Source: Synechocystis salina LEGE 00031 (lineage in GTDB: Bacteria > Cyanobacteriota > Cyanobacteriia > Cyanobacteriales > Microcystaceae). Taken from it: DNA of 64,000 nt. The translations under genes and the position numbers were made by a program. The stretch is taken from NCBI RefSeq assembly GCF_015207985.1, contig NZ_JADEVV010000010.1, positions 1-64,000 on the forward strand, written 5' to 3'. Within the stretch, counting starts at the first letter, position 1. Every line of letters begins with the position of its first letter. A model generated the notes under the pieces. It saw only the letters and a program-made list of their open reading frames with translations, was not told the origin of the DNA and ran no database searches. Positions 1 to 64,000 of this stretch are shown piece by piece.

Positions 1-2
1 AA

Positions 3-107
3 ATTGAGAAGTTCTGGGCGAGACTAAAACGTTATGTTTCCCAACTTGTTAGTAATGGAGAATCGCTGATTTCTGCATTGGATATAGCGTTGAGAGAACT
101 GTCCTAA
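3..107 (+). CDS. IS630-family transposase, C-terminal end (cut by window edge)
   Basis: The open frame enters from the left edge and ends at TAA 105-107, giving 34 residues beginning IEKFWARLKRYV. The pattern E-x-x-W-x-x-L-K-R is the usual C-terminal signature of DDE transposases of the IS630/Tc1-mariner group, after the last catalytic acid. The rest of the gene, the left end and the inverted repeats lie outside the window, so activity cannot be judged. The element's right end should fall within the next few dozen bases, but I could not place its boundary. Family assignment rests on this short motif only. Confidence 0.72.
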   Translation: MEKFWARLKRYVSQLVSNGESLISALDIALRELS

Positions 108-122
108 CTAACTCGTCCTTTG

Positions 123-296
123 CTATAACACTTCGGGTCTAACCATATCGAGGTTTAGGGAACAATCCAGTTGCAGCTTACGATAGTTTACCAAGGGCCA
201 AGTGCGGTGCCAACATTGGGCGATCTGTTGAACTTGACCGTTGACGATTTGATTCCATGGCTCGACAACGCTGAGCCTTTTGTTAACTAATGTCAC
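123..296 (-). CDS. Short ORF after larC, probably a gene fragment cut by the IS630 element
   Basis: A GTG start at 294-296 lies one base beyond the larC stop codon (TGAGGTG). It opens a 57-residue frame beginning VTLVNKRLSVVEPWNQIV and ending at TAG 123-125. The sequence has a normal globular composition (several W, H and C residues) and tight translational spacing to larC, so it looks like the start of a second gene in a larC operon. It stops where the right end of the IS630-type element should lie, so the likely explanation is truncation by insertion. I do not recognise the family. It could also be a chance frame. Confidence 0.4.
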   Translation of the reverse strand: MTLVNKRLSVVEPWNQIVNGQVQQIAQCWHRTWPLVNYRKLQLDCSLNLDMVRPEVL

Positions 297-297
297 C

Positions 298-1554
298 TCA
301 ACCCTGGGCTGAATCTTTGCTGAGACTGGACCAAGCGGCGATCGCCTGTTGGTGAATTAATTGCCAGGGCTGACCGGTGGCTTTGGCCAGGGCGGCACAA
401 TCGACAAATTCGGGGTGGGCATTGAGAATAATTTTTGTACCGGCTTGATAGCTGTAGGCCACTTTGATGCGGATGGAGCCATGGGCAATAACCACAGTTT
501 GCCATTCCCGTTCCAGGGCATAGCGCTGTTGTTGGCGTACTCGGACACCAAGACTAGTGGTTTCCCGGAAGAGTAAATTGAGGCAGTGATTTTGATTTTC
601 TGGCGCACAAAGCACAGTGAGTAAAATGCCAGGGCGGGATTTCTTCATGGCGATCGCCTGGGTGAAAACATCGATTGCCCCTTGGTGGAGCAAACTTTCC
701 AGTAGATAACCCACGGCCTGGGGTTGGAGATCATCCAATTGGGTTTCCAGCACAGTGATAGTTTCCAGTTGCCCAAAGGGGATTTCCTTCGGTGTTTTGG
801 CGGTTTGGGATTCCGTCCCGATCCAGAGTCGGAGAATATTGGCCAACGGTAATTCTTTACTCCCCGCTCCCAGTCCTAATTTTTGCAAATTGAATGGGGG
901 TTTAGTGCCAAATTGGTTGGCTAAAGTAACGGCGATCGCCGCTCCGGTGGGGGTAACCAACTCCCCCGTCAAACCATTGTCATAAACTGGTACTTGGCGA
1001 TTTTCCCAGAGTCGTAACACCGCCGGGACTGGAACCGGTAAATCACCATGGGCCGCCCGCACCGTACCACTGCCCGTGGGCAAAGCGGACCAATAACATT
1101 TGTCAATGCCTAAATAATCTAGCCCCAAACAGGTACCCACAATATCAACAATGGCATCGGTGGCCCCCACTTCATGGAAATGTACTGCCTCCGGCTCAAT
1201 GCCGTGTACTTCCCCCTCGGCGATCGCCAGTTGATGGAAAATGGCCAAACTCCAACGACTGACCCTAGCCGGTAAATTGGCCCCTTTGATTAATTGCTCT
1301 ATTTCCGGTAAATGCCGCCCTCCATGGTGATGGCGATCGGAAGACGGCTCTGTTAATAGATGCACTTCCACTTTGGTGGCCGCCTGGCCTTGTTTTTGCA
1401 CCATGCCCGCTGCCAAGCGATATTCATGGCCCAAACCCAGCAGGGCCAGTTTCTCCATCAGGTATTCTAGGGGAACCCCTGCCGACACCAAAGCCCCCAG
1501 GCACATATCACCGGAAATCCCCGTGGGACAGTCAAAATAAGCAATCAACCCCAT
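298..1554 (-). CDS. larC: LarC: nickel-pincer cofactor synthesis protein (DUF111 / UPF0272)
   Basis: 418 residues. LarC inserts nickel into the pyridinium dithiocarboxylate mononucleotide to make the nickel-pincer cofactor used by lactate racemase and related enzymes. The start is taken at MGLIAYFDCPTGISGDM, which is the conserved family N-terminus; a frame extending 30 codons further upstream lacks conservation and would overlap the divergent neighbour. The motif HFHEVGATDAIVDIVG and the HHHGGRHLPEIEQLI segment are typical. No larB or larE is nearby. The start lies only 5 bp from the start of the divergent YrdC-family gene, so the two promoters must lie inside each other's coding sequence. 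The 3' end is followed by a short ORF that seems truncated by an IS element. Confidence 0.9.
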   Translation of the reverse strand: MGLIAYFDCPTGISGDMCLGALVSAGVPLEYLMEKLALLGLGHEYRLAAGMVQKQGQAATKVEVHLLTEPSSDRHHHGGRHLPEIEQLIKGANLPARVSRWSLAIFHQLAIAEGEVHGIEPEAVHFHEVGATDAIVDIVGTCLGLDYLGIDKCYWSALPTGSGTVRAAHGDLPVPVPAVLRLWENRQVPVYDNGLTGELVTPTGAAIAVTLANQFGTKPPFNLQKLGLGAGSKELPLANILRLWIGTESQTAKTPKEIPFGQLETITVLETQLDDLQPQAVGYLLESLLHQGAIDVFTQAIAMKKSRPGILLTVLCAPENQNHCLNLLFRETTSLGVRVRQQQRYALEREWQTVVIAHGSIRIKVAYSYQAGTKIILNAHPEFVDCAALAKATGQPWQLIHQQAIAAWSSLSKDSAQG

Positions 1555-1559
1555 AAACA

Positions 1560-2192
1560 ATGGCCACCTTCTACAATCTTCATCCCGAAACCCCCCAACA
1601 GCGCACCGTTGAGGTGATTTGCAAAAGTCTGCGCCAGGGGGCAATTATGCTGTACCCCACCGATACGGTCTATGCCATCGGTTGTGATCTCAACGATAAA
1701 AATGCCGTTCAACGGGTCAGACAACTGAAGCAACTCTCCAATAATAAACCGTTAACGTTTCTCTGTTCGTCCCTGTCTAATATCGCTGAATATGCAGTGG
1801 TGTCGGACAATGCCTATCGCCTTATGCGTCGGTTGATTCCTGGACCCTACACCTTTCTCCTGCCGGCCACAAAACAGGTTCCTAAGCTAGTGGTGGAGCC
1901 AAAGCGAAAAACCACCGGCATACGGGTGCCCGATCGCCCCATTTGCCAAGAAATTCTGCAAAATTTAGGCAATCCAATTATTTCCACTTCCGCCCACCTA
2001 CCGGATCAAGACGAGTTTGTCATGACAGAAAAGGCGAAATTATTTGACCTGTTCGACAAATTAGTGGACATCATCATCGACGATGACCAGGAGCCTGGCT
2101 ATCAAACCTCCAGCATTATTGATCTCACCGACAAAGAACCAAAGGTAGTGCGGGAAGGACTGGGTTGGGAAACCCTGCGAGATCTTTTCTAG
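1560..2192 (+). CDS. Sua5/YciO/YrdC-family protein, probable L-threonylcarbamoyladenylate synthase
   Basis: 210 residues. Family members bind ATP, threonine and bicarbonate to make threonylcarbamoyl-AMP for the t6A modification of ANN-decoding tRNAs. Visible features are the YPTDTVYAIGCD motif near residue 32, a KQLSNNKPLTFLCS substrate loop, and RVPDRPICQEIL followed by PIISTSAHLP, all in family order. The length and the KPLTFLC loop resemble the YciO branch, whose activity is less certain than that of TsaC proper. The start ATG is 5 bp from the larC start on the other strand, and larC and this gene are divergent. A second family member may exist elsewhere in the genome. Confidence 0.85.
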   Translation: MATFYNLHPETPQQRTVEVICKSLRQGAIMLYPTDTVYAIGCDLNDKNAVQRVRQLKQLSNNKPLTFLCSSLSNIAEYAVVSDNAYRLMRRLIPGPYTFLLPATKQVPKLVVEPKRKTTGIRVPDRPICQEILQNLGNPIISTSAHLPDQDEFVMTEKAKLFDLFDKLVDIIIDDDQEPGYQTSSIIDLTDKEPKVVREGLGWETLRDLF

Positions 2193-2204
2193 TGTGGAAT
2201 CCGA

Positions 2205-3593
2205 TTAAAGTTGACTGGGTTCCAATAACCCTATGCCCAGGTCCTTGGTCGGTGGTAGACCTAAGCTATGGCGATGTTGACGTAGCACACTAATGGCCCG
2301 CTGATATTGGGGATCAACATCCGTGGCGATTAAGTCTGGGTCGTTGCGAAACTGGAGCTTAGTATCGTTAGAAATGTCTAGATGAATGTCGGGACTGATG
2401 CCTTTGTGGTTGATATCTGTGCCACTGGGGGGATAGTAGCGGGCAATGGTGACTGCCAAGCCGGAACCGTCGGACAAGGTGTTAACAGACTGCACCGTAC
2501 CTTTCCCGTAGGTAGCAGTACCCACTACAGTAGCCCTTCCCTGTTCTTTTAATGCCCCCGCCAAGATTTCACTGGCACTGGCGGAACGTTCATTGACCAA
2601 CACCACCAAGGGTAAATCCGTTAGGCTCCTGCCGTTGGCCGAAAAATGGCGATCGCCGCCCCGTCGGTCAATGGTACTGACAATTTCCCCCCGATTGAGC
2701 CAGAGGCGGGCAATGTCAATACTAGAAAGCAACAAGCCCCCAGGGTTGCCCCGCAGGTCTAAGATGTAACCACTAATACGACTATTGTTCAGCTCCGTAA
2801 TCGCCTTTTCCATTTGCTCAGCGGAATGGGAACTGAATTCATCTAGGCGGATGTAACCTACCCGCAATTCCCCTTCTTCCTTAACGTTGTAGGTAACGGA
2901 ATCAATTTCGATATTTTCCCGTTTGAGGGTAACACTGAAAACACCGCTTTTGGGGCGGGAAAGTTGCAAACTCAACTCACTGCCAATCTCCCCCTGGATC
3001 GCCTCCGTGGCCTGCTCTAAGGACATCAAGGCCGCCGGTTGGCCATTAATGCGGACAATGCGATCGCCAGGACGAATACCTGCTTTCAATGCCGGGGTGC
3101 CCCGCATCACATCCACCACCACCAGGTCACTACTGCGTTTATCCATCAACACCCGGATCCCCACACCGGAAGCTTCCCCCGCCGTTTGACTGCTGAGGAT
3201 GGCAAATTCCTCCGGGGAAAGAAAACGGGTATAGGGATCATTCAAATCTTTTAATATGCGCCCAATTTGTCGGTAGGCCTCAGCATTATCCTGATAATTG
3301 CGCCCCAATAATTCCTGGCGCTTGGATAACCAATTGGAATGGTTAAAGTCCTTATCAACAAACTGTTGATTAACTAACTGCCATACCTCATCCACCACCG
3401 CCTTGGGGCTATTTTCCAAGAGGGTCACGTTATCGGACACACCAGTGTCATTCTCCTTTGGAGTCGCCAACGGGGGACTATCGGGATTGATTACGTTGGG
3501 AGCGCTGAGGGCTGGCTTTAGATTAGCCCCCAAACCGAAAGCAAATACCAGAGCGGCAGCCAAGGGGCGGAGGCGAAGCAAATGGGGACTCAT
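2205..3593 (-). CDS. ctpB: Carboxyl-terminal processing protease (S41), CtpB-like
   Basis: 462 residues from the ATG at 3591-3593, chosen because it opens a signal peptide (MSPHLLRLRPLAAALVFAFG, then a cleavage region near LSAP). The frame stays open 43 codons further upstream but that part is not signal-like. A helical N-terminal part is followed by a PDZ domain (GVGIRVL...PALKAGIRPGDRIVRING) and the S41 catalytic core. The core carries the serine in RSASASEILAGAL and the lysine in GTATYGKGTVQ, the Ser/Lys dyad. The protein should act in the thylakoid lumen or periplasm; CtpA of the same family matures the D1 protein of photosystem II, while the roles of the paralogues are less clear. Naming as CtpB (slr0257 in PCC 6803) comes from neighbourhood. 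Confidence 0.88.
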   Translation of the reverse strand: MSPHLLRLRPLAAALVFAFGLGANLKPALSAPNVINPDSPPLATPKENDTGVSDNVTLLENSPKAVVDEVWQLVNQQFVDKDFNHSNWLSKRQELLGRNYQDNAEAYRQIGRILKDLNDPYTRFLSPEEFAILSSQTAGEASGVGIRVLMDKRSSDLVVVDVMRGTPALKAGIRPGDRIVRINGQPAALMSLEQATEAIQGEIGSELSLQLSRPKSGVFSVTLKRENIEIDSVTYNVKEEGELRVGYIRLDEFSSHSAEQMEKAITELNNSRISGYILDLRGNPGGLLLSSIDIARLWLNRGEIVSTIDRRGGDRHFSANGRSLTDLPLVVLVNERSASASEILAGALKEQGRATVVGTATYGKGTVQSVNTLSDGSGLAVTIARYYPPSGTDINHKGISPDIHLDISNDTKLQFRNDPDLIATDVDPQYQRAISVLRQHRHSLGLPPTKDLGIGLLEPSQL

Positions 3594-3857
3594 GGAAGGC
3601 AGGGTGGGGCAAAGGGAGGCAGACAAATAGTCAAGTCCGATGCAATGGGACACTGGGTCGGCGGAGGGCAGAATTCCTTCCCCAAAACGGAGGACTAAAC
3701 CACTTAAGCCCAATCCTAGCAAGAAAAATCTAGTTCGTGGGCAAGATTAGGTCATCAAATCAAGCATCGTCCATTCACTGTCCTCAATGGCTGACTTCCT
3801 TGGTTTCCCTGGGGACAGTGGATGGCTTTGCAAACAAATCCCAGGCTAAGGTACTGC

Positions 3858-4367
3858 TCAGGGATGAATAACTAAAGGGGTGTGTACCTCTGACCATTCA
3901 AATAACCACTTGGCATGGTCAACCGCTAAATTAATACAGCCATGGCTTACTGGTGTACCAAAATTTTTGTGCCAGTAGGCTCCATGAATTGCATAGCCCC
4001 CACTGTAATATTGGGCGTAGGGAACATCATCGATATCGTAATCTTCCCCTTTCATGCGATCAATACTGCGTTTGCTTTGAATCGCAAATATACCAGGGAT
4101 CGTAGGAGTGTCCTTCTTCCCTGTGGAAATAATGACAGCATAGACTGGTTTTGGCCCCTCCCAAGCTGTTAAACGCTGGGTCGAGAGATTAACTTCAATC
4201 CAACGCTCCTTGGATTTTTTGAGGATGGCCATTTTTCGATTGAGGGTATCTTGGTAGGTCTGGGCGACCACAACGGGAACAAATAAATTAACTGCAACTA
4301 CTTCCGTGGCAAGAATGCCCGCCACCACCAGGCAACTCCCTCCCCATCGGACAAGGGAAGATAACAT
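3858..4367 (-). CDS. Periplasmic L,D-transpeptidase (YkuD family)
   Basis: 169 residues. An N-terminal hydrophobic segment (residues about 8-35) ending near VVVAQ looks like a signal peptide. The catalytic YkuD domain is complete: HGAYWHKNFGTPVSHGCINL carries the conserved histidine and the S-H-G-C nucleophile motif. Such enzymes form 3-3 peptidoglycan cross-links or attach proteins to peptidoglycan, acting outside the inner membrane. The protein is at the short end for the family, with no LysM or other cell-wall binding domain. It is transcribed away from the flv4 operon, with which it shares a 370-bp divergent upstream region. Confidence 0.87.
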   Translation of the reverse strand: MLSSLVRWGGSCLVVAGILATEVVAVNLFVPVVVAQTYQDTLNRKMAILKKSKERWIEVNLSTQRLTAWEGPKPVYAVIISTGKKDTPTIPGIFAIQSKRSIDRMKGEDYDIDDVPYAQYYSGGYAIHGAYWHKNFGTPVSHGCINLAVDHAKWLFEWSEVHTPLVIHP

Positions 4368-4739
4368 GGATGATAATCCTACTACTGATGCGTTCTTACT
4401 CTTATTTTAAGCGATTTTTTCTCAAACTGCCCCGACAACAAGAACAAGAAGTCCATTTTCTCTGGACGGCGATCGCCGGCCCTTGTCTGATTTCTGCCCT
4501 TGCAAACAAATACTATGAACCTTTGCCAGGCGACTACATGGCGGACAAATGCGAATGGGGTCGCTGACATTTGCCCAAGCCATAGAGCCCTTAAATAGAT
4601 TAAATTGACTGATTGATTGCAAGCGCAGTTATAAGAAAAACTAATTTTTTTATTTAGATATTGACATTTTACAGAATCCTGTATGGGCAGCACCATAGAA
4701 GACAGCAGCGAACTTTCTTGAAAAACCGCAAAGTTTTCT
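4368..4739 (+). promoter_or_regulatory. Divergent upstream region of flv4 and the L,D-transpeptidase gene
   Basis: No convincing gene lies here. TTGACT (4605-4610), an 18-bp spacer and TTATAA (4629-4634) form a plausible sigma-70-type promoter giving a 5' leader of roughly 100 bases for flv4. Just upstream, TTAAATAGATTAA (4591-4603) fits the TTA-N7-TAA core recognised by the LysR-type carbon regulator CmpR in cyanobacteria. A second TTGACA occurs at 4661-4666 without a good -10 box. In PCC 6803 the operon is induced by low CO2 and an antisense RNA is known over the flv4 5' end. The promoter assignment itself is inference from motifs. Confidence 0.45.
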
Positions 4740-6476
4740 ATGGTTACCCTAATTGATTCTCCAACATCTGCTGCTGTCCAGCCCCGCTTAACAGTCCAAA
4801 CCGCGGACATTGCAGCCAACACCACAGCGATTCGTTGCCTTGACTGGGATCGGGATCGCTTTGATATCGAGTTTGAGTTGCACCATGGCACAACCTACAA
4901 CTCATTTTTAATTCAAGGGGAAAAAACAGCCCTCATTGATACTTCCCATCGCAAGTTTGAGTCCGTCTACTTGCAAGAATTGCAGGACCTAATTGACCTG
5001 AAAAGCCTCGACTACTTGATTGTTAATCACACGGAACCCGACCACAGCGGTCTGATTCCGGAACTTCTAGACCTGGCTCCCCAGGTGACGGTGGTTGGCT
5101 CCAAGGTGGCCATCCAATTCCTCGAAAAGCTGGTGCACCGACCTTTTGAGTCACAGATTGTTAAAAGTGGTCACAGTCTGGATTTGGGCCAGGGTCATGA
5201 GTTGCAATTTATTTCCGCACCCAACTTGCATTGGCCCGACACAATTTTGACCTATGACGCCGGTACCCAGGTGCTCTATACCTGTGACGTTTTCGGCATG
5301 CATTATTGTGATGATTCACTTTTGGATGAAACACCGGAACGGCTCGAACCTGATTTCCAATATTATTACAACTGCCTGATGGGGCCGAATGCCCGCTCAG
5401 TGTTAATGGCTTTGAAGCGCATTGCGCCCTTGCAATTTGATCTAGTGGCAACGGGCCATGGGCCACTGTTGCAACATCATATTTCCCACTGGATCGGACA
5501 GTACGATACCTGGAGTCAAAATCAGGTCAAGGCTCAAACTTTTGTGGCCCTGTTTTATCTGGATGGCTATGGGGTCAGCGATCGCCTAGTGCGGGCCATT
5601 GCCGATGGCATTAGTAAAACCGGTGTGGCGATTGAGTTGGTCGATCTAAGCGTGGCGGATACCCATGAAGTCCGCACCCTGGCCCAATGCGCAGCAGGAC
5701 TGGTGCTGGGTATGCCTCCCCAATCTTCTACTTCAACAACCCTAGATCCTTTGCTGGGCACCATTTTAGCTGCGGTACACCCCAAACAGGTGATTGGTCT
5801 CTTTGAAACCGGGGGGGGGCAGGATGAGCCCATTTATCCCCTCCGCAATCGCTTCCAGGAATTAGGTTTGCTAGAAGCCTTTGAACCAATTTTACTCAAG
5901 ACGGAACCGACGGCGGCCACGGACCAGCTTTGTCGTGAAGCGGGCACCGACCTGGGCCAGTTCCTCACCCAGAGTCAATCTCCACCAGCAGACACAGCCC
6001 TCGATCCAGAACTCAACCAGGCGATCGGTCGCCTTAGCACTGGACTCTATATTCTGACGGCCCAAAAGGGGGATGTAAGAAGTGCCATGCTGGCTTCCTG
6101 GGTGATTCAAGGCAGCTTTGAACCCCTCGGCATTGTGATTGCAGTGGCCAAGGACCGGGCAATCGAATCATTGCTCCATCCCGGTGACACCTTTGTACTT
6201 AATGTGCTGGAGGAGGACAACTATCAAAGCCTGATGCGCCATTTCCTGCTGCGTTTTCCCCCAGGGGCTGATCGATTTGCTGAAGTTAACACCTATCCAG
6301 CCCAGAATGGTTCTCCGATTTTGTTGGAAACCCTAGCCTATCTGGAATGTGAGGTTACCTCCCGTCTTGATGGCAATGACCATTGGTTGGTCTACAGTAC
6401 CGTACAAACCGGGCGGGTCGCCAAATTGAATGCACTAACTGCCACCCACCACCGCAAACTGGGCAACCACTACTAA
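4740..6476 (+). CDS. flv4: Flv4: flavodiiron protein of the flv4-2 operon
   Basis: 578 residues, three domains: an N-terminal metallo-beta-lactamase-like diiron domain (about 35-280), a flavodoxin-like domain (about 290-430) and the C-terminal flavin-reductase domain that is specific to photosynthetic organisms (about 435-578). The diiron ligands are canonical: H97-x-E99-x-D101-H102 in VNHTEPDHSG, the aspartate in TCDVFGMHYC and a histidine in ATGHGPLL. Flv4 works with Flv2 as a heterodimer in an electron sink that protects photosystem II on its acceptor side under low CO2 and high light. It is the first gene of flv4-sll0218-flv2; the next start is 26 bp after the stop. Equivalent to sll0217. 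Confidence 0.96.
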   Translation: MVTLIDSPTSAAVQPRLTVQTADIAANTTAIRCLDWDRDRFDIEFELHHGTTYNSFLIQGEKTALIDTSHRKFESVYLQELQDLIDLKSLDYLIVNHTEPDHSGLIPELLDLAPQVTVVGSKVAIQFLEKLVHRPFESQIVKSGHSLDLGQGHELQFISAPNLHWPDTILTYDAGTQVLYTCDVFGMHYCDDSLLDETPERLEPDFQYYYNCLMGPNARSVLMALKRIAPLQFDLVATGHGPLLQHHISHWIGQYDTWSQNQVKAQTFVALFYLDGYGVSDRLVRAIADGISKTGVAIELVDLSVADTHEVRTLAQCAAGLVLGMPPQSSTSTTLDPLLGTILAAVHPKQVIGLFETGGGQDEPIYPLRNRFQELGLLEAFEPILLKTEPTAATDQLCREAGTDLGQFLTQSQSPPADTALDPELNQAIGRLSTGLYILTAQKGDVRSAMLASWVIQGSFEPLGIVIAVAKDRAIESLLHPGDTFVLNVLEEDNYQSLMRHFLLRFPPGADRFAEVNTYPAQNGSPILLETLAYLECEVTSRLDGNDHWLVYSTVQTGRVAKLNALTATHHRKLGNHY

Positions 6477-6502
6477 ATTCACCTTCTACCTGGGATTTTC
6501 TC

Positions 6503-7021
6503 ATGCAACTCCTCTCAACCAATTCGGATTCGGACGCAAAGCCCACTCTCCTCTATTTCAGTCGCGCCCTTGTTGTTCGTCTGCTGGAAACGGTGCAGGA
6601 CTTTATTGTGATTTCACTTTGCGTTGGCCTGTTCAGTTTTATGGTGATGCAGTTGCGGGAAATGTTTGTGTCTCTTTTTCCGCCACTAGACTTTCCCCGG
6701 GTCACCGCCGACATTCTATTCCTGCTGATTTTAGTGGAGCTATTTCGGTTGCTGATTATTTATCTGCAGGAACACCGGGTTTCGATCGGAGTTGCAGTAG
6801 AAGTTTCAATTGTTTCAGTGCTACGGGAAATTATTGTGCGGGGCGTTCTGGAAGTGCCCTGGGAGCAAGTGCTAGCAGCTTGTTCGTTTCTGCTCATTCT
6901 TGGTGCTTTGCTCGTAGTAAGGGTTTGGTTACCCCCCACGTTTGAGGGGGTCGATCCTGAACGGGAAATCTCTCGCCGTCATCAAGTCCGCAAGTCCGGT
7001 AAGGCTTCTTCATCAATTTAA
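6503..7021 (+). CDS. Sll0218-type membrane protein (PsiE-like) of the flv4-2 operon
   Basis: 172 residues. The start ATG at 6503 is chosen because it begins the middle gene of the operon; an upstream in-frame extension would read through the end of flv4. The protein is strongly hydrophobic with about four membrane spans (near residues 35-55, 65-85, 95-115 and 125-145) and ends in a basic cytoplasmic tail. The pattern resembles phosphate-starvation-inducible PsiE. In PCC 6803 the equivalent Sll0218 sits in the thylakoid membrane and supports photosystem II assembly or stabilisation. Biochemical activity is unknown. The stop is followed 49 bp later by the flv2 start. Confidence 0.93.
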   Translation: MQLLSTNSDSDAKPTLLYFSRALVVRLLETVQDFIVISLCVGLFSFMVMQLREMFVSLFPPLDFPRVTADILFLLILVELFRLLIIYLQEHRVSIGVAVEVSIVSVLREIIVRGVLEVPWEQVLAACSFLLILGALLVVRVWLPPTFEGVDPEREISRRHQVRKSGKASSSI

Positions 7022-7070
7022 CTATCTTGACCATCCTTGGCCCCCGTCATCTTTATTTGAAGTTAAAACT

Positions 7071-8858
7071 ATGATTTCTCCAATTAGCGGTCTCTCACAA
7101 GCTTTGGATACTTCTTCAGATTCAATTGCCGTTGCTTCCCTGCCTCGGGATATGCAGGTGGCAGAGATAGCCCCCCAAACCCAAGTATTGCGGTCTCGCC
7201 TCTGGGATCGACTCAAATTTGAGGTGGAATATGGTCGCCGTCGGGGTACTACGTCTAATTCCTATCTGATTCAGGCCGATTACACGGCACTGATTGATCC
7301 CCCAGGGGAGTCATTTTGTGATTTATATCTATCGGAATTGCCAAAATACTTAGATTTAGCCCAGCTTGACTACATCATCACTAGTCATGTTAATCCCAAT
7401 CGCATGGTTACCCTGGAGGAACTAATGCGCCTGGCACCAAAGGCCAAACTTGTTTGTTCCCGCCCCGCAGTGAAAGTGCTTAAAGCCACCTTTCCCCATT
7501 GGGAAGAGCGATTCCAGACCGTGCGGTCCCAGGACACCCTAGATTTAGGCCAGGGCCATGAACTGCAGTTAATGACTGTGCCGACTCCCCGTTGGCCGGA
7601 CGGTTTGTGTACCTACGATTTGGCTACCCAAATCCTTTTCAGTGATAAGTTGTTTGGCACCCATGTTTGTGGCGATGCAATTTTTGATGAGGACTGGCGA
7701 CAATTAAGTGGCGATCGCCGTTTTTATTTTGATTGTTTGCATGCCCCCCAAACCAAGCAGGTCGAAACGGCATTGGATCAATTTGATTCGTTAACTCTGA
7801 AGACGATCGCGCCGGGCCATGGCCCCCTGGTGCGTTTTAGCCTCAGTCGTCTGTACGGTGATTATCGCCAATGGTGTCAGCAACAACCCCGCCAGACCCT
7901 TAAAGTGGCATTGATCTATGCTTCTGCCTATGGCAATACCGCCACCATGGCCCAGGCGATCGCCAAGGGATTAATTAAAGCCTGTGTCGCCGTCGAAACC
8001 ATTAACTGTGAAATCGCCGAAACCGACGAAATTGCCGAAGCAATTCAAGCCTGTGACGGGTTTATTATTGGTTCTCCTACCCTAGGAAGCCATGCCCCTG
8101 TACAAATCCAAACTGCATTGGGCATTGTTTTATCCTCCGCAACCAAAACCAAATTAGCTGGGGTCTTTGGTTCCTATGGCTGGAGTGGTGAAGCCATTGA
8201 CTTGATTGAAACCAAGTTAAAAGATGGGGGCTATCGCTTCGGGTTTGAAACGATTCGCATCCAATTCAGCCCTGGGCCCGATGCCTTAGATAATTGCACA
8301 ACCTCCGGCGCAAATTTCGCCCGGCAACTGCGTACCAGGAAGCGGCAGAGGGTTGCTCGTCAGGCTACCACCGAAACCCAAGCCGATCGCACTCAGCAAG
8401 CGGTGGGACGTATTATCGGCTCCATTGGTGTGGTCACAACCCAATCTAACGGCAGACATCGAGGTATTTTGACCTCCTGGGTTTCCCAAGCCAGCTTCAC
8501 CCCCGCCGGCATTATGCTAACAATTCCAACCCAATGTGATGCCTACGGTCTAGCCCAGCAAAATACTGCCTTTGTACTTAACCTCTTGCAAGAGGGACGG
8601 AGTGTACGGCGCCATTTTGTTCCCCGGCCTCTCCCTAAAGATGGTGATGATAATCCCTTCAGCACAGTGGAACATTATTCGGCCCAAAATGGTTGTCTGA
8701 TTTTAGCAGAAGCGTTGGCTTATCTTGAATGCCGAGTCCAATCCTGGTCAGATATAGGCGATCATGTTCTGATTTATGCAACGGTTCAAGCCGGACAGGT
8801 CTTACAACCCAACGGCATCACTGCCATGCGGCATCGTAAATCGGGGGGACAATATTAG
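7071..8858 (+). CDS. flv2: Flv2: flavodiiron protein with substituted diiron ligands
   Basis: 595 residues with the same three-domain layout as Flv4: lactamase-like, flavodoxin-like (ALIYASAYGNTATMAQAI around 285-302) and flavin-reductase. The start at 7071 is preferred over an upstream frame that would overlap sll0218. The canonical ligand cluster HxExDH is replaced by H106-x-N108-x-N110-R111, so a normal Fe-Fe site is not expected in this subunit. Flv1 and Flv2 subunits are known to carry such substitutions and to pair with canonical Flv3 and Flv4. Equivalent to sll0219, last gene of the operon. No strong terminator hairpin was seen after the stop. Confidence 0.95.
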   Translation: MISPISGLSQALDTSSDSIAVASLPRDMQVAEIAPQTQVLRSRLWDRLKFEVEYGRRRGTTSNSYLIQADYTALIDPPGESFCDLYLSELPKYLDLAQLDYIITSHVNPNRMVTLEELMRLAPKAKLVCSRPAVKVLKATFPHWEERFQTVRSQDTLDLGQGHELQLMTVPTPRWPDGLCTYDLATQILFSDKLFGTHVCGDAIFDEDWRQLSGDRRFYFDCLHAPQTKQVETALDQFDSLTLKTIAPGHGPLVRFSLSRLYGDYRQWCQQQPRQTLKVALIYASAYGNTATMAQAIAKGLIKACVAVETINCEIAETDEIAEAIQACDGFIIGSPTLGSHAPVQIQTALGIVLSSATKTKLAGVFGSYGWSGEAIDLIETKLKDGGYRFGFETIRIQFSPGPDALDNCTTSGANFARQLRTRKRQRVARQATTETQADRTQQAVGRIIGSIGVVTTQSNGRHRGILTSWVSQASFTPAGIMLTIPTQCDAYGLAQQNTAFVLNLLQEGRSVRRHFVPRPLPKDGDDNPFSTVEHYSAQNGCLILAEALAYLECRVQSWSDIGDHVLIYATVQAGQVLQPNGITAMRHRKSGGQY

Positions 8859-9393
8859 GCGCTGTAGTCTTTTGGATTAACTTCCAATGAGTCGGTAACT
8901 CAGGACCCATTTTTAAAAAGAGTCTTAAAATTGCTGGAGCCCTTATGGGACAAGTGTTGGGTCTATTTAATAGTTTGACTCCGAAGTCCTTGTGATGGGC
9001 TGATCTAAGCGGGGCTCATAGGATCAGCTCCCATTGTCCTTAGGTTTCCAAATTTGGTTATCGACTTTATTAATGGCATCGACCACTCCAACTATGCAGA
9101 GTTAATTGGTTGGTGTAATAAAACTATTTAGCCGATTGGTTTTAGCGGCAAGCTCTCGCTTTAGATAAACTAGTGGATCTACTGAACTTTTTGTCCAATA
9201 TGTTTCCATAGCTCCCCGCATACAGTGTTTCTTCGCTTGTTGAGCAAGATTTAATTTTTTTATATTAAATGCATATTAAATATGCTAAATTTTGATGTCA
9301 GTATCAAAAAGCAAATATTAAAAAGCTTTGATTGTCTAAATTTAGCTATCCGACAAGCAATGAACCCCTAACTGTTACCGCGAGGTTGACACC
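8859..9393. other. 535-bp intergenic region between flv2 and the metalloprotease gene
   Basis: No supported gene. The last 150 bases are AT-rich with near-repeats of ATATTAAAT / GCATATTAAATATGC (about 9260-9285), likely the promoter zone of the following gene. GCGAGG about ten bases before the ATG at 9394 may serve as a weak ribosome site. I saw no clear terminator for flv2. Confidence 0.4.
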
Positions 9394-12300
9394 ATGGACT
9401 CCCTCTCCGATCCCCTGCAATCGTTTCTAGACTTGGAGTTTGGGCTGAGGTTTTTATGGCCAAAGGAGAACCGGGTAGCCACATCTGAAATCGTTATGTC
9501 TCCCCTCTCCACCACCCTGAGATCTTTTCTGGACTTAGGGTTTGGACAGACAATTCTGGAACAGAATCAGAGCCAATTAGTCGCCGCCGAGGTCGTTGCC
9601 TCTCCGATCGCCATCTCCAATTGGAATGAAGGAAATCTTAGAAATTTTCTGGCTTGGGTTGGACCAATATTTCCCCTAGATCTGACAGTTGCGCTTGTAA
9701 ATTTGTCTAATGAAAACTCTATTTTTCATTTGGTCCCATTGCCAGATGTTCAGCCATTTAACGAGCCCAGTCCCCTCTTATCCGAAGAAAATGGGATCAA
9801 CGGGGAATTCGAGCTTGCGGCAATCTCTTTGCTCAATCGGGACGGATGGTTAGGAGAATCATCAAACCCATCCCACCTTTTGGCCAATTCCTCGGCTTCT
9901 TGTGCCTGTCCAGCCTGTGCAATGTTGATCACCCAAGCTCCAGTTGGTTACCAAGATGGCACAGCGTCAATCCCGCCCATAGCCTTTGATAAAACTTTTA
10001 AACTCCACAGTAATCCTTTTGCCAATCACACAATCTATCTAGATTTCGATGGTTATTTTATCGCCAGTTCCCAGTGGGAAAACGGAGGAGCCCTCCAGCT
10101 TCAGCCTTACTACAGTGGAAGCACATTTACCGATGCCAATAAAGAAGAAATCCAGAAAATATGGCAACGGGTTGCAGAAGATTTCGCGCCCTTTAATGTT
10201 AATGTCACCACCGAAGAACCCAATACAGAAGATTTGAAAAAGTCCGGTAGTGGAGATCAACGTTGGGGCATTCGTGTTGCCATGACCAGTAATTTAAACC
10301 TTGTCACGGGAAAAGCCATTACCAATGCAGGAGGCGGAGGCACAGCCTACTACAACAGTTTCAACTGGGCTACAGATGAAGTGGCGCTGGTTTTTAACCA
10401 AGGAGAATATGCCGGTGCGGAAACCGTTAGCCACGAAGTAGGCCATACCCTAAATCTCCGCCATGACGGAGGTAGCTATGGTAGCAATTCTAGCTATTAT
10501 GAAGGACATGGTTCCGGCGCAACGAGCTGGGGCACGATTATGGGTGCGCCTTTTATCAACGCCGATGAGAATGTTACCCAATGGAGCAAGGGTGAATACA
10601 TAGGCGCTAACAATACAGAAGACGATCTCGCTATCATCACCAGCAATGGCTTTAGCTACCGAGTCGATGATTACGGCAACACCTTGGCTTCTGCCTTTGA
10701 GTTAACCGGCAGCAATATTAGTACTTTCGGAATTATTGAACGCACAAGCGATATCGATTGGTTTAAGTTTGTCACTGGGGTTGGAAACATTAATTTCAAT
10801 ATCAACAACGCCTCTCGCGCTTATGTCGCCAATGGGGATGGCAGCTACACGACAGAATATCTAACTCCTCGGGGGCCAAATTTAGATATTTTTGCCAAAT
10901 TGTTCGACGCTTCTGGTAATTTGCTTGTCCAAAATAATCCTTCAGATTTACTGACCGCAAGTCTAAACTATACGATTACTACGGCCGGCACCTATTATTT
11001 GTCAATTGATGGAGTCGGTGTTGGTAATCCTTTCGCCAATCCCCCCTCTGGATATACCGAATACGCTAGTCTCGGCCAATATTTAATTACAGGAAGCGTT
11101 GTTCAGCCCACTACCAGTCCGGCAATTCTTGTTTCACCGACATCGGGTTTGACGACAACGGAAGCTGGAACACAGGCAAGCTTTACCGTAGTTTTGGCGA
11201 CCCAGCCCTCCGCTAATGTCACCATTGGAGTTAGTAGTAGCAATACTAACGAGGGAATAGTTAATGTAAACGCACTTACATTCACAAGTGCGAACTGGAA
11301 TGTTCCCCAGACTGTTACGATTACGGGAGTAGATGACAGTGTAGACGACGACAACGTTTCTTACACTATTGTTCTAGCTCCCGCTAGCTCCACTGACCCC
11401 GATTATGGTGGACTGGATGCAGCCAACGTAACCATTACCAATCAGGACAATGACACTGCTGGTATTTGGATTAGCAGTCCCAGCGCCAATAACACCACTG
11501 AAGATGGCGGAACAGTGACCTTTGCCGTCCACCTCAAGTCTAAACCAACCGCCGATGTTACTTTACCCATTAGCTCTAGCGATATTTCAGAAGGTGTAGT
11601 TAGTGCTTCTTCCCTCGTTTTTACCAGTGTTAATTGGAATATTTCCCAGATTGTAACGGTAACCGGTGTTAACGATGGGCAAACTGATGGTAATGTGTCC
11701 TACTCCATTGTGACAGGTACGGCATCCAGCATTGACGGCAAGTACAATGGTTTGAATCCTGATGATGTTGTCCTAGTCAATAACGATAATGAACCCACTC
11801 CAGTAACCATTTTTTCCGATAGCTTTGAAGTCTCGGAGTGGAACGGTCTATGGATCGAAGATAGTCAAAATGATTGGTTTCGTTCTACCCAAAGGGCCCG
11901 GGATGGTTCCCGTTCTGCAGAAGTGGATGGGACGGCGAATAATGCGACCCTAACTATTGCCCAACCCCTTAACCTCACTGCCTACAGCAGCGCCACCCTC
12001 TCGTTCTCTTGGTTCATCGAAAGTAACTGGGATAGTGGCGAATACATTGCCCTTGATTTTTGGAATGGCAGTAGCTGGCAAGAACAACAACGTTTAGCCG
12101 GCAATATCAGTCCGGAGAATGTTTGGCAGGATGTTTCCATTAATGTACCAATCTTAAGTAACTTCCAGTTCCGCTTCCGGGCTAGTGTCAGTAGTAGTAA
12201 CGAAGACGGTAACGTCGATAACGTTAAAATTACTGCCCTGCCTGCTGAGCAAAATACCTTTCCCCAAGCTTTTATTACTGGCAATACCTCGGTTAATGAA

Positions 12301-13359
12301 GGGGCAATTCTAGTCTTGTCGGGGGCTAACTCCACCGATAGTGATGGATCAATTACTCGCTATGACTGGGATTTTGATGGTGACGGTCAATATGACGACG
12401 CAACAGGCCCCAGTGTTAACTTCGCAACATCTAATAGTGGCATTGCTACCGTTGGATTACAAGTTACAGATAATCTTGGGGGGACAGCAAAGGCCAGCCA
12501 GATAATTACTGTCAACAACGTTGCCCCGATCGCCAACGCGGGTATTTCCCAGACAGGTTTTATCAACGTTCCCTTTGTCCTCTCTGGTGCAAATTCCACC
12601 GATCCAGGGAATGACATTATGACCTATGCCTGGGATTTGGATGCCGATGGCCACTACGATGATGGGACTGGTGTTGACACAACTTTTATTCCAACTCAGC
12701 CTGGCATCTATACCATTGGTCTTCAAGTTACCGATGCCGATGGCGCTTCCTCGACGGACACCACAACCATCACAGTTCAAGATAAGCCGGCAGAAAATCT
12801 ACTGTTCTACGACAGCTTTGAATTGTCGGAATGGAATGGGAACTGGGTTGAGGATAATCAGAATGATTGGTTTCGCTCTACCCAACGGGCCCGGGATGGA
12901 TCTCATTCAGCAGAGGTAGATGGACTAGCTAATAATGCCACTCTGACTATGGCTAGACCACTCAATTTAGCCGATTATAGTAGTGCTGTCCTCACTTTTT
13001 CCTGGTTCATCGAGGGAAATTGGGACTATGGCGAATACATTGCCCTAGACCTTTTTAATGGCAGTAACTGGACAGAGGTCAAACGTTTATCGGGTAATGT
13101 GGACCCGGAAAATAGTTGGCAAGATGTTTCCCTGGCTCTGCCTCTCAGTAATAGTTTCAATTTAAGGTTTCGGGCCACTGTTAGTAATAGCCTTGAAGAC
13201 GGCAACATTGATAATGTACGCATTGTCGGACTAGGCAGCGGCACTGCGGCTTCAGCCTACGGTTTGAACCTGGAAACACCGGAGACTGGGCTGTTTTCTC
13301 CCATGGGCTCCTATGGACAGGTCTTAGGAATAGGAGTGGATGGCCTACATCCCAGCTAG
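9394..13359 (+). CDS. Large multidomain extracellular metalloprotease (metzincin-like, PPC, Calx-beta-like, PKD, jelly-roll repeats)
   Basis: 1321 residues. A unique N-terminus contains an internal duplication (QSFLDLEFG near residue 10 and RSFLDLGFG near 42) and a cysteine cluster CACPAC near 170. The zinc site HEVGHTLNLRHD starts at residue 347 (HExxHxxxxxH). Next comes a bacterial pre-peptidase C-terminal domain (about 425-570), then two Calx-beta-like repeats (about 573-687 and 690-800; TEAGTQASFTVVL and TEDGGTVTFAVHL). Finally two near-identical beta-sandwich modules (about 806-949 and 1134-1281; both with NDWFRSTQRARDGS) flank two PKD domains (SITRYDWDFDGDG, IMTYAWDLDADG). There is no Sec signal; export by a type I system would be the usual solution, but no RTX repeats or transporter are seen. 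The stop codon directly abuts a tnpB relic. Substrate unknown. Confidence 0.85.
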   Translation: MDSLSDPLQSFLDLEFGLRFLWPKENRVATSEIVMSPLSTTLRSFLDLGFGQTILEQNQSQLVAAEVVASPIAISNWNEGNLRNFLAWVGPIFPLDLTVALVNLSNENSIFHLVPLPDVQPFNEPSPLLSEENGINGEFELAAISLLNRDGWLGESSNPSHLLANSSASCACPACAMLITQAPVGYQDGTASIPPIAFDKTFKLHSNPFANHTIYLDFDGYFIASSQWENGGALQLQPYYSGSTFTDANKEEIQKIWQRVAEDFAPFNVNVTTEEPNTEDLKKSGSGDQRWGIRVAMTSNLNLVTGKAITNAGGGGTAYYNSFNWATDEVALVFNQGEYAGAETVSHEVGHTLNLRHDGGSYGSNSSYYEGHGSGATSWGTIMGAPFINADENVTQWSKGEYIGANNTEDDLAIITSNGFSYRVDDYGNTLASAFELTGSNISTFGIIERTSDIDWFKFVTGVGNINFNINNASRAYVANGDGSYTTEYLTPRGPNLDIFAKLFDASGNLLVQNNPSDLLTASLNYTITTAGTYYLSIDGVGVGNPFANPPSGYTEYASLGQYLITGSVVQPTTSPAILVSPTSGLTTTEAGTQASFTVVLATQPSANVTIGVSSSNTNEGIVNVNALTFTSANWNVPQTVTITGVDDSVDDDNVSYTIVLAPASSTDPDYGGLDAANVTITNQDNDTAGIWISSPSANNTTEDGGTVTFAVHLKSKPTADVTLPISSSDISEGVVSASSLVFTSVNWNISQIVTVTGVNDGQTDGNVSYSIVTGTASSIDGKYNGLNPDDVVLVNNDNEPTPVTIFSDSFEVSEWNGLWIEDSQNDWFRSTQRARDGSRSAEVDGTANNATLTIAQPLNLTAYSSATLSFSWFIESNWDSGEYIALDFWNGSSWQEQQRLAGNISPENVWQDVSINVPILSNFQFRFRASVSSSNEDGNVDNVKITALPAEQNTFPQAFITGNTSVNEGAILVLSGANSTDSDGSITRYDWDFDGDGQYDDATGPSVNFATSNSGIATVGLQVTDNLGGTAKASQIITVNNVAPIANAGISQTGFINVPFVLSGANSTDPGNDIMTYAWDLDADGHYDDGTGVDTTFIPTQPGIYTIGLQVTDADGASSTDTTTITVQDKPAENLLFYDSFELSEWNGNWVEDNQNDWFRSTQRARDGSHSAEVDGLANNATLTMARPLNLADYSSAVLTFSWFIEGNWDYGEYIALDLFNGSNWTEVKRLSGNVDPENSWQDVSLALPLSNSFNLRFRATVSNSLEDGNIDNVRIVGLGSGTAASAYGLNLETPETGLFSPMGSYGQVLGIGVDGLHPS
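11806..12240 (+). repeat. Intragenic repeat unit, copy 1 (beta-sandwich module)
   Basis: Encodes the module containing FEVSEWNG, NDWFRSTQRARDGS and SFSWFIE. It is repeated at 12794-13235 with clear similarity at both protein and DNA level (for example the shared GGGCCCGGGATGG stretch). The two copies flank the PKD pair, so the arrangement suggests duplication within the gene. Confidence 0.8.
12794..13235 (+). repeat. Intragenic repeat unit, copy 2 (beta-sandwich module)
   Basis: Second copy of the module at 11806-12240: FELSEWNG, NDWFRSTQRARDGS, SFSWFIE and EDGNIDNVRI recur in the same order. It forms the C-terminal part of the metalloprotease. Confidence 0.8.
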
Positions 13360-13360
13360 T

Positions 13361-13990
13361 TGACATCCTCCAACCCGGCTAAAGCCGGGAGATTCCTAGA
13401 CTTCACAATCTAGGCTTTCTGCTTCATAGCTCGATGCTTTTCGGACTACCCTCGCCTGTTTTACTACAAACCCCTCTGGAATAGAACGGGTATAGTGCCA
13501 AACCACTTTGCCAATTTTGGGCAGTTTGACCCCCACCGCATCCACAGGATTTTTACCTAATTAAGGGAAAATAAAAGAGCGAAGATTATGACGCTTTTTG
13601 AATCGAGGCAAACCAAAACCTCTTTTGTGCATATCATCCCAAGCCCTATCCAACTTCCTCAAGGTTTGTTGAAGTATTTGGGAATGGGTGTTGGCTAATT
13701 CAGGAATGTGTTTTCTTGCCTCTGTTAAGCGTTTTGCTTGAACGTGGTAATCAGGAAAGGCTTCGTCCGCAGAGAGAATGTATTTCCCTCGAATCGAGCA
13801 AGCATTAACTGGAGACCTACGAGAAGCACACCAATCTTTACGTTCTTGCAGGGCATAGCTCCACACCTTGCGACAGATATTTAAGCTTTCCTCTATGTCC
13901 AGCACCTGTTGTGGAGTTGGTTTCAGCTTGTAGGCGTAGGTCATGGTTAACAAACCCACACTTTAGCTTACACAAGATGGTTTGTGCGTA
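13361..13990 (-). mobile_element. Eroded IS200/IS605-type (tnpB-only) element
   Basis: The right-end structure sits at 13361-13395: the palindrome CCCGGCT-AA-AGCCGGG (13374-13389) next to GACATCCTCC, the typical hairpin end of cyanobacterial IS605-group elements. It starts immediately after the stop codon of the metalloprotease gene. Inside is a decayed tnpB read on the minus strand. No tnpA was found. The left end should lie near 13950-13990 but its exact edge is uncertain. At about 0.6 kb the element is far shorter than an intact tnpB element of about 1.3-1.5 kb, so much of the gene is missing. Confidence 0.75.
13396..13944 (-). pseudogene. tnpB remnant (RNA-guided nuclease family) with nonsense mutation and internal deletion
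   Basis: Starting at ATG 13944 (MTYAYKLKPTPQQVLDIEES) the frame reads a normal TnpB N-terminus through CRKVWSYALQERKDW, LRKLDRAWDDM and GFGLPRFKKRHNLRSFIFP. It then meets TAA at 13561-13563, where a glutamine codon (FPQ) would fit. The same frame continues beyond the stop with LGKNPVDAVGVKLPKIGKV and WHYTRSIPEGFVVKQARVVR, again TnpB-like. It then jumps to a short C-terminus ending at TAG 13396-13398. The RuvC nuclease part and zinc finger are missing, so it cannot be active. Full TnpB proteins are around 400 residues; about 180 codons remain. Confidence 0.8.
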
Positions 13991-14119
13991 AAACTTGCAC
14001 CTGCCAATTAACGCCTTCCTGAAGTACCTCTAAGAATTGGGGCGAGAATAATTTCAAATTGAGTGAAACATTGTTTCTGTTTGTGATCAAACCCCTCATC
14101 CCTAGGAAATTGCCCATCT

Positions 14120-14416
14120 TTAGACGTCATAGATTCGTGCTTCAAGAGCACTGGGATTTTCGGTGCAGTAGTGGGTAAAGGAATTGTGTGGCGTGTTTTT
14201 GGGCAGAGATTTGTCAACCTGTTGCAATTCTTCAACGGTTTCCCAAGCAAGCACCGCATCTAGACTACCCAAGCCGTATATTTCAGTGATGCGGCGAGCA
14301 TGTTCTAAAGCGGCTTTAAGACGGTTGTCCAATGTCGTGGCTGAAACATTAACATTATCTGCCAATATTGTTGCGGGTTGAGGAGCTTTAACCGGGGTGA
14401 TAGTCAGGTAAGACAT
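14120..14416 (-). CDS. CP12-like protein lacking most redox cysteines
   Basis: 98 residues. CP12 is the small disordered regulator that clamps GAPDH and phosphoribulokinase in the dark when its two cysteine pairs oxidise. This protein keeps the CP12 core AWETVEEL (58-65; family AWD-VEEL) and the C-terminal layout SFTHYCTENPSALEARIYDV, which parallels EEYCDENPEALECRIYDD of classical CP12. But of the C-terminal cysteine pair only C84 remains (the partner is alanine 93), and the N-terminal pair is absent (YGLGSLDAVLAW where the family has a Cys...Cys loop). The N-terminal 45 residues are not recognisable. It is unlikely to be the housekeeping CP12. It lies alone between a tnpB relic and glmS. 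Homology is inferred by eye. Confidence 0.65.
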   Translation of the reverse strand: MSYLTITPVKAPQPATILADNVNVSATTLDNRLKAALEHARRITEIYGLGSLDAVLAWETVEELQQVDKSLPKNTPHNSFTHYCTENPSALEARIYDV

Positions 14417-14815
14417 GGCAATAACTACGTTTTTATGAACTGTCTCTAAGTTTATCTATAATTATTGGCAATGTAAATGCTAGATTGATATAAGATTCGA
14501 TTATCTTTCATTAACAAAATAAATCTTTGGCCTTGCTCGGAATTAATGCTTGCCCACCCTTGCCGAAGTTAAAAAGTTAACTCCCTAACCCATCGGAATT
14601 TGGGCCGTGGTCCGTGCCATGGGCCAGCAATCAATACAATCCCATCTGATGTCGATGTTGGGAGCATGGTCCGCTAATGTTCTAAGTCATTATGCAAGAG
14701 CGCATTGCTGTGGTAAGCCAACTTCCATAGAGTGGGACAGATTTGTCATTGGGCAGAGGGAAAAAGCTAAACTGGAGGGCAATTTGATCATTTTCACTAT
14801 CATTGGGGAATCTCC
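14417..14815. other. 399-bp intergenic region upstream of glmS
   Basis: No gene is supported. It separates the divergent CP12-like gene and glmS and must hold both promoters. The first 110 bases are AT-rich. I saw no glmS-ribozyme-like structure and no clear -35/-10 pair. Confidence 0.4.
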
Positions 14816-16711
14816 ATGTGTGGCATTGTTGGTTACATCGGCACCCAAACGGCGGTAAATATCCTCATTGAAGGGCTAGAACGCTTGGAATATAGAGGTT
14901 ATGACTCCGCTGGCATTGCTACGGTCACCGAAGAAAAAATTGAGTCGGTGCGGGCTAAGGGCAAACTATTTAACCTCAAGGAGAAGCTAGAAAACCACAG
15001 CAACTTTTCCCGCCTTGGCATTGGACATACCCGTTGGGCCACCCACGGTAAACCCGAGGAGCATAATGCCCACCCCCACTTGGATAACCAGCAACGCATC
15101 GCCGTTGTGCAAAATGGCATCATCGAAAATTACCAAACCCTGAGGGATCAGTTAAAGGAAAAGGGTTATCAGTTTTATTCGGAAACTGACACTGAGGTCA
15201 TTCCGATTTTAATCGCCGATATTCTCAAGGATTTGCCCGGCGATGACCCAGACAAAGCCCTGCTAGAAGCCATTGGCAAGGCGGTACACCAGTTAGAGGG
15301 AGCCTTTGCGATCGCCGTGTTGGATGCCCATTGCCCGGAACAGTTAATTGTGGCCCGACAGCAAGCCCCCTTAATTTTGGGATTTGGCCAGGGGGAATTT
15401 TTTTGTGCGTCCGATGTGACTGCCCTAGTGCCCCACACCAATACAGTGCTGTCGTTGGAGAATGGGGAAATTGCCAGGTTAACGCCCCTGGGGGTAGAAG
15501 TTTATGATTTCCAACTCAAAAGACTGCGGAAACTGCCCCGTACCCTAGACTGGAGTGCCACCACCGTTGAAAAACAGGGCTTTCGGCACTTTATGCTCAA
15601 GGAAATCTACGAGCAACCGGCCGTTGTCCGCACTTGCTTGGCAACTTATCTGAACGAACAATGGCGGGCCGCCGACCATCCCAGCCATAGTCCCGTATTC
15701 CTGGGCCTAGATCCCCAGTTGACCAAAAATCTACAACATATTCAAATTTTGGCCTGTGGCACCAGCTGGCATGCAGGCCTGGTGGGGAAATATTTACTAG
15801 AACAATTGGCCGGTATTCCCACCACAGTGCATTACGCTTCGGAATTTCGCTATGCGGCCCCTCCCCTAACGCCCCATACTCTCACCATTGGCGTGACTCA
15901 GTCGGGTGAAACAGCGGATACTTTGGCGGCCCTGGAAATGGAAAAACAGCGGCGCCTCACTTTGGAAGACGACTATAAACCTTTAATTTTGGGGATTACC
16001 AACCGTCCCGAAAGTACCCTGGCCACTATGGTTAATGAAATTATCAATACCCATGCTGGCATTGAAATTGGAGTGGCTGCCACCAAAACTTTCGTGGCCC
16101 AGGTGTTGGCATTCTACTTCCTCGCTCTGGACATCGCTTTTCAGCGGCACAGTCTGAGCCTGGAGGCCATAGAACACATTATGGTGGGTCTGCGACAATT
16201 GCCCGCCCAGATTGAAACTATTTTGGAACAACAGGGTAGTGCCATTGAAGCCCTAGCCCATGAATTTGCCGAAACCCAGGACTTTATTTTCTTAGGGCGG
16301 GGCATTAACTTTCCCATTGCCTTGGAAGGAGCCCTCAAGCTGAAGGAAATTAGTTATATCCATGCGGAAGGTTATCCTGCGGGGGAAATGAAACACGGCC
16401 CCATTGCCCTTTTGGATGCCAAAGTCCCAGTGGTGGCGATCGCCATGCCGGGGTCAGTCCATGACAAAGTAATTTCCAATGCCCAGGAGGCCAAAGCCAG
16501 GGATGCCAGGTTAATCGGAGTCACCCCCATGGACGACAACCAAGCCCGTTCTGTGTTCGATGATTTATTGTTGGTGCCCCACGTAGAGGAAATGCTCTCA
16601 CCCATTGTGGCTGTTATTCCCCTACAACTTTTGGCCTACCACATTGCTGCCCGCCGGGGCTTAGACGTGGATCAACCCCGTAATTTGGCCAAATCCGTCA
16701 CAGTGGAGTAG
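14816..16711 (+). CDS. glmS: GlmS: glutamine-fructose-6-phosphate aminotransferase (isomerizing)
   Basis: 631 residues. It makes glucosamine-6-phosphate from fructose-6-phosphate and glutamine, the entry step to UDP-GlcNAc for peptidoglycan and lipopolysaccharide. Start MCGIVGYIG places the catalytic Cys2 exactly behind the cleaved methionine, fixing the start codon. The glutaminase domain (about 1-240; GHTRWATHGKP, QNGIIENY) is followed by two SIS sugar-isomerase domains (CGTSWHAGL, TQSGETADTLAAL, EGYPAGEMKHGP). The C-terminus DQPRNLAKSVTVE is the canonical ending. Complete and normal. Equivalent to sll0220. Confidence 0.97.
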   Translation: MCGIVGYIGTQTAVNILIEGLERLEYRGYDSAGIATVTEEKIESVRAKGKLFNLKEKLENHSNFSRLGIGHTRWATHGKPEEHNAHPHLDNQQRIAVVQNGIIENYQTLRDQLKEKGYQFYSETDTEVIPILIADILKDLPGDDPDKALLEAIGKAVHQLEGAFAIAVLDAHCPEQLIVARQQAPLILGFGQGEFFCASDVTALVPHTNTVLSLENGEIARLTPLGVEVYDFQLKRLRKLPRTLDWSATTVEKQGFRHFMLKEIYEQPAVVRTCLATYLNEQWRAADHPSHSPVFLGLDPQLTKNLQHIQILACGTSWHAGLVGKYLLEQLAGIPTTVHYASEFRYAAPPLTPHTLTIGVTQSGETADTLAALEMEKQRRLTLEDDYKPLILGITNRPESTLATMVNEIINTHAGIEIGVAATKTFVAQVLAFYFLALDIAFQRHSLSLEAIEHIMVGLRQLPAQIETILEQQGSAIEALAHEFAETQDFIFLGRGINFPIALEGALKLKEISYIHAEGYPAGEMKHGPIALLDAKVPVVAIAMPGSVHDKVISNAQEAKARDARLIGVTPMDDNQARSVFDDLLLVPHVEEMLSPIVAVIPLQLLAYHIAARRGLDVDQPRNLAKSVTVE

Positions 16712-16839
16712 GTCACAAACCCTAGGTGATTGGTTGATGTCGGCGGAGCTCTGCTGCCAGAAAAAAGCTGTGGAACAATGGCAGGTAAACCCATTTATGT
16801 TCACCGGCAACTCGGTGTCGCAACTTCAAAATATCCCCT

Positions 16840-17394
16840 ATGACAAGCAAAAAATTTTCCTGGCCAAAAACAGTTATTGCCCTACTCTTAACCCTAGGTT
16901 TATGGCTAGGATTGGCCGATTTCCCCGCCTATGCCCTGGGGGGCACCCAACCCGCACTAGACCAACCTGCGCCCCTGTTCACCCTGCCCAGCACCACTGG
17001 CGAAGGGGAAATTAATTTGGCTGATTATCGGGGTCAATGGGTAGTGCTGTATTTTTACCCCCAGGACTTCACCCCCGGCTGTACTTTGGAAGCCCAACGT
17101 TTCCAGCGGGATTTGCCCAAATACCAAGCCCTCAATGCCCAGGTAATTGGTGTGAGTGTGGACGATTTAGATTCCCATGAAGCTTTTTGTGATGCGGAGG
17201 GACTTAAGTTTCCCCTCTTGGCAGACTCCGATGGGGCGGTGATTAAAGCCTATGGCTCTTGGCTGAGTGGCATGGCCCTGCGGCATACCTACGTCATCGA
17301 TCCCGAGGGTATGTTGCGGGAAAGATTTCTCGGCGTCAGACCCGCCACCCACAGTGAAGAAGTTTTAGCCCGCCTAGAAGAATTGCAAGCCTAG
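16840..17394 (+). CDS. Peroxiredoxin of the PrxQ/BCP group with export signal
   Basis: 184 residues. A signal peptide (hydrophobic stretch about residues 9-25, cleavage near AYALGG) precedes a thioredoxin-fold peroxiredoxin. The peroxidatic cysteine lies in FTPGCTLEAQRFQ; the usual resolving cysteine five residues later is absent here (L-E-A-Q-R), so a one-cysteine mechanism or a more distant partner such as the Cys in AFCDAEG is possible. It reduces peroxides with electrons from thioredoxin, here probably in the lumen or periplasm. The second PrxQ at 34063-34545 has no signal, so the two serve different compartments. Equivalent to sll0221. Confidence 0.88.
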   Translation: MTSKKFSWPKTVIALLLTLGLWLGLADFPAYALGGTQPALDQPAPLFTLPSTTGEGEINLADYRGQWVVLYFYPQDFTPGCTLEAQRFQRDLPKYQALNAQVIGVSVDDLDSHEAFCDAEGLKFPLLADSDGAVIKAYGSWLSGMALRHTYVIDPEGMLRERFLGVRPATHSEEVLARLEELQA

Positions 17395-17430
17395 GCGATC
17401 GCCATTTTTGTTCAACAAATTTCCAGGGTT

Positions 17431-18231
17431 TTAAAACTCAAAACTTTCCTGAGTCAGGGCCGTTTGGCGGTCTTGACAGGCCAGGTAAACTGCCTCTAGT
17501 AAAACTTCGGGGGGAGTATCGGCCAGGGGAGCCGTGAGACGCAAGCGGTCTTGTATCTGTTGGGCTAGCCTTGCCTCTGCTTGTTGCCTCGCCTTGGGCA
17601 GCAAATCCCCCCGTCGGAGCAGATAGTCCCGGATCACGAACCAATGGTCCGCCGTAATTCTTTCTAACCCCGGCCATTGGCTTAATTGAGTCGCTAAGGA
17701 TTTAGCTGCTTCCGGTTGTTGAAGTTGTAGGCGATCGCCTCTTGGGTGCCGACTTTCTCGAATCACCAGGGTGTCAGCCAATAAATCTCCAATGCGTTTT
17801 TCCTGCCGGCCAAAAATGATCATCAGAGCGCCAATGTAGAGAAAATCATCAATGGGGCGAAATAGAGCCCGTAAACTAGCTTCCTGTAGCCCCACTGGTC
17901 GCCCATCTCCCCGGATTACCCGAATTTTAGCCCGACGCTTACCAGGGGTTTGTCCCTGCCATAGGGTTTCAAAAAAGACAAAATAGCCCACATAAACCGC
18001 AAAAATCAGAAAGATTTGGATAGCTGTCAACCACAATTGCCAGTCGTCGGATACATAAAGGGAAAGGTTATAGGCCAGTACCGCCCAAATAATTAAAAGT
18101 ACAAAGATTATGGTTCCCAGGCAGATATAGTCAATCAACACCGCATAGAGACGATTGCCAATGCCGGCTAGGGTAAACTCTAATTCGACACTTTCGGGGG
18201 TTTCCACTTGGTAATGGTTAAACAGGGCCAT
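17431..18231 (-). CDS. RDD-family membrane protein
   Basis: 266 residues from the ATG at 18229-18231 (MALFNHYQVETPESVELEF). The RDD domain is recognisable from AGIGNRLYAVLIDYICLG with its R-x-x-A-x-x-x-D pattern, two long membrane spans (about 40-62 and 80-105) and LWQGQTPGKRRAKIRVI followed by ALFRPIDDF and a third span. The C-terminal 100 residues are a soluble, glutamine- and leucine-rich helical region. RDD proteins are of varied function (some are sodium or amino-acid transport related); none can be assigned here. An in-frame ATG 14 codons upstream is less likely. Divergent from petN. Confidence 0.82.
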   Translation of the reverse strand: MALFNHYQVETPESVELEFTLAGIGNRLYAVLIDYICLGTIIFVLLIIWAVLAYNLSLYVSDDWQLWLTAIQIFLIFAVYVGYFVFFETLWQGQTPGKRRAKIRVIRGDGRPVGLQEASLRALFRPIDDFLYIGALMIIFGRQEKRIGDLLADTLVIRESRHPRGDRLQLQQPEAAKSLATQLSQWPGLERITADHWFVIRDYLLRRGDLLPKARQQAEARLAQQIQDRLRLTAPLADTPPEVLLEAVYLACQDRQTALTQESFEF

Positions 18232-18397
18232 GGTTTCTAGCTTGAATGGAAAGGAGGGGAACAAATGGGACAATGGCGGCTAAATAGCCGGTCAATGGGA
18301 CAGTGTTATCCCTGGGGCAAGCTTTAAAATTTTGCCCGATCGCCGTAAGATAAAGGCTGACAAAGCTCGTTTTTATCGGCGTATTTAACAAAAGACT

Positions 18398-18487
18398 ATG
18401 GACATTTTGACATTAGGTTGGGTAAGCGTGTTGGTTCTGTTCACCTGGTCCATCAGCATGGTGGTGTGGGGTCGGAACGGCTTCTAG
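18398..18487 (+). CDS. petN: PetN: cytochrome b6f complex subunit VIII
   Basis: 29 residues, beginning [18 protein letters not shown] and ending VVWGRNGF. This is the single-span small subunit of cytochrome b6f, needed for stability of the dimeric complex in the thylakoid membrane. The WGRNGF ending is diagnostic. A second tiny membrane protein follows 42 bp downstream. The upstream neighbour on the other strand is the RDD protein. Confidence 0.95.
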
Positions 18488-18529
18488 GGAAAACCTCGGA
18501 TTTGTCGCCGTTTAAGAGCTTTTGATACC

Positions 18530-18673
18530 GTGGAATCAACTCCTGTTCTCAATACCCTTTTCTTAGTGGCCCTGGTGATGCTAGTGCTGGTCAGTGGAGG
18601 CATTCTCTACTTGACCACCTTGGAGTGGCGCGATCGCCGTCGTCAGGACCGGGATAAAAAAATGAGCCGCTAA
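18530..18673 (+). CDS. 47-residue single-span membrane protein downstream of petN
   Basis: Starts at GTG 18530-18532 (no ATG in frame upstream) and ends at TAA 18671-18673. The N-terminal half is one hydrophobic helix (TLFLVALVMLVLVSGGILYL). The C-terminal half is highly charged (EWRDRRRQDRDKKMSR), so the tail should face the cytoplasm or stroma side. It lies 42 bp after petN in the same direction and 37 bp before the phosphatase gene. The function is unknown; by position and size it could be a small subunit or assembly factor of a thylakoid complex, which is inference only. Confidence 0.6.
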   Translation: MESTPVLNTLFLVALVMLVLVSGGILYLTTLEWRDRRRQDRDKKMSR

Positions 18674-18710
18674 ATTTGTTTGATTTGCGGACATAACCAT
18701 TGTGATAGCC

Positions 18711-19721
18711 ATGGGTTTTTCCCGTCTGCCGGTGATCGGGGTGTTTTTTGCCCTGGTTACCGTAACTTTTCTGTTAATTGCCAACTTTAGCCAAGGTCAA
18801 GACCCTGCCCCAGTCATTCTGGCCAAGGAAGTGAACGTCCAAGACCAGTCCACCCCGGTGGTGATTGTGGCGGCGGGGGACATTGCCTGTGCTCCGGAAG
18901 ATCCAGGTTTTAACGGTGGTTTAGGAACCCCAGACCGTTGCCAGATGGCCGCCACGGCAGACTTGGTTGCTAGTGCTAGTCCTGATCTAGTTTTGCCCCT
19001 GGGGGATAACCAGTACGAACGGGGAGAATTGGTCAATTACCAAGCTTCCTACCAACCAACCTGGGGAAAATTTGACTCCATTAGTCGTCCGGTGCCAGGC
19101 AACCACGAATATTACGGCCCCGATAAGGATGCCGCCGATTACTTTAATTATTTCGGTGCAGTAGCTGGCGATCTCGCAGAGATCCGCTCCGCGGTGCGCC
19201 AAAAGGGTTATTACAGCTATGACCAAGGGGATTGGCATTTCATTGCCCTCAATTCCAACTGTGAATACATTGGCGGTTGTGAAATGGGATCGGCCCAACA
19301 GCAATGGTTAAAGGCAGATCTGGCGAAAAATACTAAGCAATGCACCCTAGCCTACTGGCACCATCCCCGTTATTCCTCCGGTGTGCACGGCAACCAACCC
19401 CAAATGGGAGACCTCTGGCGAACCCTCTATGACGGTGGTGCGGAGTTAGTGCTATCGGGCCATGACCATCTCTATGAAAGATTTGCCCCCCAAAATGCCC
19501 AGGGCGGCTTGGATCAAACTAAGGGATTGAGACAATTTGTCATCGGCACCGGCGGCAAAAGTCTTTATCATTTCAAAACTGTGCGCCCCAACAGCGAAGT
19601 TCGGGCAGTGGGGGTATATGGAGTGCTGAAAATGAAACTTCAACCCAACAGCTACCGCTGGCAATTTCTAGCGGCCAACACCGACGAATTTGATGAACAG
19701 GGGGAAGATTTGTGCCATTAG
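18711..19721 (+). CDS. Exported purple-acid-phosphatase-like metallophosphoesterase
   Basis: 336 residues from ATG 18711 (a GTG three codons earlier is possible). A hydrophobic N-terminal segment (about 5-25) acts as signal or anchor. The calcineurin-like metal-binding motifs are in order: GDIACAP, LGDNQYERG, PGNHEYYG, WHHPRYSSGVHG and GHDHLYERF. It should hydrolyse phosphate monoesters outside the cytoplasmic membrane. The protein corresponds to sll0222 of PCC 6803, annotated as an alkaline phosphatase-like protein. No Pho-box was identified upstream, so phosphate regulation cannot be claimed. Confidence 0.87.
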   Translation: MGFSRLPVIGVFFALVTVTFLLIANFSQGQDPAPVILAKEVNVQDQSTPVVIVAAGDIACAPEDPGFNGGLGTPDRCQMAATADLVASASPDLVLPLGDNQYERGELVNYQASYQPTWGKFDSISRPVPGNHEYYGPDKDAADYFNYFGAVAGDLAEIRSAVRQKGYYSYDQGDWHFIALNSNCEYIGGCEMGSAQQQWLKADLAKNTKQCTLAYWHHPRYSSGVHGNQPQMGDLWRTLYDGGAELVLSGHDHLYERFAPQNAQGGLDQTKGLRQFVIGTGGKSLYHFKTVRPNSEVRAVGVYGVLKMKLQPNSYRWQFLAANTDEFDEQGEDLCH

Positions 19722-19861
19722 GGCAATGATTATGTCACTGCTGGGCACCTTTGCCATGGCCCAAAACTAGAAAAATACTAATAAATTCCATCACCCATTC
19801 TAATTCTCCTTTGCGGCAAACCTGCGCTAAGCTTATTCGTGAGCATTTCTCGGTTGTACCT

Positions 19862-21427
19862 ATGGACTTTTCTAGTAACGTTGCAGCGCAACTCAATGCG
19901 GGGACGATTTTGCCGGAGGGCGTTGTTATTGTCACTCTCCTCCTTGTGCTAATTGTGGATTTGATTGGGGGACGCAAGGTAGCCTTGGCCCTGCCCTACC
20001 TGGCGATCGCCGGTTTATTGGTGTCGGTGGGTTTGCTAGTTACTTCCTGGTCCATGGCGGATCCCATTGGTTTTATCGGTGCTTTTAATGGGGATAACCT
20101 CAGCGTTATTTTCCGAGGCATCATTGCCATGTCCACCGTTGTCACCATTTTGATGTCGGTGCGCTACGTCCAACAAACGGGGACTTCCTTGGCGGAATTC
20201 ATTGCCATTTTGCTCACGGCCACCCTGGGGGGCATGTTTCTCTCGGCGGCCAACGAGTTGGTGATGATTTTCATCTCCCTGGAAATGCTCAGTATTTCCT
20301 CCTACCTCATGACCGGTTACATGAAGCGGGACCCCCGTTCCAATGAAGCAGCGTTGAAATATTTGCTCATTGGTGCTTCTAGCTCCGCCATTTTCCTTTA
20401 CGGTCTTTCCCTGCTCTACGGTTTGTCCGGCGGTGAAACCCAGTTGGTATTAATTGCCGAAAAATTAGTTAATGCCGACAGTATGGGTCAATCCCTCGGT
20501 TTGGCGATCGCCCTGGTCTTTGTCATTGCTGGTATTGCCTTTAAAATCTCCGCTGTGCCTTTCCACCAATGGACCCCCGACGTTTATGAAGGTTCTCCCA
20601 CCCCAGTGGTAGCCTTTCTTTCGGTAGGATCTAAAGCGGCCGGTTTTGCGGTGGCCATTCGGTTGCTAGTGACCGCCTTTGGTGGCATTACCGATGAGTG
20701 GCACGTTATTTTCGCTGCCCTGGCAGTGTTAAGCATGGTGCTGGGTAATGTAGTGGCTCTGGCTCAGACCAGTATGAAGCGGATGTTGGCCTACTCTTCC
20801 ATCGGTCAAGCGGGCTTTGTGATGATTGGCCTGGTGGCGGGTAGTGAAGATGGTTATGCCAGCATGGTGTTCTACATGCTCATTTACCTGTTTATGAACC
20901 TGGGGGCGTTTAGTTGCATTATCCTCTTTACCCTCCGCACCGGCAGTGACCAAATTAGTGATTATGCTGGTCTCTACCACAAGGATCCTCTGCTCACCTT
21001 AGGCTTGAGCATTTGTTTATTGTCCCTGGGCGGCATTCCTCCTTTGGCAGGTTTCTTCGGTAAAATTTACATATTCTGGGCCGGTTGGCAGTCGGGATTG
21101 TACGGCTTGGTTCTCCTTGGTCTGGTCACCAGCGTCGTTTCCATCTACTACTACATCCGGGTGGTGAAAATGATGGTGGTGAAGGAACCCCAGGAAATGT
21201 CCGATGTGATCAAAAATTATCCGGCCATCAAATGGAATTTGCCTGGTATGCGTCCCCTACAGGTGGGTATTGTTGCTACCCTGGTTGCCACCTCCCTGGC
21301 AGGTGTTCTTGCTAATCCCCTCTTTAACTTAGCCACCAACTCCGTGGTCAGCACCAAGATGTTGCAGACAGCCCTCCAGCAAACGGAAGAAACTGCGGCG
21401 ATCGCCATTTCCCATGATTTACCCTAG
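19862..21427 (+). CDS. ndhB: NdhB: NDH-1 subunit 2
   Basis: 521 residues from ATG 19862 ([20 protein letters not shown]), the length expected for cyanobacterial NdhB; a frame extending 37 codons upstream is not conserved. About 14 membrane spans. The antiporter-like core carries the charged intramembrane motifs in [16 protein letters not shown] and [19 protein letters not shown]. NdhB is a proton-pumping subunit of NDH-1, used in respiration, cyclic electron flow around photosystem I and CO2 uptake. Equivalent to sll0223. Confidence 0.96.
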
Positions 21428-21451
21428 AGATAGTGGTAAGAATTGCTTTAG

Positions 21452-21736
21452 GAGAAAAGGTCGATAAGTATCACCGTAGAAAACGACTTAAAGGAGATCT
21501 TGGGGGAAATTAAGACCCAACTCAACGATCTCCAAAAAGACGTAACTTCCCTCAAGATTGATATGGCAACGGTTAAAACCGAGTTGTCTGCGGTCGGAGT
21601 TGAGTTAGGTACAGTGAGAGATGATGTTAAGGATGTCAAAGGACGGGGCAATGCTGAAATTTGGGCGTTAATTATTGCGGTTATCGGGGCCGTAATCACT
21701 GCCTTTGTTCGTTTAGGCATTTTTCTTAATGCCTAA
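21452..21736 (+). CDS. Small coiled-coil protein with C-terminal membrane span; start uncertain
   Basis: An open frame runs from 21452 to TAA 21734-21736. It encodes a charged heptad-like helix (DLKEILGEIKTQLNDLQKDV, then TVKTELSAVGVELGTVRDDV) followed by one hydrophobic span (WALIIAVIGAVITAFVRLGI). The coding signal begins before any ATG or GTG. The first usual start is TTG at 21500, with AAGGAG only 3 bases away, too close for a ribosome site. A rare ATA/ATC start near 21464 behind AGGAGA would fit the spacing better. It could be a gene that lost its start. The composition resembles small cyanobacterial coiled-coil membrane proteins of unknown role. Confidence 0.5.
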   Translation, partial: EKRSISITVENDLKEILGEIKTQLNDLQKDVTSLKIDMATVKTELSAVGVELGTVRDDVKDVKGRGNAEIWALIIAVIGAVITAFVRLGIFLNA

Positions 21737-21824
21737 CAAAAAACGATCAGGCTTTTCTCTCGATCGCCCGATCGCCGTTGATATTTTCCCAAAGGATAAA
21801 AGCTAGTCTATTCAGAATCGAATC

Positions 21825-22085
21825 TTAAAGTACTCCCATATTGGCCAAGCCCAGGATTACTCCAGCGCCGAGGATGTGGCCAAAGCTGGCGGTGCCCAGC
21901 ACAGCCCCTAAACCAAAGCCACCGAAGAAGTTAGAGGAAGGCATGGGGGTGCCTACACTTTGTTGTTTGATGGTGAATTTGCCAAAGGCGATCGCCAAAA
22001 TGTTGCAAGCAATCATCACCCCAGCAACTTTGGGGCTCCAGGACAGGGTAGCGGGAACGGCGGTGGCCAATAAAAAGCTATGCAT
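21825..22085 (-). CDS. psaK: PsaK: photosystem I subunit X
   Basis: 86 residues from ATG 22083-22085 (MHSFLLATAVPATLSWSP). Two membrane spans (about 20-38 and 58-78) and the stroma-side loop GKFTIKQQSVGTPMPSSNFF are characteristic of PsaK. The protein sits at the edge of the photosystem I core and helps bind peripheral antenna and trimer neighbours. PCC 6803 has two psaK genes; neighbourhood next to cobK and lptB suggests PsaK1 (ssr0390). An in-frame extension upstream is not conserved. Confidence 0.93.
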   Translation of the reverse strand: MHSFLLATAVPATLSWSPKVAGVMIACNILAIAFGKFTIKQQSVGTPMPSSNFFGGFGLGAVLGTASFGHILGAGVILGLANMGVL

Positions 22086-22269
22086 TGAGTTCTCCTTGAT
22101 CGTAAACGATGATTTTAAGACTATTTTTAACGGCGATGGCATCCACCATTAGGCATTGGGCAACAATGGTGACCAAACCAACGTTAAAAGTTTTATCTTA
22201 AGGTTCACCTTTGCTTCCCAGGAAAATCTCGTTGCAATACTTAACAAATCCCCTGGCTAGCCGTGACAT

Positions 22270-23055
22270 TTAGCGTCGTAAAAGACTCTGACAAAACTCG
22301 TAAATCGGAGCAAGATCATTCACAGTCTGCCCTACTTTGTTCTCGGGCCGGGCAATTCTGATCAGAGTTATCCCCAACGCTTCGGCCAGCCTTTGCTTCA
22401 TCAATTCTCCCCCTTGGGCACCGGAGGCTTTGGTTACCACCACTTGAATTTGCCATTGTTCCCACAAAGCTTTTTCCAATGGTTCAGCTACGGGGGGGCG
22501 CAGGGCAATTATTCGGTCGGAGGTAAATCCGGCGGCGATCGCCTGGGTTAAGGCTTGGGGATAGGGCAAAATACGGGCAAATAATATGGCTTGGGTCTGT
22601 AGGGCACTGAAATAGTCCAACCAGCGGGCGCCCACGGTCAGCAGCACCCTTTTACCCACCAAGTATGGTTGATAAGACCCTGTGGTTAAACTATCAACGT
22701 CGGGCACTTCCAGGGTGTTTTCTCCCAACGGTAGGGGAGGGCGCTCAAATCGGATATAGGGAATATCTTTTTCCTTAGCGATCGCCGTGGCGGTGGCAGT
22801 AATTTGGGCCGCAAAGGGATGGGATGCATCGACAATGGCCGCAATACCATGGAGTTCTAGAAAGGTCGGTATTTCCTCCGGGGTCAAAGCTCCGACGTGA
22901 ACCCTTAGATAAGGATGAAGGGGATATAGATGCCTGGCCTCCGGGGTAGTGACTGTCACCAGACAAGCTATGCCCTGGGCAATGAGTTCCTCGGCGATCG
23001 TGCGACTATCCACCGTTCCGCCAATTAACCAAACAGTTGGCAGGCTATCCCCCAT
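22270..23055 (-). CDS. cobK: CobK/CbiJ: precorrin-6A reductase
   Basis: 261 residues. It reduces the macrocycle of precorrin-6A (or cobalt-precorrin-6A) with NADPH in cobalamin synthesis. Family marks are the N-terminal WLIGGTVDSRTIAEEL dinucleotide site, VDASHPFAAQITATA and IPYIRFERPPLP, plus a C-terminal VVTKASGAQGGELMK. It is downstream of lptB on the same strand with only 11 bp between them. cobM and cobQ are found elsewhere in this window, as usual for cyanobacteria, which scatter their cob genes. Confidence 0.92.
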   Translation of the reverse strand: MGDSLPTVWLIGGTVDSRTIAEELIAQGIACLVTVTTPEARHLYPLHPYLRVHVGALTPEEIPTFLELHGIAAIVDASHPFAAQITATATAIAKEKDIPYIRFERPPLPLGENTLEVPDVDSLTTGSYQPYLVGKRVLLTVGARWLDYFSALQTQAILFARILPYPQALTQAIAAGFTSDRIIALRPPVAEPLEKALWEQWQIQVVVTKASGAQGGELMKQRLAEALGITLIRIARPENKVGQTVNDLAPIYEFCQSLLRR

Positions 23056-23066
23056 AACTAGAATGC

Positions 23067-23795
23067 TTACAACTGGAATTTTTCACCTAGATAATATTGT
23101 CGCACCAACGGATTTTCCGATAACTCCCCTGCACTGCCGGAAGCCAAAATTTGCCCGTCCCGCATAATGTAACCCCGGTTGGTGATGGCTAGGGTCTCCC
23201 GCACATTGTGGTCGGTGATTAAAATGCCCATATTTCGTTCCCGTAACTGGGCAATGATGGTTTGAATTTCTGCTACCGCAATGGGGTCTACCCCGGCAAA
23301 GGGTTCATCTAAGAGCAAAAATTGTGGCCCTTCCACTCCGATCGCCAAGGCCCGGGCCAACTCGGTGCGCCTTCTTTCTCCCCCGGAAATCTGGGAACCC
23401 TGGGTATTGGCCACTTTTTCCAAGCGAAACTCCGCCAATAGTTGTTCCAGACGATGTTTCCGTAGGGGCGGCGAAACCCCAGTTTGTTCTAAGGCAAGGA
23501 GAATATTATCCCGCACACTCAACTGACGAAAGACGCTCGCCTGTTGGGTTAGATAGCCTAATCCTAGATGGGCCCGCTGGTTCAGGGGTAAATTCGTTAT
23601 GTCCCGCTGGTGGAGCCACACTCGACCCGTATTAGGTTTTACCAGCCCCGTAGCAATGTAAAAAGTAGTGGTTTTGCCGGCGCCGTTGGGACCCAGTAAG
23701 CCGACAATTTCCCCAGGGGCGACCTGGGCGTTGACCCGATTGACCACACAACGTTTGCCGTAGAGTTTATGGATATTTTCTAAAACTAAGGTCAC
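23067..23795 (-). CDS. lptB: LptB: lipopolysaccharide export ATPase
   Basis: 242 residues from a GTG at 23793-23795 (VTLVLENIHKLYGKR); an alternative GTG ten codons upstream is possible. A standard ABC ATPase: Walker A GLLGPNGAGKTTTF, Q-loop in YLTQQASVFR, signature QISGGERRRTELARAL, Walker B FLLLDEPFAGVDP and the H-loop in ITDHNVRE. It powers transfer of lipopolysaccharide from the inner membrane to the Lpt bridge. It follows the LptA-like gene, so the two probably form one operon. Equivalent to slr0251. Confidence 0.93.
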   Translation of the reverse strand: MTLVLENIHKLYGKRCVVNRVNAQVAPGEIVGLLGPNGAGKTTTFYIATGLVKPNTGRVWLHQRDITNLPLNQRAHLGLGYLTQQASVFRQLSVRDNILLALEQTGVSPPLRKHRLEQLLAEFRLEKVANTQGSQISGGERRRTELARALAIGVEGPQFLLLDEPFAGVDPIAVAEIQTIIAQLRERNMGILITDHNVRETLAITNRGYIMRDGQILASGSAGELSENPLVRQYYLGEKFQL

Positions 23796-23849
23796 GATCG
23801 CCGTTCTCGCTAAAAAGCCTGTCACCGAATGCCGTTAGTATCCCACAGC

Positions 23850-24386
23850 TTAAGAACCCAGGGGAGGTAAATCCGGCAAAGTGTCACCGGGGAGGGGATT
23901 GGGTCCAGTGGGGGACGGGCCGGCGGGATTTTGGGACTCCTCCACTAGATAAATCGATTCCACCTGTTGATTCGCTTCCGGGTTAGCAACGAAACGTCCT
24001 TCGTCCACCAAATAGGTCATGGTTTCCGCCCGCATACTGTTGCCATCCTGGAGCACATAGACGTTGCCGCTGAGCACTAACCGTCTCTCCTGGGAAAAAT
24101 ACTGGGCCTGGGCCGCCGTTGCCTGCAAATTGCGAGCAGGATAGTAAACTTGAACGTTCCCCCGGGCCGTCACCACCCCAGTTTGGGAATTGGCCTCTTG
24201 GATATCGGAGCGAACAGTCATGGGACTAGAAGGAGCCGTTTGGGCCACCACCGAGGAATTATTGTTGACGGGTAGGGAAGTCAAGCTCCCTAAGGCGGCC
24301 ACGGCGATCGCCAACCAACCCCAGTGACGAGATAGCAAACGGGAAGGGGAAAAATGTTGAGGGAATACCATGGGCAAACGAACCAT
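23850..24386 (-). CDS. LptA/OstA-like periplasmic lipopolysaccharide bridge protein
   Basis: 178 residues with an N-terminal signal or anchor (about 22-40; WGWLAIAVAALGSLTSL). The OstA fold is visible as repeated beta strands: VRSDIQEANSQTGVVTARGN, QYFSQERRLVLSGNVYVL and MRAETMTYLVDEGRFVANP. The C-terminus is proline-rich and probably disordered. Its place directly before lptB supports a role in the Lpt bridge. Cyanobacterial versions differ from the enterobacterial protein, so the exact role is inferred. Confidence 0.82.
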   Translation of the reverse strand: MVRLPMVFPQHFSPSRLLSRHWGWLAIAVAALGSLTSLPVNNNSSVVAQTAPSSPMTVRSDIQEANSQTGVVTARGNVQVYYPARNLQATAAQAQYFSQERRLVLSGNVYVLQDGNSMRAETMTYLVDEGRFVANPEANQQVESIYLVEESQNPAGPSPTGPNPLPGDTLPDLPPLGS

Positions 24387-24532
24387 AATCGCTAACAGGC
24401 AAGCTAGGGAAGAAAGCAGGGGAAGATTGTCAACCCAATTAAAGCTAGTGTAGCGAATTCGGGCAATCTCTTTGGGACGCTAAGGTCAAAAATCCATCCT
24501 CCACCCTTGGGTTTTGGACGTGCACCCTGGGT

Positions 24533-24907
24533 TTAGGTTTCCCCTGGGCCATAGCTCTGCACACTATTTAATAATGCTGGCACCGCCGCCGCTGGCCAAC
24601 CCCCTTCCGCTTTACGCCCCTGGTGCAAAATAAACCTCAATCCGTAGGCATGGGCATAGCCCTCAATTTCTAGCCAAATTAACTCACTGCTCAGTTCACA
24701 ACAAATTTTTTCCTCCTCCATTAACTGGTCGGCGATCGCCGTGACAGTCTCGGCCAACTCCCGACTTAAACGCTTAAAGTCAGCAAATTCTGCCCTGGTC
24801 AACTCCAACGCCCAATCCTCTGAACCCAGTAAAAAAGGAAAAGTCTCGCCATTGGGATCAAAGCCCCAGCGCCAACCGGAACCCTCCTGAATAGTTTTTG
24901 ACAGCAT
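24533..24907 (-). CDS. DUF1818 family protein (cyanobacterial, function unknown)
   Basis: 124 residues from ATG 24905-24907. The sequence GSGWRWGFDPNGETFPFLLG, then EDWALELTRAEFADFKRL and SELIWLEIEGYAHAYGLRFI, fits the short soluble DUF1818 family found across cyanobacteria. No catalytic pattern is seen. Its stop lies 146 bp before the lptA-like gene on the same strand, and its start is only about 25 bp from the 3' end of rnpB, which is transcribed from the same strand. Confidence 0.78.
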   Translation of the reverse strand: MLSKTIQEGSGWRWGFDPNGETFPFLLGSEDWALELTRAEFADFKRLSRELAETVTAIADQLMEEEKICCELSSELIWLEIEGYAHAYGLRFILHQGRKAEGGWPAAAVPALLNSVQSYGPGET

Positions 24908-24933
24908 CAAATTGGCCAGCGGAGAAGAAAAAA

Positions 24934-25354
24934 GAGAGTTAGTCGTAAGCCGGGTTCTGTTCCAGGATGCGAGGCACCCAGGGGGAGTTATCTATCTGGG
25001 AAATTTGTTACCAAATTCCTCAAGCGGTTCCACCAATCATGGGGCAGGAAAAAGACCAACCTTTGCCCCTCCGACCTTGCTTCCAACCGGGGTTTACCGA
25101 GCCAGTACCTCTCGATACTGCTGGTGCGCTCTTACCGCACCTTTGCACCCTTACCTTTTCAGGTATCAGTTATCAGGTATCAGGGGTTTAGACTGATCAC
25201 TGGTCACTGGTCACTGTAACGGCGGTATTTTTCTGTGGCACTATCCTCACGCTCGCGCGCACTGGGCGTTACCCAGCAAGTTTGGCCTTTGGGAAGCCCG
25301 GACTTTCCTCAGATTCCCTGTGACAGGAATCCGCAACTCCCGCCCTAACTCTCT
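24934..25354 (-). ncRNA. rnpB: RNase P RNA (rnpB), bacterial type A
   Basis: Read on the minus strand the RNA starts near 25354 with AGAGTTAGGGCGGGAGTTGC, a typical cyanobacterial rnpB 5' end. It ends near 24934 with CCCGGCTTACGACTAACTCT, which pairs with the start (helix P1). Conserved core parts are visible: GAGGAAAGTCCGGGCTTCC (P3-P4 region), the GGGTAACGCCC helix and ACAGAACCCGGCTTA. It is the catalytic RNA that trims tRNA 5' ends. The peripheral arm at 25160-25217 contains short repeats (see repeat entry). Ends are accurate to a few bases. Confidence 0.95.
25160..25217 (-). repeat. Short tandem repeat block inside rnpB
   Basis: On the plus strand this reads AGGTATCAGTTATCAGGTATCAGG followed, after a spacer, by TGATCACTGGTCACTGGTCACTG, i.e. 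heptamer-like units TATCAGG and GGTCACT. The same kind of units occurs between rpoC2 and rpoB (63197-63300). Such short tandemly repeated sequences are known in the variable P12 arm of cyanobacterial RNase P RNAs. Confidence 0.8.
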
Positions 25355-25469
25355 TTTTCTAGTGTGCCATTGATCAGAACTCTCCGCCGATGTGGTTGAG
25401 GGCGCAAATTAATTGAAACTTCATTGCCTCCTCCGTAGTCTTGGGGGATTGGTGCTAGAAACTGATCCC

Positions 25470-26366
25470 ATGAAAAAATTTGCCTGTTTAGCTTTGTCCG
25501 TATTACTCAGTGGAGCCGTGGGCTTACCCAGTGGGGCCGGAGAAGTATTGGATCGCATTGAACAAACGGGGGTGATTAATGCCGGCACCAGAAAGGATGC
25601 GGTGCCCTTCGCCTACGTCGATGACCAAGGGCAATGGGTGGGCTTTTCCATCGATATGCTGGAATTAATTCGCCGGGAAGCGGAAGCCAGACTAGGCAGG
25701 CCAATCAAGCTAAATATGGTGGAAGCCACCGCCGATAACCGCTTTGACTTGATTAAAGATCAAACCATTGATTTAGAATGCGCTTCTTCCACTTTCACTT
25801 GGAATAGAACAGCAATGGTGGATTTTTCGGTTAGTTACTTTGCCGATGGCACCAAAATTATCACCGGGGTGGACAGTGATTTAGAGTCCGCCGATTCCTT
25901 GGCTGGTCGGGCGATCGGGGTTATTGCCGACACCACCAACGAAAAAGCTATTCTTAATTTTCAGCCGGGGGCGACCATCGTCGAAGTTGAAGACCAAGCC
26001 GATGGTATGGCCAAGCTCGAAGCTGGAGAAATTGAAGCCTTTGCCGGAGATGGCATTGTTTTGGCCGGGTTGAAAAAAACTTCTGACAATCCCCAACAGT
26101 GGAAGGTGGTGCCTAATTTTCCCTATCAGTACGAAGCCTATGCCTGTTTATTGCCCAAAGATGATTCGGATTGGCGCAATTTGGTGAATTATAGCCTGCT
26201 CAAATATATGGAGGGGGTAATCAGTGATCAGAGGACAGCGGTGGAGATTTATGAACGGTGGTTCGATGAAGAAACTGGCGTTGCTCCCTATCCCCGGGAA
26301 ACGATCAACGATTATTACCAGGGCATTGTGGACAGTTTTGAATGGATTCCCATTGTTAGCTATTAA
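25470..26366 (+). CDS. Periplasmic amino-acid-type solute-binding protein
   Basis: 298 residues from ATG 25470 (MKKFACLALSVLLSGAVGLP), which gives a proper signal peptide; an extension 19 codons upstream does not. Type-3 solute-binding fold: EVLDRIEQTGVINAGTRKD, PFAYVDDQGQWVGFSIDMLE, LIKDQTIDLECASSTFTWNR and IGVIADTTNEKAIL all match amino-acid ABC receptors. No permease or ATPase gene is adjacent, so it is an orphan receptor that may serve a transporter encoded elsewhere. Equivalent to sll0224. Confidence 0.86.
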   Translation: MKKFACLALSVLLSGAVGLPSGAGEVLDRIEQTGVINAGTRKDAVPFAYVDDQGQWVGFSIDMLELIRREAEARLGRPIKLNMVEATADNRFDLIKDQTIDLECASSTFTWNRTAMVDFSVSYFADGTKIITGVDSDLESADSLAGRAIGVIADTTNEKAILNFQPGATIVEVEDQADGMAKLEAGEIEAFAGDGIVLAGLKKTSDNPQQWKVVPNFPYQYEAYACLLPKDDSDWRNLVNYSLLKYMEGVISDQRTAVEIYERWFDEETGVAPYPRETINDYYQGIVDSFEWIPIVSY

Positions 26367-26448
26367 CAATTATTGGCAGAGTTTGAAATAGGGAATAGTT
26401 TCCCCCCGACTCTTCGTTAGAAGGAATGATTAAATTAGGCAGTTTCTG

Positions 26449-27927
26449 ATGCATAATTTTCTTCTGAGGACGAGCAAGCATCTATTACATCCAGCTTTTA
26501 ATAGTTTTAATCACGCATTACATCAGCCTGAAGTCGAACAAGAGCGATTGAAAATTAAAATTATTCAGCGCTTAATTCATACCCATTATGGCCAATCTTT
26601 GGGCATCACGAAAAATTCCCCCTGGTCGGCTATTCCTATAGTTAGTTATGAAGATTTTTCTCCTTGGCTAGAACAGCAGCAAACTTCGCCTACACAATCA
26701 ATCATTACCAACGAAAAAATTCGATCTTGGCAACAAACTTCCGGCAGTTCTGGAGCCAGTAAGCAAATTCCCTATACCCATGGTTTACTAACTGCGTTTA
26801 CGTTTATGTTTGCTGTTTGGGCCTACGATTTGCTCCACCATGGCCCAGATTTTCGCACAGGCAAAACCTATGCTTGTATTTCTCCCACCTTTGGCGATCG
26901 CCCTGGAGGCATTGATGACACGGATTATTTAACGGGACCTCTGCGCTGGCTTAGTAGTTATTTTTTAGTGCGGGTGGGTAATCATTTTTCCGACGGGGAT
27001 ACTTTTCGTTGGGTTTTAGCCCTAGCTTTATTACAAAACCCAGACTTAGAAATTATTTCCCTTTGGAGTCCAACTTTTTTGACCGTGCAATTAGCATTTA
27101 TCACTCAGAACCGCCATGCCCTAATTGCAGCCCTTGGCGATCGCCTGGATGATGCCAGACGGAAAGCTCTAGCAACAGAGCCGATTAATTGGTTAAAAAT
27201 CTGGCCACAGTTAAAGCTGATTTCCTGTTGGAATCAACTATTTGCCAGGGAACAGGCCGGGATTTTGCAAGCTTATTTTCCCGGAATATTTATCCAAGGA
27301 AAAGGTCTATTAGCCACGGAAGCTCCCATTACCATTCCCTTAATCAAGGCTGGGGGATTTGTGCCCTTGGTGAACCAAATTGTGTTGGAATTCATGGCTG
27401 CTGATGGCACCATTGTGGATTTGTCTAACCTACAAACAGGTCAAATTTATCAACTAATTATTTCCACTCCGGGGGGACTATACCGTTATCGCCTTGGCGA
27501 TCGCCTGCAGGTATCCCATTGGTATCTTAAAACTCCTTGCTTAGCTTTGGTGGGTAGGGGCGATCGGGTGAGTGACTTGGTGGGGGAGAAATTAACCGAA
27601 GAATTTGTGGACCAAACCTTGAGGGATCTCGCCTTGGTCGATGGCGACGGTCTCCGTTGCTTAGTGCCAGTGCCGGGGCCCCAACCCCATTACGTTTTCT
27701 ACCTATCCCCTACGGCAATGATGGCGATCGCCGGAGAAGAACAAACATTGGCCCAGCGACTAGATCACAGCCTCCAACGTAGTTTCCATTACCGTCGGGC
27801 TCGGCAGTTGGCACAGTTAGGCCCCGTGCAAGTGAGGACAGACGGTTATCCCCATTGGTTAACCCAGGGGCGTTGGGGAGATGAAAAAGGTTATTGCCTC
27901 CGCATTCCTCCTTCTAACCTTGTTTGA
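26449..27927 (+). CDS. GH3-like acyl-acid-amide synthetase family protein
   Basis: 492 residues. GH3 enzymes adenylate a carboxylic acid and join it to an amino acid; plant members conjugate auxin or jasmonate. The phosphate loop TSGSSGASKQIPYT (about residue 97) and a later G-G-L-Y-R-Y-R-L-G-D motif (TPGGLYRYRLGDRLQV) are the two hallmark ATP-site motifs, and GDRVSDLVGEKLTEEFV starts the C-terminal domain. The protein is full-length for bacterial homologues. The substrate is unknown. It ends 138 bp before ycf4 and is followed by no other synthetase-type gene. Confidence 0.82.
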   Translation: MHNFLLRTSKHLLHPAFNSFNHALHQPEVEQERLKIKIIQRLIHTHYGQSLGITKNSPWSAIPIVSYEDFSPWLEQQQTSPTQSIITNEKIRSWQQTSGSSGASKQIPYTHGLLTAFTFMFAVWAYDLLHHGPDFRTGKTYACISPTFGDRPGGIDDTDYLTGPLRWLSSYFLVRVGNHFSDGDTFRWVLALALLQNPDLEIISLWSPTFLTVQLAFITQNRHALIAALGDRLDDARRKALATEPINWLKIWPQLKLISCWNQLFAREQAGILQAYFPGIFIQGKGLLATEAPITIPLIKAGGFVPLVNQIVLEFMAADGTIVDLSNLQTGQIYQLIISTPGGLYRYRLGDRLQVSHWYLKTPCLALVGRGDRVSDLVGEKLTEEFVDQTLRDLALVDGDGLRCLVPVPGPQPHYVFYLSPTAMMAIAGEEQTLAQRLDHSLQRSFHYRRARQLAQLGPVQVRTDGYPHWLTQGRWGDEKGYCLRIPPSNLV

Positions 27928-28064
27928 AAAACGCTCCTGACCAAAAATTGGGGACAAACCAGACACAATTCCTTCCCGGCGATCGCCCCATCTGCCAAGC
28001 CCCTAGCCCTGATGGGGTAAAATTCAAGGGTTGGTTTCGTTGTAATTATCAGTTAGAGAAATAC

Positions 28065-28631
28065 ATGGGTGGACAGACGCTCGCAGAATCTTCCCAAATT
28101 TTGCGCCAAGAAGTATTGGGAGCCCGCCGCTTCAGCAACTTTTTTTGGGCTGGAATTTCCACCATTGGCGGTGTTGGTTTCCTGTTGGCCGGCCTTTCTA
28201 GCTACTTCGGCAAAAATCTTTTGATTGTTAGTGACACTACCGGACTGCAGTTTATTCCCCAAGGTGTGGCCCTACTTTTCTACGGTGTGGCCGGCAGCAC
28301 AGTGGCAGGTTATCTCTGGTTGACCATGGCTCTGAACGTGGGCAGTGGTTACAACGAATTCAATAAAAAATCGGGGCAGGTAACCATTTTTCGTTGGGGT
28401 TTCCCCGGCAAAAATCGCCGCATTGAATTGGTTAATAAAATTGCCGATGTCCAGGCAGTAAAAGCAGAAATTAAGGAAGGTGTTAACCCTAAGCGTTCCC
28501 TGTACCTCAAAGTTAAACAGCGACGGGACATTCCCCTCACCAGGGCTGGGCAACCCATTTCCCTTTCCCAGTTGGAAAACCAAGGGGCTGAGTTAGCTCG
28601 CTTTCTAGGGGTGCCCCTGGAAGGCTTGTAA
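28065..28631 (+). CDS. ycf4: Ycf4: photosystem I assembly factor
   Basis: 188 residues from ATG 28065 (MGGQTLAESSQILRQEVLG); this gives the known length of Ycf4, although the frame stays open 47 codons upstream to overlap the previous stop. Two membrane spans (about 22-45 and 60-85; FFWAGISTIGGVGFLLAGL) are followed by the conserved soluble part IFRWGFPGKNRRIELVNKIA and a C-terminal SQLENQGAELARFL. It acts in the thylakoid membrane as a scaffold for photosystem I assembly. Equivalent to sll0226. Confidence 0.95.
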   Translation: MGGQTLAESSQILRQEVLGARRFSNFFWAGISTIGGVGFLLAGLSSYFGKNLLIVSDTTGLQFIPQGVALLFYGVAGSTVAGYLWLTMALNVGSGYNEFNKKSGQVTIFRWGFPGKNRRIELVNKIADVQAVKAEIKEGVNPKRSLYLKVKQRRDIPLTRAGQPISLSQLENQGAELARFLGVPLEGL

Positions 28632-28709
28632 ATTACCGTTTCCCCCAGCCAGATCCCAATATCAAAGGCACCAAATCCAGGGCAGAAACCGGGTATGTGC
28701 TGTGTTAAA

Positions 28710-28737
28710 TTGACCTGCACTTACTCTGGAAGATAAT
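28710..28737 (+). promoter_or_regulatory. Predicted promoter of the cyclophilin/ureohydrolase unit
   Basis: TTGACC (28710-28715), a 16-bp spacer and GATAAT (28732-28737) resemble a sigma-70 promoter about 105 bp before the ATG at 28845. It is the best such pair in the ycf4-cyclophilin gap. Confidence 0.45.
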
Positions 28738-28844
28738 CGAGGTGGACTAAGATCCCTAGCAAGGGACTCTAGGTTGGCTGATTTGCACAAAGATAACAGC
28801 AGTCCCCATTAGCAATTACGGAGATTATTAGGAGATTAGATTTT

Positions 28845-29594
28845 ATGCGGATTTTACCGAACATTAGCCGAGCCACTTGGTTTGTGGGCATCTTTTTTGT
28901 TGTCAATATCTTGCTTACTGCTTGCAATCAGCCATCTGCCAATTCTTCAGCAGATCCCTCCCCCACAGAAAGCAACGGCCCAGTGGCCCAGTTAGCCACA
29001 GACCAGTACAAGGACTATAAGCCCCGCTTAAATGGCAAAGCCACCGTGGAAATGATGGTTAACGGCAAGCCGATCATCATTGAAGTGGACGGAGAAAATG
29101 CGCCGATCACCGCCGGTAACTTCGTTGACCTAGTGGAACAGGGCTTCTACAACGGCCTAACTTTCCACAGGGTAGTGGATGGCTTTGTGGCCCAGGGGGG
29201 AGATCCCAAAGGTGACGGTACGGGCGGCTATGTGGATAAAAATACCCAACGTCCCCGCAATATTCCTTTGGAAATTAAGATCGATCCTTCGGTGGAGAAT
29301 GCGCCGCAAGAGCCTTTGTATGGTCAACCGGTGGGACAACAGGGCGGCTACAGCAGTCCCCCCGTGGTGTTGCCCCATAAAAGCGGTGCAGTGGCCATGG
29401 CCCGTTCCCAAATGCCGGATTCCGCTTCTTCCCAGTTCTATTTCACCCTGTCTGATGAAACGGGATTTTTAGACGGTGATTATGCCGTGTTTGGTTACGT
29501 CACCCAGGGCATGGACGAGGTGCTGAAGATCAAACAGGGAGACAAAATCCAGTCCGCCAAGGTAATTGCAGGGCAAAATAACCTAGAAAAATAG
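28845..29594 (+). CDS. Cyclophilin-type peptidyl-prolyl isomerase lipoprotein
   Basis: 249 residues. The signal peptide ends in a lipobox (ILLTAC, Cys about residue 27) followed by a serine- and proline-rich linker, so the mature protein should be lipid-anchored on the periplasmic or lumenal side. The cyclophilin domain (about 60-245) shows [54 protein letters not shown] and [14 protein letters not shown]. It catalyses proline cis-trans isomerisation during folding. The stop codon is followed immediately by the ATG of the ureohydrolase gene, so the two are co-transcribed. Equivalent to sll0227. Confidence 0.92.
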
Positions 29595-30515
29595 ATGGAT
29601 AGTTCTCACGAAATTTTCCCCCAGCCCAAACAGTTCCTGGAATCGGAATCCGTTACCCCCTATGCTGATGCCGCCGTGGTGGTGGTGCCCATTCCCTACG
29701 AAGCCACTACTTCCTACCGCAAGGGCTGTCAGTATGGCCCTGGGGCGGTGCTAGAAGCTTCGGACCAGTTGGAAGCCTACGATGAAGAGTTGAATACTTC
29801 CCCTTGTCATGATTTGGGCATTTACACCTGTGCTCCCTTGGCAGACAGCAATGAGCATCCGACTTTGGCAGGGGATGCCATGGTGACCCAGGTTTGTGAC
29901 GGTATTGTCCCCTTTGTGGAGGACGGTAAATTTGTGGTGGCGATCGGTGGGGAGCATGCCATTACCACTGGGGTAGTGCGGGCTATGCAGAAGGTAACGT
30001 CGGAGTCTTTCACTGTGGTGCAAATTGACGCCCACGGAGATATGCGGGACAAATTTGAAGGTTCCCAACATAACCATGCTTGTGTGATGCGCCGGGTGTT
30101 GGAATTAGGTTTACCCACTCTCCCGATCGCCATCCGGGCCATTTGTCAGGAAGAAGCAGACTTGATAAGGGAAAAAAATATTCCTGTCTTTTGGGCTAGG
30201 GAAATGGCTGATAACCCTGATTGGATTGACCAGGCGATCGCCAGCATCACTACGGAGAAAGTCTTTCTCACCATCGACATGGACGGTTTTGATCCAGGCT
30301 TCATGCCGGGGGTAGGTACTCCCGAACCAGGGGGGCTAGGTTGGTATGAAGGGTTAAAATTTTTCCGCCGTCTTTTTCAAACCAAGCAAGTGATTGGTTG
30401 TGACTTGATGGAGTTGGCTCCGGTGCCGGGCTCAGTGGTGTCGGAATTTTCCACAGCGAAGCTGGCTTACAAGTTGATGGGTTACTGGGGAGAGTCCCAG
30501 GGGAAAAAACCTTAG
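29595..30515 (+). CDS. speB: Ureohydrolase family enzyme, probable agmatinase
   Basis: 306 residues. Manganese-ligand motifs are complete: AIGGEHAITTGV, VQIDAHGDMRD and TIDMDGFDPGFMPG. The family splits agmatine, arginine, guanidine and related compounds into urea and an amine; agmatinase is the usual assignment for sll0228, giving putrescine. PCC 6803 also has a related protein shown to be a guanidine hydrolase, so substrate should be regarded as uncertain. The start ATG abuts the cyclophilin stop without a gap. Confidence 0.85.
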   Translation: MDSSHEIFPQPKQFLESESVTPYADAAVVVVPIPYEATTSYRKGCQYGPGAVLEASDQLEAYDEELNTSPCHDLGIYTCAPLADSNEHPTLAGDAMVTQVCDGIVPFVEDGKFVVAIGGEHAITTGVVRAMQKVTSESFTVVQIDAHGDMRDKFEGSQHNHACVMRRVLELGLPTLPIAIRAICQEEADLIREKNIPVFWAREMADNPDWIDQAIASITTEKVFLTIDMDGFDPGFMPGVGTPEPGGLGWYEGLKFFRRLFQTKQVIGCDLMELAPVPGSVVSEFSTAKLAYKLMGYWGESQGKKP

Positions 30516-30563
30516 CTGTTGTCAAAAATTCTATTGAAGTTTAGGAAAAAGGGGATATAAAAG

Positions 30564-30624
30564 CTTGTTTGAAAAGCCCCCCCTAGCCCCCCAAATTTGG
30601 AGGGAAACTGAGTGAAAGTTCCCC
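30564..30624 (+). repeat. Dispersed C-rich repeat (TTTGAAAAGCCCCCC... type), copy 1
   Basis: TGTTTGAAAAGCCCCCC followed by TAGCCCCCCAAATTTGG and AGGGAAAC lies between two convergent genes. A matching sequence in opposite orientation is at 59021-59090. The CCCCCCAAATTTGGAGGG core can form a hairpin and may act as a transcription stop for the convergent genes. Confidence 0.7.
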
Positions 30625-30697
30625 ATATAGCCAAAGTGTTAAAACGACAGGGCCAAAATTGACCCGTGAACTCTAAACTTTGCGGGTGCAAACTTCC

Positions 30698-31612
30698 TCA
30701 AAATAATAAAGGTTTGAGGGTTTCTACCACGGATTTGGCTAAGCTCGGTAAATGGTAGCCCCCTTCCAGCCCTAAGACCAGATGGGGAGAGATTTCCATT
30801 AGATAATGGGTCATCATGCCGTAATCCTCCGGAATTAGATTCATATAGGCCAAGGGATCGGCTCGGTTAGCATCATAACCAGCACTCACCAACAGTAAAT
30901 CTGGTTTTGCCTGTCGTAAAAACGGGAGAATTTTGTCCTCAAAAGCCTCTTGATAAACGTGGCCATCTCCCCCTGGTTTGAGGGGAATATTGAGCACATT
31001 GTTATGTTTACCCCGATCGCCTGCGGCCCCTGTGCCGGGATAACAGGGAAATTGGTGCAAAGAACAATAAAAAATTCGGGGATTATTTTCCACCAACGCT
31101 TCAGTACCATTGCCGTGGTGCACATCCCAATCCACAATGGCTACCCGTTCCACCCCTGGCCTAGTTAAAGCGTAATGGGCGGCGATCGCCACACTGTTGA
31201 GCAAGCAGAAACCCATACCCGTGTTGCGAATGGCATGGTGACCGGGGGGACGGGCTAGGACAAATGCCGCCTCCTGTTGGCTTAAAGCGTGGTCAACTGC
31301 ATCTAGCCAGGCCCGCACCGCTAAGCGAGCCAAATCATAGCTCTGGGGAGAAACAGGGGTATCGACATCGAGGGAACCACCGCCCTCCTCAGCTAATTTT
31401 GCCAATTTGTTTAAATATTCTTGGCTATGGCAGCGGAGAATGTATGGGTCTAAATTCCAGGCCACCGGGGAAGGCCTTTGCCAATGGAGATAATTGGCCC
31501 CGGGCATCTTCCGTAAAGCAGTGACAATCGCCGTCAGTCGAGCTGGACATTCGGGGTGGGTGGGGCCAGTTTCGTGGTGCAAAAAATCCGCGCTGTAGAT
31601 AATAGCGACCAT
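30698..31612 (-). CDS. Histone-deacetylase-like amidohydrolase (class II HDAC / acetylpolyamine type)
   Basis: 304 residues. Arginase/deacetylase fold with zinc-site motifs RPPGHHAIRNTGMGFCLLNS, VAIVDWDVHHGNGTEAL and LVSAGYDANRADPLAYM, and the GLEGGYHL motif near the C-terminus. The N-terminus (HETGPTHPECPARLTAI) is typical of the bacterial branch. Substrates may be acetylated proteins, polyamines or acetoin-like compounds; the ureohydrolase next door makes a polyamine link attractive, but that is inference. Convergent to the ureohydrolase gene. Equivalent to slr0245. Confidence 0.9.
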   Translation of the reverse strand: MVAIIYSADFLHHETGPTHPECPARLTAIVTALRKMPGANYLHWQRPSPVAWNLDPYILRCHSQEYLNKLAKLAEEGGGSLDVDTPVSPQSYDLARLAVRAWLDAVDHALSQQEAAFVLARPPGHHAIRNTGMGFCLLNSVAIAAHYALTRPGVERVAIVDWDVHHGNGTEALVENNPRIFYCSLHQFPCYPGTGAAGDRGKHNNVLNIPLKPGGDGHVYQEAFEDKILPFLRQAKPDLLLVSAGYDANRADPLAYMNLIPEDYGMMTHYLMEISPHLVLGLEGGYHLPSLAKSVVETLKPLLF

Positions 31613-31760
31613 GGTGGGAGGAGGAGGATGGTGAAATTAAGTAAAGAAAGTGGAGCAAAAAGTTTGGCCAGCCCCTCAGCCATTGCCCCAGGGCCATGAC
31701 CCACCAATGCTATTCTAGGTAGGGTATTGAGCCAAATTTAAGATCGAGGCAGTTTAGGCT

Positions 31761-31868
31761 ATGCAAGTTAATAATCTCGGCTTTATAGCAAGTATTTTAT
31801 TTGTGTTGGTGCCAACGGTTTTCCTGTTGATCCTGTTTATTCAAACCGGTAAACAGAGCGAAAGCTAA
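31761..31868 (+). CDS. psbM: PsbM: photosystem II reaction centre protein M
   Basis: 35 residues, [20 protein letters not shown] onwards, ending QTGKQSES. A single membrane span located at the dimer interface of photosystem II. The N-terminal [10 protein letters not shown] and the span are diagnostic. It is a lone gene between divergent or convergent larger genes. Confidence 0.96.
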
Positions 31869-31982
31869 GCCTTGGTTAACCATTGTCAAACAGAACAGAG
31901 TCAGGGGTGGAGTCTATCCAGCCCCCTTTTTTTGCCCAATGGATGATTTAAGCGTGGGTTAACATTTCGCTCTTGCTGGGGT

Positions 31983-32837
31983 TCAAATCCCTTCTTTGCG
32001 GGCCAGTAACACCGGACAGGGAGCATTGACCCGAATATAGTCCGACAGGGAAGTGCCCAACAGTCGGTCCAAGTCTGGCAAACTCTTGGCAATGGAGGGT
32101 CGGCGATCGGGGGAACCCAACAGCAACAAATCAGCGTTGTAGTCCTCGGCCAATTCACATAGTTTTTCCCCTGGCTTACCCCCCGTTACGGTGGAGCGGT
32201 AGGCAATACCCAAACGCTTCGCCTTGGCGATCGCCGGGGCCAGGACGGGGTTTTCCTCAATTTCCTGACGGGAAAGGGGCAACAGATCCGGTTTGAGGTC
32301 AGGGTTCACCCGGGCTAGGATTAATTCCCCTTCTGGATAGTCTCGCAAAAGCTCCAGAGCTAATTCCAACGCATACTCCGCCGCCGCTGACTTATCTAAA
32401 GCCACCATGACCCGTTTAATGCGCTTAACGTAAATATCATCCTTCACCAACAACATGGGGTGGTTGGTCAGTTGAAATACATACTGACTGACGGAATTTT
32501 CTAAAATGGCTTCCAACCGTTTCAAGCCCCGGGAACCCATAATAATTAGGTCCGCATCAATTTCATTGGCCACATCACACACCACCCCCTTGGGATCCCC
32601 TTGGCGCAACATGGTGGAGACCTTACTGGGTTCGATGGCCACATCCTCCAACAAATCCGCCAGGATTTTACCGCCCTCGGCCCATTTTTCCGTGAATGCC
32701 TCCGTGGTAATTTGGGGTGGAACCACGTGCAAAATCGTGATCGATGCCTTTTGCACCGCCGGAAAATCCATCATGGCCTTGAGCATTTCTTGGGTTTGGC
32801 TGGTGCCAGAATCTGCGTATAAAATTTTGCTAAGCAT
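31983..32837 (-). CDS. Tandem universal stress protein
   Basis: 284 residues built from two UspA domains (about 1-145 and 146-284). The first carries ADLIIMGSRGLKRLEAILEN and SVSQYVF, the nucleotide-binding G-x-x-G loop in slightly degenerate form; the second has ADLLLLGSPDRRPSIAKSL with a less typical loop. Such tandem proteins bind ATP or AMP and modulate survival under stress; targets are unknown. Equivalent to slr0244. The start at 32837 (MLSKILYADSGTSQTQEM) is preceded by an upstream region shared with the divergent gene at 33129. Confidence 0.9.
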   Translation of the reverse strand: MLSKILYADSGTSQTQEMLKAMMDFPAVQKASITILHVVPPQITTEAFTEKWAEGGKILADLLEDVAIEPSKVSTMLRQGDPKGVVCDVANEIDADLIIMGSRGLKRLEAILENSVSQYVFQLTNHPMLLVKDDIYVKRIKRVMVALDKSAAAEYALELALELLRDYPEGELILARVNPDLKPDLLPLSRQEIEENPVLAPAIAKAKRLGIAYRSTVTGGKPGEKLCELAEDYNADLLLLGSPDRRPSIAKSLPDLDRLLGTSLSDYIRVNAPCPVLLARKEGI

Positions 32838-33128
32838 GATAATTGAGTTCCTTGAATCGGTTCAGGGAGAGTCTCACCGTGCCATGGAGATTGATAACGG
32901 CAAGCCCTCCTCGGTTAAGCCTTATCCCTTCAGAATAAGGCCAATGCAAGCGCAGAAATTTAACGACTTGTTGCGGACTTTCTCAGTCTTGGTGGGCCAT
33001 GGTTTCAGGGGACTTCTAACCCAATGCCCATATCAACAACTAGCCTGTCCCCCCAATTGACGGCGGGAGTGTGTCAAAATCTAGGGAAATTTGAGATTGT
33101 CGTTAGCCATTACCGACGAGTAAAAGCT

Positions 33129-33434
33129 ATGAACGTGATTGTGGATTTATGTGTCGTGCCCCTAGGTGTGGGGGTTTCCGTGGGCCAGTATGTGGCCGCC
33201 TGTCAGAAAGTTTTGGCCGAAGCGGGACTGAAACATACCATGCATGCCTACGGCACCAACATTGAAGGGGATTGGGACGAAGTTTTTGCCGCAGTCAAGG
33301 CCTGCCACGAAGCGGTCCATGCCCTCGGAGCCCCCCGTATCACTTCCAGCATGCGCTTCGGTACTCGCACCGATCGCCCCCAAACCATGGATGAAAAGGT
33401 GAAAAGTGTGGAAACATGGCTGGAAAATTCCTGA
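33129..33434 (+). CDS. MTH1187/YkoF-type thiamine-binding-like protein (DUF77)
   Basis: 101 residues from ATG 33129 (MNVIVDLCVVPLGVGVSVGQ); an open frame 35 codons longer upstream is not conserved. The ferredoxin-like family pattern VVPLG-GVSVG, KHTMHAYGTNIEGDWDEVF and ACHEAVHALGAPRITSSMRF, then GTRTDRP, is clear. Members bind thiamine-like ligands and form tetramers; the cellular role is open. A strong terminator follows. Equivalent to sll0230. Confidence 0.87.
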   Translation: MNVIVDLCVVPLGVGVSVGQYVAACQKVLAEAGLKHTMHAYGTNIEGDWDEVFAAVKACHEAVHALGAPRITSSMRFGTRTDRPQTMDEKVKSVETWLENS

Positions 33435-33469
33435 GCACTTAATGGCGAGGAGAGCTAGGGTTAATTCGG

Positions 33470-33495
33470 TCTGCCCAAGGCAGATTTTGGTTTTT
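33470..33495 (+). terminator. Rho-independent terminator after the DUF77 gene
   Basis: The hairpin TCTGCC-CAA-GGCAGA is followed by TTTTGGTTTTT, 36 bp after the stop codon at 33434. Confidence 0.75.
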
Positions 33496-33515
33496 CCCCT
33501 GTCAACTTCAACTCG

Positions 33516-34052
33516 TTAACTTGCGGGCTCCGTTGCTTCTAGCTCCACTAGGTAGCTCCCCCATTTCTCCTCGTTGGTGCGGGGATCAATGTCTTTTTTT
33601 AACAATCGCCAACTTTTACCTTCACTTTGCCGCTGTAGGTAAAGATCAAATGGATTCTGTTTTTGAGTCACCGTTTGCCGGGGCAGAATCAGTTTTAAAT
33701 CATATCCCCCAGTTAGGTGATAGGCCGGTAAGTTATCCACGGCGATCGCCTCAATATTTTTAACGTTGATCTTGCTAATTTCAAAATCCGGCGTTGGGGC
33801 GTTTAAATGTTGACTAAGGGCAGTTTGGGTACGATTGAGTTGGAAAGTAATTGCTTGCTGTACCACTGCACCATCGGGGGCAAATTCCAAGGGGGGCGGG
33901 GAGCTTTGACAGGCGTTTAGACTGAAGCAAATCAAACCCAGGGCTAACCAACCAAGCAATCGACGTTGATAACAATTGATTAGGTTAATTAGGTCAACGG
34001 CGAAACTCTGCCAGGTCTGGAGCATTTCCCTGCCCAAAAGTGATTTTTGCAT
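33516..34052 (-). CDS. Probable lipoprotein of unknown function
   Basis: 178 residues from ATG 34052 (another ATG at 34025 is possible). A long basic N-terminal stretch leads to the hydrophobic segment LLGWLALGLICFSLNAC, whose LNAC is a lipobox, so the mature part begins CQSSPPPLEF. The mature domain of about 130 residues is soluble with alternating strands (FEISKINVKNIEAIAVDN, YHLTGGYDLKLILP). No known family was recognised. It lies 10 bp after the PrxQ gene on the same strand, so a shared transcript is likely. Equivalent to slr0243. Confidence 0.72.
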   Translation of the reverse strand: MQKSLLGREMLQTWQSFAVDLINLINCYQRRLLGWLALGLICFSLNACQSSPPPLEFAPDGAVVQQAITFQLNRTQTALSQHLNAPTPDFEISKINVKNIEAIAVDNLPAYHLTGGYDLKLILPRQTVTQKQNPFDLYLQRQSEGKSWRLLKKDIDPRTNEEKWGSYLVELEATEPAS

Positions 34053-34062
34053 AAACAATTAA

Positions 34063-34545
34063 TTAATCAGCGCCCCTCAGTTGTTGTAGTTTCTCCAACA
34101 CTTTTTCGACGTGGCCCTTGACCCTCACATTAGGCCAAATGTGGGCAATATTTCCCTGGGGATCGATTAAAAAAGTGGAACGCAGAATGCCTTCATACTC
34201 TTTGCCCATGAACTTTTTCGGTCCCCAAGCGCCATAGGCCGCCGCTAATTGATGCTCCGGGTCACTGAGTAATTGAACGGTGAGATTATGCTTGTCGATG
34301 AATTTGCTGTGGCTTTTTTCCGAATCTGGGCTGACCCCTAATATCACAGCATCGAGGGTGTTAAATTCCGCTAACTTGGCACTAAACTCCGTTGCTTCAG
34401 TGGTGCAACCGGGGGTATTGTCCTTGGGGTAAAAATACAACACTAACCATTGCCCAACAAAATCGGCTAGGGACACTGTCTCCCCCTGGGCATTGGGGGC
34501 GGAGAAAGCTGGGGCAGGTTGGTTAATTTCTAAGGCGGTGGCCAT
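34063..34545 (-). CDS. bcp: PrxQ/BCP thiol peroxidase, cytoplasmic
   Basis: 160 residues without a signal peptide. The peroxidatic cysteine is in NTPGCTTEATEFSAKL. The position five residues on, often a resolving Cys, is alanine-threonine here, so the enzyme may act as a one-cysteine PrxQ. The rest (VSLADFVGQWLVLYFYPKD, SPDSEKSHSKFIDKHNL, STFLIDPQGNIAHIW) is canonical. It reduces hydrogen and organic peroxides via thioredoxin. The gene is downstream of the M56 peptidase and followed by a lipoprotein gene on the same strand. Equivalent to slr0242. Confidence 0.93.
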   Translation of the reverse strand: MATALEINQPAPAFSAPNAQGETVSLADFVGQWLVLYFYPKDNTPGCTTEATEFSAKLAEFNTLDAVILGVSPDSEKSHSKFIDKHNLTVQLLSDPEHQLAAAYGAWGPKKFMGKEYEGILRSTFLIDPQGNIAHIWPNVRVKGHVEKVLEKLQQLRGAD

Positions 34546-34632
34546 GGTGAAAAAATTCTTAATTAAATCCGGTTGTCTGAACTTCTAGTAGCCCAATGGT
34601 AGTTAGTTATATCCGGCCCCAGGAGCTTGAAA

Positions 34633-35478
34633 TTATTTGATATGTAAAGGAATCAAAATTAGAGGCAAAACGGCGATCGCCAGTAGGAGTAAAGACCCTC
34701 CCCAGGCAATGAACCGATGGGAACTGGGGGCCACTGGAGAGGACAATAATTGATCAATGCGAGCCAGTAGGCGGTCCTGTTGGCCAGCAAAGGGTACCCC
34801 CAGGGGCAGGGGATTGGCCACCATGGCATTTTGGGCCACTAGGGCGAGGGCTTCCGCCAACACCAGGGGGTCACAGTGATTGGCCCCATGGCGATCGGCT
34901 CGGCATTCCCTTTGCCACAGTAATTCCTGCCACAGGGATTCCGTTTCCGGTAACCAAAAAGTTAAACGGCGCAGGGCCCCCAACCAGAAAAATGTCCAGG
35001 TGTCCCGGTAGAAAAGATGGGCGCTTTCGTGGGCTAACACCGCTTCTATCTGCTCTGGAGTCAGTAGGCGCAATAACCCCCGGCTCACTACCAATTCCGG
35101 CGACCAAAGCCCCACCTGGGCACTGTAGGGAAAATCGGTTTCCAAAAGACGAATTTTTTGCCCTTGCCAATGGCTGATGGGGTATTTCTGCACCGCCCCC
35201 AGGGTTTGCCAGGTTTGCCCCGCCAAATAGAGCACCGATAGCCCAGTCCAAACTAAAAATATCCAGGCCAAGAGATGGCTACCCATGCTAACTGGTAAGC
35301 CAAACATCCAACCACAGCCCATCCAGGCGATCGCCGCACTGGTACTGATCAAAAGCATGGGGGGCAGGGCAAAGAAAATTAATGCCGCAGGCCAGTCTAG
35401 TTTGCCGGGCCAGTAACGAATTGCCCAGCGCAGGCCAAACGCAATTAATACAGCCATGAGAAACAGAATACTGTGCAT
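34633..35478 (-). CDS. M56-family membrane metallopeptidase (BlaR1-like without sensor domain)
   Basis: 281 residues. Several membrane spans in the N-terminal half (about 1-110), then the zinc motif in VLAHESAHLFYRDTWTFFWL (HExxH) with a later RECRADRHGANH segment, and a C-terminal membrane span. In BlaR1/MecR1 this domain cleaves the BlaI repressor after a penicillin signal; here the penicillin-binding domain is missing. Its ATG overlaps the stop of the upstream BlaI-like gene (TAATG), so both are translated as a coupled pair. The sensed signal is unknown. Equivalent to slr0241. Confidence 0.88.
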   Translation of the reverse strand: MHSILFLMAVLIAFGLRWAIRYWPGKLDWPAALIFFALPPMLLISTSAAIAWMGCGWMFGLPVSMGSHLLAWIFLVWTGLSVLYLAGQTWQTLGAVQKYPISHWQGQKIRLLETDFPYSAQVGLWSPELVVSRGLLRLLTPEQIEAVLAHESAHLFYRDTWTFFWLGALRRLTFWLPETESLWQELLWQRECRADRHGANHCDPLVLAEALALVAQNAMVANPLPLGVPFAGQQDRLLARIDQLLSSPVAPSSHRFIAWGGSLLLLAIAVLPLILIPLHIK

Positions 35479-35900
35479 TATTTTTCCTCCTGTCGCTGTT
35501 GCCGGGCCGCCCGTAGCCGATCGGCGATCGCCGTTAACTGGTCAATGCTAGCCGTATCCAAACTGTCAGCAAAGGCGGCCACCACATCAGGGTTGCTAAT
35601 GGCCAAAAACTGTTGCAATTGTTCGTAGGACTGCACCGCCTTGGCCTGGTCAGCGCTTACCCTTGCCGTCCAAATAAAGGCTTTACCCTGGCGATGGCAC
35701 ACTAGCCAACCCTTTTTAGTCAGACGGTTCAACACCGTAGTCACCGAAGAGTAGGCCAATTCCCGGTCAGGATCGCTCAAAATACGGTCGTGGATATCCT
35801 TCACCGTGGCCTGGCCCAATTGCCAGACAATTTCCAGAATTTCCTGCTCCAGGGGGCCCAGGGACAATTGTTGGGGGCGGTAGGGGGGGATCCAACTCAT
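35478..35900 (-). CDS. BlaI/MecI-family transcriptional regulator
   Basis: 140 residues from ATG 35898-35900 (MSWIPPYRPQQLSLGPLEQE); other in-frame ATGs upstream lack conservation. The winged helix is LEQEILEIVWQLGQATVKDI, SSVTTVLNRLTKKGWLVCH, and the C-terminal part is helical for dimerisation. In PCC 6803 the equivalent (slr0240) is a BlaI-type repressor-like regulator. The coupled M56 peptidase would be its inactivator. No beta-lactamase gene is adjacent; the next genes are PrxQ and a lipoprotein, so oxidative or envelope stress may be the signal, by inference only. Confidence 0.88.
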   Translation of the reverse strand: MSWIPPYRPQQLSLGPLEQEILEIVWQLGQATVKDIHDRILSDPDRELAYSSVTTVLNRLTKKGWLVCHRQGKAFIWTARVSADQAKAVQSYEQLQQFLAISNPDVVAAFADSLDTASIDQLTAIADRLRAARQQRQEEK

Positions 35901-35943
35901 AAATATTCCACGGTGCATCAAGGTCTTTTCTAACCATACAGGA

Positions 35944-37638
35944 TTAATCCTGAGAGAATCCACCGTACCGGGCCAGGAACTCATCAATTTTTTGCCTGAT
36001 TTTAGGGGCAGATTTACCGGACACCAGATACAACTTAAACTCATTCTGCCCACTCAAATATTCTGCGTAGGCTGAACTGAGATAGGGGCGATATTTATCC
36101 GCACCCTGGGGATCTTGACGGATGTAAACTTCAAAAAATGCCACGGTTGTACCCATGACGTAGTCATAAATGGTGTCTTGATTGGGTAAAACCAGGTGGG
36201 CGGTGGAATCAATGGCTTTACTGATGCCTGGATCTAATTTAGTAAAGTTAACGTGGGCTTGCCCTTCAATTAGCAGCCAATATTTATCTGGCACCGTTAA
36301 CCAGGTGAAAGATGCTGCTTGTTCCAAAGCTGGGGGCGCCGCCGGGTCGTAACTACCGGAGCCAAAAACAACCGGAATGTTAATTTTAGCTAACCCTTTA
36401 CTGCCAAAAAGACTGCGGTTAACTGGGTTGGCCGCAAACACGGCTTTAACCCTTTCATCCCGCAGGGAAATGGTTTGTCGGGGCAATTCTAGCGCTCGGC
36501 ATTGCATCAGCAGGGCAACGTCTAAATTGGCTAAATCTGAATCACAATCCTTTTGTAAGTTATCAAAATCTATTTCCGCCCCGGCGATCGCCAAAGCAGT
36601 ATAGCCGCCAAAGGAATGGCCTGCCATGCCAACATTTTCTAAATCTAAACGACCAGCAAATTCTGATTGATTACGTCGTTGCAATTCATCCAAGGTAAAA
36701 CTAATGTCCTTGGGGCGATTAATGTAATCATTAACATCAAAAATATCGCCGTGATAGCCCTCCAACATTTCCTGGAGATAGATATTGTCACTACCGACAT
36801 GTTGGGGGGCAACAACTAGATAGCCGTAGGAAGCTAAATGTTGTAAACCCACTGCGTAATCTTCGGGCCGAGAAGACAAACCATGGGAAAAGGCCAACAC
36901 CGAAATCTTACCTTGAGGCTCTCCCTTGGGAATAAAAACATCAACATAAAAATGGCGATCGCGGCTAGGGTCAACTAAGTGCCAAACGACTTTTTCCACC
37001 CCATAGGGGCCGGGCTGGCGTAGGTCAGGTAACTCGGCATAATTAACGGCTGGAGCTTCCGCAGCCTCCTCAGCGGTCAGTGTGGCTAATTCCTGCACAG
37101 CAGTTTCCGTTGCCAAGATGAACATGTCAACTTGCTTGGCCAATGCCAGAGCCTTCTCCCCATTAATTTGTATGCTGGTGGGTAATTTTTGTAGCACTTT
37201 AATTGAAGACAATCCCCCTGGTTCCATTGCCGCCTGAACAAGGGCTGCCCGTATGGCATATTTACCATTATTTTTATAGGGAATATTAATCACTTCCCCT
37301 AATCGGGCTAAGATTTCTTCTCCCATTTTTGTATTAAAAAAACGAGAAATCATTACAGGATCAAGCTCTACTTCTTTGGTCAATACTTCCCGTAACTCTT
37401 TCTGTTGATCCTGGGCAATAAAATTGAAATAAAATTGTAGGTCTTTATTAACCTCCCCTGTCTCCGCAAACTTTGTCAAAGATTCTATTTCTACGGAAGT
37501 CATCAAACCACCATAGGAAAAGGAAATTTGCTCTGCCGCCCCTAGGGGAAAAGCCAGGAGAATGTTTGCCGTTAAGGCCCCCAATAACAGCATCCCTTTT
37601 TGATAAGCTCGCTTTGAAAAGTTTGTCGGTATTATCAT
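35944..37638 (-). CDS. Exported alpha/beta hydrolase with DUF1400 N-terminal domain
   Basis: 564 residues from ATG 37636-37638 (MIIPTNFSKRAYQKGMLLLG), giving a signal peptide with cleavage near PLGAA. The N-terminal DUF1400 region (about 30-165; ISFSYGGLMTSVEIESLTKF) is a cyanobacterial helical domain, followed by an alpha/beta hydrolase (about 210-545). It has nucleophile elbow GMAGHSFGGYTALAIAG, an oxyanion-side LAFSHGLSSRPEDYA and a C-terminal histidine in IEGQAHVNFTKLD. Related to platelet-activating-factor acetylhydrolase-like and dienelactone hydrolases. Probably a lipase or esterase outside the cytoplasm; substrate unknown. Confidence 0.85.
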   Translation of the reverse strand: MIIPTNFSKRAYQKGMLLLGALTANILLAFPLGAAEQISFSYGGLMTSVEIESLTKFAETGEVNKDLQFYFNFIAQDQQKELREVLTKEVELDPVMISRFFNTKMGEEILARLGEVINIPYKNNGKYAIRAALVQAAMEPGGLSSIKVLQKLPTSIQINGEKALALAKQVDMFILATETAVQELATLTAEEAAEAPAVNYAELPDLRQPGPYGVEKVVWHLVDPSRDRHFYVDVFIPKGEPQGKISVLAFSHGLSSRPEDYAVGLQHLASYGYLVVAPQHVGSDNIYLQEMLEGYHGDIFDVNDYINRPKDISFTLDELQRRNQSEFAGRLDLENVGMAGHSFGGYTALAIAGAEIDFDNLQKDCDSDLANLDVALLMQCRALELPRQTISLRDERVKAVFAANPVNRSLFGSKGLAKINIPVVFGSGSYDPAAPPALEQAASFTWLTVPDKYWLLIEGQAHVNFTKLDPGISKAIDSTAHLVLPNQDTIYDYVMGTTVAFFEVYIRQDPQGADKYRPYLSSAYAEYLSGQNEFKLYLVSGKSAPKIRQKIDEFLARYGGFSQD

Positions 37639-37840
37639 GAATTTTTTACAAAAGTAAGGGCTAGGTTTTTTATTGCGGGACAGAGCTGATTCTTGCTGAT
37701 TGCCATCGACTTCAGCAATTTTATAGAAATTGATCATAGATTTTTTGTTGCCTTTTGTCATCAATCGTAACAAAATTTTGTTTGAAGAAATTTATGCTTA
37801 TTTTGGCAATAAAAATTAACAAATTACTGGCAAGCACAAT

Positions 37841-38626
37841 TTAACGTTTGGGACGAAATATATGACTGTGGTCGGGGTGATAAAGGCGCGATCGCCTGGG
37901 CAGATCAGTTTTTAAGGCTGGGCTGATTAAGTATAGGGTGGTGCGGATTAAATTTTCCCGTAAACTTAGGGCTGCCATTTCCCCCAGGGGAACTAACCAA
38001 ATTTTTTCATCGGGCCACCCCACTCGAAAGCAAACCGCTACGGGGGTATCAGCAGGGTAGTGCTCCAATAATTGCTTCTGAGCTTTTTCCACATGACGAG
38101 CAGCTAAGTATAGCCCCAAACTGGCTTGGTGGTAGGCCAAACTTGCTAACTCTTCCCGTTCTGGCACCGCCGAAGCCGCACCACTAATGCGGGTCAGCAC
38201 AATGGTTTGTACCAGGTCGGGCACGGTGAGTTCACAGTTTAAGATAGCCGCCGCCGCCTGGAATGCACTAATACCCGGCACACAGACAAAGGGAATATCC
38301 GCTTCCCCCAGGGCCTGCATTTGTTCGTGAATAGCACTGTAGAGGGTCAGATCACCGGAATGGAGTCGCACCACAATCTTCCCTTGGCGCACAGCTGTGA
38401 TCATTAACGGCACAATGGTTTCCAAGGTTTTACTCCCGGTGGCAATGCATTCTGTCTGGGGGCCTACCTCTGCCAACATTTGCTTGGGCACCAGGGAATC
38501 GGCATAGAGGACTAAGTCCGCCGCCTGGAGGAGTTTTTGTCCCTTAATGGTCAGTAGATCGGGATCACCGGGGCCTGCCCCAACAAAATAAACTGCCGGA
38601 GAAAAAGATTGTCTGGTTGCGGTCAT
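37841..38626 (-). CDS. cobM: CobM: precorrin-4 C11-methyltransferase
   Basis: 261 residues from ATG 38624-38626 (MTATRQSFSPAVYFVGAGPG). The SAM-dependent tetrapyrrole methylase fold shows VGAGPGDPDLLTIKGQKLL, VVRLHSGDLTLYSAIHEQMQ and CVPGISAFQAAAAILNCELT. It methylates C11 of precorrin-4 in cobalamin synthesis. The open frame continues 75 codons upstream, but those codons are the start of a different protein (DUF4926), joined only because of a frameshift. The DUF4926 stop overlaps the cobM start (ATGA), so the true start is this ATG. Equivalent to slr0239. Confidence 0.94.
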   Translation of the reverse strand: MTATRQSFSPAVYFVGAGPGDPDLLTIKGQKLLQAADLVLYADSLVPKQMLAEVGPQTECIATGSKTLETIVPLMITAVRQGKIVVRLHSGDLTLYSAIHEQMQALGEADIPFVCVPGISAFQAAAAILNCELTVPDLVQTIVLTRISGAASAVPEREELASLAYHQASLGLYLAARHVEKAQKQLLEHYPADTPVAVCFRVGWPDEKIWLVPLGEMAALSLRENLIRTTLYLISPALKTDLPRRSRLYHPDHSHIFRPKR

Positions 38627-38851
38627 AGATTTGCAGGTATGGGATTTTGGTGAAAAATCAGTAATTGATCTGCCGGTACGGTTTCCATGGCGTAGGGAAT
38701 ACCATGCTTCAACTTCAAACGTCTGGTCGTCAATTTCCATTACCACTGTTCCCACCTGGCCAGGTTGCAGGTAAATCGGCTCACCTGCTTCAAAATTTTT
38801 GGTTATCCGACCTTCAGTAATAATAACAACATCTAAGTCTTTAATTTTCAT
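38623..38851 (-). pseudogene. DUF4926 protein gene with frameshift
   Basis: ATG 38851 reads MKIKDLDVVIITEGRITKNF, then LQPGQVGTVVMEIDDQTFEV, the standard N-terminal two thirds of the small DUF4926 family. After FEVE the family pattern resumes in another frame: GIPYAMETVPADQLLIFHQN, ending at TGA 38623-38625, which overlaps the cobM start. The span is 229 bases, i.e. one base too many, around 38700-38712. The frameshift fuses the N-terminus artificially to CobM. The gene starts 9 bp after the DUF6883 remnant, its common genomic partner as I recall it. Confidence 0.72.
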
Positions 38852-38860
38852 AATTACCTG

Positions 38861-39196
38861 CTACTTTCTAACGGGATAACAACTAACTAAGCAAGGAAAA
38901 TTTTCCCCTTTACGAACAACCCATGCTGATAAAATCCAGGATTTCCCTTGTTCTGTTTTCAGAAAAACTTGAGAATATAGTATTTGCCAAAGTTATTTTC
39001 TTTATGAATTAATGCCTGTTCAGTTATTGTAGCTTTTTCAATAGCCTGGATAAGAATTTCAGCATTTTCTAGGGTAATCCCTAATTTTTTTTTGAAATAG
39101 ATAGGCTTTATCCTTGCCTCTGCCATAGTCAAAATTAAGGCAGTAGTTGTTAATTTTTTCCAGATAGTCTGCCTGGGCGGCATTGGGTAATTTCAT
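38861..39196 (-). pseudogene. DUF6883 protein gene with two compensating frameshifts
   Basis: Frame 1 from ATG 39194-39196 reads MKLPNAAQADYLEKINNYCL and GRGKDKAYLFQKK. After a run of nine A (39085-39093) the similarity moves to frame 2: LGITLENAEILIQAIEKATI and NNFGKYYILKF. After a run of five T (38963-38967 on this strand) it returns to frame 1: TEQGKSWILSAWVVRKGENF and PCLVSCYPVRK, stop 38861-38863. Joined, these make a full-length DUF6883 protein of about 111 residues. No single frame gives it. The total length, 336 bases, is a multiple of three, so one insertion and one deletion cancel. Decay, programmed slippage or sequencing error are all possible. Confidence 0.7.
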
Positions 39197-39199
39197 GGG

Positions 39200-40393
39200 C
39201 TATGCGATCAAACCCATTTCCTGTAGGTTTTTTCTGAGTCGCTCTGCCTCCGGGGATTGTCGTTGTTCATAAAGGGCGATCGCCTGTTGAAAAGCATCGA
39301 CACTTTCTTGGATTAGGCCAGCCTTAAAGCTGGTAACAGCTAGGTTTTGATAGGCTTCGGCATAGTCCGGTTGGAGGACAATGGCCTGTTGATAACCCTT
39401 AATAGCTTCGAGTAAGTTTCCTTGGGCTTTGTGAATCATGGCTAAGTTGAAAAAGGCGATCGCCTGGGATGGATCAATGTGAATTACTGCTTGATAAACC
39501 TTAATGGCTTCGCCCAATTCCCCCAAGTCTTGCAAAAAAGCACCGTAATTAATCAAAGCGCCTAATTTTAGAGGCAGTAAAATTTCTTCGTCGAGGGCTT
39601 TTTGATAATGTTTGCGGGCCAGCTCCCATTTTTGTTGGCGGCGGTAGGCATTGGCCAGATGGTAGTGCAATTCAAACCGCACAGGAATGGAAGCTGTGTT
39701 GCGCTTTAGACCCTGTTTGAGTAGTTTTACCCCCTCTTTTTCGTCCCCTAAGCTGAAATATAAAGCCCCTAACTTACTGCAGAGGTAAGGGTCCTGGGGA
39801 CTATCTGCCATGGCTTTTTCGAGCAAATGCTTGGCCCGCTGGGTTTTGCCCCGTTCCTTAAGCAAGGTGGGACTATAGCCTTGGTGGAGGATGGCTACCC
39901 CTGGTAAATCAATCACTTGCCAATGGGGTTCTCGTTCCAGTAAAGCCAAAACACTGTCATCAATGGTTTCGTGGTAGGGACGACTAAATTGCACCGCCGG
40001 ATGGCGACGGAATAGCCTGGATACCAACGAATAGGGGGACTGATTACTTTCCAGTTCGTGGCGCATTAGATTCACCACTAAAGCATTGTCCATGGCGATC
40101 GCCTTTTGGATGCCATCTTTAACCAGAATATTCAGCCTTTCGTCAGCATCGAGCACTAACACCCAATCCCCCGTGGTGGCCGCCAGGGCCTGATTGCGGG
40201 CCAGGGCAAAGTCATCTTCCCAGGGCACAGTGATCACCTTGGCCCCTGCTTGGGTGGCAATTTCCACTGTATTATCCGTGGACCCCGTGTCCGCTATGAC
40301 CATTTCATCCACTAGACCCGCCACACTGGCCAGACACTCCCCCAGGAAAGCGGCTTCATTTTGAACAATCATACAAAGGCTGAGGCGAGGCAT
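39200..40393 (-). CDS. Family 2 glycosyltransferase with TPR repeats
   Basis: 397 residues. The N-terminal GT-A domain (about 1-210) shows LSLCMIVQNEAAFLGECLAS, VIADTGSTDNTVEIA and VLVLDADERL, resembling the WaaE/SunS-like group. The C-terminal half consists of about five tetratricopeptide repeats (for example AKHLLEKAMADSPQDPYLCS and AIKVYQAVIHIDPSQAIAFF, then AIKGYQQAIVLQPDYAEAYQ). It probably transfers a sugar to a protein or envelope glycan, with the TPRs recruiting the acceptor. The stop lies 3 bp from the ATG of the DUF6883 remnant on the same strand. Confidence 0.88.
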   Translation of the reverse strand: MPRLSLCMIVQNEAAFLGECLASVAGLVDEMVIADTGSTDNTVEIATQAGAKVITVPWEDDFALARNQALAATTGDWVLVLDADERLNILVKDGIQKAIAMDNALVVNLMRHELESNQSPYSLVSRLFRRHPAVQFSRPYHETIDDSVLALLEREPHWQVIDLPGVAILHQGYSPTLLKERGKTQRAKHLLEKAMADSPQDPYLCSKLGALYFSLGDEKEGVKLLKQGLKRNTASIPVRFELHYHLANAYRRQQKWELARKHYQKALDEEILLPLKLGALINYGAFLQDLGELGEAIKVYQAVIHIDPSQAIAFFNLAMIHKAQGNLLEAIKGYQQAIVLQPDYAEAYQNLAVTSFKAGLIQESVDAFQQAIALYEQRQSPEAERLRKNLQEMGLIA

Positions 40394-40596
40394 AGGGGTT
40401 TAAGCAAAATCGGCAAAAGGTCAGTCAATCATCCTAACCGAATTGTCCGGTAAGATGGGTGTGGTTTCCAAACAAAATAGTCCCTTACCTTTGGGATAGG
40501 GCTAAACGGGGAACTTTTGCCCCCGTAACTAGACCGATTAGATTAAATTCAACTCAAAAAGACTAAACTTACTAGCGATTAACGAGGAGGTTGAGG

Positions 40597-40980
40597 GTGG
40601 TGGACTGGAAAGTTCGGGCAATTCGGGGTGCAACGACGGTTTCGGAAAATAGCTCTGAGGCAATCCGAGATGCGGTCTGTGAGCTGCTGGATGTCATCGA
40701 AGCAAACAACGCCTGCCCCCCGGAGGACATTGTCAGCGTCACTTTCTCCGTTACCCCCGACCTCGATGCAATTTTTCCGGCGGCGATCGCCAGGCAGAGG
40801 CCCCGCTGGGAAAATGTACCGTTGTTAGATGTGCAACAAATGTATGTCAAAGGTAGCTTAGAACGGTGTATTCGGGTGTTAATTCACGTCAACAGCCAAA
40901 GCCCCCAGTCAGAAATGTACCACGCCTATTTGCGCCAAGCCCGCAGTTTGCGCCCCGACTGGCATTTGGCTCGGTTTTAA
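40597..40980 (+). CDS. aroH: AroH-class chorismate mutase
   Basis: 127 residues from GTG 40597-40599, preceded by GAGGAGG at 40584-40590 with six-base spacing, which decides the start over TTG 40591. It converts chorismate to prephenate for phenylalanine and tyrosine. Family motifs: WKVRAIRGATTVSENSSEAI, VTFSVTPDLDAIFPA, and MYVKGSLERCIRVLIHVN with the catalytic arginine, then HAYLRQARSLRPDW. Complete and single-domain. Confidence 0.94.
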   Translation: MVDWKVRAIRGATTVSENSSEAIRDAVCELLDVIEANNACPPEDIVSVTFSVTPDLDAIFPAAIARQRPRWENVPLLDVQQMYVKGSLERCIRVLIHVNSQSPQSEMYHAYLRQARSLRPDWHLARF

Positions 40981-41069
40981 GACCATAAATTTTAAACACT
41001 GGACTTGTTTGTTGGGCAACGGAATAAACCTAATTTTCAGTGTGGTCGATTGTTCCATGAAATTCCATG

Positions 41070-42533
41070 TCAACTAACTGGGTTGGGGGAGTCCGCCTCA
41101 GCCATCATTTCCCTTTTAATCACCTTGTAGTTCCAGAAACCAAAGATTAGCCAAAAAGCTAATAGGCCAGAGGTGGAAATTAGCATGGGAATCAGACCAA
41201 ATTGACGAATTAAAGTGGGGGCCGCTGCTGTAAATAATCCACCACCAACAATGGGTTCAAAAAATAATTGTTTATAGGCAAAGCTTTCAAAGGCGCCGGT
41301 GCGGTTATGGGGGTCCACCATTTTAATTAACAGAATTCCTGTGGCGGTAACTCCCATGGATTGACCCATATCACCAATCCCTCTTTCAAACCAATAACTA
41401 GGTAAAATTTTCGGAGCTAAGTAGACGAATGCCACAATGTTCCAGATAATGCCCACTAAGGACAAGCTGAGAAAAACGGGCAAATTAGCTCCCAACACCT
41501 GCAACTTGATCGAGGCTAAGGCCGTTACCACCACCAAATCCAAGGCAACTCCAGCAATTCTTTCCTGTAAATTTCTAATAATCAGGGAATCTAAATCCAA
41601 CTTTTTCATAATTAGTTGGACAATAATGCCCCCAATCAAAGCCATGGGAAATAAAGGAATGGCTCCGGCCAATTCAAAGCCCGTTTTTCCCCAGGTGAAA
41701 AATTCCAACAATCTGAGTAGCTCTAAAATTATCCAGCCAATCAAAACCGCTAAGGCTGTAAAGCCAAAATTCAAAGATAGGGGATCAATTAAAAGGTTGC
41801 GCATTAACTGAGCCCTTCTGCTCAAAACCCGATCACTTTCCAGATGGGCAGTGGGTTGAAATTGGGCGTCTCCTGATGTTACCTCGGTCGGTATTTCTTG
41901 GATGTAATTGTTGCGCCTGCCCCAATCGGCCAAAACCGTTCCGGCGATTACCCCAGTGACAATACCCACGGTGGCCAATCCAAGGGCTAAATCTCCACCT
42001 TCAGGAAAATCTAGTCTGTTGAAGGTTTCCGCCATACCGGCTGCAGTTCCATGGCCCCCTTCAAAACTGATTTCCACCAGGGAAGCAATGATCGGATCAA
42101 CATCGAACAGAGGAATTAAAATCAATAAAGTTACCAGGATGGGCAAGGCATATTGCCCCCAAGCCAATGTCTGGCCAAAGGCCACCTGGGGAGAAGTTTT
42201 ACGCCAAATTTCCTTCGGTTTTGGAATGGTTTCCCCTAGGAATAGGGCCGCAAAAACTATATTGATGAATACTCCAGGAGACTGGGTCCAGACAGTGCGG
42301 GTAGTTTCGGGGAATACTCCCCCCGCCAAATAACCATCTGCAGGCACCCCCAGGGCCACGGCAATGGAACCAACTACCCCCGGCCCCAACAATAAGGCGA
42401 TCGCCCCGGCAATAATCGATTCTGGTAAATATAATTTTTGAAATAGTTTAATTTTCTGTTTTATAAATCTACCTGCCAGAATTAAAATCGCCAGGGTGAT
42501 AAACGCAAATAAAACATTGATTAAACTAAGCAT
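41070..42533 (-). CDS. gltS: GltS-type sodium/glutamate symporter
   Basis: 487 residues from ATG 42531-42533 (MLSLINVLFAFITLAILILA). About 11-12 membrane spans. Family signatures include ISFEGGHGTAAGMAETF (the inverted-repeat hairpin motif), LPESIIAGAIALLLGPG and IGDMGQSMGVTATGILLIK, the second pseudo-symmetric half. Longer than E. coli GltS (about 400 residues) owing to a soluble insert (about 225-260). It imports glutamate with sodium across the plasma membrane. An in-frame start 14 codons upstream is possible. Confidence 0.88.
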   Translation of the reverse strand: MLSLINVLFAFITLAILILAGRFIKQKIKLFQKLYLPESIIAGAIALLLGPGVVGSIAVALGVPADGYLAGGVFPETTRTVWTQSPGVFINIVFAALFLGETIPKPKEIWRKTSPQVAFGQTLAWGQYALPILVTLLILIPLFDVDPIIASLVEISFEGGHGTAAGMAETFNRLDFPEGGDLALGLATVGIVTGVIAGTVLADWGRRNNYIQEIPTEVTSGDAQFQPTAHLESDRVLSRRAQLMRNLLIDPLSLNFGFTALAVLIGWIILELLRLLEFFTWGKTGFELAGAIPLFPMALIGGIIVQLIMKKLDLDSLIIRNLQERIAGVALDLVVVTALASIKLQVLGANLPVFLSLSLVGIIWNIVAFVYLAPKILPSYWFERGIGDMGQSMGVTATGILLIKMVDPHNRTGAFESFAYKQLFFEPIVGGGLFTAAAPTLIRQFGLIPMLISTSGLLAFWLIFGFWNYKVIKREMMAEADSPNPVS

Positions 42534-42973
42534 TTTGATAGTTATGATAATCGTTTTTTTTCGTAGCGGTGGCAAGATCCAGGGGATAAATTAGCGGCGA
42601 AAGTTAGGAGTCTCGCCCTTGGGACAATTTAAAAGTATTTCACCCCAGGGGTAAATATGCTTAACCCGCTAGGTATGGCAAGCGGGGCTCGATGCTATCT
42701 TGTATTGATCTGGATTTTCTGTAACATCGGCTACAAAATTCCCCCTGCGATGGTCACGCTTTGATGTTGCTCTTCATATAAATAATCTAGTCAATCAAGT
42801 CTGTGGTTGTGACCAACATAACCCCAGGAAATTTTATTTACTGTTCCGAGCCCTGCGTCTATCTCAATTTCATTTTAATTAGCTACGAATAACTAAAATA
42901 TTGCCAAAAAATATTTTGTTTTCTGGGTTAAGAGAACGGCCCGTTAAACATGGGCAGGATAAGAATATTCAAG
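42534..42973. other. 440-bp intergenic region between wecB and gltS
   Basis: No gene is supported. Two inverted repeats are visible upstream of gltS: CCCGCTTGCCATACCTAGCGGG read on the minus strand (about 42668-42689), and TATTTACCCCTGGGGTGAAATA (about 42637-42658). They could be a leader structure or a terminator for wecB transcripts running toward gltS, as both genes lie on the minus strand. The half near wecB is AT-rich. Confidence 0.4.
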
Positions 42974-44089
42974 TTAGCGTTGGAAATAATTACGGACAAT
43001 TTGGATGATTTTTTGGCTCGCAGTGCCGTCCCCAAAGGGATTAATGGCATTGGCCATTTGTTCATAGGCCTGGGGCTGGCTCAGTAACTCCCCGGCGGCC
43101 TTCGTAACTGTGGCCGGATTTGTCCCCACTAATTTCGCTGTCCCGGCGGCGATCGCCTCTGGTCTTTCGGTGGTTTCCCGCAAAACTAGCACTGGTTTGC
43201 CTAGGCTGGGGGCTTCTTCTTGCAATCCACCAGAATCGGTCAATAACAAATAGCAGTGCTGAATGGCTCCCACCAATTGAGCGTAGTCCAATGGTTCTGT
43301 GAGGAAAACCCTGGGGTGATTGCCCAAAGCCTCTTGAATTGGCTCCCGCACAGTGGGGTTACGATGCATTGGCAATAGTAAAGCCGTGTCGGGAAACTGC
43401 TCTAGAATTTGCTCAAAGCTAGTCAAAATATCCTGCAGAGGCTCCCCCCAATTTTCCCGACGATGCACTGTGGCTAGCAAAACTCGATACTTTTGCCAAT
43501 CCAAACCTTCAATGGGGCAAGCTGGTTTTTGGTCGGCCACTGTCAATAGAGCGTCAATGACCGTATTGCCTGTCAAATGGATTTCCCCGGTGACGTCCGA
43601 TCGCCGTAAATTCTCCACCGCTAAGGTAGTGGGGGCAAAATGCAACTGGGCAAGCTGGGAAATTAGGCGACGATTGGCTTCCTCTGGGTAGGGGTTAAAC
43701 AAATTATCAGTGCGTAAACCTGCTTCCACATGGCCAATGGGAATTTGTTGGTAAAAAGCTGCCAGGGCCGCCGCAAAGGCCGTGGTGGTATCCCCCTGAA
43801 CAATCACTAATTGGGGTGGTTTTTCCCGCCAGAGTTGTCCTAGTCCTTCCAAACAACCCTGGGTGATGTCCGTCAAGGTTTGTCCCGGTTGCATGATGGC
43901 CAGATCCTCATCCGCCGACAATGCAAATAAATCCATGACCTGTTGCACCATTTCCCGGTGTTGCCCTGTTAACAGCACTTGGGTGTGCATATCAGGCTGG
44001 GCCAGGAAAGCACGGATAACCGGGGCTAATTTAATCGCTTCGGGGCGGGTACCCAGGGTAATACAAACCGATAGGGGAGATACAGGCAT
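42974..44089 (-). CDS. wecB: UDP-N-acetylglucosamine 2-epimerase (non-hydrolysing)
   Basis: 371 residues. Interconverts UDP-GlcNAc and UDP-ManNAc for surface polysaccharides. GT-B-like fold with motifs LGTRPEAIKLAPVIRAF, LLTGQHREMVQQVMDLF, GDTTTAFAAALAAF, HVEAGLRTDNLFNPYPEEAN and LLTDSGGLQEEAPSLGKPVL, all catalytic-site motifs of the family. Complete. The start ATG 44087-44089 opens with MPVSPLSVCITLGTRPEA. Lone gene, divergent from the Ycf36 gene. Confidence 0.94.
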   Translation of the reverse strand: MPVSPLSVCITLGTRPEAIKLAPVIRAFLAQPDMHTQVLLTGQHREMVQQVMDLFALSADEDLAIMQPGQTLTDITQGCLEGLGQLWREKPPQLVIVQGDTTTAFAAALAAFYQQIPIGHVEAGLRTDNLFNPYPEEANRRLISQLAQLHFAPTTLAVENLRRSDVTGEIHLTGNTVIDALLTVADQKPACPIEGLDWQKYRVLLATVHRRENWGEPLQDILTSFEQILEQFPDTALLLPMHRNPTVREPIQEALGNHPRVFLTEPLDYAQLVGAIQHCYLLLTDSGGLQEEAPSLGKPVLVLRETTERPEAIAAGTAKLVGTNPATVTKAAGELLSQPQAYEQMANAINPFGDGTASQKIIQIVRNYFQR

Positions 44090-44259
44090 AGGTCACCAAC
44101 ACAGATAATCCCAGGTTAGCGGAGAGGGGCCCCGGGAGAATCGGCTTGGGGCAAAATTGGCCAAATTTTTCTAGTCAAGGGTAACTTGGTGCTCACCGAA
44201 ATTCTGGGTCAAAATGGGAAGGAATTATACTAAATCCTCTAGCCTATCCCCCCAACCCC

Positions 44260-44784
44260 ATGAAGCCGATGCGGGAATCTTCCCCAAAAATCTGTCCGGT
44301 GCCCCTAGAACAACAACCGGTCAACGAATACGAAGCCCTCAAATCTGCCTGGTTATATTCCTGGGGTCAAATAGACCTCCTCGGCTACGGCAAAAACCTA
44401 ACCCGTCTAGCCCTGCTGATTAGTTTCATTGTCAGCCCGATCGCCTCCGCCAGTTTTTCAGTGGAAAAGCAACCAATTCAATGCGGTTTTTTGATTGTGC
44501 TGGCTATTTGTCTTCTGCTGTCCCTGTTTGTGTTGCGCTTGATGTTGGGCTGGCGTTACGTTGGCGATCGCCTGGAAGCGGAAACCGTCACCTACGAAGA
44601 ATCCGGTTGGTACGATGGCCAAGTATGGCGCAAACCTCTAGAAGTGCAAACCAGAGATCAACTTATTTTGCGCTATCAAGTTAACCCTGTACTGCAACGC
44701 TGGCAAGTGACCTTAAAACTCCTGGGGGTCACCATGGCGATCGATCTACTCCTCTGGGCAATGTTTCGACTGATTAGTGCCTAG
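44260..44784 (+). CDS. Ycf36/CGLD27-like membrane protein
   Basis: 174 residues. The family pattern EQQPVNEYEALKSAWLYSWG, a first pair of membrane spans (about 48-90), GDRLEAETVTYEESGWYDGQ, VWRKPLEVQTRDQLILRYQV and a third C-terminal span fit Ycf36, found in cyanobacteria and in red algal plastid genomes, with the plant/green algal CGLD27 protein linked to iron or photosynthetic function. No biochemical role is fixed. It ends 64 bp before the asparaginase gene on the same strand. Confidence 0.85.
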   Translation: MKPMRESSPKICPVPLEQQPVNEYEALKSAWLYSWGQIDLLGYGKNLTRLALLISFIVSPIASASFSVEKQPIQCGFLIVLAICLLLSLFVLRLMLGWRYVGDRLEAETVTYEESGWYDGQVWRKPLEVQTRDQLILRYQVNPVLQRWQVTLKLLGVTMAIDLLLWAMFRLISA

Positions 44785-44848
44785 AATTGAAACAGGTTAA
44801 AAAACCCAAGCCTGAAAAACATTACCACCGAGCCTTAAATCCAACAGC

Positions 44849-45802
44849 ATGAGCAGAGGAAAACGCCCCCACACTCCCCCCATCGAAGTGCATTTGCTGA
44901 GGGAAGGCATCATCGAATCCCAGCACTGGGCCGAAGCCACAGTGTACGACGACAGGGGAAGGGTTTTAATGCTTGCCGGTAACAGCACCAGCAACGCCTT
45001 CATTCGCTCTTCCCTCAAACCGTTTCAGGCCCTGGCCGTCACCAGCACTGGCACCATGGAGCGCTATGGCCTCACCGACAAAGACCTGGCCATTATGTGT
45101 GGTTCCCACCAAGGCACCATTGAACAGGCTCGGCAAGTATTTAACATTCTTTGGCGGGCCGACATTGAGCCCCAAGCCTTACAATGTCCCATTCCACCAG
45201 GACAGGAAAGCCCCCTGCACCATGGTTGCTCCGGTAAACATGCCGGTATGTTGGCCGTTTGCCAGCAACAGGACTGGCCGCTCCACAGTTATTTGCAACA
45301 AAGCAGTCCCATTCAAAAACTAATTTTGTCCAAGGTTGCCGATCTTCTCGGTATGCCCGGAGCGGAATTGATCGCCGCCCACGATGACTGTGGGGCCCCT
45401 ACCTACGCCATGGAGTTGGGACAAATAGCCCACTTGTATGCACTGTTAGCTTCAGGACAACAATTGGGTTTAGAGCGGGTCGCTCGGGCCATGACCTACT
45501 ATCCCTATTTTGTTGCTGGGGAAGGCTGTTTCGATACGGAACTTATGCAACAAATGGAAGGGGAATTGGTCAGCAAGTCCGGTGCCGAAGGGGTGCAATG
45601 TGTGGGCCGAGTGGGAGAAGGCCTAGGTTTAGCAATCAAAGTTAAGGATGGCTCCAAACGAGCTAAGTACGCCGTAGCCATTCATCTGCTCCAACAAATG
45701 GGTTGGATTCCTCCCCAGGTGGCGGAAACTCTGTCGGAAAAGTTTGTCCGGCTGGGTAGATATAAACGTCTGGAAGTGATCGGCGAATTGGCCATGCTTT
45801 AA
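44849..45802 (+). CDS. L-asparaginase II (AnsA, rhizobial-type family)
   Basis: 317 residues. The thermolabile asparaginase II family (PF06089-type) is recognised by AFIRSSLKPFQALAVTSTG, IMCGSHQGTIEQARQVFNIL and PLHHGCSGKHAGMLAVCQQQ with the S-G-K-H motif and its cysteine. Further matches are AAHDDCGAPTYAMEL and KSGAEGVQCVGRV. It is unrelated in fold to E. coli AnsB. It should hydrolyse asparagine to aspartate and ammonia in the cytoplasm. A hairpin and T-rich stretch follow. Confidence 0.88.
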   Translation: MSRGKRPHTPPIEVHLLREGIIESQHWAEATVYDDRGRVLMLAGNSTSNAFIRSSLKPFQALAVTSTGTMERYGLTDKDLAIMCGSHQGTIEQARQVFNILWRADIEPQALQCPIPPGQESPLHHGCSGKHAGMLAVCQQQDWPLHSYLQQSSPIQKLILSKVADLLGMPGAELIAAHDDCGAPTYAMELGQIAHLYALLASGQQLGLERVARAMTYYPYFVAGEGCFDTELMQQMEGELVSKSGAEGVQCVGRVGEGLGLAIKVKDGSKRAKYAVAIHLLQQMGWIPPQVAETLSEKFVRLGRYKRLEVIGELAML

Positions 45803-45822
45803 CCTGCGATGACAATTAAAAG

Positions 45823-45864
45823 ACGGGGACAAGATAAAACTTTTACCCCGTGGTTGTTATTTTT
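45823..45864 (+). terminator. Probable terminator of the asparaginase gene
   Basis: ACGGGG (45823-45828) pairs with CCCCGT (45846-45851) and is followed by GGTTGTTATTTTT, about 20 bp past the stop. The loop is long (17 bases), so efficiency is uncertain. Confidence 0.45.
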
Positions 45865-45885
45865 CCTCCAGGGCGAAAAACGAAC

Positions 45886-45918
45886 AAAAAAGACCGTGTC
45901 CTAGGGAGGGGCACGATC
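45886..45918 (-). terminator. Rho-independent terminator of trxA
   Basis: Read on the minus strand, a near-perfect stem GATCGTG...CACGGTC with inner CC/GG pairs is followed by TTTTTT at 45891-45886, 37 bp after the trxA stop. Confidence 0.75.
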
Positions 45919-45954
45919 CGGAGGGAAACCGTCACAAAGCAGGGAGACCAGCGC

Positions 45955-46278
45955 TTAAAGGTATTTTTCTAGGGTGCTGGCAAGGGTTGTTTTGGGCACG
46001 GCTCCCACCACCATGTCCACTCTCTGACCCCCTTTGAAAATCATTAGGGTGGGAATACTGCGGATGCCATACTGACTAGCGGTATTGGGGTTTTCGTCGG
46101 TGTTCAACTTAACGACTTTGACCTTGCCTTCGTACTGTTGTGAGATTTCATCAACGACGGGGGCCACCATGCGACAAGGGCCACACCAGGGAGCCCAAAA
46201 GTCTACGAGCACGGGTAACTCGCTGTCTAATACATCCTCTTTGAAACTTGCGTCGGAAACTTGAGGGGTAGCACTCAT
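45955..46278 (-). CDS. trxA: Thioredoxin (TrxA, m-type)
   Basis: 107 residues, a single thioredoxin domain with active site [14 protein letters not shown] and the cis-proline loop [13 protein letters not shown]. It passes electrons from ferredoxin- or NADPH-thioredoxin reductase to peroxiredoxins, Calvin-cycle targets and others. Complete. Equivalent to slr0623, the main m-type thioredoxin of PCC 6803. The small RNA Yfr1 lies about 150 bp upstream on the same strand, an arrangement conserved in many cyanobacteria. Confidence 0.96.
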
Positions 46279-46429
46279 ACTGGAAATCCTTTTAAACCTC
46301 GTGATGGGCTGATTAGAATACTACCATAACCAATTGTTGACCTCTGTATGGAAAAATATCGTGAAACTTAGAATTTGTTCATCTTTTGTCACAGTTGGCG
46401 TCACACTTCCCTCCATGGTGAGCAGATAA

Positions 46430-46500
46430 GAAGAAACCGCCCGAACATCATCCAGGCGGAGTGTGGTGTGAGGAGTGAACGGAAACTTACGTCTCCGCCC
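46430..46500 (-). ncRNA. yfr1: Yfr1 regulatory small RNA
   Basis: On the minus strand: a first hairpin GGAGAC-GTAA-GTTTCC, then a single-stranded stretch with the ultraconserved core ACTCCTCACAC (in GTTCACTCCTCACACCACA). After that comes a terminator stem CCGCC...GGGCGG (46459-46437) and a T-rich tail. A -10 box TACAAT (46511-46506) sits 5 bases before the predicted 5' end at 46500. Yfr1 is a near-universal cyanobacterial sRNA that base-pairs with target mRNAs, such as outer-membrane porin messages in marine strains, through this core. The location next to trxA is the common one. Confidence 0.92.
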
Positions 46501-46641
46501 TCTTCATTGTACAGGCTGGGACGGGGGTCTTAGGGGTTTCGCCGGTGGGGAGTTCCGTATTTGTTAAGTTTTTTAAAGGGATTTTTGGGTCTATCGGATC
46601 TATTTTCTGGGGAAACCCGGGTCTAAAGGTTAATCAGAACT

Positions 46642-47868
46642 ATGCCAAGAACTGTAATTGTGGTGGGGGGAGGAGCAGCCGGCTTTTTTGGGGCAATTAA
46701 TTGTGCAAGAAATCTACCGGAGGGCAGAGTAATTTTATTGGAGGCGGGGTCAAAATTCCTGGCGAAAGTCCGTATTTCTGGAGGGGGTCGTTGTAATGTG
46801 ACCCACCATTGTTTTGACCCAACGCAATTAGTGCAAAATTATCCCCGAGGGGGGAAGGCGTTACGGGGAGCGTTCAGTCGTTTTCAACCCCAACAAACGA
46901 TCGCCTGGTTTGGGGCGGAGGGGGTGCAACTGAAAACGGAAGCAGATGGCCGAATGTTTCCCGTTACCGATGACTCGGCCACCATTGTGGATTGTTTATT
47001 ATCGGCAGCACGGCGATCAGGAGTGGAACTAAGAACAAGGTCGCCGGTACAGGGAGTGGCCAAACAGGGGGAGAAATTCCAAGTGTTGCTGAAGACGGGG
47101 GAAACAATTAACGGCGATCGCCTCTTGTTGGCCACGGGCAGTAATCCTTTGGGCTATCGCTGGGCGGAACAATTGGGACATACAATCGAGGCCCCGGTAC
47201 CCTCTTTATTCACCTTTAATGTTCCCGATGCCCCGTTGACCGACCTCGCCGGAGTCAGTGTGGAAAAGGCCCTAGTGAGTTTGTCGCCAAAGTTTAAAGG
47301 AACCTATTGCCAAGCAGGCCCGGTGTTGATTACCCATTGGGGGCTGAGCGGTCCGGCGGTGCTGAAATTATCTGCCTGGGGAGCAAGGCAATTGCAGGCG
47401 TCAAGCTATGACCATCCCCTTTGGCTCAACTGGTTACCGGGAGTTAACCCCCAGGAATCCATGGCCCAATGGCAACAGACAAAGCAAAACCATCCCCGCA
47501 AACAAATTGCTAATTTTAGCCCCACAGCCCTTCCCAAACGACTCTGGCAGAGATTAACGGCCCAGGCGGGGATTAAACCGGGGCAATGCTGGGCCGATTT
47601 TTCCAAAGTTCAGGAACAACAACTAACGGATAATATCCACCGCTACCACTGTCAGATCAAAGGCAAAGGGGTGTTCAAAGAGGAATTTGTTACCTGTGGG
47701 GGTATTACCCTCAAGGAAGTGGATTTTAAAACCATGGCCAGCCGTTGTTGCCTAGGTTTACATTTTGCCGGGGAAATCCTCGACGTAGATGGTATTACCG
47801 GCGGTTTTAATTTTCAAAATGCCTGGACTACAGCTTGGTTGGCAGCCCAAGGGATGGCGGCTCCATAA
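46642..47868 (+). CDS. BaiN/HI0933-family FAD flavoprotein
   Basis: 408 residues. N-terminal FAD-binding Rossmann motif VIVVGGGAAGFFGAINCARN, followed by AKVRISGGGRCNVTHHCFDP, the family hallmark, LLLATGSNPLGYRWAEQLG, and a C-terminal FAGEILDVDGITGGFNFQNA. Proteins of this group (YhiN, BaiN) are flavin-dependent oxidoreductases; members have been linked to reductive bile-acid steps but most are uncharacterised. The natural substrate in a phototroph is unknown. The gene is 75 bp upstream of pyk on the same strand. Confidence 0.87.
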   Translation: MPRTVIVVGGGAAGFFGAINCARNLPEGRVILLEAGSKFLAKVRISGGGRCNVTHHCFDPTQLVQNYPRGGKALRGAFSRFQPQQTIAWFGAEGVQLKTEADGRMFPVTDDSATIVDCLLSAARRSGVELRTRSPVQGVAKQGEKFQVLLKTGETINGDRLLLATGSNPLGYRWAEQLGHTIEAPVPSLFTFNVPDAPLTDLAGVSVEKALVSLSPKFKGTYCQAGPVLITHWGLSGPAVLKLSAWGARQLQASSYDHPLWLNWLPGVNPQESMAQWQQTKQNHPRKQIANFSPTALPKRLWQRLTAQAGIKPGQCWADFSKVQEQQLTDNIHRYHCQIKGKGVFKEEFVTCGGITLKEVDFKTMASRCCLGLHFAGEILDVDGITGGFNFQNAWTTAWLAAQGMAAP

Positions 47869-47943
47869 CATTCCCTTAATTCCCCCTCCGTAAGTTGGAC
47901 TAAAATTCCAGTGCCAGCCCAGATTAACCCCCGGTGAAGTTTT

Positions 47944-49365
47944 ATGAGACCCCTAAGTCATCGCACCAAGATTGTGGCCACCATTGGCCCTGCCAGTAGT
48001 TCGGTGGAGGTGATACGTCAGATGGTGGATGCGGGCATGAATGTGGCCCGGCTCAATTTTTCCCACGGTAGCTACGAGGACCACGCCACCATGGTCAAAA
48101 TGCTGCGATCGGTGGAGCAGGAAATGGATACTCCCATTACTCTTTTGCAGGATTTACAGGGACCCAAAATTCGCATTGGTCAGTTGCCAGGGGGAGAAAA
48201 ACAACTGCGGGAAGGGGAAAAAATCTGTTTGGTGCCGGTGGAAGTTGTCGATCGCCATGGTGAGGCGGTGGGCATAGACTATCCCCATTTAGCGACGGAG
48301 GCCCGGGTGGGGGAAAGAATATTGTTAGATGATGGTTTGCTGGAAATGAAAGTGGTGGCGATTGAAGATCCGGAGGTAATTTGTGAAGTGGTGACGGGGG
48401 GCGTCCTCAAAAGTCGCAAAGGCGTCAATCTACCGGGGTTAGTGTTAACCCTACCTTCCATGACCGCCAAAGATAAGCAGGACCTGGAATTTGGCCTAAG
48501 CCAAGGCATTGATTGGGTTTCCCTTAGTTTTGTCCGTAAGGGGGAAGATATCCACAACCTCAAACAATTTCTGGCCGAACGGGGCCATCCTGACCTGCCG
48601 GTCATTGCCAAAATCGAAAAACCCCAGGCGATCGAAAATCTGGAAGAAATTGTGGCAGTTTCCAACGGCATTATGGTGGCCCGAGGCGATCTAGGGGTGG
48701 AAGTAAACCCAGAAAAAGTGCCCCGCCTGCAAAAGGAAATCATCCGGCGTTGTAACGTGCGGGCAATTCCGGTCATTACCGCCACCCAAATGCTAGACAG
48801 CATGATTCATAATTCCCGACCCACCAGGGCAGAAGCCAGTGACGTGGCCAACGCTATCTTGGATGGTACCGATGCGGTGATGTTATCCGGGGAATCGGCA
48901 GTGGGACAATATCCTGTTAAATCAGTGCAAATGTTGCGTAAAATTGCCGAAGAAACGGAGTTGGGTCTCCATCTTGCCAACAATCCACCAATCGAAAATA
49001 CGGAAACCCATGCCCTAAGTGAAGCGTTGGTAGTCATCGACGAAATCTTAGACTTGAAATATATTGTTACCTTCACCACCTCTGGTTTTACTTCTCTGCT
49101 GGCTTCCAATCAACGGCCATCGGTGCCGGTTATTGCCTTTACCCCCTCAGAAAAGGTTTACCATAGCCTCAACTTAGTTTGGGGTATTATTCCCTTTTTA
49201 ATTGACGAAGAATTCGACACCTTTGAAGACTTAATCCAACAGGCGGAGGTACTATTAAAGGATCGAAAAATGGTGCAAAAGGGCGATCAGTTGTTGATTA
49301 TGGCGGGAATTCCGACAAAAATTCCCAGGGGCACTAATTTTCTTAAGATCCATCGTATTTCTTAA
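47944..49365 (+). CDS. pyk: Pyruvate kinase
   Basis: 473 residues. Converts phosphoenolpyruvate and ADP to pyruvate and ATP. Motifs: [35 protein letters not shown], the catalytic [18 protein letters not shown] and [11 protein letters not shown] with [20 protein letters not shown], then [20 protein letters not shown]. The length without an extra C-terminal phosphohistidine-like domain suggests the shorter of the two cyanobacterial isozymes (Pyk1, sll0587). Complete. Confidence 0.96.
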
Positions 49366-49477
49366 ATTATGTCTAACATTCAGGCTGAGGCGCTGATGGT
49401 AGCGGCAAATGCAGATGAGAAAGGTTTTTGAATCCCATGCGAAAGCTAATCAAGATAAAGTTTCACCCCAATTTTCT

Positions 49478-50326
49478 TTAATGTTCATGAAATTGCTCTA
49501 ACCAGTGCCGTTCGGAGGGGATGAAAATGCCGGTATCTTGAGCAAAAATTGCTTCCGTCCCCCGCAAATGTGAATCGAGAAATTCATAGGTTGTGCTCAA
49601 TCCGTTGTTTTGCCAAAGACAATTGTAAATGTTAGTAGCTATTGGTTTAGAAATGCCGTAGTAATTGGCCAGGCTTTCAATCGATTCTTGGTAATTATTT
49701 TGTATTCTCTTGATCATTGCGTAGTAGTCAGTCGTAAAGCTTTGCAATAACTGATGATACTCATAGTCATGCCAAAAAGTTTTATTTGTGTTGGCAACTA
49801 CCCCCTGATAATCGCCCAGAAATGTTTGAAACTCCGGATCACGATGAATATTTAGTTGATAGGAAAATGGCGGATTGAGGAGAGTAACATCCAGTGAATT
49901 ATCTCTCAACGCTTCATAGCGAATATTTGTTGCCCCTGCTTTGATGAATAATAACTTGCCATAGTCTTCGGGAGAATATCGATGGCGCAAAAATAAGCGT
50001 AGGGCCCTGGCGTAACCTGAATCTGTGTCAATGCCAATGCGATTTTTATTAGTTTGTAGATCAATTTCACCACATAAATCCAACATACCGCCATGGATAG
50101 GAAGAATTGCCAGAATGTCAGAGTATTGTTCCTCCAAAGCAATTGAGAGTGTATCGTCATAGGACATCAAAATAATATGGGCCAGATTTTGTTTTAAATC
50201 CTGATGGGCCTCATCTGCATTTTTGACATATTTGATATCCAAATTAATGCTGGTCTGACTTTGTAAAGTTGTTAATAAAAAAGCCGAAATATCCTTAAAC
50301 GCAGAGATTTTAAGGTTTTTATTCAT
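49478..50326 (-). CDS. NMT1/SsuA-type substrate-binding protein without signal peptide
   Basis: 282 residues, starting MNKNLKISAFKDISAFLLTT. The two-lobed fold of nitrate/sulfonate/THI5-type receptors is suggested by RIGIDTDSGYARALRLFLRH, YGKLLFIKAGATNIRYEALR and LDVTLLNPPFSYQL. No signal peptide or lipobox is visible, so it may be cytoplasmic. No permease or ATPase is adjacent. The coding region is AT-rich compared with the neighbours. Ligand and role are unknown. It is followed upstream by a second orphan binding protein on the same strand. Confidence 0.62.
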   Translation of the reverse strand: MNKNLKISAFKDISAFLLTTLQSQTSINLDIKYVKNADEAHQDLKQNLAHIILMSYDDTLSIALEEQYSDILAILPIHGGMLDLCGEIDLQTNKNRIGIDTDSGYARALRLFLRHRYSPEDYGKLLFIKAGATNIRYEALRDNSLDVTLLNPPFSYQLNIHRDPEFQTFLGDYQGVVANTNKTFWHDYEYHQLLQSFTTDYYAMIKRIQNNYQESIESLANYYGISKPIATNIYNCLWQNNGLSTTYEFLDSHLRGTEAIFAQDTGIFIPSERHWLEQFHEH

Positions 50327-50676
50327 AGAGTTTATATCGAAAATTTAATCAGTTAATTTGACCAAAAAAGAGAGAAATTTAAATAAATTTAAGTTGATCG
50401 TGTCAGCTATGGTATTCCTTGATATAAAATAGTTAAAAAATTTTCTAAAGTAACAAAAATTGCTGGAAATTTAGTCACCGAACAAATGTTTTCTCTATAA
50501 TCTTTCAAAATTTTAATCAAAGAATCTAGAGAATGTTTAAAAAATTTAGAGCAATGAATTTATTTCTTTTAATACCCTAATAAAAGAGTATTTGACTCAA
50601 ATTCTCCCATTGCCAAGGAAGGTTAGAAGGAATTTAACTCCGACAACTCAACTTCTCAAACAAAATCTTAAACGTT
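50327..50676. other. 350-bp AT-rich intergenic region
   Basis: No gene is supported. Very AT-rich, with many A and T runs, between the two orphan binding-protein genes, which both read leftward. It probably holds the promoter of the 49478-50326 gene. I saw no clear operator. Confidence 0.4.
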
Positions 50677-51477
50677 TTACTTTGACCAGCCTTCCGAACG
50701 AAATATCGCTTCTGCTTCTTCAGTTTGCAGAAAATCAATAAATAGCTCCGCCCCTGGATCAGCCTTGGCGTTGGTGACAACATTTAAATCTCGGTAAATA
50801 ACTCGATCAGGAGAAAGTTCAACCCATTCAGCTTCTTCGGGATGGTTAATGGGCCAATCTTTCCAGGTTATCCACGCGTCTGCGTTCATCTCTTTAAATG
50901 CTTGAAAGCTAGCGCCACTGCCCTTAGCAAAAGCAATAATATTGCGACGGAAAGCTTTGATATCATCAAGGGAACCTGTGCGACCGGCAATATCTTCCCA
51001 TACGCCAGTGCCTGAAGTGTTGTAAACACCCGCTCCTTCGGTGACAACAATTTTCATACCGGGACGGAGTAAATCATCAAAGCCCCTGATGTTTTTAGGA
51101 TTACCTTTACGAACGGCAATCACCGATGTGGCCAGATAAATCGGTTCCACATCATTGCTATTGAATTCTTTATAGGTTTCCAAAAAGGCAGTCATTGATT
51201 GCTCCGAAGTGCCCCAAATTATGTCTGCATCACGCTGGGCATTCTGAGACCATTGACTTTCTGGTCCAAACTGCACATCCACAGGAATACCCGTTTTTGC
51301 AGTGAAGAGTTTACCGGCCCGGATAATGGCGGTGTGTGGTCCTCCGGCACCATATAGTCTAACGACGCCATCCTTTGGTTGATAGTCGCTATCGGCGATC
51401 GGATTGGCAAATGTTGCGCCACGGAGCATACAAGCGAAAAATAATAACAATCCCAGGGAAGTTGTTTTCCGGTTCAT
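50677..51477 (-). CDS. AcfC-like periplasmic substrate-binding protein
   Basis: 266 residues. N-terminal signal peptide (MNRKTTSLGLLLFFACMLRG, cleavage near TFANP). The mature part matches the accessory colonisation factor AcfC branch of the sulfate/molybdate-binding superfamily: VVRLYGAGGPHTAIIRAGKL, PVDVQFGPESQWSQNAQRDA, DIIWGTSEQSMTAF, YLATSVIAVRKGNPKNIRG and EGAGVYNTSGTGVWEDIAG. AcfC-type proteins bind anions or small acids; the ligand is unknown. No transporter partner is next to it. The next gene upstream on the same strand is the cupin. Confidence 0.8.
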   Translation of the reverse strand: MNRKTTSLGLLLFFACMLRGATFANPIADSDYQPKDGVVRLYGAGGPHTAIIRAGKLFTAKTGIPVDVQFGPESQWSQNAQRDADIIWGTSEQSMTAFLETYKEFNSNDVEPIYLATSVIAVRKGNPKNIRGFDDLLRPGMKIVVTEGAGVYNTSGTGVWEDIAGRTGSLDDIKAFRRNIIAFAKGSGASFQAFKEMNADAWITWKDWPINHPEEAEWVELSPDRVIYRDLNVVTNAKADPGAELFIDFLQTEEAEAIFRSEGWSK

Positions 51478-51560
51478 GGTAGTCGAATTATTCCGTAATT
51501 AATAATAAAAAGTGAAGCGAAATTGTATTTGAATTAACGTTGGTTTAGTGACGAGATTAA

Positions 51561-52265
51561 CTAAGGATTTTTATTGATCATAATCAATAGATCATGATCA
51601 GTATTGCCCTTTGGTAGATCATAGCCAAGAATTGACTCCATTAAAGGATTATTAATGGCGACCATCGAATCTAGAACTTCAAAAGTTTTGAAATTTGCCG
51701 GAAATAAGAAAATGAAAGTGGCTGTTTCATTACCAACGGTTTCAGACCAATGGGTCCAGCCTGAAGGAATAAAAACGAGATTGCCTGATTCTAAATTTTG
51801 CTCAAATACTTTGCCTTTAGGATCAATCAAAACTGTTTTTGCCTTACCTGAGATCAAAATTTGTTCTTCCCAAGTGTCATGCCAATGGGGGGTGCGAGCC
51901 GCACCTGGCTTTATTTCCACCCTAGCAGTGTCATTTTCAGCAACGGGAAAGTTCTTTTTTCTACAGTAGGAAATAGTTCCGGCTTTGTATTTATAAACTT
52001 CCACTTCTCTTGGTTCACAGATAAACTGAGTTTCACCCATTTCCCTGGCCATAGGATTGTTAGCTAATTGTGTCCCATCTTCAATCTTGATTGGCGCTAT
52101 TTTTGGGGCTTCTAATCCAGTTGCTACTTTGTTATTTTCCTTGGTGCTCTGACTTAAGACAGGATTAGAGGAAAAAATTATTTGAATTAACAAAAATAAA
52201 GCTAATGAAATAACTACTATCCAGGGAAAGCTTTTTTTATTGACGAGATTAATTTTTATTTTCAC
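51561..52265 (-). CDS. Membrane-anchored cupin-domain protein (oxalate-decarboxylase-like fold)
   Basis: 234 residues from GTG 52263-52265 (a TTG two codons earlier is an alternative). The N-terminus has a hydrophobic helix (FPWIVVISLALFLLIQIIF) that is a signal anchor. The cupin metal site is present: RTPHWHDTWEEQILI (H-x-H...E), and IPSGWTHWSETVGN gives the fourth ligand. Such single-domain cupins bind a metal and act as decarboxylases, dioxygenases or binding proteins; this one should face the periplasm. It is the first gene of the leftward trio with the AcfC-like protein and the NMT1-like protein. Confidence 0.75.
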   Translation of the reverse strand: MKIKINLVNKKSFPWIVVISLALFLLIQIIFSSNPVLSQSTKENNKVATGLEAPKIAPIKIEDGTQLANNPMAREMGETQFICEPREVEVYKYKAGTISYCRKKNFPVAENDTARVEIKPGAARTPHWHDTWEEQILISGKAKTVLIDPKGKVFEQNLESGNLVFIPSGWTHWSETVGNETATFIFLFPANFKTFEVLDSMVAINNPLMESILGYDLPKGNTDHDLLIMINKNP

Positions 52266-52271
52266 AATCAA

Positions 52272-52613
52272 CTATGGAGTAAATTTTAGACCAGACAAAA
52301 ACCATAGATATGTCGTCATTAGCTCTCTGGGTAAGATGATTTCATGCACAGTTGTTTTAAACCATAGTTTTTTGTGGCGGCCATTGTCTTAAGTTGTCAA
52401 CTACGGCGGAGTGGACGGTGACATGGCGGAGAAAAAGGGCAATTAACCTCGTTTTAGGGAGTTAAAAGTCCTTGATCCGAATACTATGCCAATTATCGCA
52501 GCAATTGACCCAATATATTGATTCAGTCAGGGTAAACAAAGTTTACACGCCCACAGTGGCTATTTTTCCAAGGGCAGTATACTGGGGATTAATTTTTGAA
52601 AAACAGCAAGGTC
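52272..52613. other. 342-bp intergenic region with an inverted repeat
   Basis: Divergent upstream region of the cupin gene and the exported protein at 52614. The inverted repeat GTAAAC-AAA-GTTTAC (52532-52546) looks like a regulator operator. AAACCATAG occurs twice in direct orientation (about 52300 and 52361). No gene is supported. Confidence 0.4.
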
Positions 52614-53066
52614 ATGTCATTATTCCCCATTTTTACCGCCCTATTGAGCATTTCGCCCACCGCCATTGAACAAGCTCCTGTCATTTTTGAGACCCGACCT
52701 TTTATTGTCAGCCAGGCCAATGCGGCGGATATTTTAGTAAAGCTCCCCAGGCCCCAGGGCAGTCCGAACAATGTGGGTAGTATGTTTATGGCCAATGCCT
52801 ATGGACAACAGGGATTAAATTTCCAAACTAAAGATAAACCAGCCCCCACGGTTAAGTTCTACCAAGATGCCCTCACTAAACTGGGTTATGAGGAAAGAAC
52901 CATTAATGCTACCCAGGGAGACTGGGGCTTTAGCATTGTGTTTGATACCCCCGCCGGGCTAACTTTGACCCCAAAAGATGCGGAAAAATCAGTAGTGCTG
53001 GTCATTCAGGGAACGATGCTTGGCCCTGACACCATCAACCTTAATCTGCGGTTTGAAGAAATTTAA
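52614..53066 (+). CDS. Small exported protein of unknown function
   Basis: 150 residues from ATG 52614 (MSLFPIFTALLSISPTAIEQ); a TTG six codons upstream is possible. The N-terminus is a signal peptide, with a likely cleavage after SQANA (about residue 37). The mature part of about 110 residues has strands and loops (QGLNFQTKDKPAPTVKFYQD, TQGDWGFSIVFDTPAGLTLT) and no cysteine. I do not recognise the family. It converges on the cobQ-amidohydrolase-ferredoxin operon with a gap of only 5 bp between the stop codons. Confidence 0.68.
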   Translation: MSLFPIFTALLSISPTAIEQAPVIFETRPFIVSQANAADILVKLPRPQGSPNNVGSMFMANAYGQQGLNFQTKDKPAPTVKFYQDALTKLGYEERTINATQGDWGFSIVFDTPAGLTLTPKDAEKSVVLVIQGTMLGPDTINLNLRFEEI

Positions 53067-53071
53067 GTGGA

Positions 53072-53311
53072 TTACCAAGTGGGGTCATCATAGAGATTGA
53101 TCTCTAATTCGTTTACCCCCACTGGTACCGCACTGATGCAAGCGCAAATGGGAGTGCCGTCCCCCAATTCCACCTCACAGGCATGGCAGGAACCCATCAA
53201 GCATCCGGTGGGGATGAAAATTCCAGCCCTTTCTGCCACATCTAAAATAGGTTCCCCTGCCCTGGCCATCACAGTCACATCATCAGGTAGAAAGCGTATC
53301 GTTACTGCCAT
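53072..53311 (-). CDS. [2Fe-2S] ferredoxin, short form
   Basis: 79 residues. The plant-type [2Fe-2S] cluster loop is TGCLMGSCHACEVELGDG with CxxxxCxxC spacing and later cysteines in TPICAC. The sequence is shorter and less acidic than photosynthetic PetF, closer to specialised ferredoxins that serve one enzyme. Its start codon lies inside the 3' end of the upstream amidohydrolase gene (29-base overlap), so translation should be coupled. It may donate electrons to that enzyme or to a step in cobalamin metabolism; this is inference. Confidence 0.85.
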   Translation of the reverse strand: MAVTIRFLPDDVTVMARAGEPILDVAERAGIFIPTGCLMGSCHACEVELGDGTPICACISAVPVGVNELEINLYDDPTW

Positions 53312-54329
53312 TGGTAATTCCTAATCTAAATAGTTTTTCAGCATTTGTTTGGTAGATTTTGTGTCTTTCCTGATCAGAAATTGGTGCATTATCCAAGAAA
53401 GAAACAGCTTCTTCAACCGACTCATATGGATAATCGGCGGCGAAGAGTACGGCATCGGCTCCCAGTACGTCTAGCACATGACGCAGAGCAGGTGGGGAAC
53501 AAACCCCACTGGTGGTGATGACAAAATGATCTTTGAAGTATTCGCTAGGCAGACGAGGCATTTTAGGCACTGCGCCAATTTCTACCTGCAGTGAATAACG
53601 GTTATCTATCCTTTGTAACCAGTACGGTAATCCTTCCCCCATATGGCCCAAAATAATTTTTAATTTCGGGAACTGATCAAATACGCCGCCCATAATGAGG
53701 CGCAAACCGTGGGTTGCAGTTTCAACGGTAAATCCCCAGCCCGCAAAATAGAGTCCATAGTCCAGGAAGGGAGAAATCATCTCTGGAGAAGGGGTGCGAG
53801 GATGAAGATAAATGGGGGCATTGTTGGCTTCGGCAGCGGCAAAAATTTCCCAATAATTCTTGTCATCGAGATATTTTCCGCCAGTGTGGGAATTAATTAA
53901 TACACCGCACAACCCAAGTTTCTGTATAGCTCGCTCAATTTCCATTGCGGCGGCTTGGGGGCATTGGGGGGCCACTGCTGCTAGTCCGGCAAAACGATCA
54001 GGATAATTTTTGACAGCTTCACTTAACTGATCATTAGCCTGACGGGCAAGGGTTATGGCCAACTCAGGCTCAAATACCTGTACACCTGGGGAAGTAATGG
54101 AAATAACTTGTATATCAATGCCAGTGGCATCCATATAAGCAATGCGTCCAGCGCCGAGGTGTATTAGCCGCTCGTGGATAATTCTTGTGCCAGGACTGTT
54201 CGCTAGAATCGTTTCGCCCATTTTGCGAAAACCCGGTTCGTTCTTTGCCCCCTTGGCAAGAACCTTAGTCCACTCGTCAGCAATCTCCTGGGTGACAAAA
54301 GCCTCTTCTACAGCAATTCGTTTCATCAT
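53283..54329 (-). CDS. Amidohydrolase-2 family metal-dependent (de)carboxylase
   Basis: 348 residues. TIM-barrel relative of ACMSD, gamma-resorcylate decarboxylase and dihydroxybenzoate decarboxylase. Metal site elements: VEEAF at residues 7-11, the histidine in APIYLHPRTP, KIILGHMGEGLPYWLQRIDN and the aspartate in LFAADYPYES. The first motif is E-x-A rather than the E-x-H of most bacterial decarboxylases; E-x-A is known from fungal 2,3-dihydroxybenzoate decarboxylase, so a hydroxybenzoate-like substrate is plausible. The start overlaps the cobQ stop (ATGATGA). It lies between cobQ and a ferredoxin gene, an unusual association. Confidence 0.82.
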   Translation of the reverse strand: MMKRIAVEEAFVTQEIADEWTKVLAKGAKNEPGFRKMGETILANSPGTRIIHERLIHLGAGRIAYMDATGIDIQVISITSPGVQVFEPELAITLARQANDQLSEAVKNYPDRFAGLAAVAPQCPQAAAMEIERAIQKLGLCGVLINSHTGGKYLDDKNYWEIFAAAEANNAPIYLHPRTPSPEMISPFLDYGLYFAGWGFTVETATHGLRLIMGGVFDQFPKLKIILGHMGEGLPYWLQRIDNRYSLQVEIGAVPKMPRLPSEYFKDHFVITTSGVCSPPALRHVLDVLGADAVLFAADYPYESVEEAVSFLDNAPISDQERHKIYQTNAEKLFRLGITNGSNDTLST

Positions 54330-55843
54330 CCTAAAAAACTATTAACTAAAGTGTCTGAATTTTCCCCTGGGAATGACGGCAAAATCGGATTGAGGTTGAC
54401 ATGGGTTTCGACAAAATCCGCTAATGAATTTAACATAGCTTCCCGTTGTTCTTGATAATTGCCAATGGCAGTTGGTAATGGTCCCAAGCCCCGTCGTTGC
54501 CGTAGATTATTTAACCAACACCGTCGCCAGGTACCGTTATCGAATAGGCCGTGGAGGTAGCAGCCCCAGAGGTTTTGTTGCCCATTAACCATGCCCAGCT
54601 CTTCTTGGTCAAACAGGGGCAGAAAGTCTTGGCTGTGCTCCGATCGCCGACTGATGCCCTGGTGGATTTCGTAGCCAGTGACCCTTAAACCTGGTTGGGG
54701 AGCGTAGCTGATGGTTTCCTGTTGGCGGGTAATTTTTTCTTGGGTGATGACGGTGGTCAGGGGGAAGAGCCCCAACCCTTGGCAGTTAGTGAGACTGCCT
54801 TCGATATTTTCTGGATCGGCAATGGTTTGCCCCAGCATTTGATAGCCGCCGCAAATGCCCATCACAGTGCCACCGGCTTGGACGTAGGCCATAATTTGCT
54901 GACTCATGCCACTGTTTTGTAACGCTTGCAAATCGGCGATCGTGGTTTTACTGCCGGGAATAATTACGGCGTCGGGGTTGCCCAACTGTTTTTCTAGGGG
55001 AAGATAATCGACATAAACACCGGATTCTGCCTCCAACGGCTCAAAATCGGTGAAGTTGGCGATGCGGGGCAAGCGGAGTACTACTATGCGAATATCTTCT
55101 GGGCTGGGGCGACCACTTCTTTCCAGTAAATCGAGGGAATCCTCCGCTGAGAAAAGATTTTGCCCATAGGGAATGACTCCTAACACGGGAATACCTGTAT
55201 ATTCTTCTAGCCAAGTAATGCCACTGTCTAAGAGGGAACGCTGGCCGCGAAATTTATTGATGACGATGCCTTTGATTAATTTTCTTTCCTCTGGTTCTAG
55301 CAGTTGCAAAGTCCCCACTACATGGGCAAACACACCGCCCCGGTCAATGTCGGCAATAAGAATGGTGGCGGCCTGGAGATGCTTGGCCACCCGCATATTG
55401 GTTAAGTCCCGGTGTTTAAGGTTAATTTCCGCTGGACTGCCGGCCCCTTCACACACCACGACGTCAAAATCCTGGGCTAAAATTTCCAACGAATCGGCGA
55501 TCGCCTGCCAGCCCCGGTCAAAGTAATTTTGGTAATATTCCTGGGCCCTGGTTGTGCCTACGGCCTTACCCAATATGATCACCTGGGAAGTCATATCCCC
55601 CTGGGGTTTGAGCAAAATGGGATTCATGGCCACCCTGGGAACAGTCCCGGCGGCCCAGGCTTGCACTGCTTGGGCGTGGCCCATTTCCCCGCCATCAACG
55701 GTGACAAAGGCATTGAGGGCCATATTTTGTCCTTTAAAGGGGGTGACCCGATAACCCCGACGATGGAGCAGACGACACAGACCGGTGGTTAAAAAGGATT
55801 TCCCGGCATGGGACGTGGTACCAACCACCATAATTGCTTTCAT
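54326..55843 (-). CDS. cobQ: CobQ: adenosylcobyric acid synthase
   Basis: 505 residues from ATG 55841-55843 (MKAIMVVGTTSHAGKSFLTT; the codon two places earlier is TTG). The N-terminal synthetase domain has P-loop GTTSHAGKS and FKGQNMALNAFVT, then NPILLKPQGDMTSQVI and GAGSPAEINL. The C-terminal class I glutamine amidotransferase carries the nucleophile Cys in GICGGYQMLGQ and the histidine-rich YEIHQG and CYLHGLFDN. It amidates four carboxyl groups of adenosylcobyrinic acid a,c-diamide. Its stop overlaps the start of the next gene. Equivalent to slr0618. Confidence 0.95.
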   Translation of the reverse strand: MKAIMVVGTTSHAGKSFLTTGLCRLLHRRGYRVTPFKGQNMALNAFVTVDGGEMGHAQAVQAWAAGTVPRVAMNPILLKPQGDMTSQVIILGKAVGTTRAQEYYQNYFDRGWQAIADSLEILAQDFDVVVCEGAGSPAEINLKHRDLTNMRVAKHLQAATILIADIDRGGVFAHVVGTLQLLEPEERKLIKGIVINKFRGQRSLLDSGITWLEEYTGIPVLGVIPYGQNLFSAEDSLDLLERSGRPSPEDIRIVVLRLPRIANFTDFEPLEAESGVYVDYLPLEKQLGNPDAVIIPGSKTTIADLQALQNSGMSQQIMAYVQAGGTVMGICGGYQMLGQTIADPENIEGSLTNCQGLGLFPLTTVITQEKITRQQETISYAPQPGLRVTGYEIHQGISRRSEHSQDFLPLFDQEELGMVNGQQNLWGCYLHGLFDNGTWRRCWLNNLRQRRGLGPLPTAIGNYQEQREAMLNSLADFVETHVNLNPILPSFPGENSDTLVNSFLG

Positions 55844-56060
55844 AGCCAAATTTTGCTGAGGTCTGATGAGGGATTAACCGGAGTATGCCAACTCTGGTGG
55901 GAATTCCATTGTATTATCCCCCTCTCGGTCATCCGTTGTTACACCCAGCGTTTTGGCTTTGTGTTGTTATGGCTGAGTTTATGTTTGAAAAATCCCCATT
56001 GCCATGGCATTCAGGTTTGGGAATCACAACTTCAATAACGGGTCATTGGAGTCTGTCCCA

Positions 56061-56297
56061 TCAGGCAAAAGATGGTTCGAGTTCCAATTCACAAGCTTTA
56101 ACCTGCTGGCGTGACACAATCCGCATTTGGTGGGGATAGCGTGGCCTTGGATCCCCCACTAGCCAAATGGGTGGGACCATACTGGTTTCGTAACAGTCAA
56201 TTTGATATAAAACCCCCGGTTCGGATTTGAGTTCTACTATTGTCCCCGGCAAATACTCAAACATTTCATCCCAGTCAATGGGAGATGTGGTATTCAT
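56061..56297 (-). CDS. Small conserved cyanobacterial-type protein, function unknown
   Basis: 78 residues from ATG 56295-56297 (MNTTSPIDWDEMFEYLPGTI); an in-frame extension upstream is less conserved-looking. The compact sequence (VELKSEPGVLYQIDCYETSM, PPIWLVGDPRPRYPHQMRIV) has a beta-rich, globular character with no membrane span. I do not recognise a named domain. Flanking non-coding stretches of more than 200 bp on both sides suggest a monocistronic gene. Confidence 0.55.
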   Translation of the reverse strand: MNTTSPIDWDEMFEYLPGTIVELKSEPGVLYQIDCYETSMVPPIWLVGDPRPRYPHQMRIVSRQQVKACELELEPSFA

Positions 56298-56669
56298 CAG
56301 CGGTCCTCCATATTGCTCAAAAGGTTTTATGCCTCTCCGACTTAGGAACGGTTGGGAAGAAACGGTGTTGGGTTCTAGACCCTGTGGCCACAAGGGTGAC
56401 AAAATGCCAGGCAATTTCCCCAGGATTCTTGTTACCAAGCAAAGTCGAGAAGAATAAAATGAATAAATTCTGTATCGACTTTAACAAAATCGAGCAATAT
56501 TGGCATAAAGCACGGAGCTAAGTTCACAAATCGTGACATTGGGAAGTAAGGACGATGGAATGGGTCAGGCAACAACATTGACTGGCTTGGGCTTTTCATT
56601 CCAAAAGAGGGAAATAGCGGCGATCGCCGGGATTAGTAGAAGGAAAGTTGACTTTTCTCAAAGCATAGT

Positions 56670-58799
56670 TCACAAATCAAGGGCAGAGTTAAAGCCCTGA
56701 CGGGGATTCCATTGGATAGCGCCCGGTCCGGTTACCCACAATTGACCCCGGTATTTTGCCACTGTTTGCCTCAAATCTTTGCTGACATAGGGCGCAATGG
56801 CGATCGCCGTGGGAGGTCGTAAACTATCCAGCCAAATGTAGGGAAAAAACTGGCCAACCCAGATGATGGTTTGGGGTCGTTGATCCAGCGGTAATTGCAA
56901 TGGAGCTTGGTTGGTTGGGGGCACTTGCAGAAAAATCCACCAGCGTTGTTGACCAAATTCCAGTTGCAAAATTGCTGGGTTGATTTCTACCCAACTTAGA
57001 TGGGGGCAGGAAGGCGGCAGCGGTTGACCGACCATGGCGGGAGTTATGGTTAATTGACAATCAACTTGGCTAATTCCTTTTTGGGCCAGGAAAGGAGCCA
57101 GTAATCTGGCCGTGGACTGATCTTCCGCTTGGGTGATGGTTGTGACCGTGCCGGGGGCCTGGGTCACAATGACAGGAAATTTTTTACTAGCAAAAATGGT
57201 CAACTCCACCCTAGTTTGCAGGGCAAAAATGAGGGGCAAAATGATTATTGCGAGCAAAAATACCGTAACCCAGCCCCAACGCCGTCGCCACCAGGGAAAG
57301 GCCCAGATCAAACCAAAAGCAGCGTAGATTATGACCACTTGTCCCAGCCCCACTTCCCCCACCGCCACCGTGGGCAATTGTTGAAATTGAGCGGCGATCG
57401 CCATTAACCAACGGGCGGGGAAAGCTAGCAACCAAGCAGTGGCACTACCCAGGGGCGGAAAAATGAGGGCGAACAGAGCACTGATCATTCCTCCCAAGCT
57501 TAACAGGGCCAGCAAGGGCGTGATCAGAATATTCAGGGGTAAGGCAGCGGGGATAAAATAGCCAAACTGTTGCAAAAGAATGGGCGTAGTCCAAATACTG
57601 GCCGCTAGGGGCACCGCTATCACCGCGGCAATTTTTCCCGGCAAAAAGTCCAGCCGTTGTTGCAAAGCCGGCACCATCACCACAATGCCCAAAGTGGCCA
57701 AAAAACTGAGTTGAAAACCCAAAGCTTGGCTCCAGATGGGATTAACCAATAGCATCCCTGTGGCAATGAGCAACAATGCCCCCACAGTGTTTAATTTTTG
57801 GCCGCTGGCTAGGGCCGCCATCACCCCCACCCAGAGCAAACTAGCTCGGATCACTGATGGTTCCAGCCCCGTTAAACCCAGATAAAATGCCAAGGTAATC
57901 AACCCAACGGCGATCGCTAATTTGGAACTGACACCGGCCTTTCTGCCCAGGAGTAATACGGTGCCCACCAGCAGGGAAACTTGATAGCCAGAAGCGGCCA
58001 GGAAATGGGAAAGCCCCACCGCTTGGAAAAGATTGCGTAATTCCGTGGGCAAATTAACCGCTTTCGCTCCCAGCACAATAGAACTAATCAGCAAGCCGGG
58101 CCATTTTCCTTGCCCTTGGGCTGGTAACCAGGCGGTCTGGGCATTGACAATCCTTTGCCGTAGGGGATTGAGACCACAAAACTTTTCCCCCACCAGCGTC
58201 GCCGTTTCCCCCCTTAACCCAGCAAAAATACCCTGACGGGCCAGATATTGGGCAAAATTAAACGCCTCTGGATTCTGGGGAGCACTGGGACGGTATAGCA
58301 AACCGGTGACTCGTATTTGCTGACATTGTTGCCAGGGTTTTTCCGCCATGGGTAGGGTCAGGTACACGGTGCCAGAACGGGGCCGGAATTCTTGTTCCGG
58401 TGGTCGTTGCCACTGCTCTATCTGGAGCCAAAATTGTTGTTGACCTGGGGCATTTTCCCTACCCCCCGCTGTTAAAGTGCCGATCGCCGTGATGGTCTGA
58501 AAACTTTTGGCCGGAGGATCTAGCAGACGGCTAATGTCATTCACCCCCGGCTGGGGAGTGCGCCAAAGGGCGTAATAACTGGCCAGCAAAGCAATCATGC
58601 CCGCCAGCAACCACTGCCATCTAGTCGGCCCCCGTCGCCAAACTAGGGGCATAAACATAACGGTGATCGCCGTAGCCAGAAACCACAACACCGCTAGGGC
58701 AGCCCCCTTCTGGAGATTAAACCAGTCCACATCTAGCCCTGCCCCCAATAATCCGAGCATAAAACTGAGACAAATCAGGACCAGGGGATGGAAACACAT
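56670..58799 (-). CDS. comEC: ComEC-like DNA uptake channel protein
   Basis: 709 residues, rich in membrane spans (about 10-12). The N-terminal OB-like DUF4131 region (about 90-200), then the central competence domain with the SHFLAASGYQVSLLVGTVLL motif, SVIRASLLWVGVMAALASGQ and NPIWSQALGFQLSFLATLGI. The C-terminal metallo-beta-lactamase-like region (about 560-709) is short and seems to lack the usual HxHxDH, so it may be degenerate. ComEC moves single-stranded DNA across the inner membrane during natural transformation, for which Synechocystis is well known. Equivalent to sll1929. Confidence 0.9.
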   Translation of the reverse strand: MCFHPLVLICLSFMLGLLGAGLDVDWFNLQKGAALAVLWFLATAITVMFMPLVWRRGPTRWQWLLAGMIALLASYYALWRTPQPGVNDISRLLDPPAKSFQTITAIGTLTAGGRENAPGQQQFWLQIEQWQRPPEQEFRPRSGTVYLTLPMAEKPWQQCQQIRVTGLLYRPSAPQNPEAFNFAQYLARQGIFAGLRGETATLVGEKFCGLNPLRQRIVNAQTAWLPAQGQGKWPGLLISSIVLGAKAVNLPTELRNLFQAVGLSHFLAASGYQVSLLVGTVLLLGRKAGVSSKLAIAVGLITLAFYLGLTGLEPSVIRASLLWVGVMAALASGQKLNTVGALLLIATGMLLVNPIWSQALGFQLSFLATLGIVVMVPALQQRLDFLPGKIAAVIAVPLAASIWTTPILLQQFGYFIPAALPLNILITPLLALLSLGGMISALFALIFPPLGSATAWLLAFPARWLMAIAAQFQQLPTVAVGEVGLGQVVIIYAAFGLIWAFPWWRRRWGWVTVFLLAIIILPLIFALQTRVELTIFASKKFPVIVTQAPGTVTTITQAEDQSTARLLAPFLAQKGISQVDCQLTITPAMVGQPLPPSCPHLSWVEINPAILQLEFGQQRWWIFLQVPPTNQAPLQLPLDQRPQTIIWVGQFFPYIWLDSLRPPTAIAIAPYVSKDLRQTVAKYRGQLWVTGPGAIQWNPRQGFNSALDL

Positions 58800-59020
58800 C
58801 AGTTTAACTCCATGTCAATTTTTCCAAAATCTTCCTGACGAGGGGAAGCAAAGGGAAACAATTTTTACAGCGGTTACGATATCTAAGGGGCACAGCAAAA
58901 CCTTTGCCGAATAAGCGTTATGACTGTTTTTTTTGTGTCAGGTTGATTCGGAATTTGCCGTATGCCTGTTTGTACAGTCTTGTTTTGCCCCCTAAATCTC
59001 CTCACTAAAGCTCCGGCAAT

Positions 59021-59090
59021 ACTGGGGGACTTTGCGTCTGTTTCCCCCCAAATTTGGGGGGTGGGGGGTCAGGGGGGCTTTTCAAACACG
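59021..59090 (-). repeat. Dispersed C-rich repeat, copy 2
   Basis: Read on the minus strand: TGTTTGAAAAGCCCCCCTGA, then CCCCCCACCCCCCAAATTTGG, GGGGAAAC and a diverging tail. It matches the element at 30564-30624, including TGTTTGAAAAGCCCCCC and CCCCCCAAATTTGG. The plus-strand core can fold into a hairpin. Confidence 0.7.
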
Positions 59091-59132
59091 TTCTTAGGAA
59101 ATTGGCATCCGTACTAAAGCATAGCAGTCCGC

Positions 59133-59161
59133 AAAAAAATAATCCCCTCCCGGAGAAGGGG
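59133..59161 (-). terminator. Rho-independent terminator after rpoC2
   Basis: On the minus strand CCCCTTC-TCCG-GGAGGGG (59161-59144) is followed by ATTATTTTTTT (59143-59133), 76 bp past the rpoC2 stop. A strong seven-pair stem and T-run. Confidence 0.85.
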
Positions 59162-59237
59162 AAGGGATACTAATTAGCTAGAAAGATAAAGATGGGGATG
59201 CTAAACGTTTTTAAGCTCAAAGAATCAGGGATTATCC

Positions 59238-62200
59238 TTAATCCTCATCGTCTTCAAAATCGTCGTCGTCATCCATGTCGAAATCATCCTCATCGGTATC
59301 GTAGGTTTCTTCAAACTCTTCGTCATCCCGACTGAGTTGAGTGCCCGCATAGGCCCGGGCCCTGGTGTCGTCCAACAGGTCGTCATCGGCTTCAACTTTT
59401 TTGGTTTTCACCTTGGATGCACTAGCTTTTTTCTTTGCCGTGGGTAATTCAATCGGCTCAATCATATAACCTTGGATATCATCCTGGGTTTCCACTAGTC
59501 CCAGAATTTCCTCGTGGCTACTGAACCCCGTACCCGCAGGAATGAGCCGACCAATGATCACGTTTTCCTTCAGGCCCCGCAGCCAATCGGATTTACCCTC
59601 GATCGCCGCTTCGGTGAGGACCCTGGTGGTCTCTTGGAAGGAAGCCGCACTAATGAAGCTATCGGTATTCAAAGAAGCTTTGGTGATACCCAACAACACG
59701 GGGGTATAGCGGGCCGGAGCACTACCGGTGATGCCCATGGCCTCGTTGACCTGTTCCACCTGGCGCAGTTCCACCAGTTCCCCTGGGAGCATAGTGGTGT
59801 CTCCTCCGTCATCAATGCGGACTTTGGCCGTCATCTGCCGGACAATTACCTCAATGTGCTTATCGGAAATATCCACCCCTTGGGATTGGTAAACCGTTTG
59901 CACTTCATTGACGAGGAATTTTTGCGCCGCTTGGAGGCCCCTGAGGGCCGCTTGGTAACAACCGTCCTTGTCCACGTAGTAACTGAAAAACACGTCCAGA
60001 ATTTCGTGGGGATTGTTGTAACCATCGGTGAGGGGGTGCCCCACATCAATGCGTTGGCCATCGGTAACCATGGCGTTTTGCCCCGGCAAGAGGGGATATT
60101 CGCTCACGGTGCCATCGTCTTCCAACACTTTGATATCGACACTTTCATCTTCGAGGTATTCCACTTGGCAGACCCCAGGGGCGCGAGCAAGGATGCAGGC
60201 CTCCTTGGGCTTCCGAGCTTCCAAAAGTTCCTCAATCCGGGGTAAACCCTGGACAATATCTCCAGTCTTGGCTCGCTCGAACACCAGCAGTACGAGGTTA
60301 TCGCCCCGTTGCACTAGGTCTCCATCTTCAATGTGGAGCACTGCCCCAGGGGAAACCCGATAGGGCCGAGCCCGCCGTAGAACTAATTGATAGTTGTCTC
60401 CTTTACCGTTAATTTCCAGTACTTTACCGGACTCTTCTAGTTTGACGCCGGGCACCAATTCCTGTCCTGCCACCAACAGTTGTCCTGGTTTGACTTCCGG
60501 GGCACTGGGTAGATCCATCACTAGGCGATCGGCTTCCCGTTCCAGTAACACCCGACGGATGGATTCCTGTCCTTCTTTGATACCCCGGACAATGCCCGCT
60601 TCCTTACATTGAATTTCAGTCCGGGCCACCACCGCTCCCGGAGGAATTTGGTCGCCGTCCTGCACCAATAAACGGGTTTTGGAAGCGCCACCGAGGGGAT
60701 CGGACTCCTGGTCCCGCCGCAGTACCAAGGATTCTAGAATCACCAACTGTAAACGCTGGCAATCTTCCTCTTCGTCATCTTGCAGTTCAATATCGGCGGA
60801 AAGGTGGGAAATACCTTCATTGCCACTGCCATAAATCTCCAACACCAACTGGGTGCTGAGCAGGGGAGCCCCTTCGACGGATTTCACCCGATCGCCATCT
60901 TTGTAGAACAGGCGCTGAACAGAGCGCAATTCAATTTGGCGACCCCCTTCTTCGTTTTGGGAACCCTGGGAGGGGGCGGCGGGCTCATCAAACACTTTGT
61001 ACTCTTCCACTGGCCGCAGCAGTAAACCATTGCCTTCGGGGCTTTCAATCCACTCCGCTTGGCTGAGGGTGCTAACGGTGACACCGGGGAAAACATCCTG
61101 CCCTGGTTGGAGCAATTGGCCGGTTTCAATTTTCACCGAACCGGGGTCTACATCTTGGTAAAAATCACCGGGTTTGATGATAATTTCCCGCAGAATATCG
61201 TTTTTCTGCACCACTTCGACGATGCCGCTGGATTGACAGAAAATGTCTTTGACTACTTCCGTGCCTGCTTCCACATACTGGCCATCTTCCACAATTAACA
61301 GGGAAATATCCTTGTTGATTTCGTGGGTTTCTTCGGGAATCCAGAGCAGGGTGCCACCTTTGGTGACTTCGTAGCCCTGTTTGCGGCCGCCCTTGGCCAC
61401 TTCCACCCCGGCGTAGCGAATCATGCCCCCGGTGGTGGTGCGGTAGCGGTCATCGATTAATTCCGCCACAATGCTGTGGTTCTGCACTTTGGTACCAGGA
61501 GCGGCCTTGAGCAGGAAACGTTGTTTATCAGCGGTGTAAATTACGTACTGTTCCCGGCCACCACTGCTTTCTAGCTTCACCTGGGCTTGGTCCAGGAGCA
61601 CGGAGGCGGTGATGATTTCAATTTCCCGGTTACTCACCAGGCGCACCACCCCGCCATCGTTGGTGACCAGTTTGGTTTCGGCCATGATGCTGCCGACTTC
61701 CACCTGCTCGTCGTTTTTCACCACCGGTTCCGCTCCGGGCGGTAAGTTATACACTTCCCCGGAGAGAATCCACACCAGACCACCCCGTTGGGCAATGCGG
61801 GTGGTATTCCCCTGGCGATCGGTTTTTTCCTCTGGCACCAGGCGATCAAACAACACTTCCCCAGCCAAATCCCCGGCCACGTCCTTGGTGGCCCGCTCCG
61901 TGGAACGTTGGGTTTTGGAGAGGGAGATTTCCGTCATCAACTGGCTGGCCGTCACCGTTTGCCCGTCCTGCACAAACAGTAGGGAACCGGGGGTGAGGGA
62001 GTAGGTCTGGCTGGCGGCCTTTTTCCCTTCCCCTTTCCAGATCAAATCCCCGGCTATTTCCACCTGTTCCGCATCTTCCCCGTGGCGGGTACGGACTTTA
62101 CGGGTGCTTAAACCCTTGCCCCATTTAACTGTGCCGTTTTCGGGAGCCTTTTCTTGGCGGGCCACTTCCCCGGTGAATACCCCCCCAGTGTGGAAAGTCC

Positions 62201-63191
62201 GCATGGTCAACTGGGTACCAGGTTCCCCAATGGATTGGGCGGCGATAATTCCCACCGCTTCCCCTAAGTCAACTTTGTGACCATGGGCCAGGCTCCAGCC
62301 GTAGCAGTTTTGACAAACAGACCGGGCCGCTTCACAGGTCAACGGCGATCGGACGTAAACTTCATCGGTGACAGCGGCGATGCGGTTAGCTAACGCTTCA
62401 TCAATTTCCTGGTTACGCTCTGCAATGACATTCCCTTCGCCATCCACCACATCCTTAGCCAACAAACGACCAAACAGGCGATCGGCTAAGCTGATTTTGA
62501 CCTGGTCCCCATCGGTCATGGCCGTCACCCGCAGACTGCGCTCGGTGCCACAGTCCTGTTCCCGCACAATTACATCCTGGGATACGTCCACCAAACGCCG
62601 GGTGAGATAGCCAGAGTCCGCCGTCCGGAGAGCCGTGTCCACCAGACCTTTACGGGCACCGTAGGAAGAAATTACATACTCAGTAACGGTCAGCCCCTCC
62701 CGGAAATTGGTCTTAATGGGCAAGTCAATAATTTCCCCCTGGGGATCGGCCATCAAACCCCGCATTCCCACCAACTGACGCACCTGGCTCATGTTCCCCC
62801 GGGCACCGGAGAAAGCCATCATGTACACGGAGTTGAGAGGGTCGGTTTTACGGAAGTTAACCACCACCTGGTCTTTCAATTCTTCTGAAGTACTGTTCCA
62901 AGTATCAATTACCTTTTGGAACCGTTCCACTTCGGTGATTTCTCCCCGGGCATACCGTTCCTCCGTGGTGCGAATTTCCTTTTCCGCCGCCTCCAACATC
63001 TGTTTTTTCTCTGGAGGAATTGTCAGATCATCTACACTAATAGAAACCCCCGCTTTGGTGGCAAAACGAAACCCCAGTTCCTTCAGTTCATCGGCCAACT
63101 GGGAACAGCGAGCAGAGCCGTAACGACGGTAGGCAAGGGCAATGAGTTTTTTCAGGCGGCCTTTGTCGATGGTGTAGTTATAGAAGGTCAT
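59238..63191 (-). CDS. rpoC2: RpoC2: RNA polymerase beta-double-prime subunit
   Basis: 1317 residues. The C-terminal half of the split beta' subunit of cyanobacteria and plastids. Conserved parts: [18 protein letters not shown] near the start, [20 protein letters not shown] (bridge-helix/trigger-loop region), [20 protein letters not shown] (zinc-type cysteines), [20 protein letters not shown] (trigger loop), the long cyanobacterial insertion (about 340-970) of repeated beta-barrel modules, and [20 protein letters not shown] near the C-terminus. A long acidic tail ([18 protein letters not shown]) closes the protein. It is preceded by rpoB with no rpoC1 between them. Confidence 0.97.
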
Positions 63192-63196
63192 TTTTT

Positions 63197-63300
63197 CAGT
63201 TACTCAGTTATCAGGGAGCAGTTAGCAGATATCAGGTATCAGGAAGCAGGTATCAGGAAGCAGTTGGCAGGGGGTAAGACACTGTTCACTGTTTCCTGTG
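63197..63300 (-). repeat. Short tandem repeats between rpoB and rpoC2
   Basis: The 123-bp gap is made of units such as CAGTTATCAGG, GGTATCAGGAAGCA (about three times) and CACTGTTCACTG, the same style as in the rnpB insert at 25160-25217. It lies exactly where rpoC1 is found in most cyanobacteria. Confidence 0.8.
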
Positions 63301-63314
63301 CTCCGATCGCCGTT

Positions 63315-64000
<686 letters not shown>

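Follow-up and report, generated by a model that had tools for sequence, protein, structure and literature searches.

A decayed DUF6883–DUF4926 gene pair in front of cobM in Synechocystis salina LEGE 00031, probably the remnant of a ribonuclease toxin and its antidote

The stretch of DNA analysed here (the window; 64,000 nucleotides of contig NZ_JADEVV010000010.1 from Synechocystis salina LEGE 00031) carries, on the minus strand between a glycosyltransferase-2/TPR gene and cobM, the remnants of two small genes encoding the domains DUF6883 and DUF4926 (Table 1). A reading made from the sequence alone had claimed that DUF6883 is recoverable from shifted minus-strand frames that switch at an A9 and a T5 run, and the three pieces are indeed consecutive on the Pfam model: a profile scan of the genome places them in order at model positions 1–36, 13–83 and 82–109, with pieces 1 and 3 jointly reaching 32.6 bits. 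The A9 run is the sole A/T run of at least nine bases in the whole window, and, beside separated half-copies in the sister genome G003, the first two switches look as if the A run had gained one base and one base had been lost after the T run. DUF4926 follows 9 bp downstream with one frame switch and a stop codon overlapping the cobM ATG, all as had been proposed; this third switch proved to be no homopolymer event but a loss of 11 bp that are present in the syntenic G003 copy. The DUF4926 match at the N-terminus of the 336-aa frame (E 4.1e-4, 20.1 bits; 22.5 bits in the genome scan) lies below the cut-off of 29.1, and a Pfam search with the 36-aa C-terminal piece gave no match of its own; the window piece is filed as DUF4926 because of its orthology to the syntenic G003 copy, which scores 45.3 bits. 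The pair is AT-rich, with a GC fraction of 0.37 in the window and 0.35 in the genome G001 vs 0.49 for the window overall.

Single-frame calling renders this region, as the sequence-only reading had stated, as a 74-aa hypothetical protein and a 336-aa CobM, and both open reading frames were found. The longer one opens at an ATG at 38851 and runs into CobM, while the C-terminus of DUF4926 lies in another frame. Since cobM of G001 begins at the position equivalent to 38626 and the methylase domain lies on 37841–38626, the CobM start is most likely 38626 and not 38851, a correction that the locus brings to the annotation of cobM.

Table 1. Features between cobM and its upstream neighbour in the window (positions are those of the window)
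Feature	Position	Strand	Details
DUF6883 remnant (PF21814), whole	39196–38861	(-)	three pieces over two frames
DUF6883 remnant, piece 1	39059–39196	(-)	45-aa frame from ATG 39196; E 0.0013, 19.4 bits (below cut-off), model 1–36
DUF6883 remnant, piece 2	38959–39183	(-)	74-aa ORF, other frame; E 6.4e-7, 30 bits vs cut-off 27
DUF6883 remnant, piece 3	38861–38953	(-)	first frame again; stop 38863–38861; model 82–109 at 38870–38953
A9 run, first frame switch	39085–39093	(-)	T9 on the + strand; A8 in the separated N-half of G003
T5 run, second frame switch	38963–38967	(-)	one base fewer than in the separated C-half of G003
DUF4926 remnant (PF16277)	38623–38851	(-)	two pieces; frame lost at 38709/38708; TGA 38625–38623
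cobM	37841–38626	(-)	261 aa; TP_methylase E 3.2e-47
Upstream flank: glycosyltransferase-2/TPR protein	39200–40393	(-)	397 aa; flank common to G001 and G003

The recurrent pairing of the two domains, which had been put forward from the sequence, was borne out by counting neighbours across genomes. DUF4926 lies downstream of DUF6883 at 30 of 30 phylum loci, these being the best-scoring matches and no random draw, at 45 of 47 named genome loci, which derive from one query and are mostly its close relatives, at six of seven plasmid loci, and at the one phage locus; the domain-to-domain gap amounts to 12–59 nt. A pair of small neighbouring genes that run in the same direction and stay together is a feature of type II toxin–antitoxin systems, and this feature is found here. 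Among 386 cyanobacterial genomes, 88 carry both families, five DUF6883 only, ten DUF4926 only, and 283 neither. DUF4926 has more copies than DUF6883 in 53 genomes, as many in 37 and fewer in 13; the excess is in line with an antidote role but could also reflect other partners of DUF4926. At six of the 45 paired named loci DUF6883 is broken and the DUF4926 domain complete, the reverse occurring at none, which are small counts from loci found via DUF6883; five of the six broken copies have one in-frame stop between adjoining pieces. DUF6883 is incomplete at one of the 30 phylum loci. The partner is absent at two named loci (L139 and L141), in both of which DUF6883 is broken, and at the Streptomyces plasmid locus, where an SMI1/KNR4 gene lies nearby on the opposite strand. 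Upstream of three DUF4926 loci, no DUF6883 was detectable at L050 and L051, and a truncated one at L052. Outside the cyanobacteria, DUF6883 occurs in Chloroflexi, Acidobacteria, Rubrobacter, Streptomyces, and Subdoligranulum; of 14 named control genomes one, that of Caulobacter vibrioides, contains DUF6883 above the cut-off, and it also contains DUF4926.

An AF2 model of an uninterrupted DUF6883 relative, built with 36 sequences (pLDDT 97.1), comprises three helices followed by a four-stranded sheet. The BECR fold is defined, in the available text of its description, by N-terminal helices and a subsequent four-stranded meander (PMC3482391); the model has this layout, and its top PDB match is a BECR toxin. 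By both methods employed, Foldseek (E 8.5e-4) and VIA (Z 11.3, rmsd 2.4, 100 of 110 residues), this best match is CdiA-CT of Klebsiella pneumoniae 342 (Kp342; 6CP9), followed in VIA by CdiA-CT EC3006 (Z 8.9–9.1), BrnT (6.2), RelE (5.3), and HigB (4.3). Unrelated designed beta-sheet proteins are interspersed between the toxins in the Foldseek ranking, and the top matches among natural proteins are toxins. In 82 distinct in-frame DUF6883 sequences—99 before removal of duplicates, and including L058, which has a stop upstream of the domain—K15 and Y19 are invariant (82/82 each), K/R103 is found in 79 and T/S106 in 81. The active site of Kp342 CdiA-CT comprises K157, Y160, H170, R252, and T255, and both this toxin and EC3006 act on uncharged tRNA-Ile, according to the part of the source available (PMC9086364). 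In the VIA alignment, which places residues 9–110 on 151–259, K15 would fall on K157 and positions 103 and 106 on R252 and T255, assignments read from the alignment ends and not from a superposition; it is suggestive that on the predicted model the conserved residues of DUF6883 would correspond to site residues of the toxin. Sequence comparisons with the PDB returned no convincing relative for the DUF6883 profile (best E 0.17, to surface proteins) and, in a phmmer search with a plasmid copy, chance matches only (receptor phosphatases and others). Two DUF6883 proteins and one DUF4926 protein matched nothing in PADLOC or NCBIfam. The model of DUF4926 is a small SH3-like barrel (pLDDT 82) with no Foldseek match at E 0.001; in VIA it reaches Z values of up to 7.4, which reflect the common small barrel only and single out no distinctive match.

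Relatives on phages and plasmids place DUF6883 in toxin-like surroundings. On the phage contig L143 (IMGVR_UViG_3300010369_000027), DUF6883 forms the C-terminus (residues 369–476) of a 479-aa Phage_Mu_F protein; an SPP1-type portal gene lies directly before this gene, and a 65-aa open reading frame after it matches DUF4926 weakly, below the cut-off (E 0.001, 18.8 bits). Of two viral-contig scans for DUF6883, one returned this single relative and the other none, and one DUF6883 protein, searched against 50,697 phage records, had no match at E 1e-5. As a side observation, L143 represents a variant of the MuF toxins that goes without mention in the available text of their description (PMC5576092). 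On a Subdoligranulum plasmid (L091), the pair adjoins an Imm74 gene and lies behind a 631-aa protein without Pfam match, and on five further plasmids the DUF6883–DUF4926 pair is annotated as such. The Streptomyces plasmid copy resides at residues 286–387 of a 511-aa open reading frame (annotated as 495 aa), with no DUF4926, and L094 likewise holds DUF6883 inside a larger protein. At the end of contig G002:C80, a 345-aa open frame (L064, 3–1037) with a C-terminal DUF6883 looks like a larger toxin protein and is followed by a DUF4926 match of 32.1 bits (964–1335); this contig is small and could be a contaminant. The stop-to-stop DUF6883 frames at L043 and L046, as well as at L036 and L049, extend upstream by about 100 residues, and the extensions of L043 and L046 are alike by eye.

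Taking predicted fold, architecture of the phage and plasmid relatives, and neighbourhood together, DUF6883–DUF4926 is most likely a ribonuclease toxin with its antidote. The earlier description of a two-gene unit of unknown role stands as to the recurrent unit, whereas the role can be narrowed. An uninterrupted DUF6883 of about 110 aa would be a ribonuclease toxin with the BECR fold, possibly one that cuts tRNA as CdiA-CT Kp342 does, and the DUF4926 protein of about 80 aa encoded directly downstream would bind and block it; we infer the RNase activity, the tRNA target, and the neutralisation by DUF4926. The region in front of cobM is read, with good confidence, as a probable decayed toxin–antidote pair whose toxin was probably disarmed first; the AT-rich composition of the pair also speaks for this reading. 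Against it stand the loci that lack the partner, the five genomes with DUF6883 only and the 13 in which DUF6883 copies are in excess, the variable residue 25, the absence of PADLOC, NCBIfam and PDB sequence matches, and the unspecific structure matches of the DUF4926 barrel. Two families of uncharacterised function, found together in 88 of 386 cyanobacterial genomes, thereby gain a concrete and testable role. In one full-text collection, DUF6883, PF21814, and PF16277 were not found and DUF4926 was found in passing only, and the unit seems unstudied. A wider proposal, to which we give little more than even credence, is that the pair constitutes an undescribed family of stand-alone toxin–antitoxin systems, widespread among cyanobacteria, composed of a CdiA-CT-like tRNase and an SH3-like antidote and shared with phage MuF toxins and plasmids, whose subfamilies may be interchangeable in one slot and whose death in this slot would consist in disarming of the toxin and subsequent loss of the antidote.

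Likeness to known systems is partial in each case. The BECR tRNase CdiA-CT Kp342 of contact-dependent inhibition (PMC9086364) shares the predicted fold, and from the alignment ends K15, Y19, K/R103, and T/S106 could be placed on its residues K157, Y160, R252, and T255; it differs by an identity of 18% to DUF6883 and by the lack of a sequence match in the PDB, and its immunity protein, described in the available text as almost wholly beta-strands (PMC9086364), showed no likeness to DUF4926 in the tests made. The polymorphic MuF toxins that temperate phages carry, as far as the accessible description goes (PMC5576092), resemble the L143 layout with its portal gene upstream and DUF4926-like frame downstream, whereas the DUF6883 copy of the window stands alone, without a MuF domain. 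Toxin–antitoxin systems of the RelE, HigB, and BrnT type share the fold class at lower Z and the arrangement as two small co-directional genes; unlike these, the putative DUF6883 toxin gene comes first and the DUF4926 partner is modelled as an SH3-like barrel. A precedent for the antidote is offered by YxiD–YxxD of Bacillus subtilis, where, in the part of the report available, a small immunity protein of Sm-like beta-sheet type neutralises a BECR tRNase (PMC12700104). YxiD, however, belongs to another Pfam family (Ntox50), and YxxD is Sm-like, whereas DUF4926 is modelled as SH3-like.

The fate of the pair can be followed by comparison with four other genomes of the genus, in two of which, G001 and G003, the slot lies between the same flanks. 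The same pair occupies it in G003, where DUF6883 has an internal deletion of 211 bp and DUF4926 one internal stop codon (TAA), both of which are absent from the window. It follows from these different lesions that two lineages broke both genes independently, in agreement with the claim that the pair is inactivated here. Differences between the DUF4926 remnants of window and G003 spread evenly over codon positions (7/5/6 in 154 nt), whereas those in cobM fall mostly on third positions (10/1/56 in 786 nt), a significant contrast (Fisher p 7.5e-5, third vs first plus second). At the residue level, position 103, Lys or Arg in nearly all in-frame relatives, is Cys in both the window and G003; position 19 is Asn in G003 against the invariant Tyr; and position 25 is Tyr in the window against His in 72 of 82, so that His25 is not invariant. 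The Cys at position 103 common to both genomes suggests, as an order of loss read from sequence, that disarming of the toxin preceded the breaks in the frames. The toxin at this locus would probably have lost a catalytic residue first, by a change from Lys/Arg to Cys; neither gene would then have been kept, and each of the two lineages would have broken both on its own. The decay of the window copy is in itself ordinary. What the locus offers is a clean example of the way in which such a pair may be lost: two sister lineages have in common a change at a residue that is likely catalytic, after which each broke the pair independently.

Two other accounts of the frame switches have to be weighed against this decay. 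The sequence-only reading had allowed that slippage at homopolymer runs might keep the pair expressed and alive, an idea that could appeal to the singular A9 run and to the fact that the first two switches cancel in frame. It is rejected as extremely improbable, for the break in DUF4926 is an 11-bp loss, the sister copy has its own deletion and stop, and codon-position constraint is absent from the DUF4926 remnant; the pair at this locus is dead and not slippage-expressed. The same 11-bp loss and even codon-position spread, joined by the Cys at position 103 common to G003 and by the separate lesions of G003 at the same locus, also lead us to reject as highly improbable the notion that the frameshifts are assembly errors and that the living strain has an uninterrupted pair, even though the genome is a draft in 115 contigs and two of the three switches involve a single base in or beside a homopolymer.

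As to the role of the intact pair, it could instead be a stranded orphan cassette of a polymorphic toxin, secreted or phage-delivered, with DUF4926 as immunity protein rather than as part of a free-standing toxin–antitoxin system. The MuF fusion in L143, the plasmid pair next to an Imm74 gene and behind a 631-aa protein in L091, and the occurrence of DUF6883 as part of larger proteins, in L094 as well as at the end of contig G002:C80, all speak for such an origin. Cyanobacterial copies, however, are for the most part short genes that stand alone and lack a recognised trafficking domain, and the longer frames at L043 and L036, the upstream extensions of which contain no Pfam domain, have no known N-terminal domain; we regard this origin as possible but rather unlikely. 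Fold likeness alone shows no function, and the two families might form a non-toxic unit, for example in RNA processing or regulation, that merely has BECR and SH3-like folds. This seems improbable in view of the toxin-type architecture of the phage and plasmid relatives, the scattered and often broken copies, and the toxins that are the best structure matches among natural proteins.

The slot itself appears to have held more than one version of the pair. In G001, where the flanks are 84–89% identical to those of the window, it contains an uninterrupted pair of another subfamily (L014, about 2080–2900) without DNA-level alignment to the window pair. Its DUF6883 scores 67.6 bits and groups with a copy on G000:C14 (100/96, both on long branches); its DUF4926 reaches 29.3 bits vs the cut-off of 29.1 and covers model positions 1–36 of 57 only. 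Judged from sequence, the G001 content may have arisen by allele-like replacement or by a second insertion into the same site. The nearest full-length relatives of the unjoined window pieces are plasmid copies. In the tree—built from few columns, and with several long branches meeting in it, so that only the window clade (100/98) and the L062–G001 pair (100/96) were used—the window protein groups with the G003 split copy (100/98), within a clade of six rows (100/98) that further comprises three plasmid copies and a second G001 copy.

The window genome, G000, has four pairs in all: those on C50 and C14 are uninterrupted, the one on C5 has an early stop in DUF6883 and a complete DUF4926, and the window pair is broken in both genes. 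G003 has one more pair, apparently split over three places, with the N-half of DUF6883 at L019/L067 (2.91 Mb), the C-half and the start of DUF4926 at L018/L060 (2.46 Mb), and the rest of a DUF4926 at L080 (2.69 Mb). All three lie next to copies of one element that bears a transposase and that we take to be IS630; a simple transposon insertion is not adopted as the cause of the split, as more than one repeat is common to the places of the two DUF6883 halves. At a second locus shared by G001 and G003, presumably next to pyrG, G001 has an uninterrupted pair (L056) and G003 a broken DUF6883 with a complete DUF4926 (L065/L078). Finally, cobM follows the glycosyltransferase-2/TPR gene, with the pair between them, in G000, G001, and G003; in G002 and G004 (L144, L145) it follows another gene, which we assume to be lgt-like, a difference that may, to judge by the sequences, mark a rearrangement junction.
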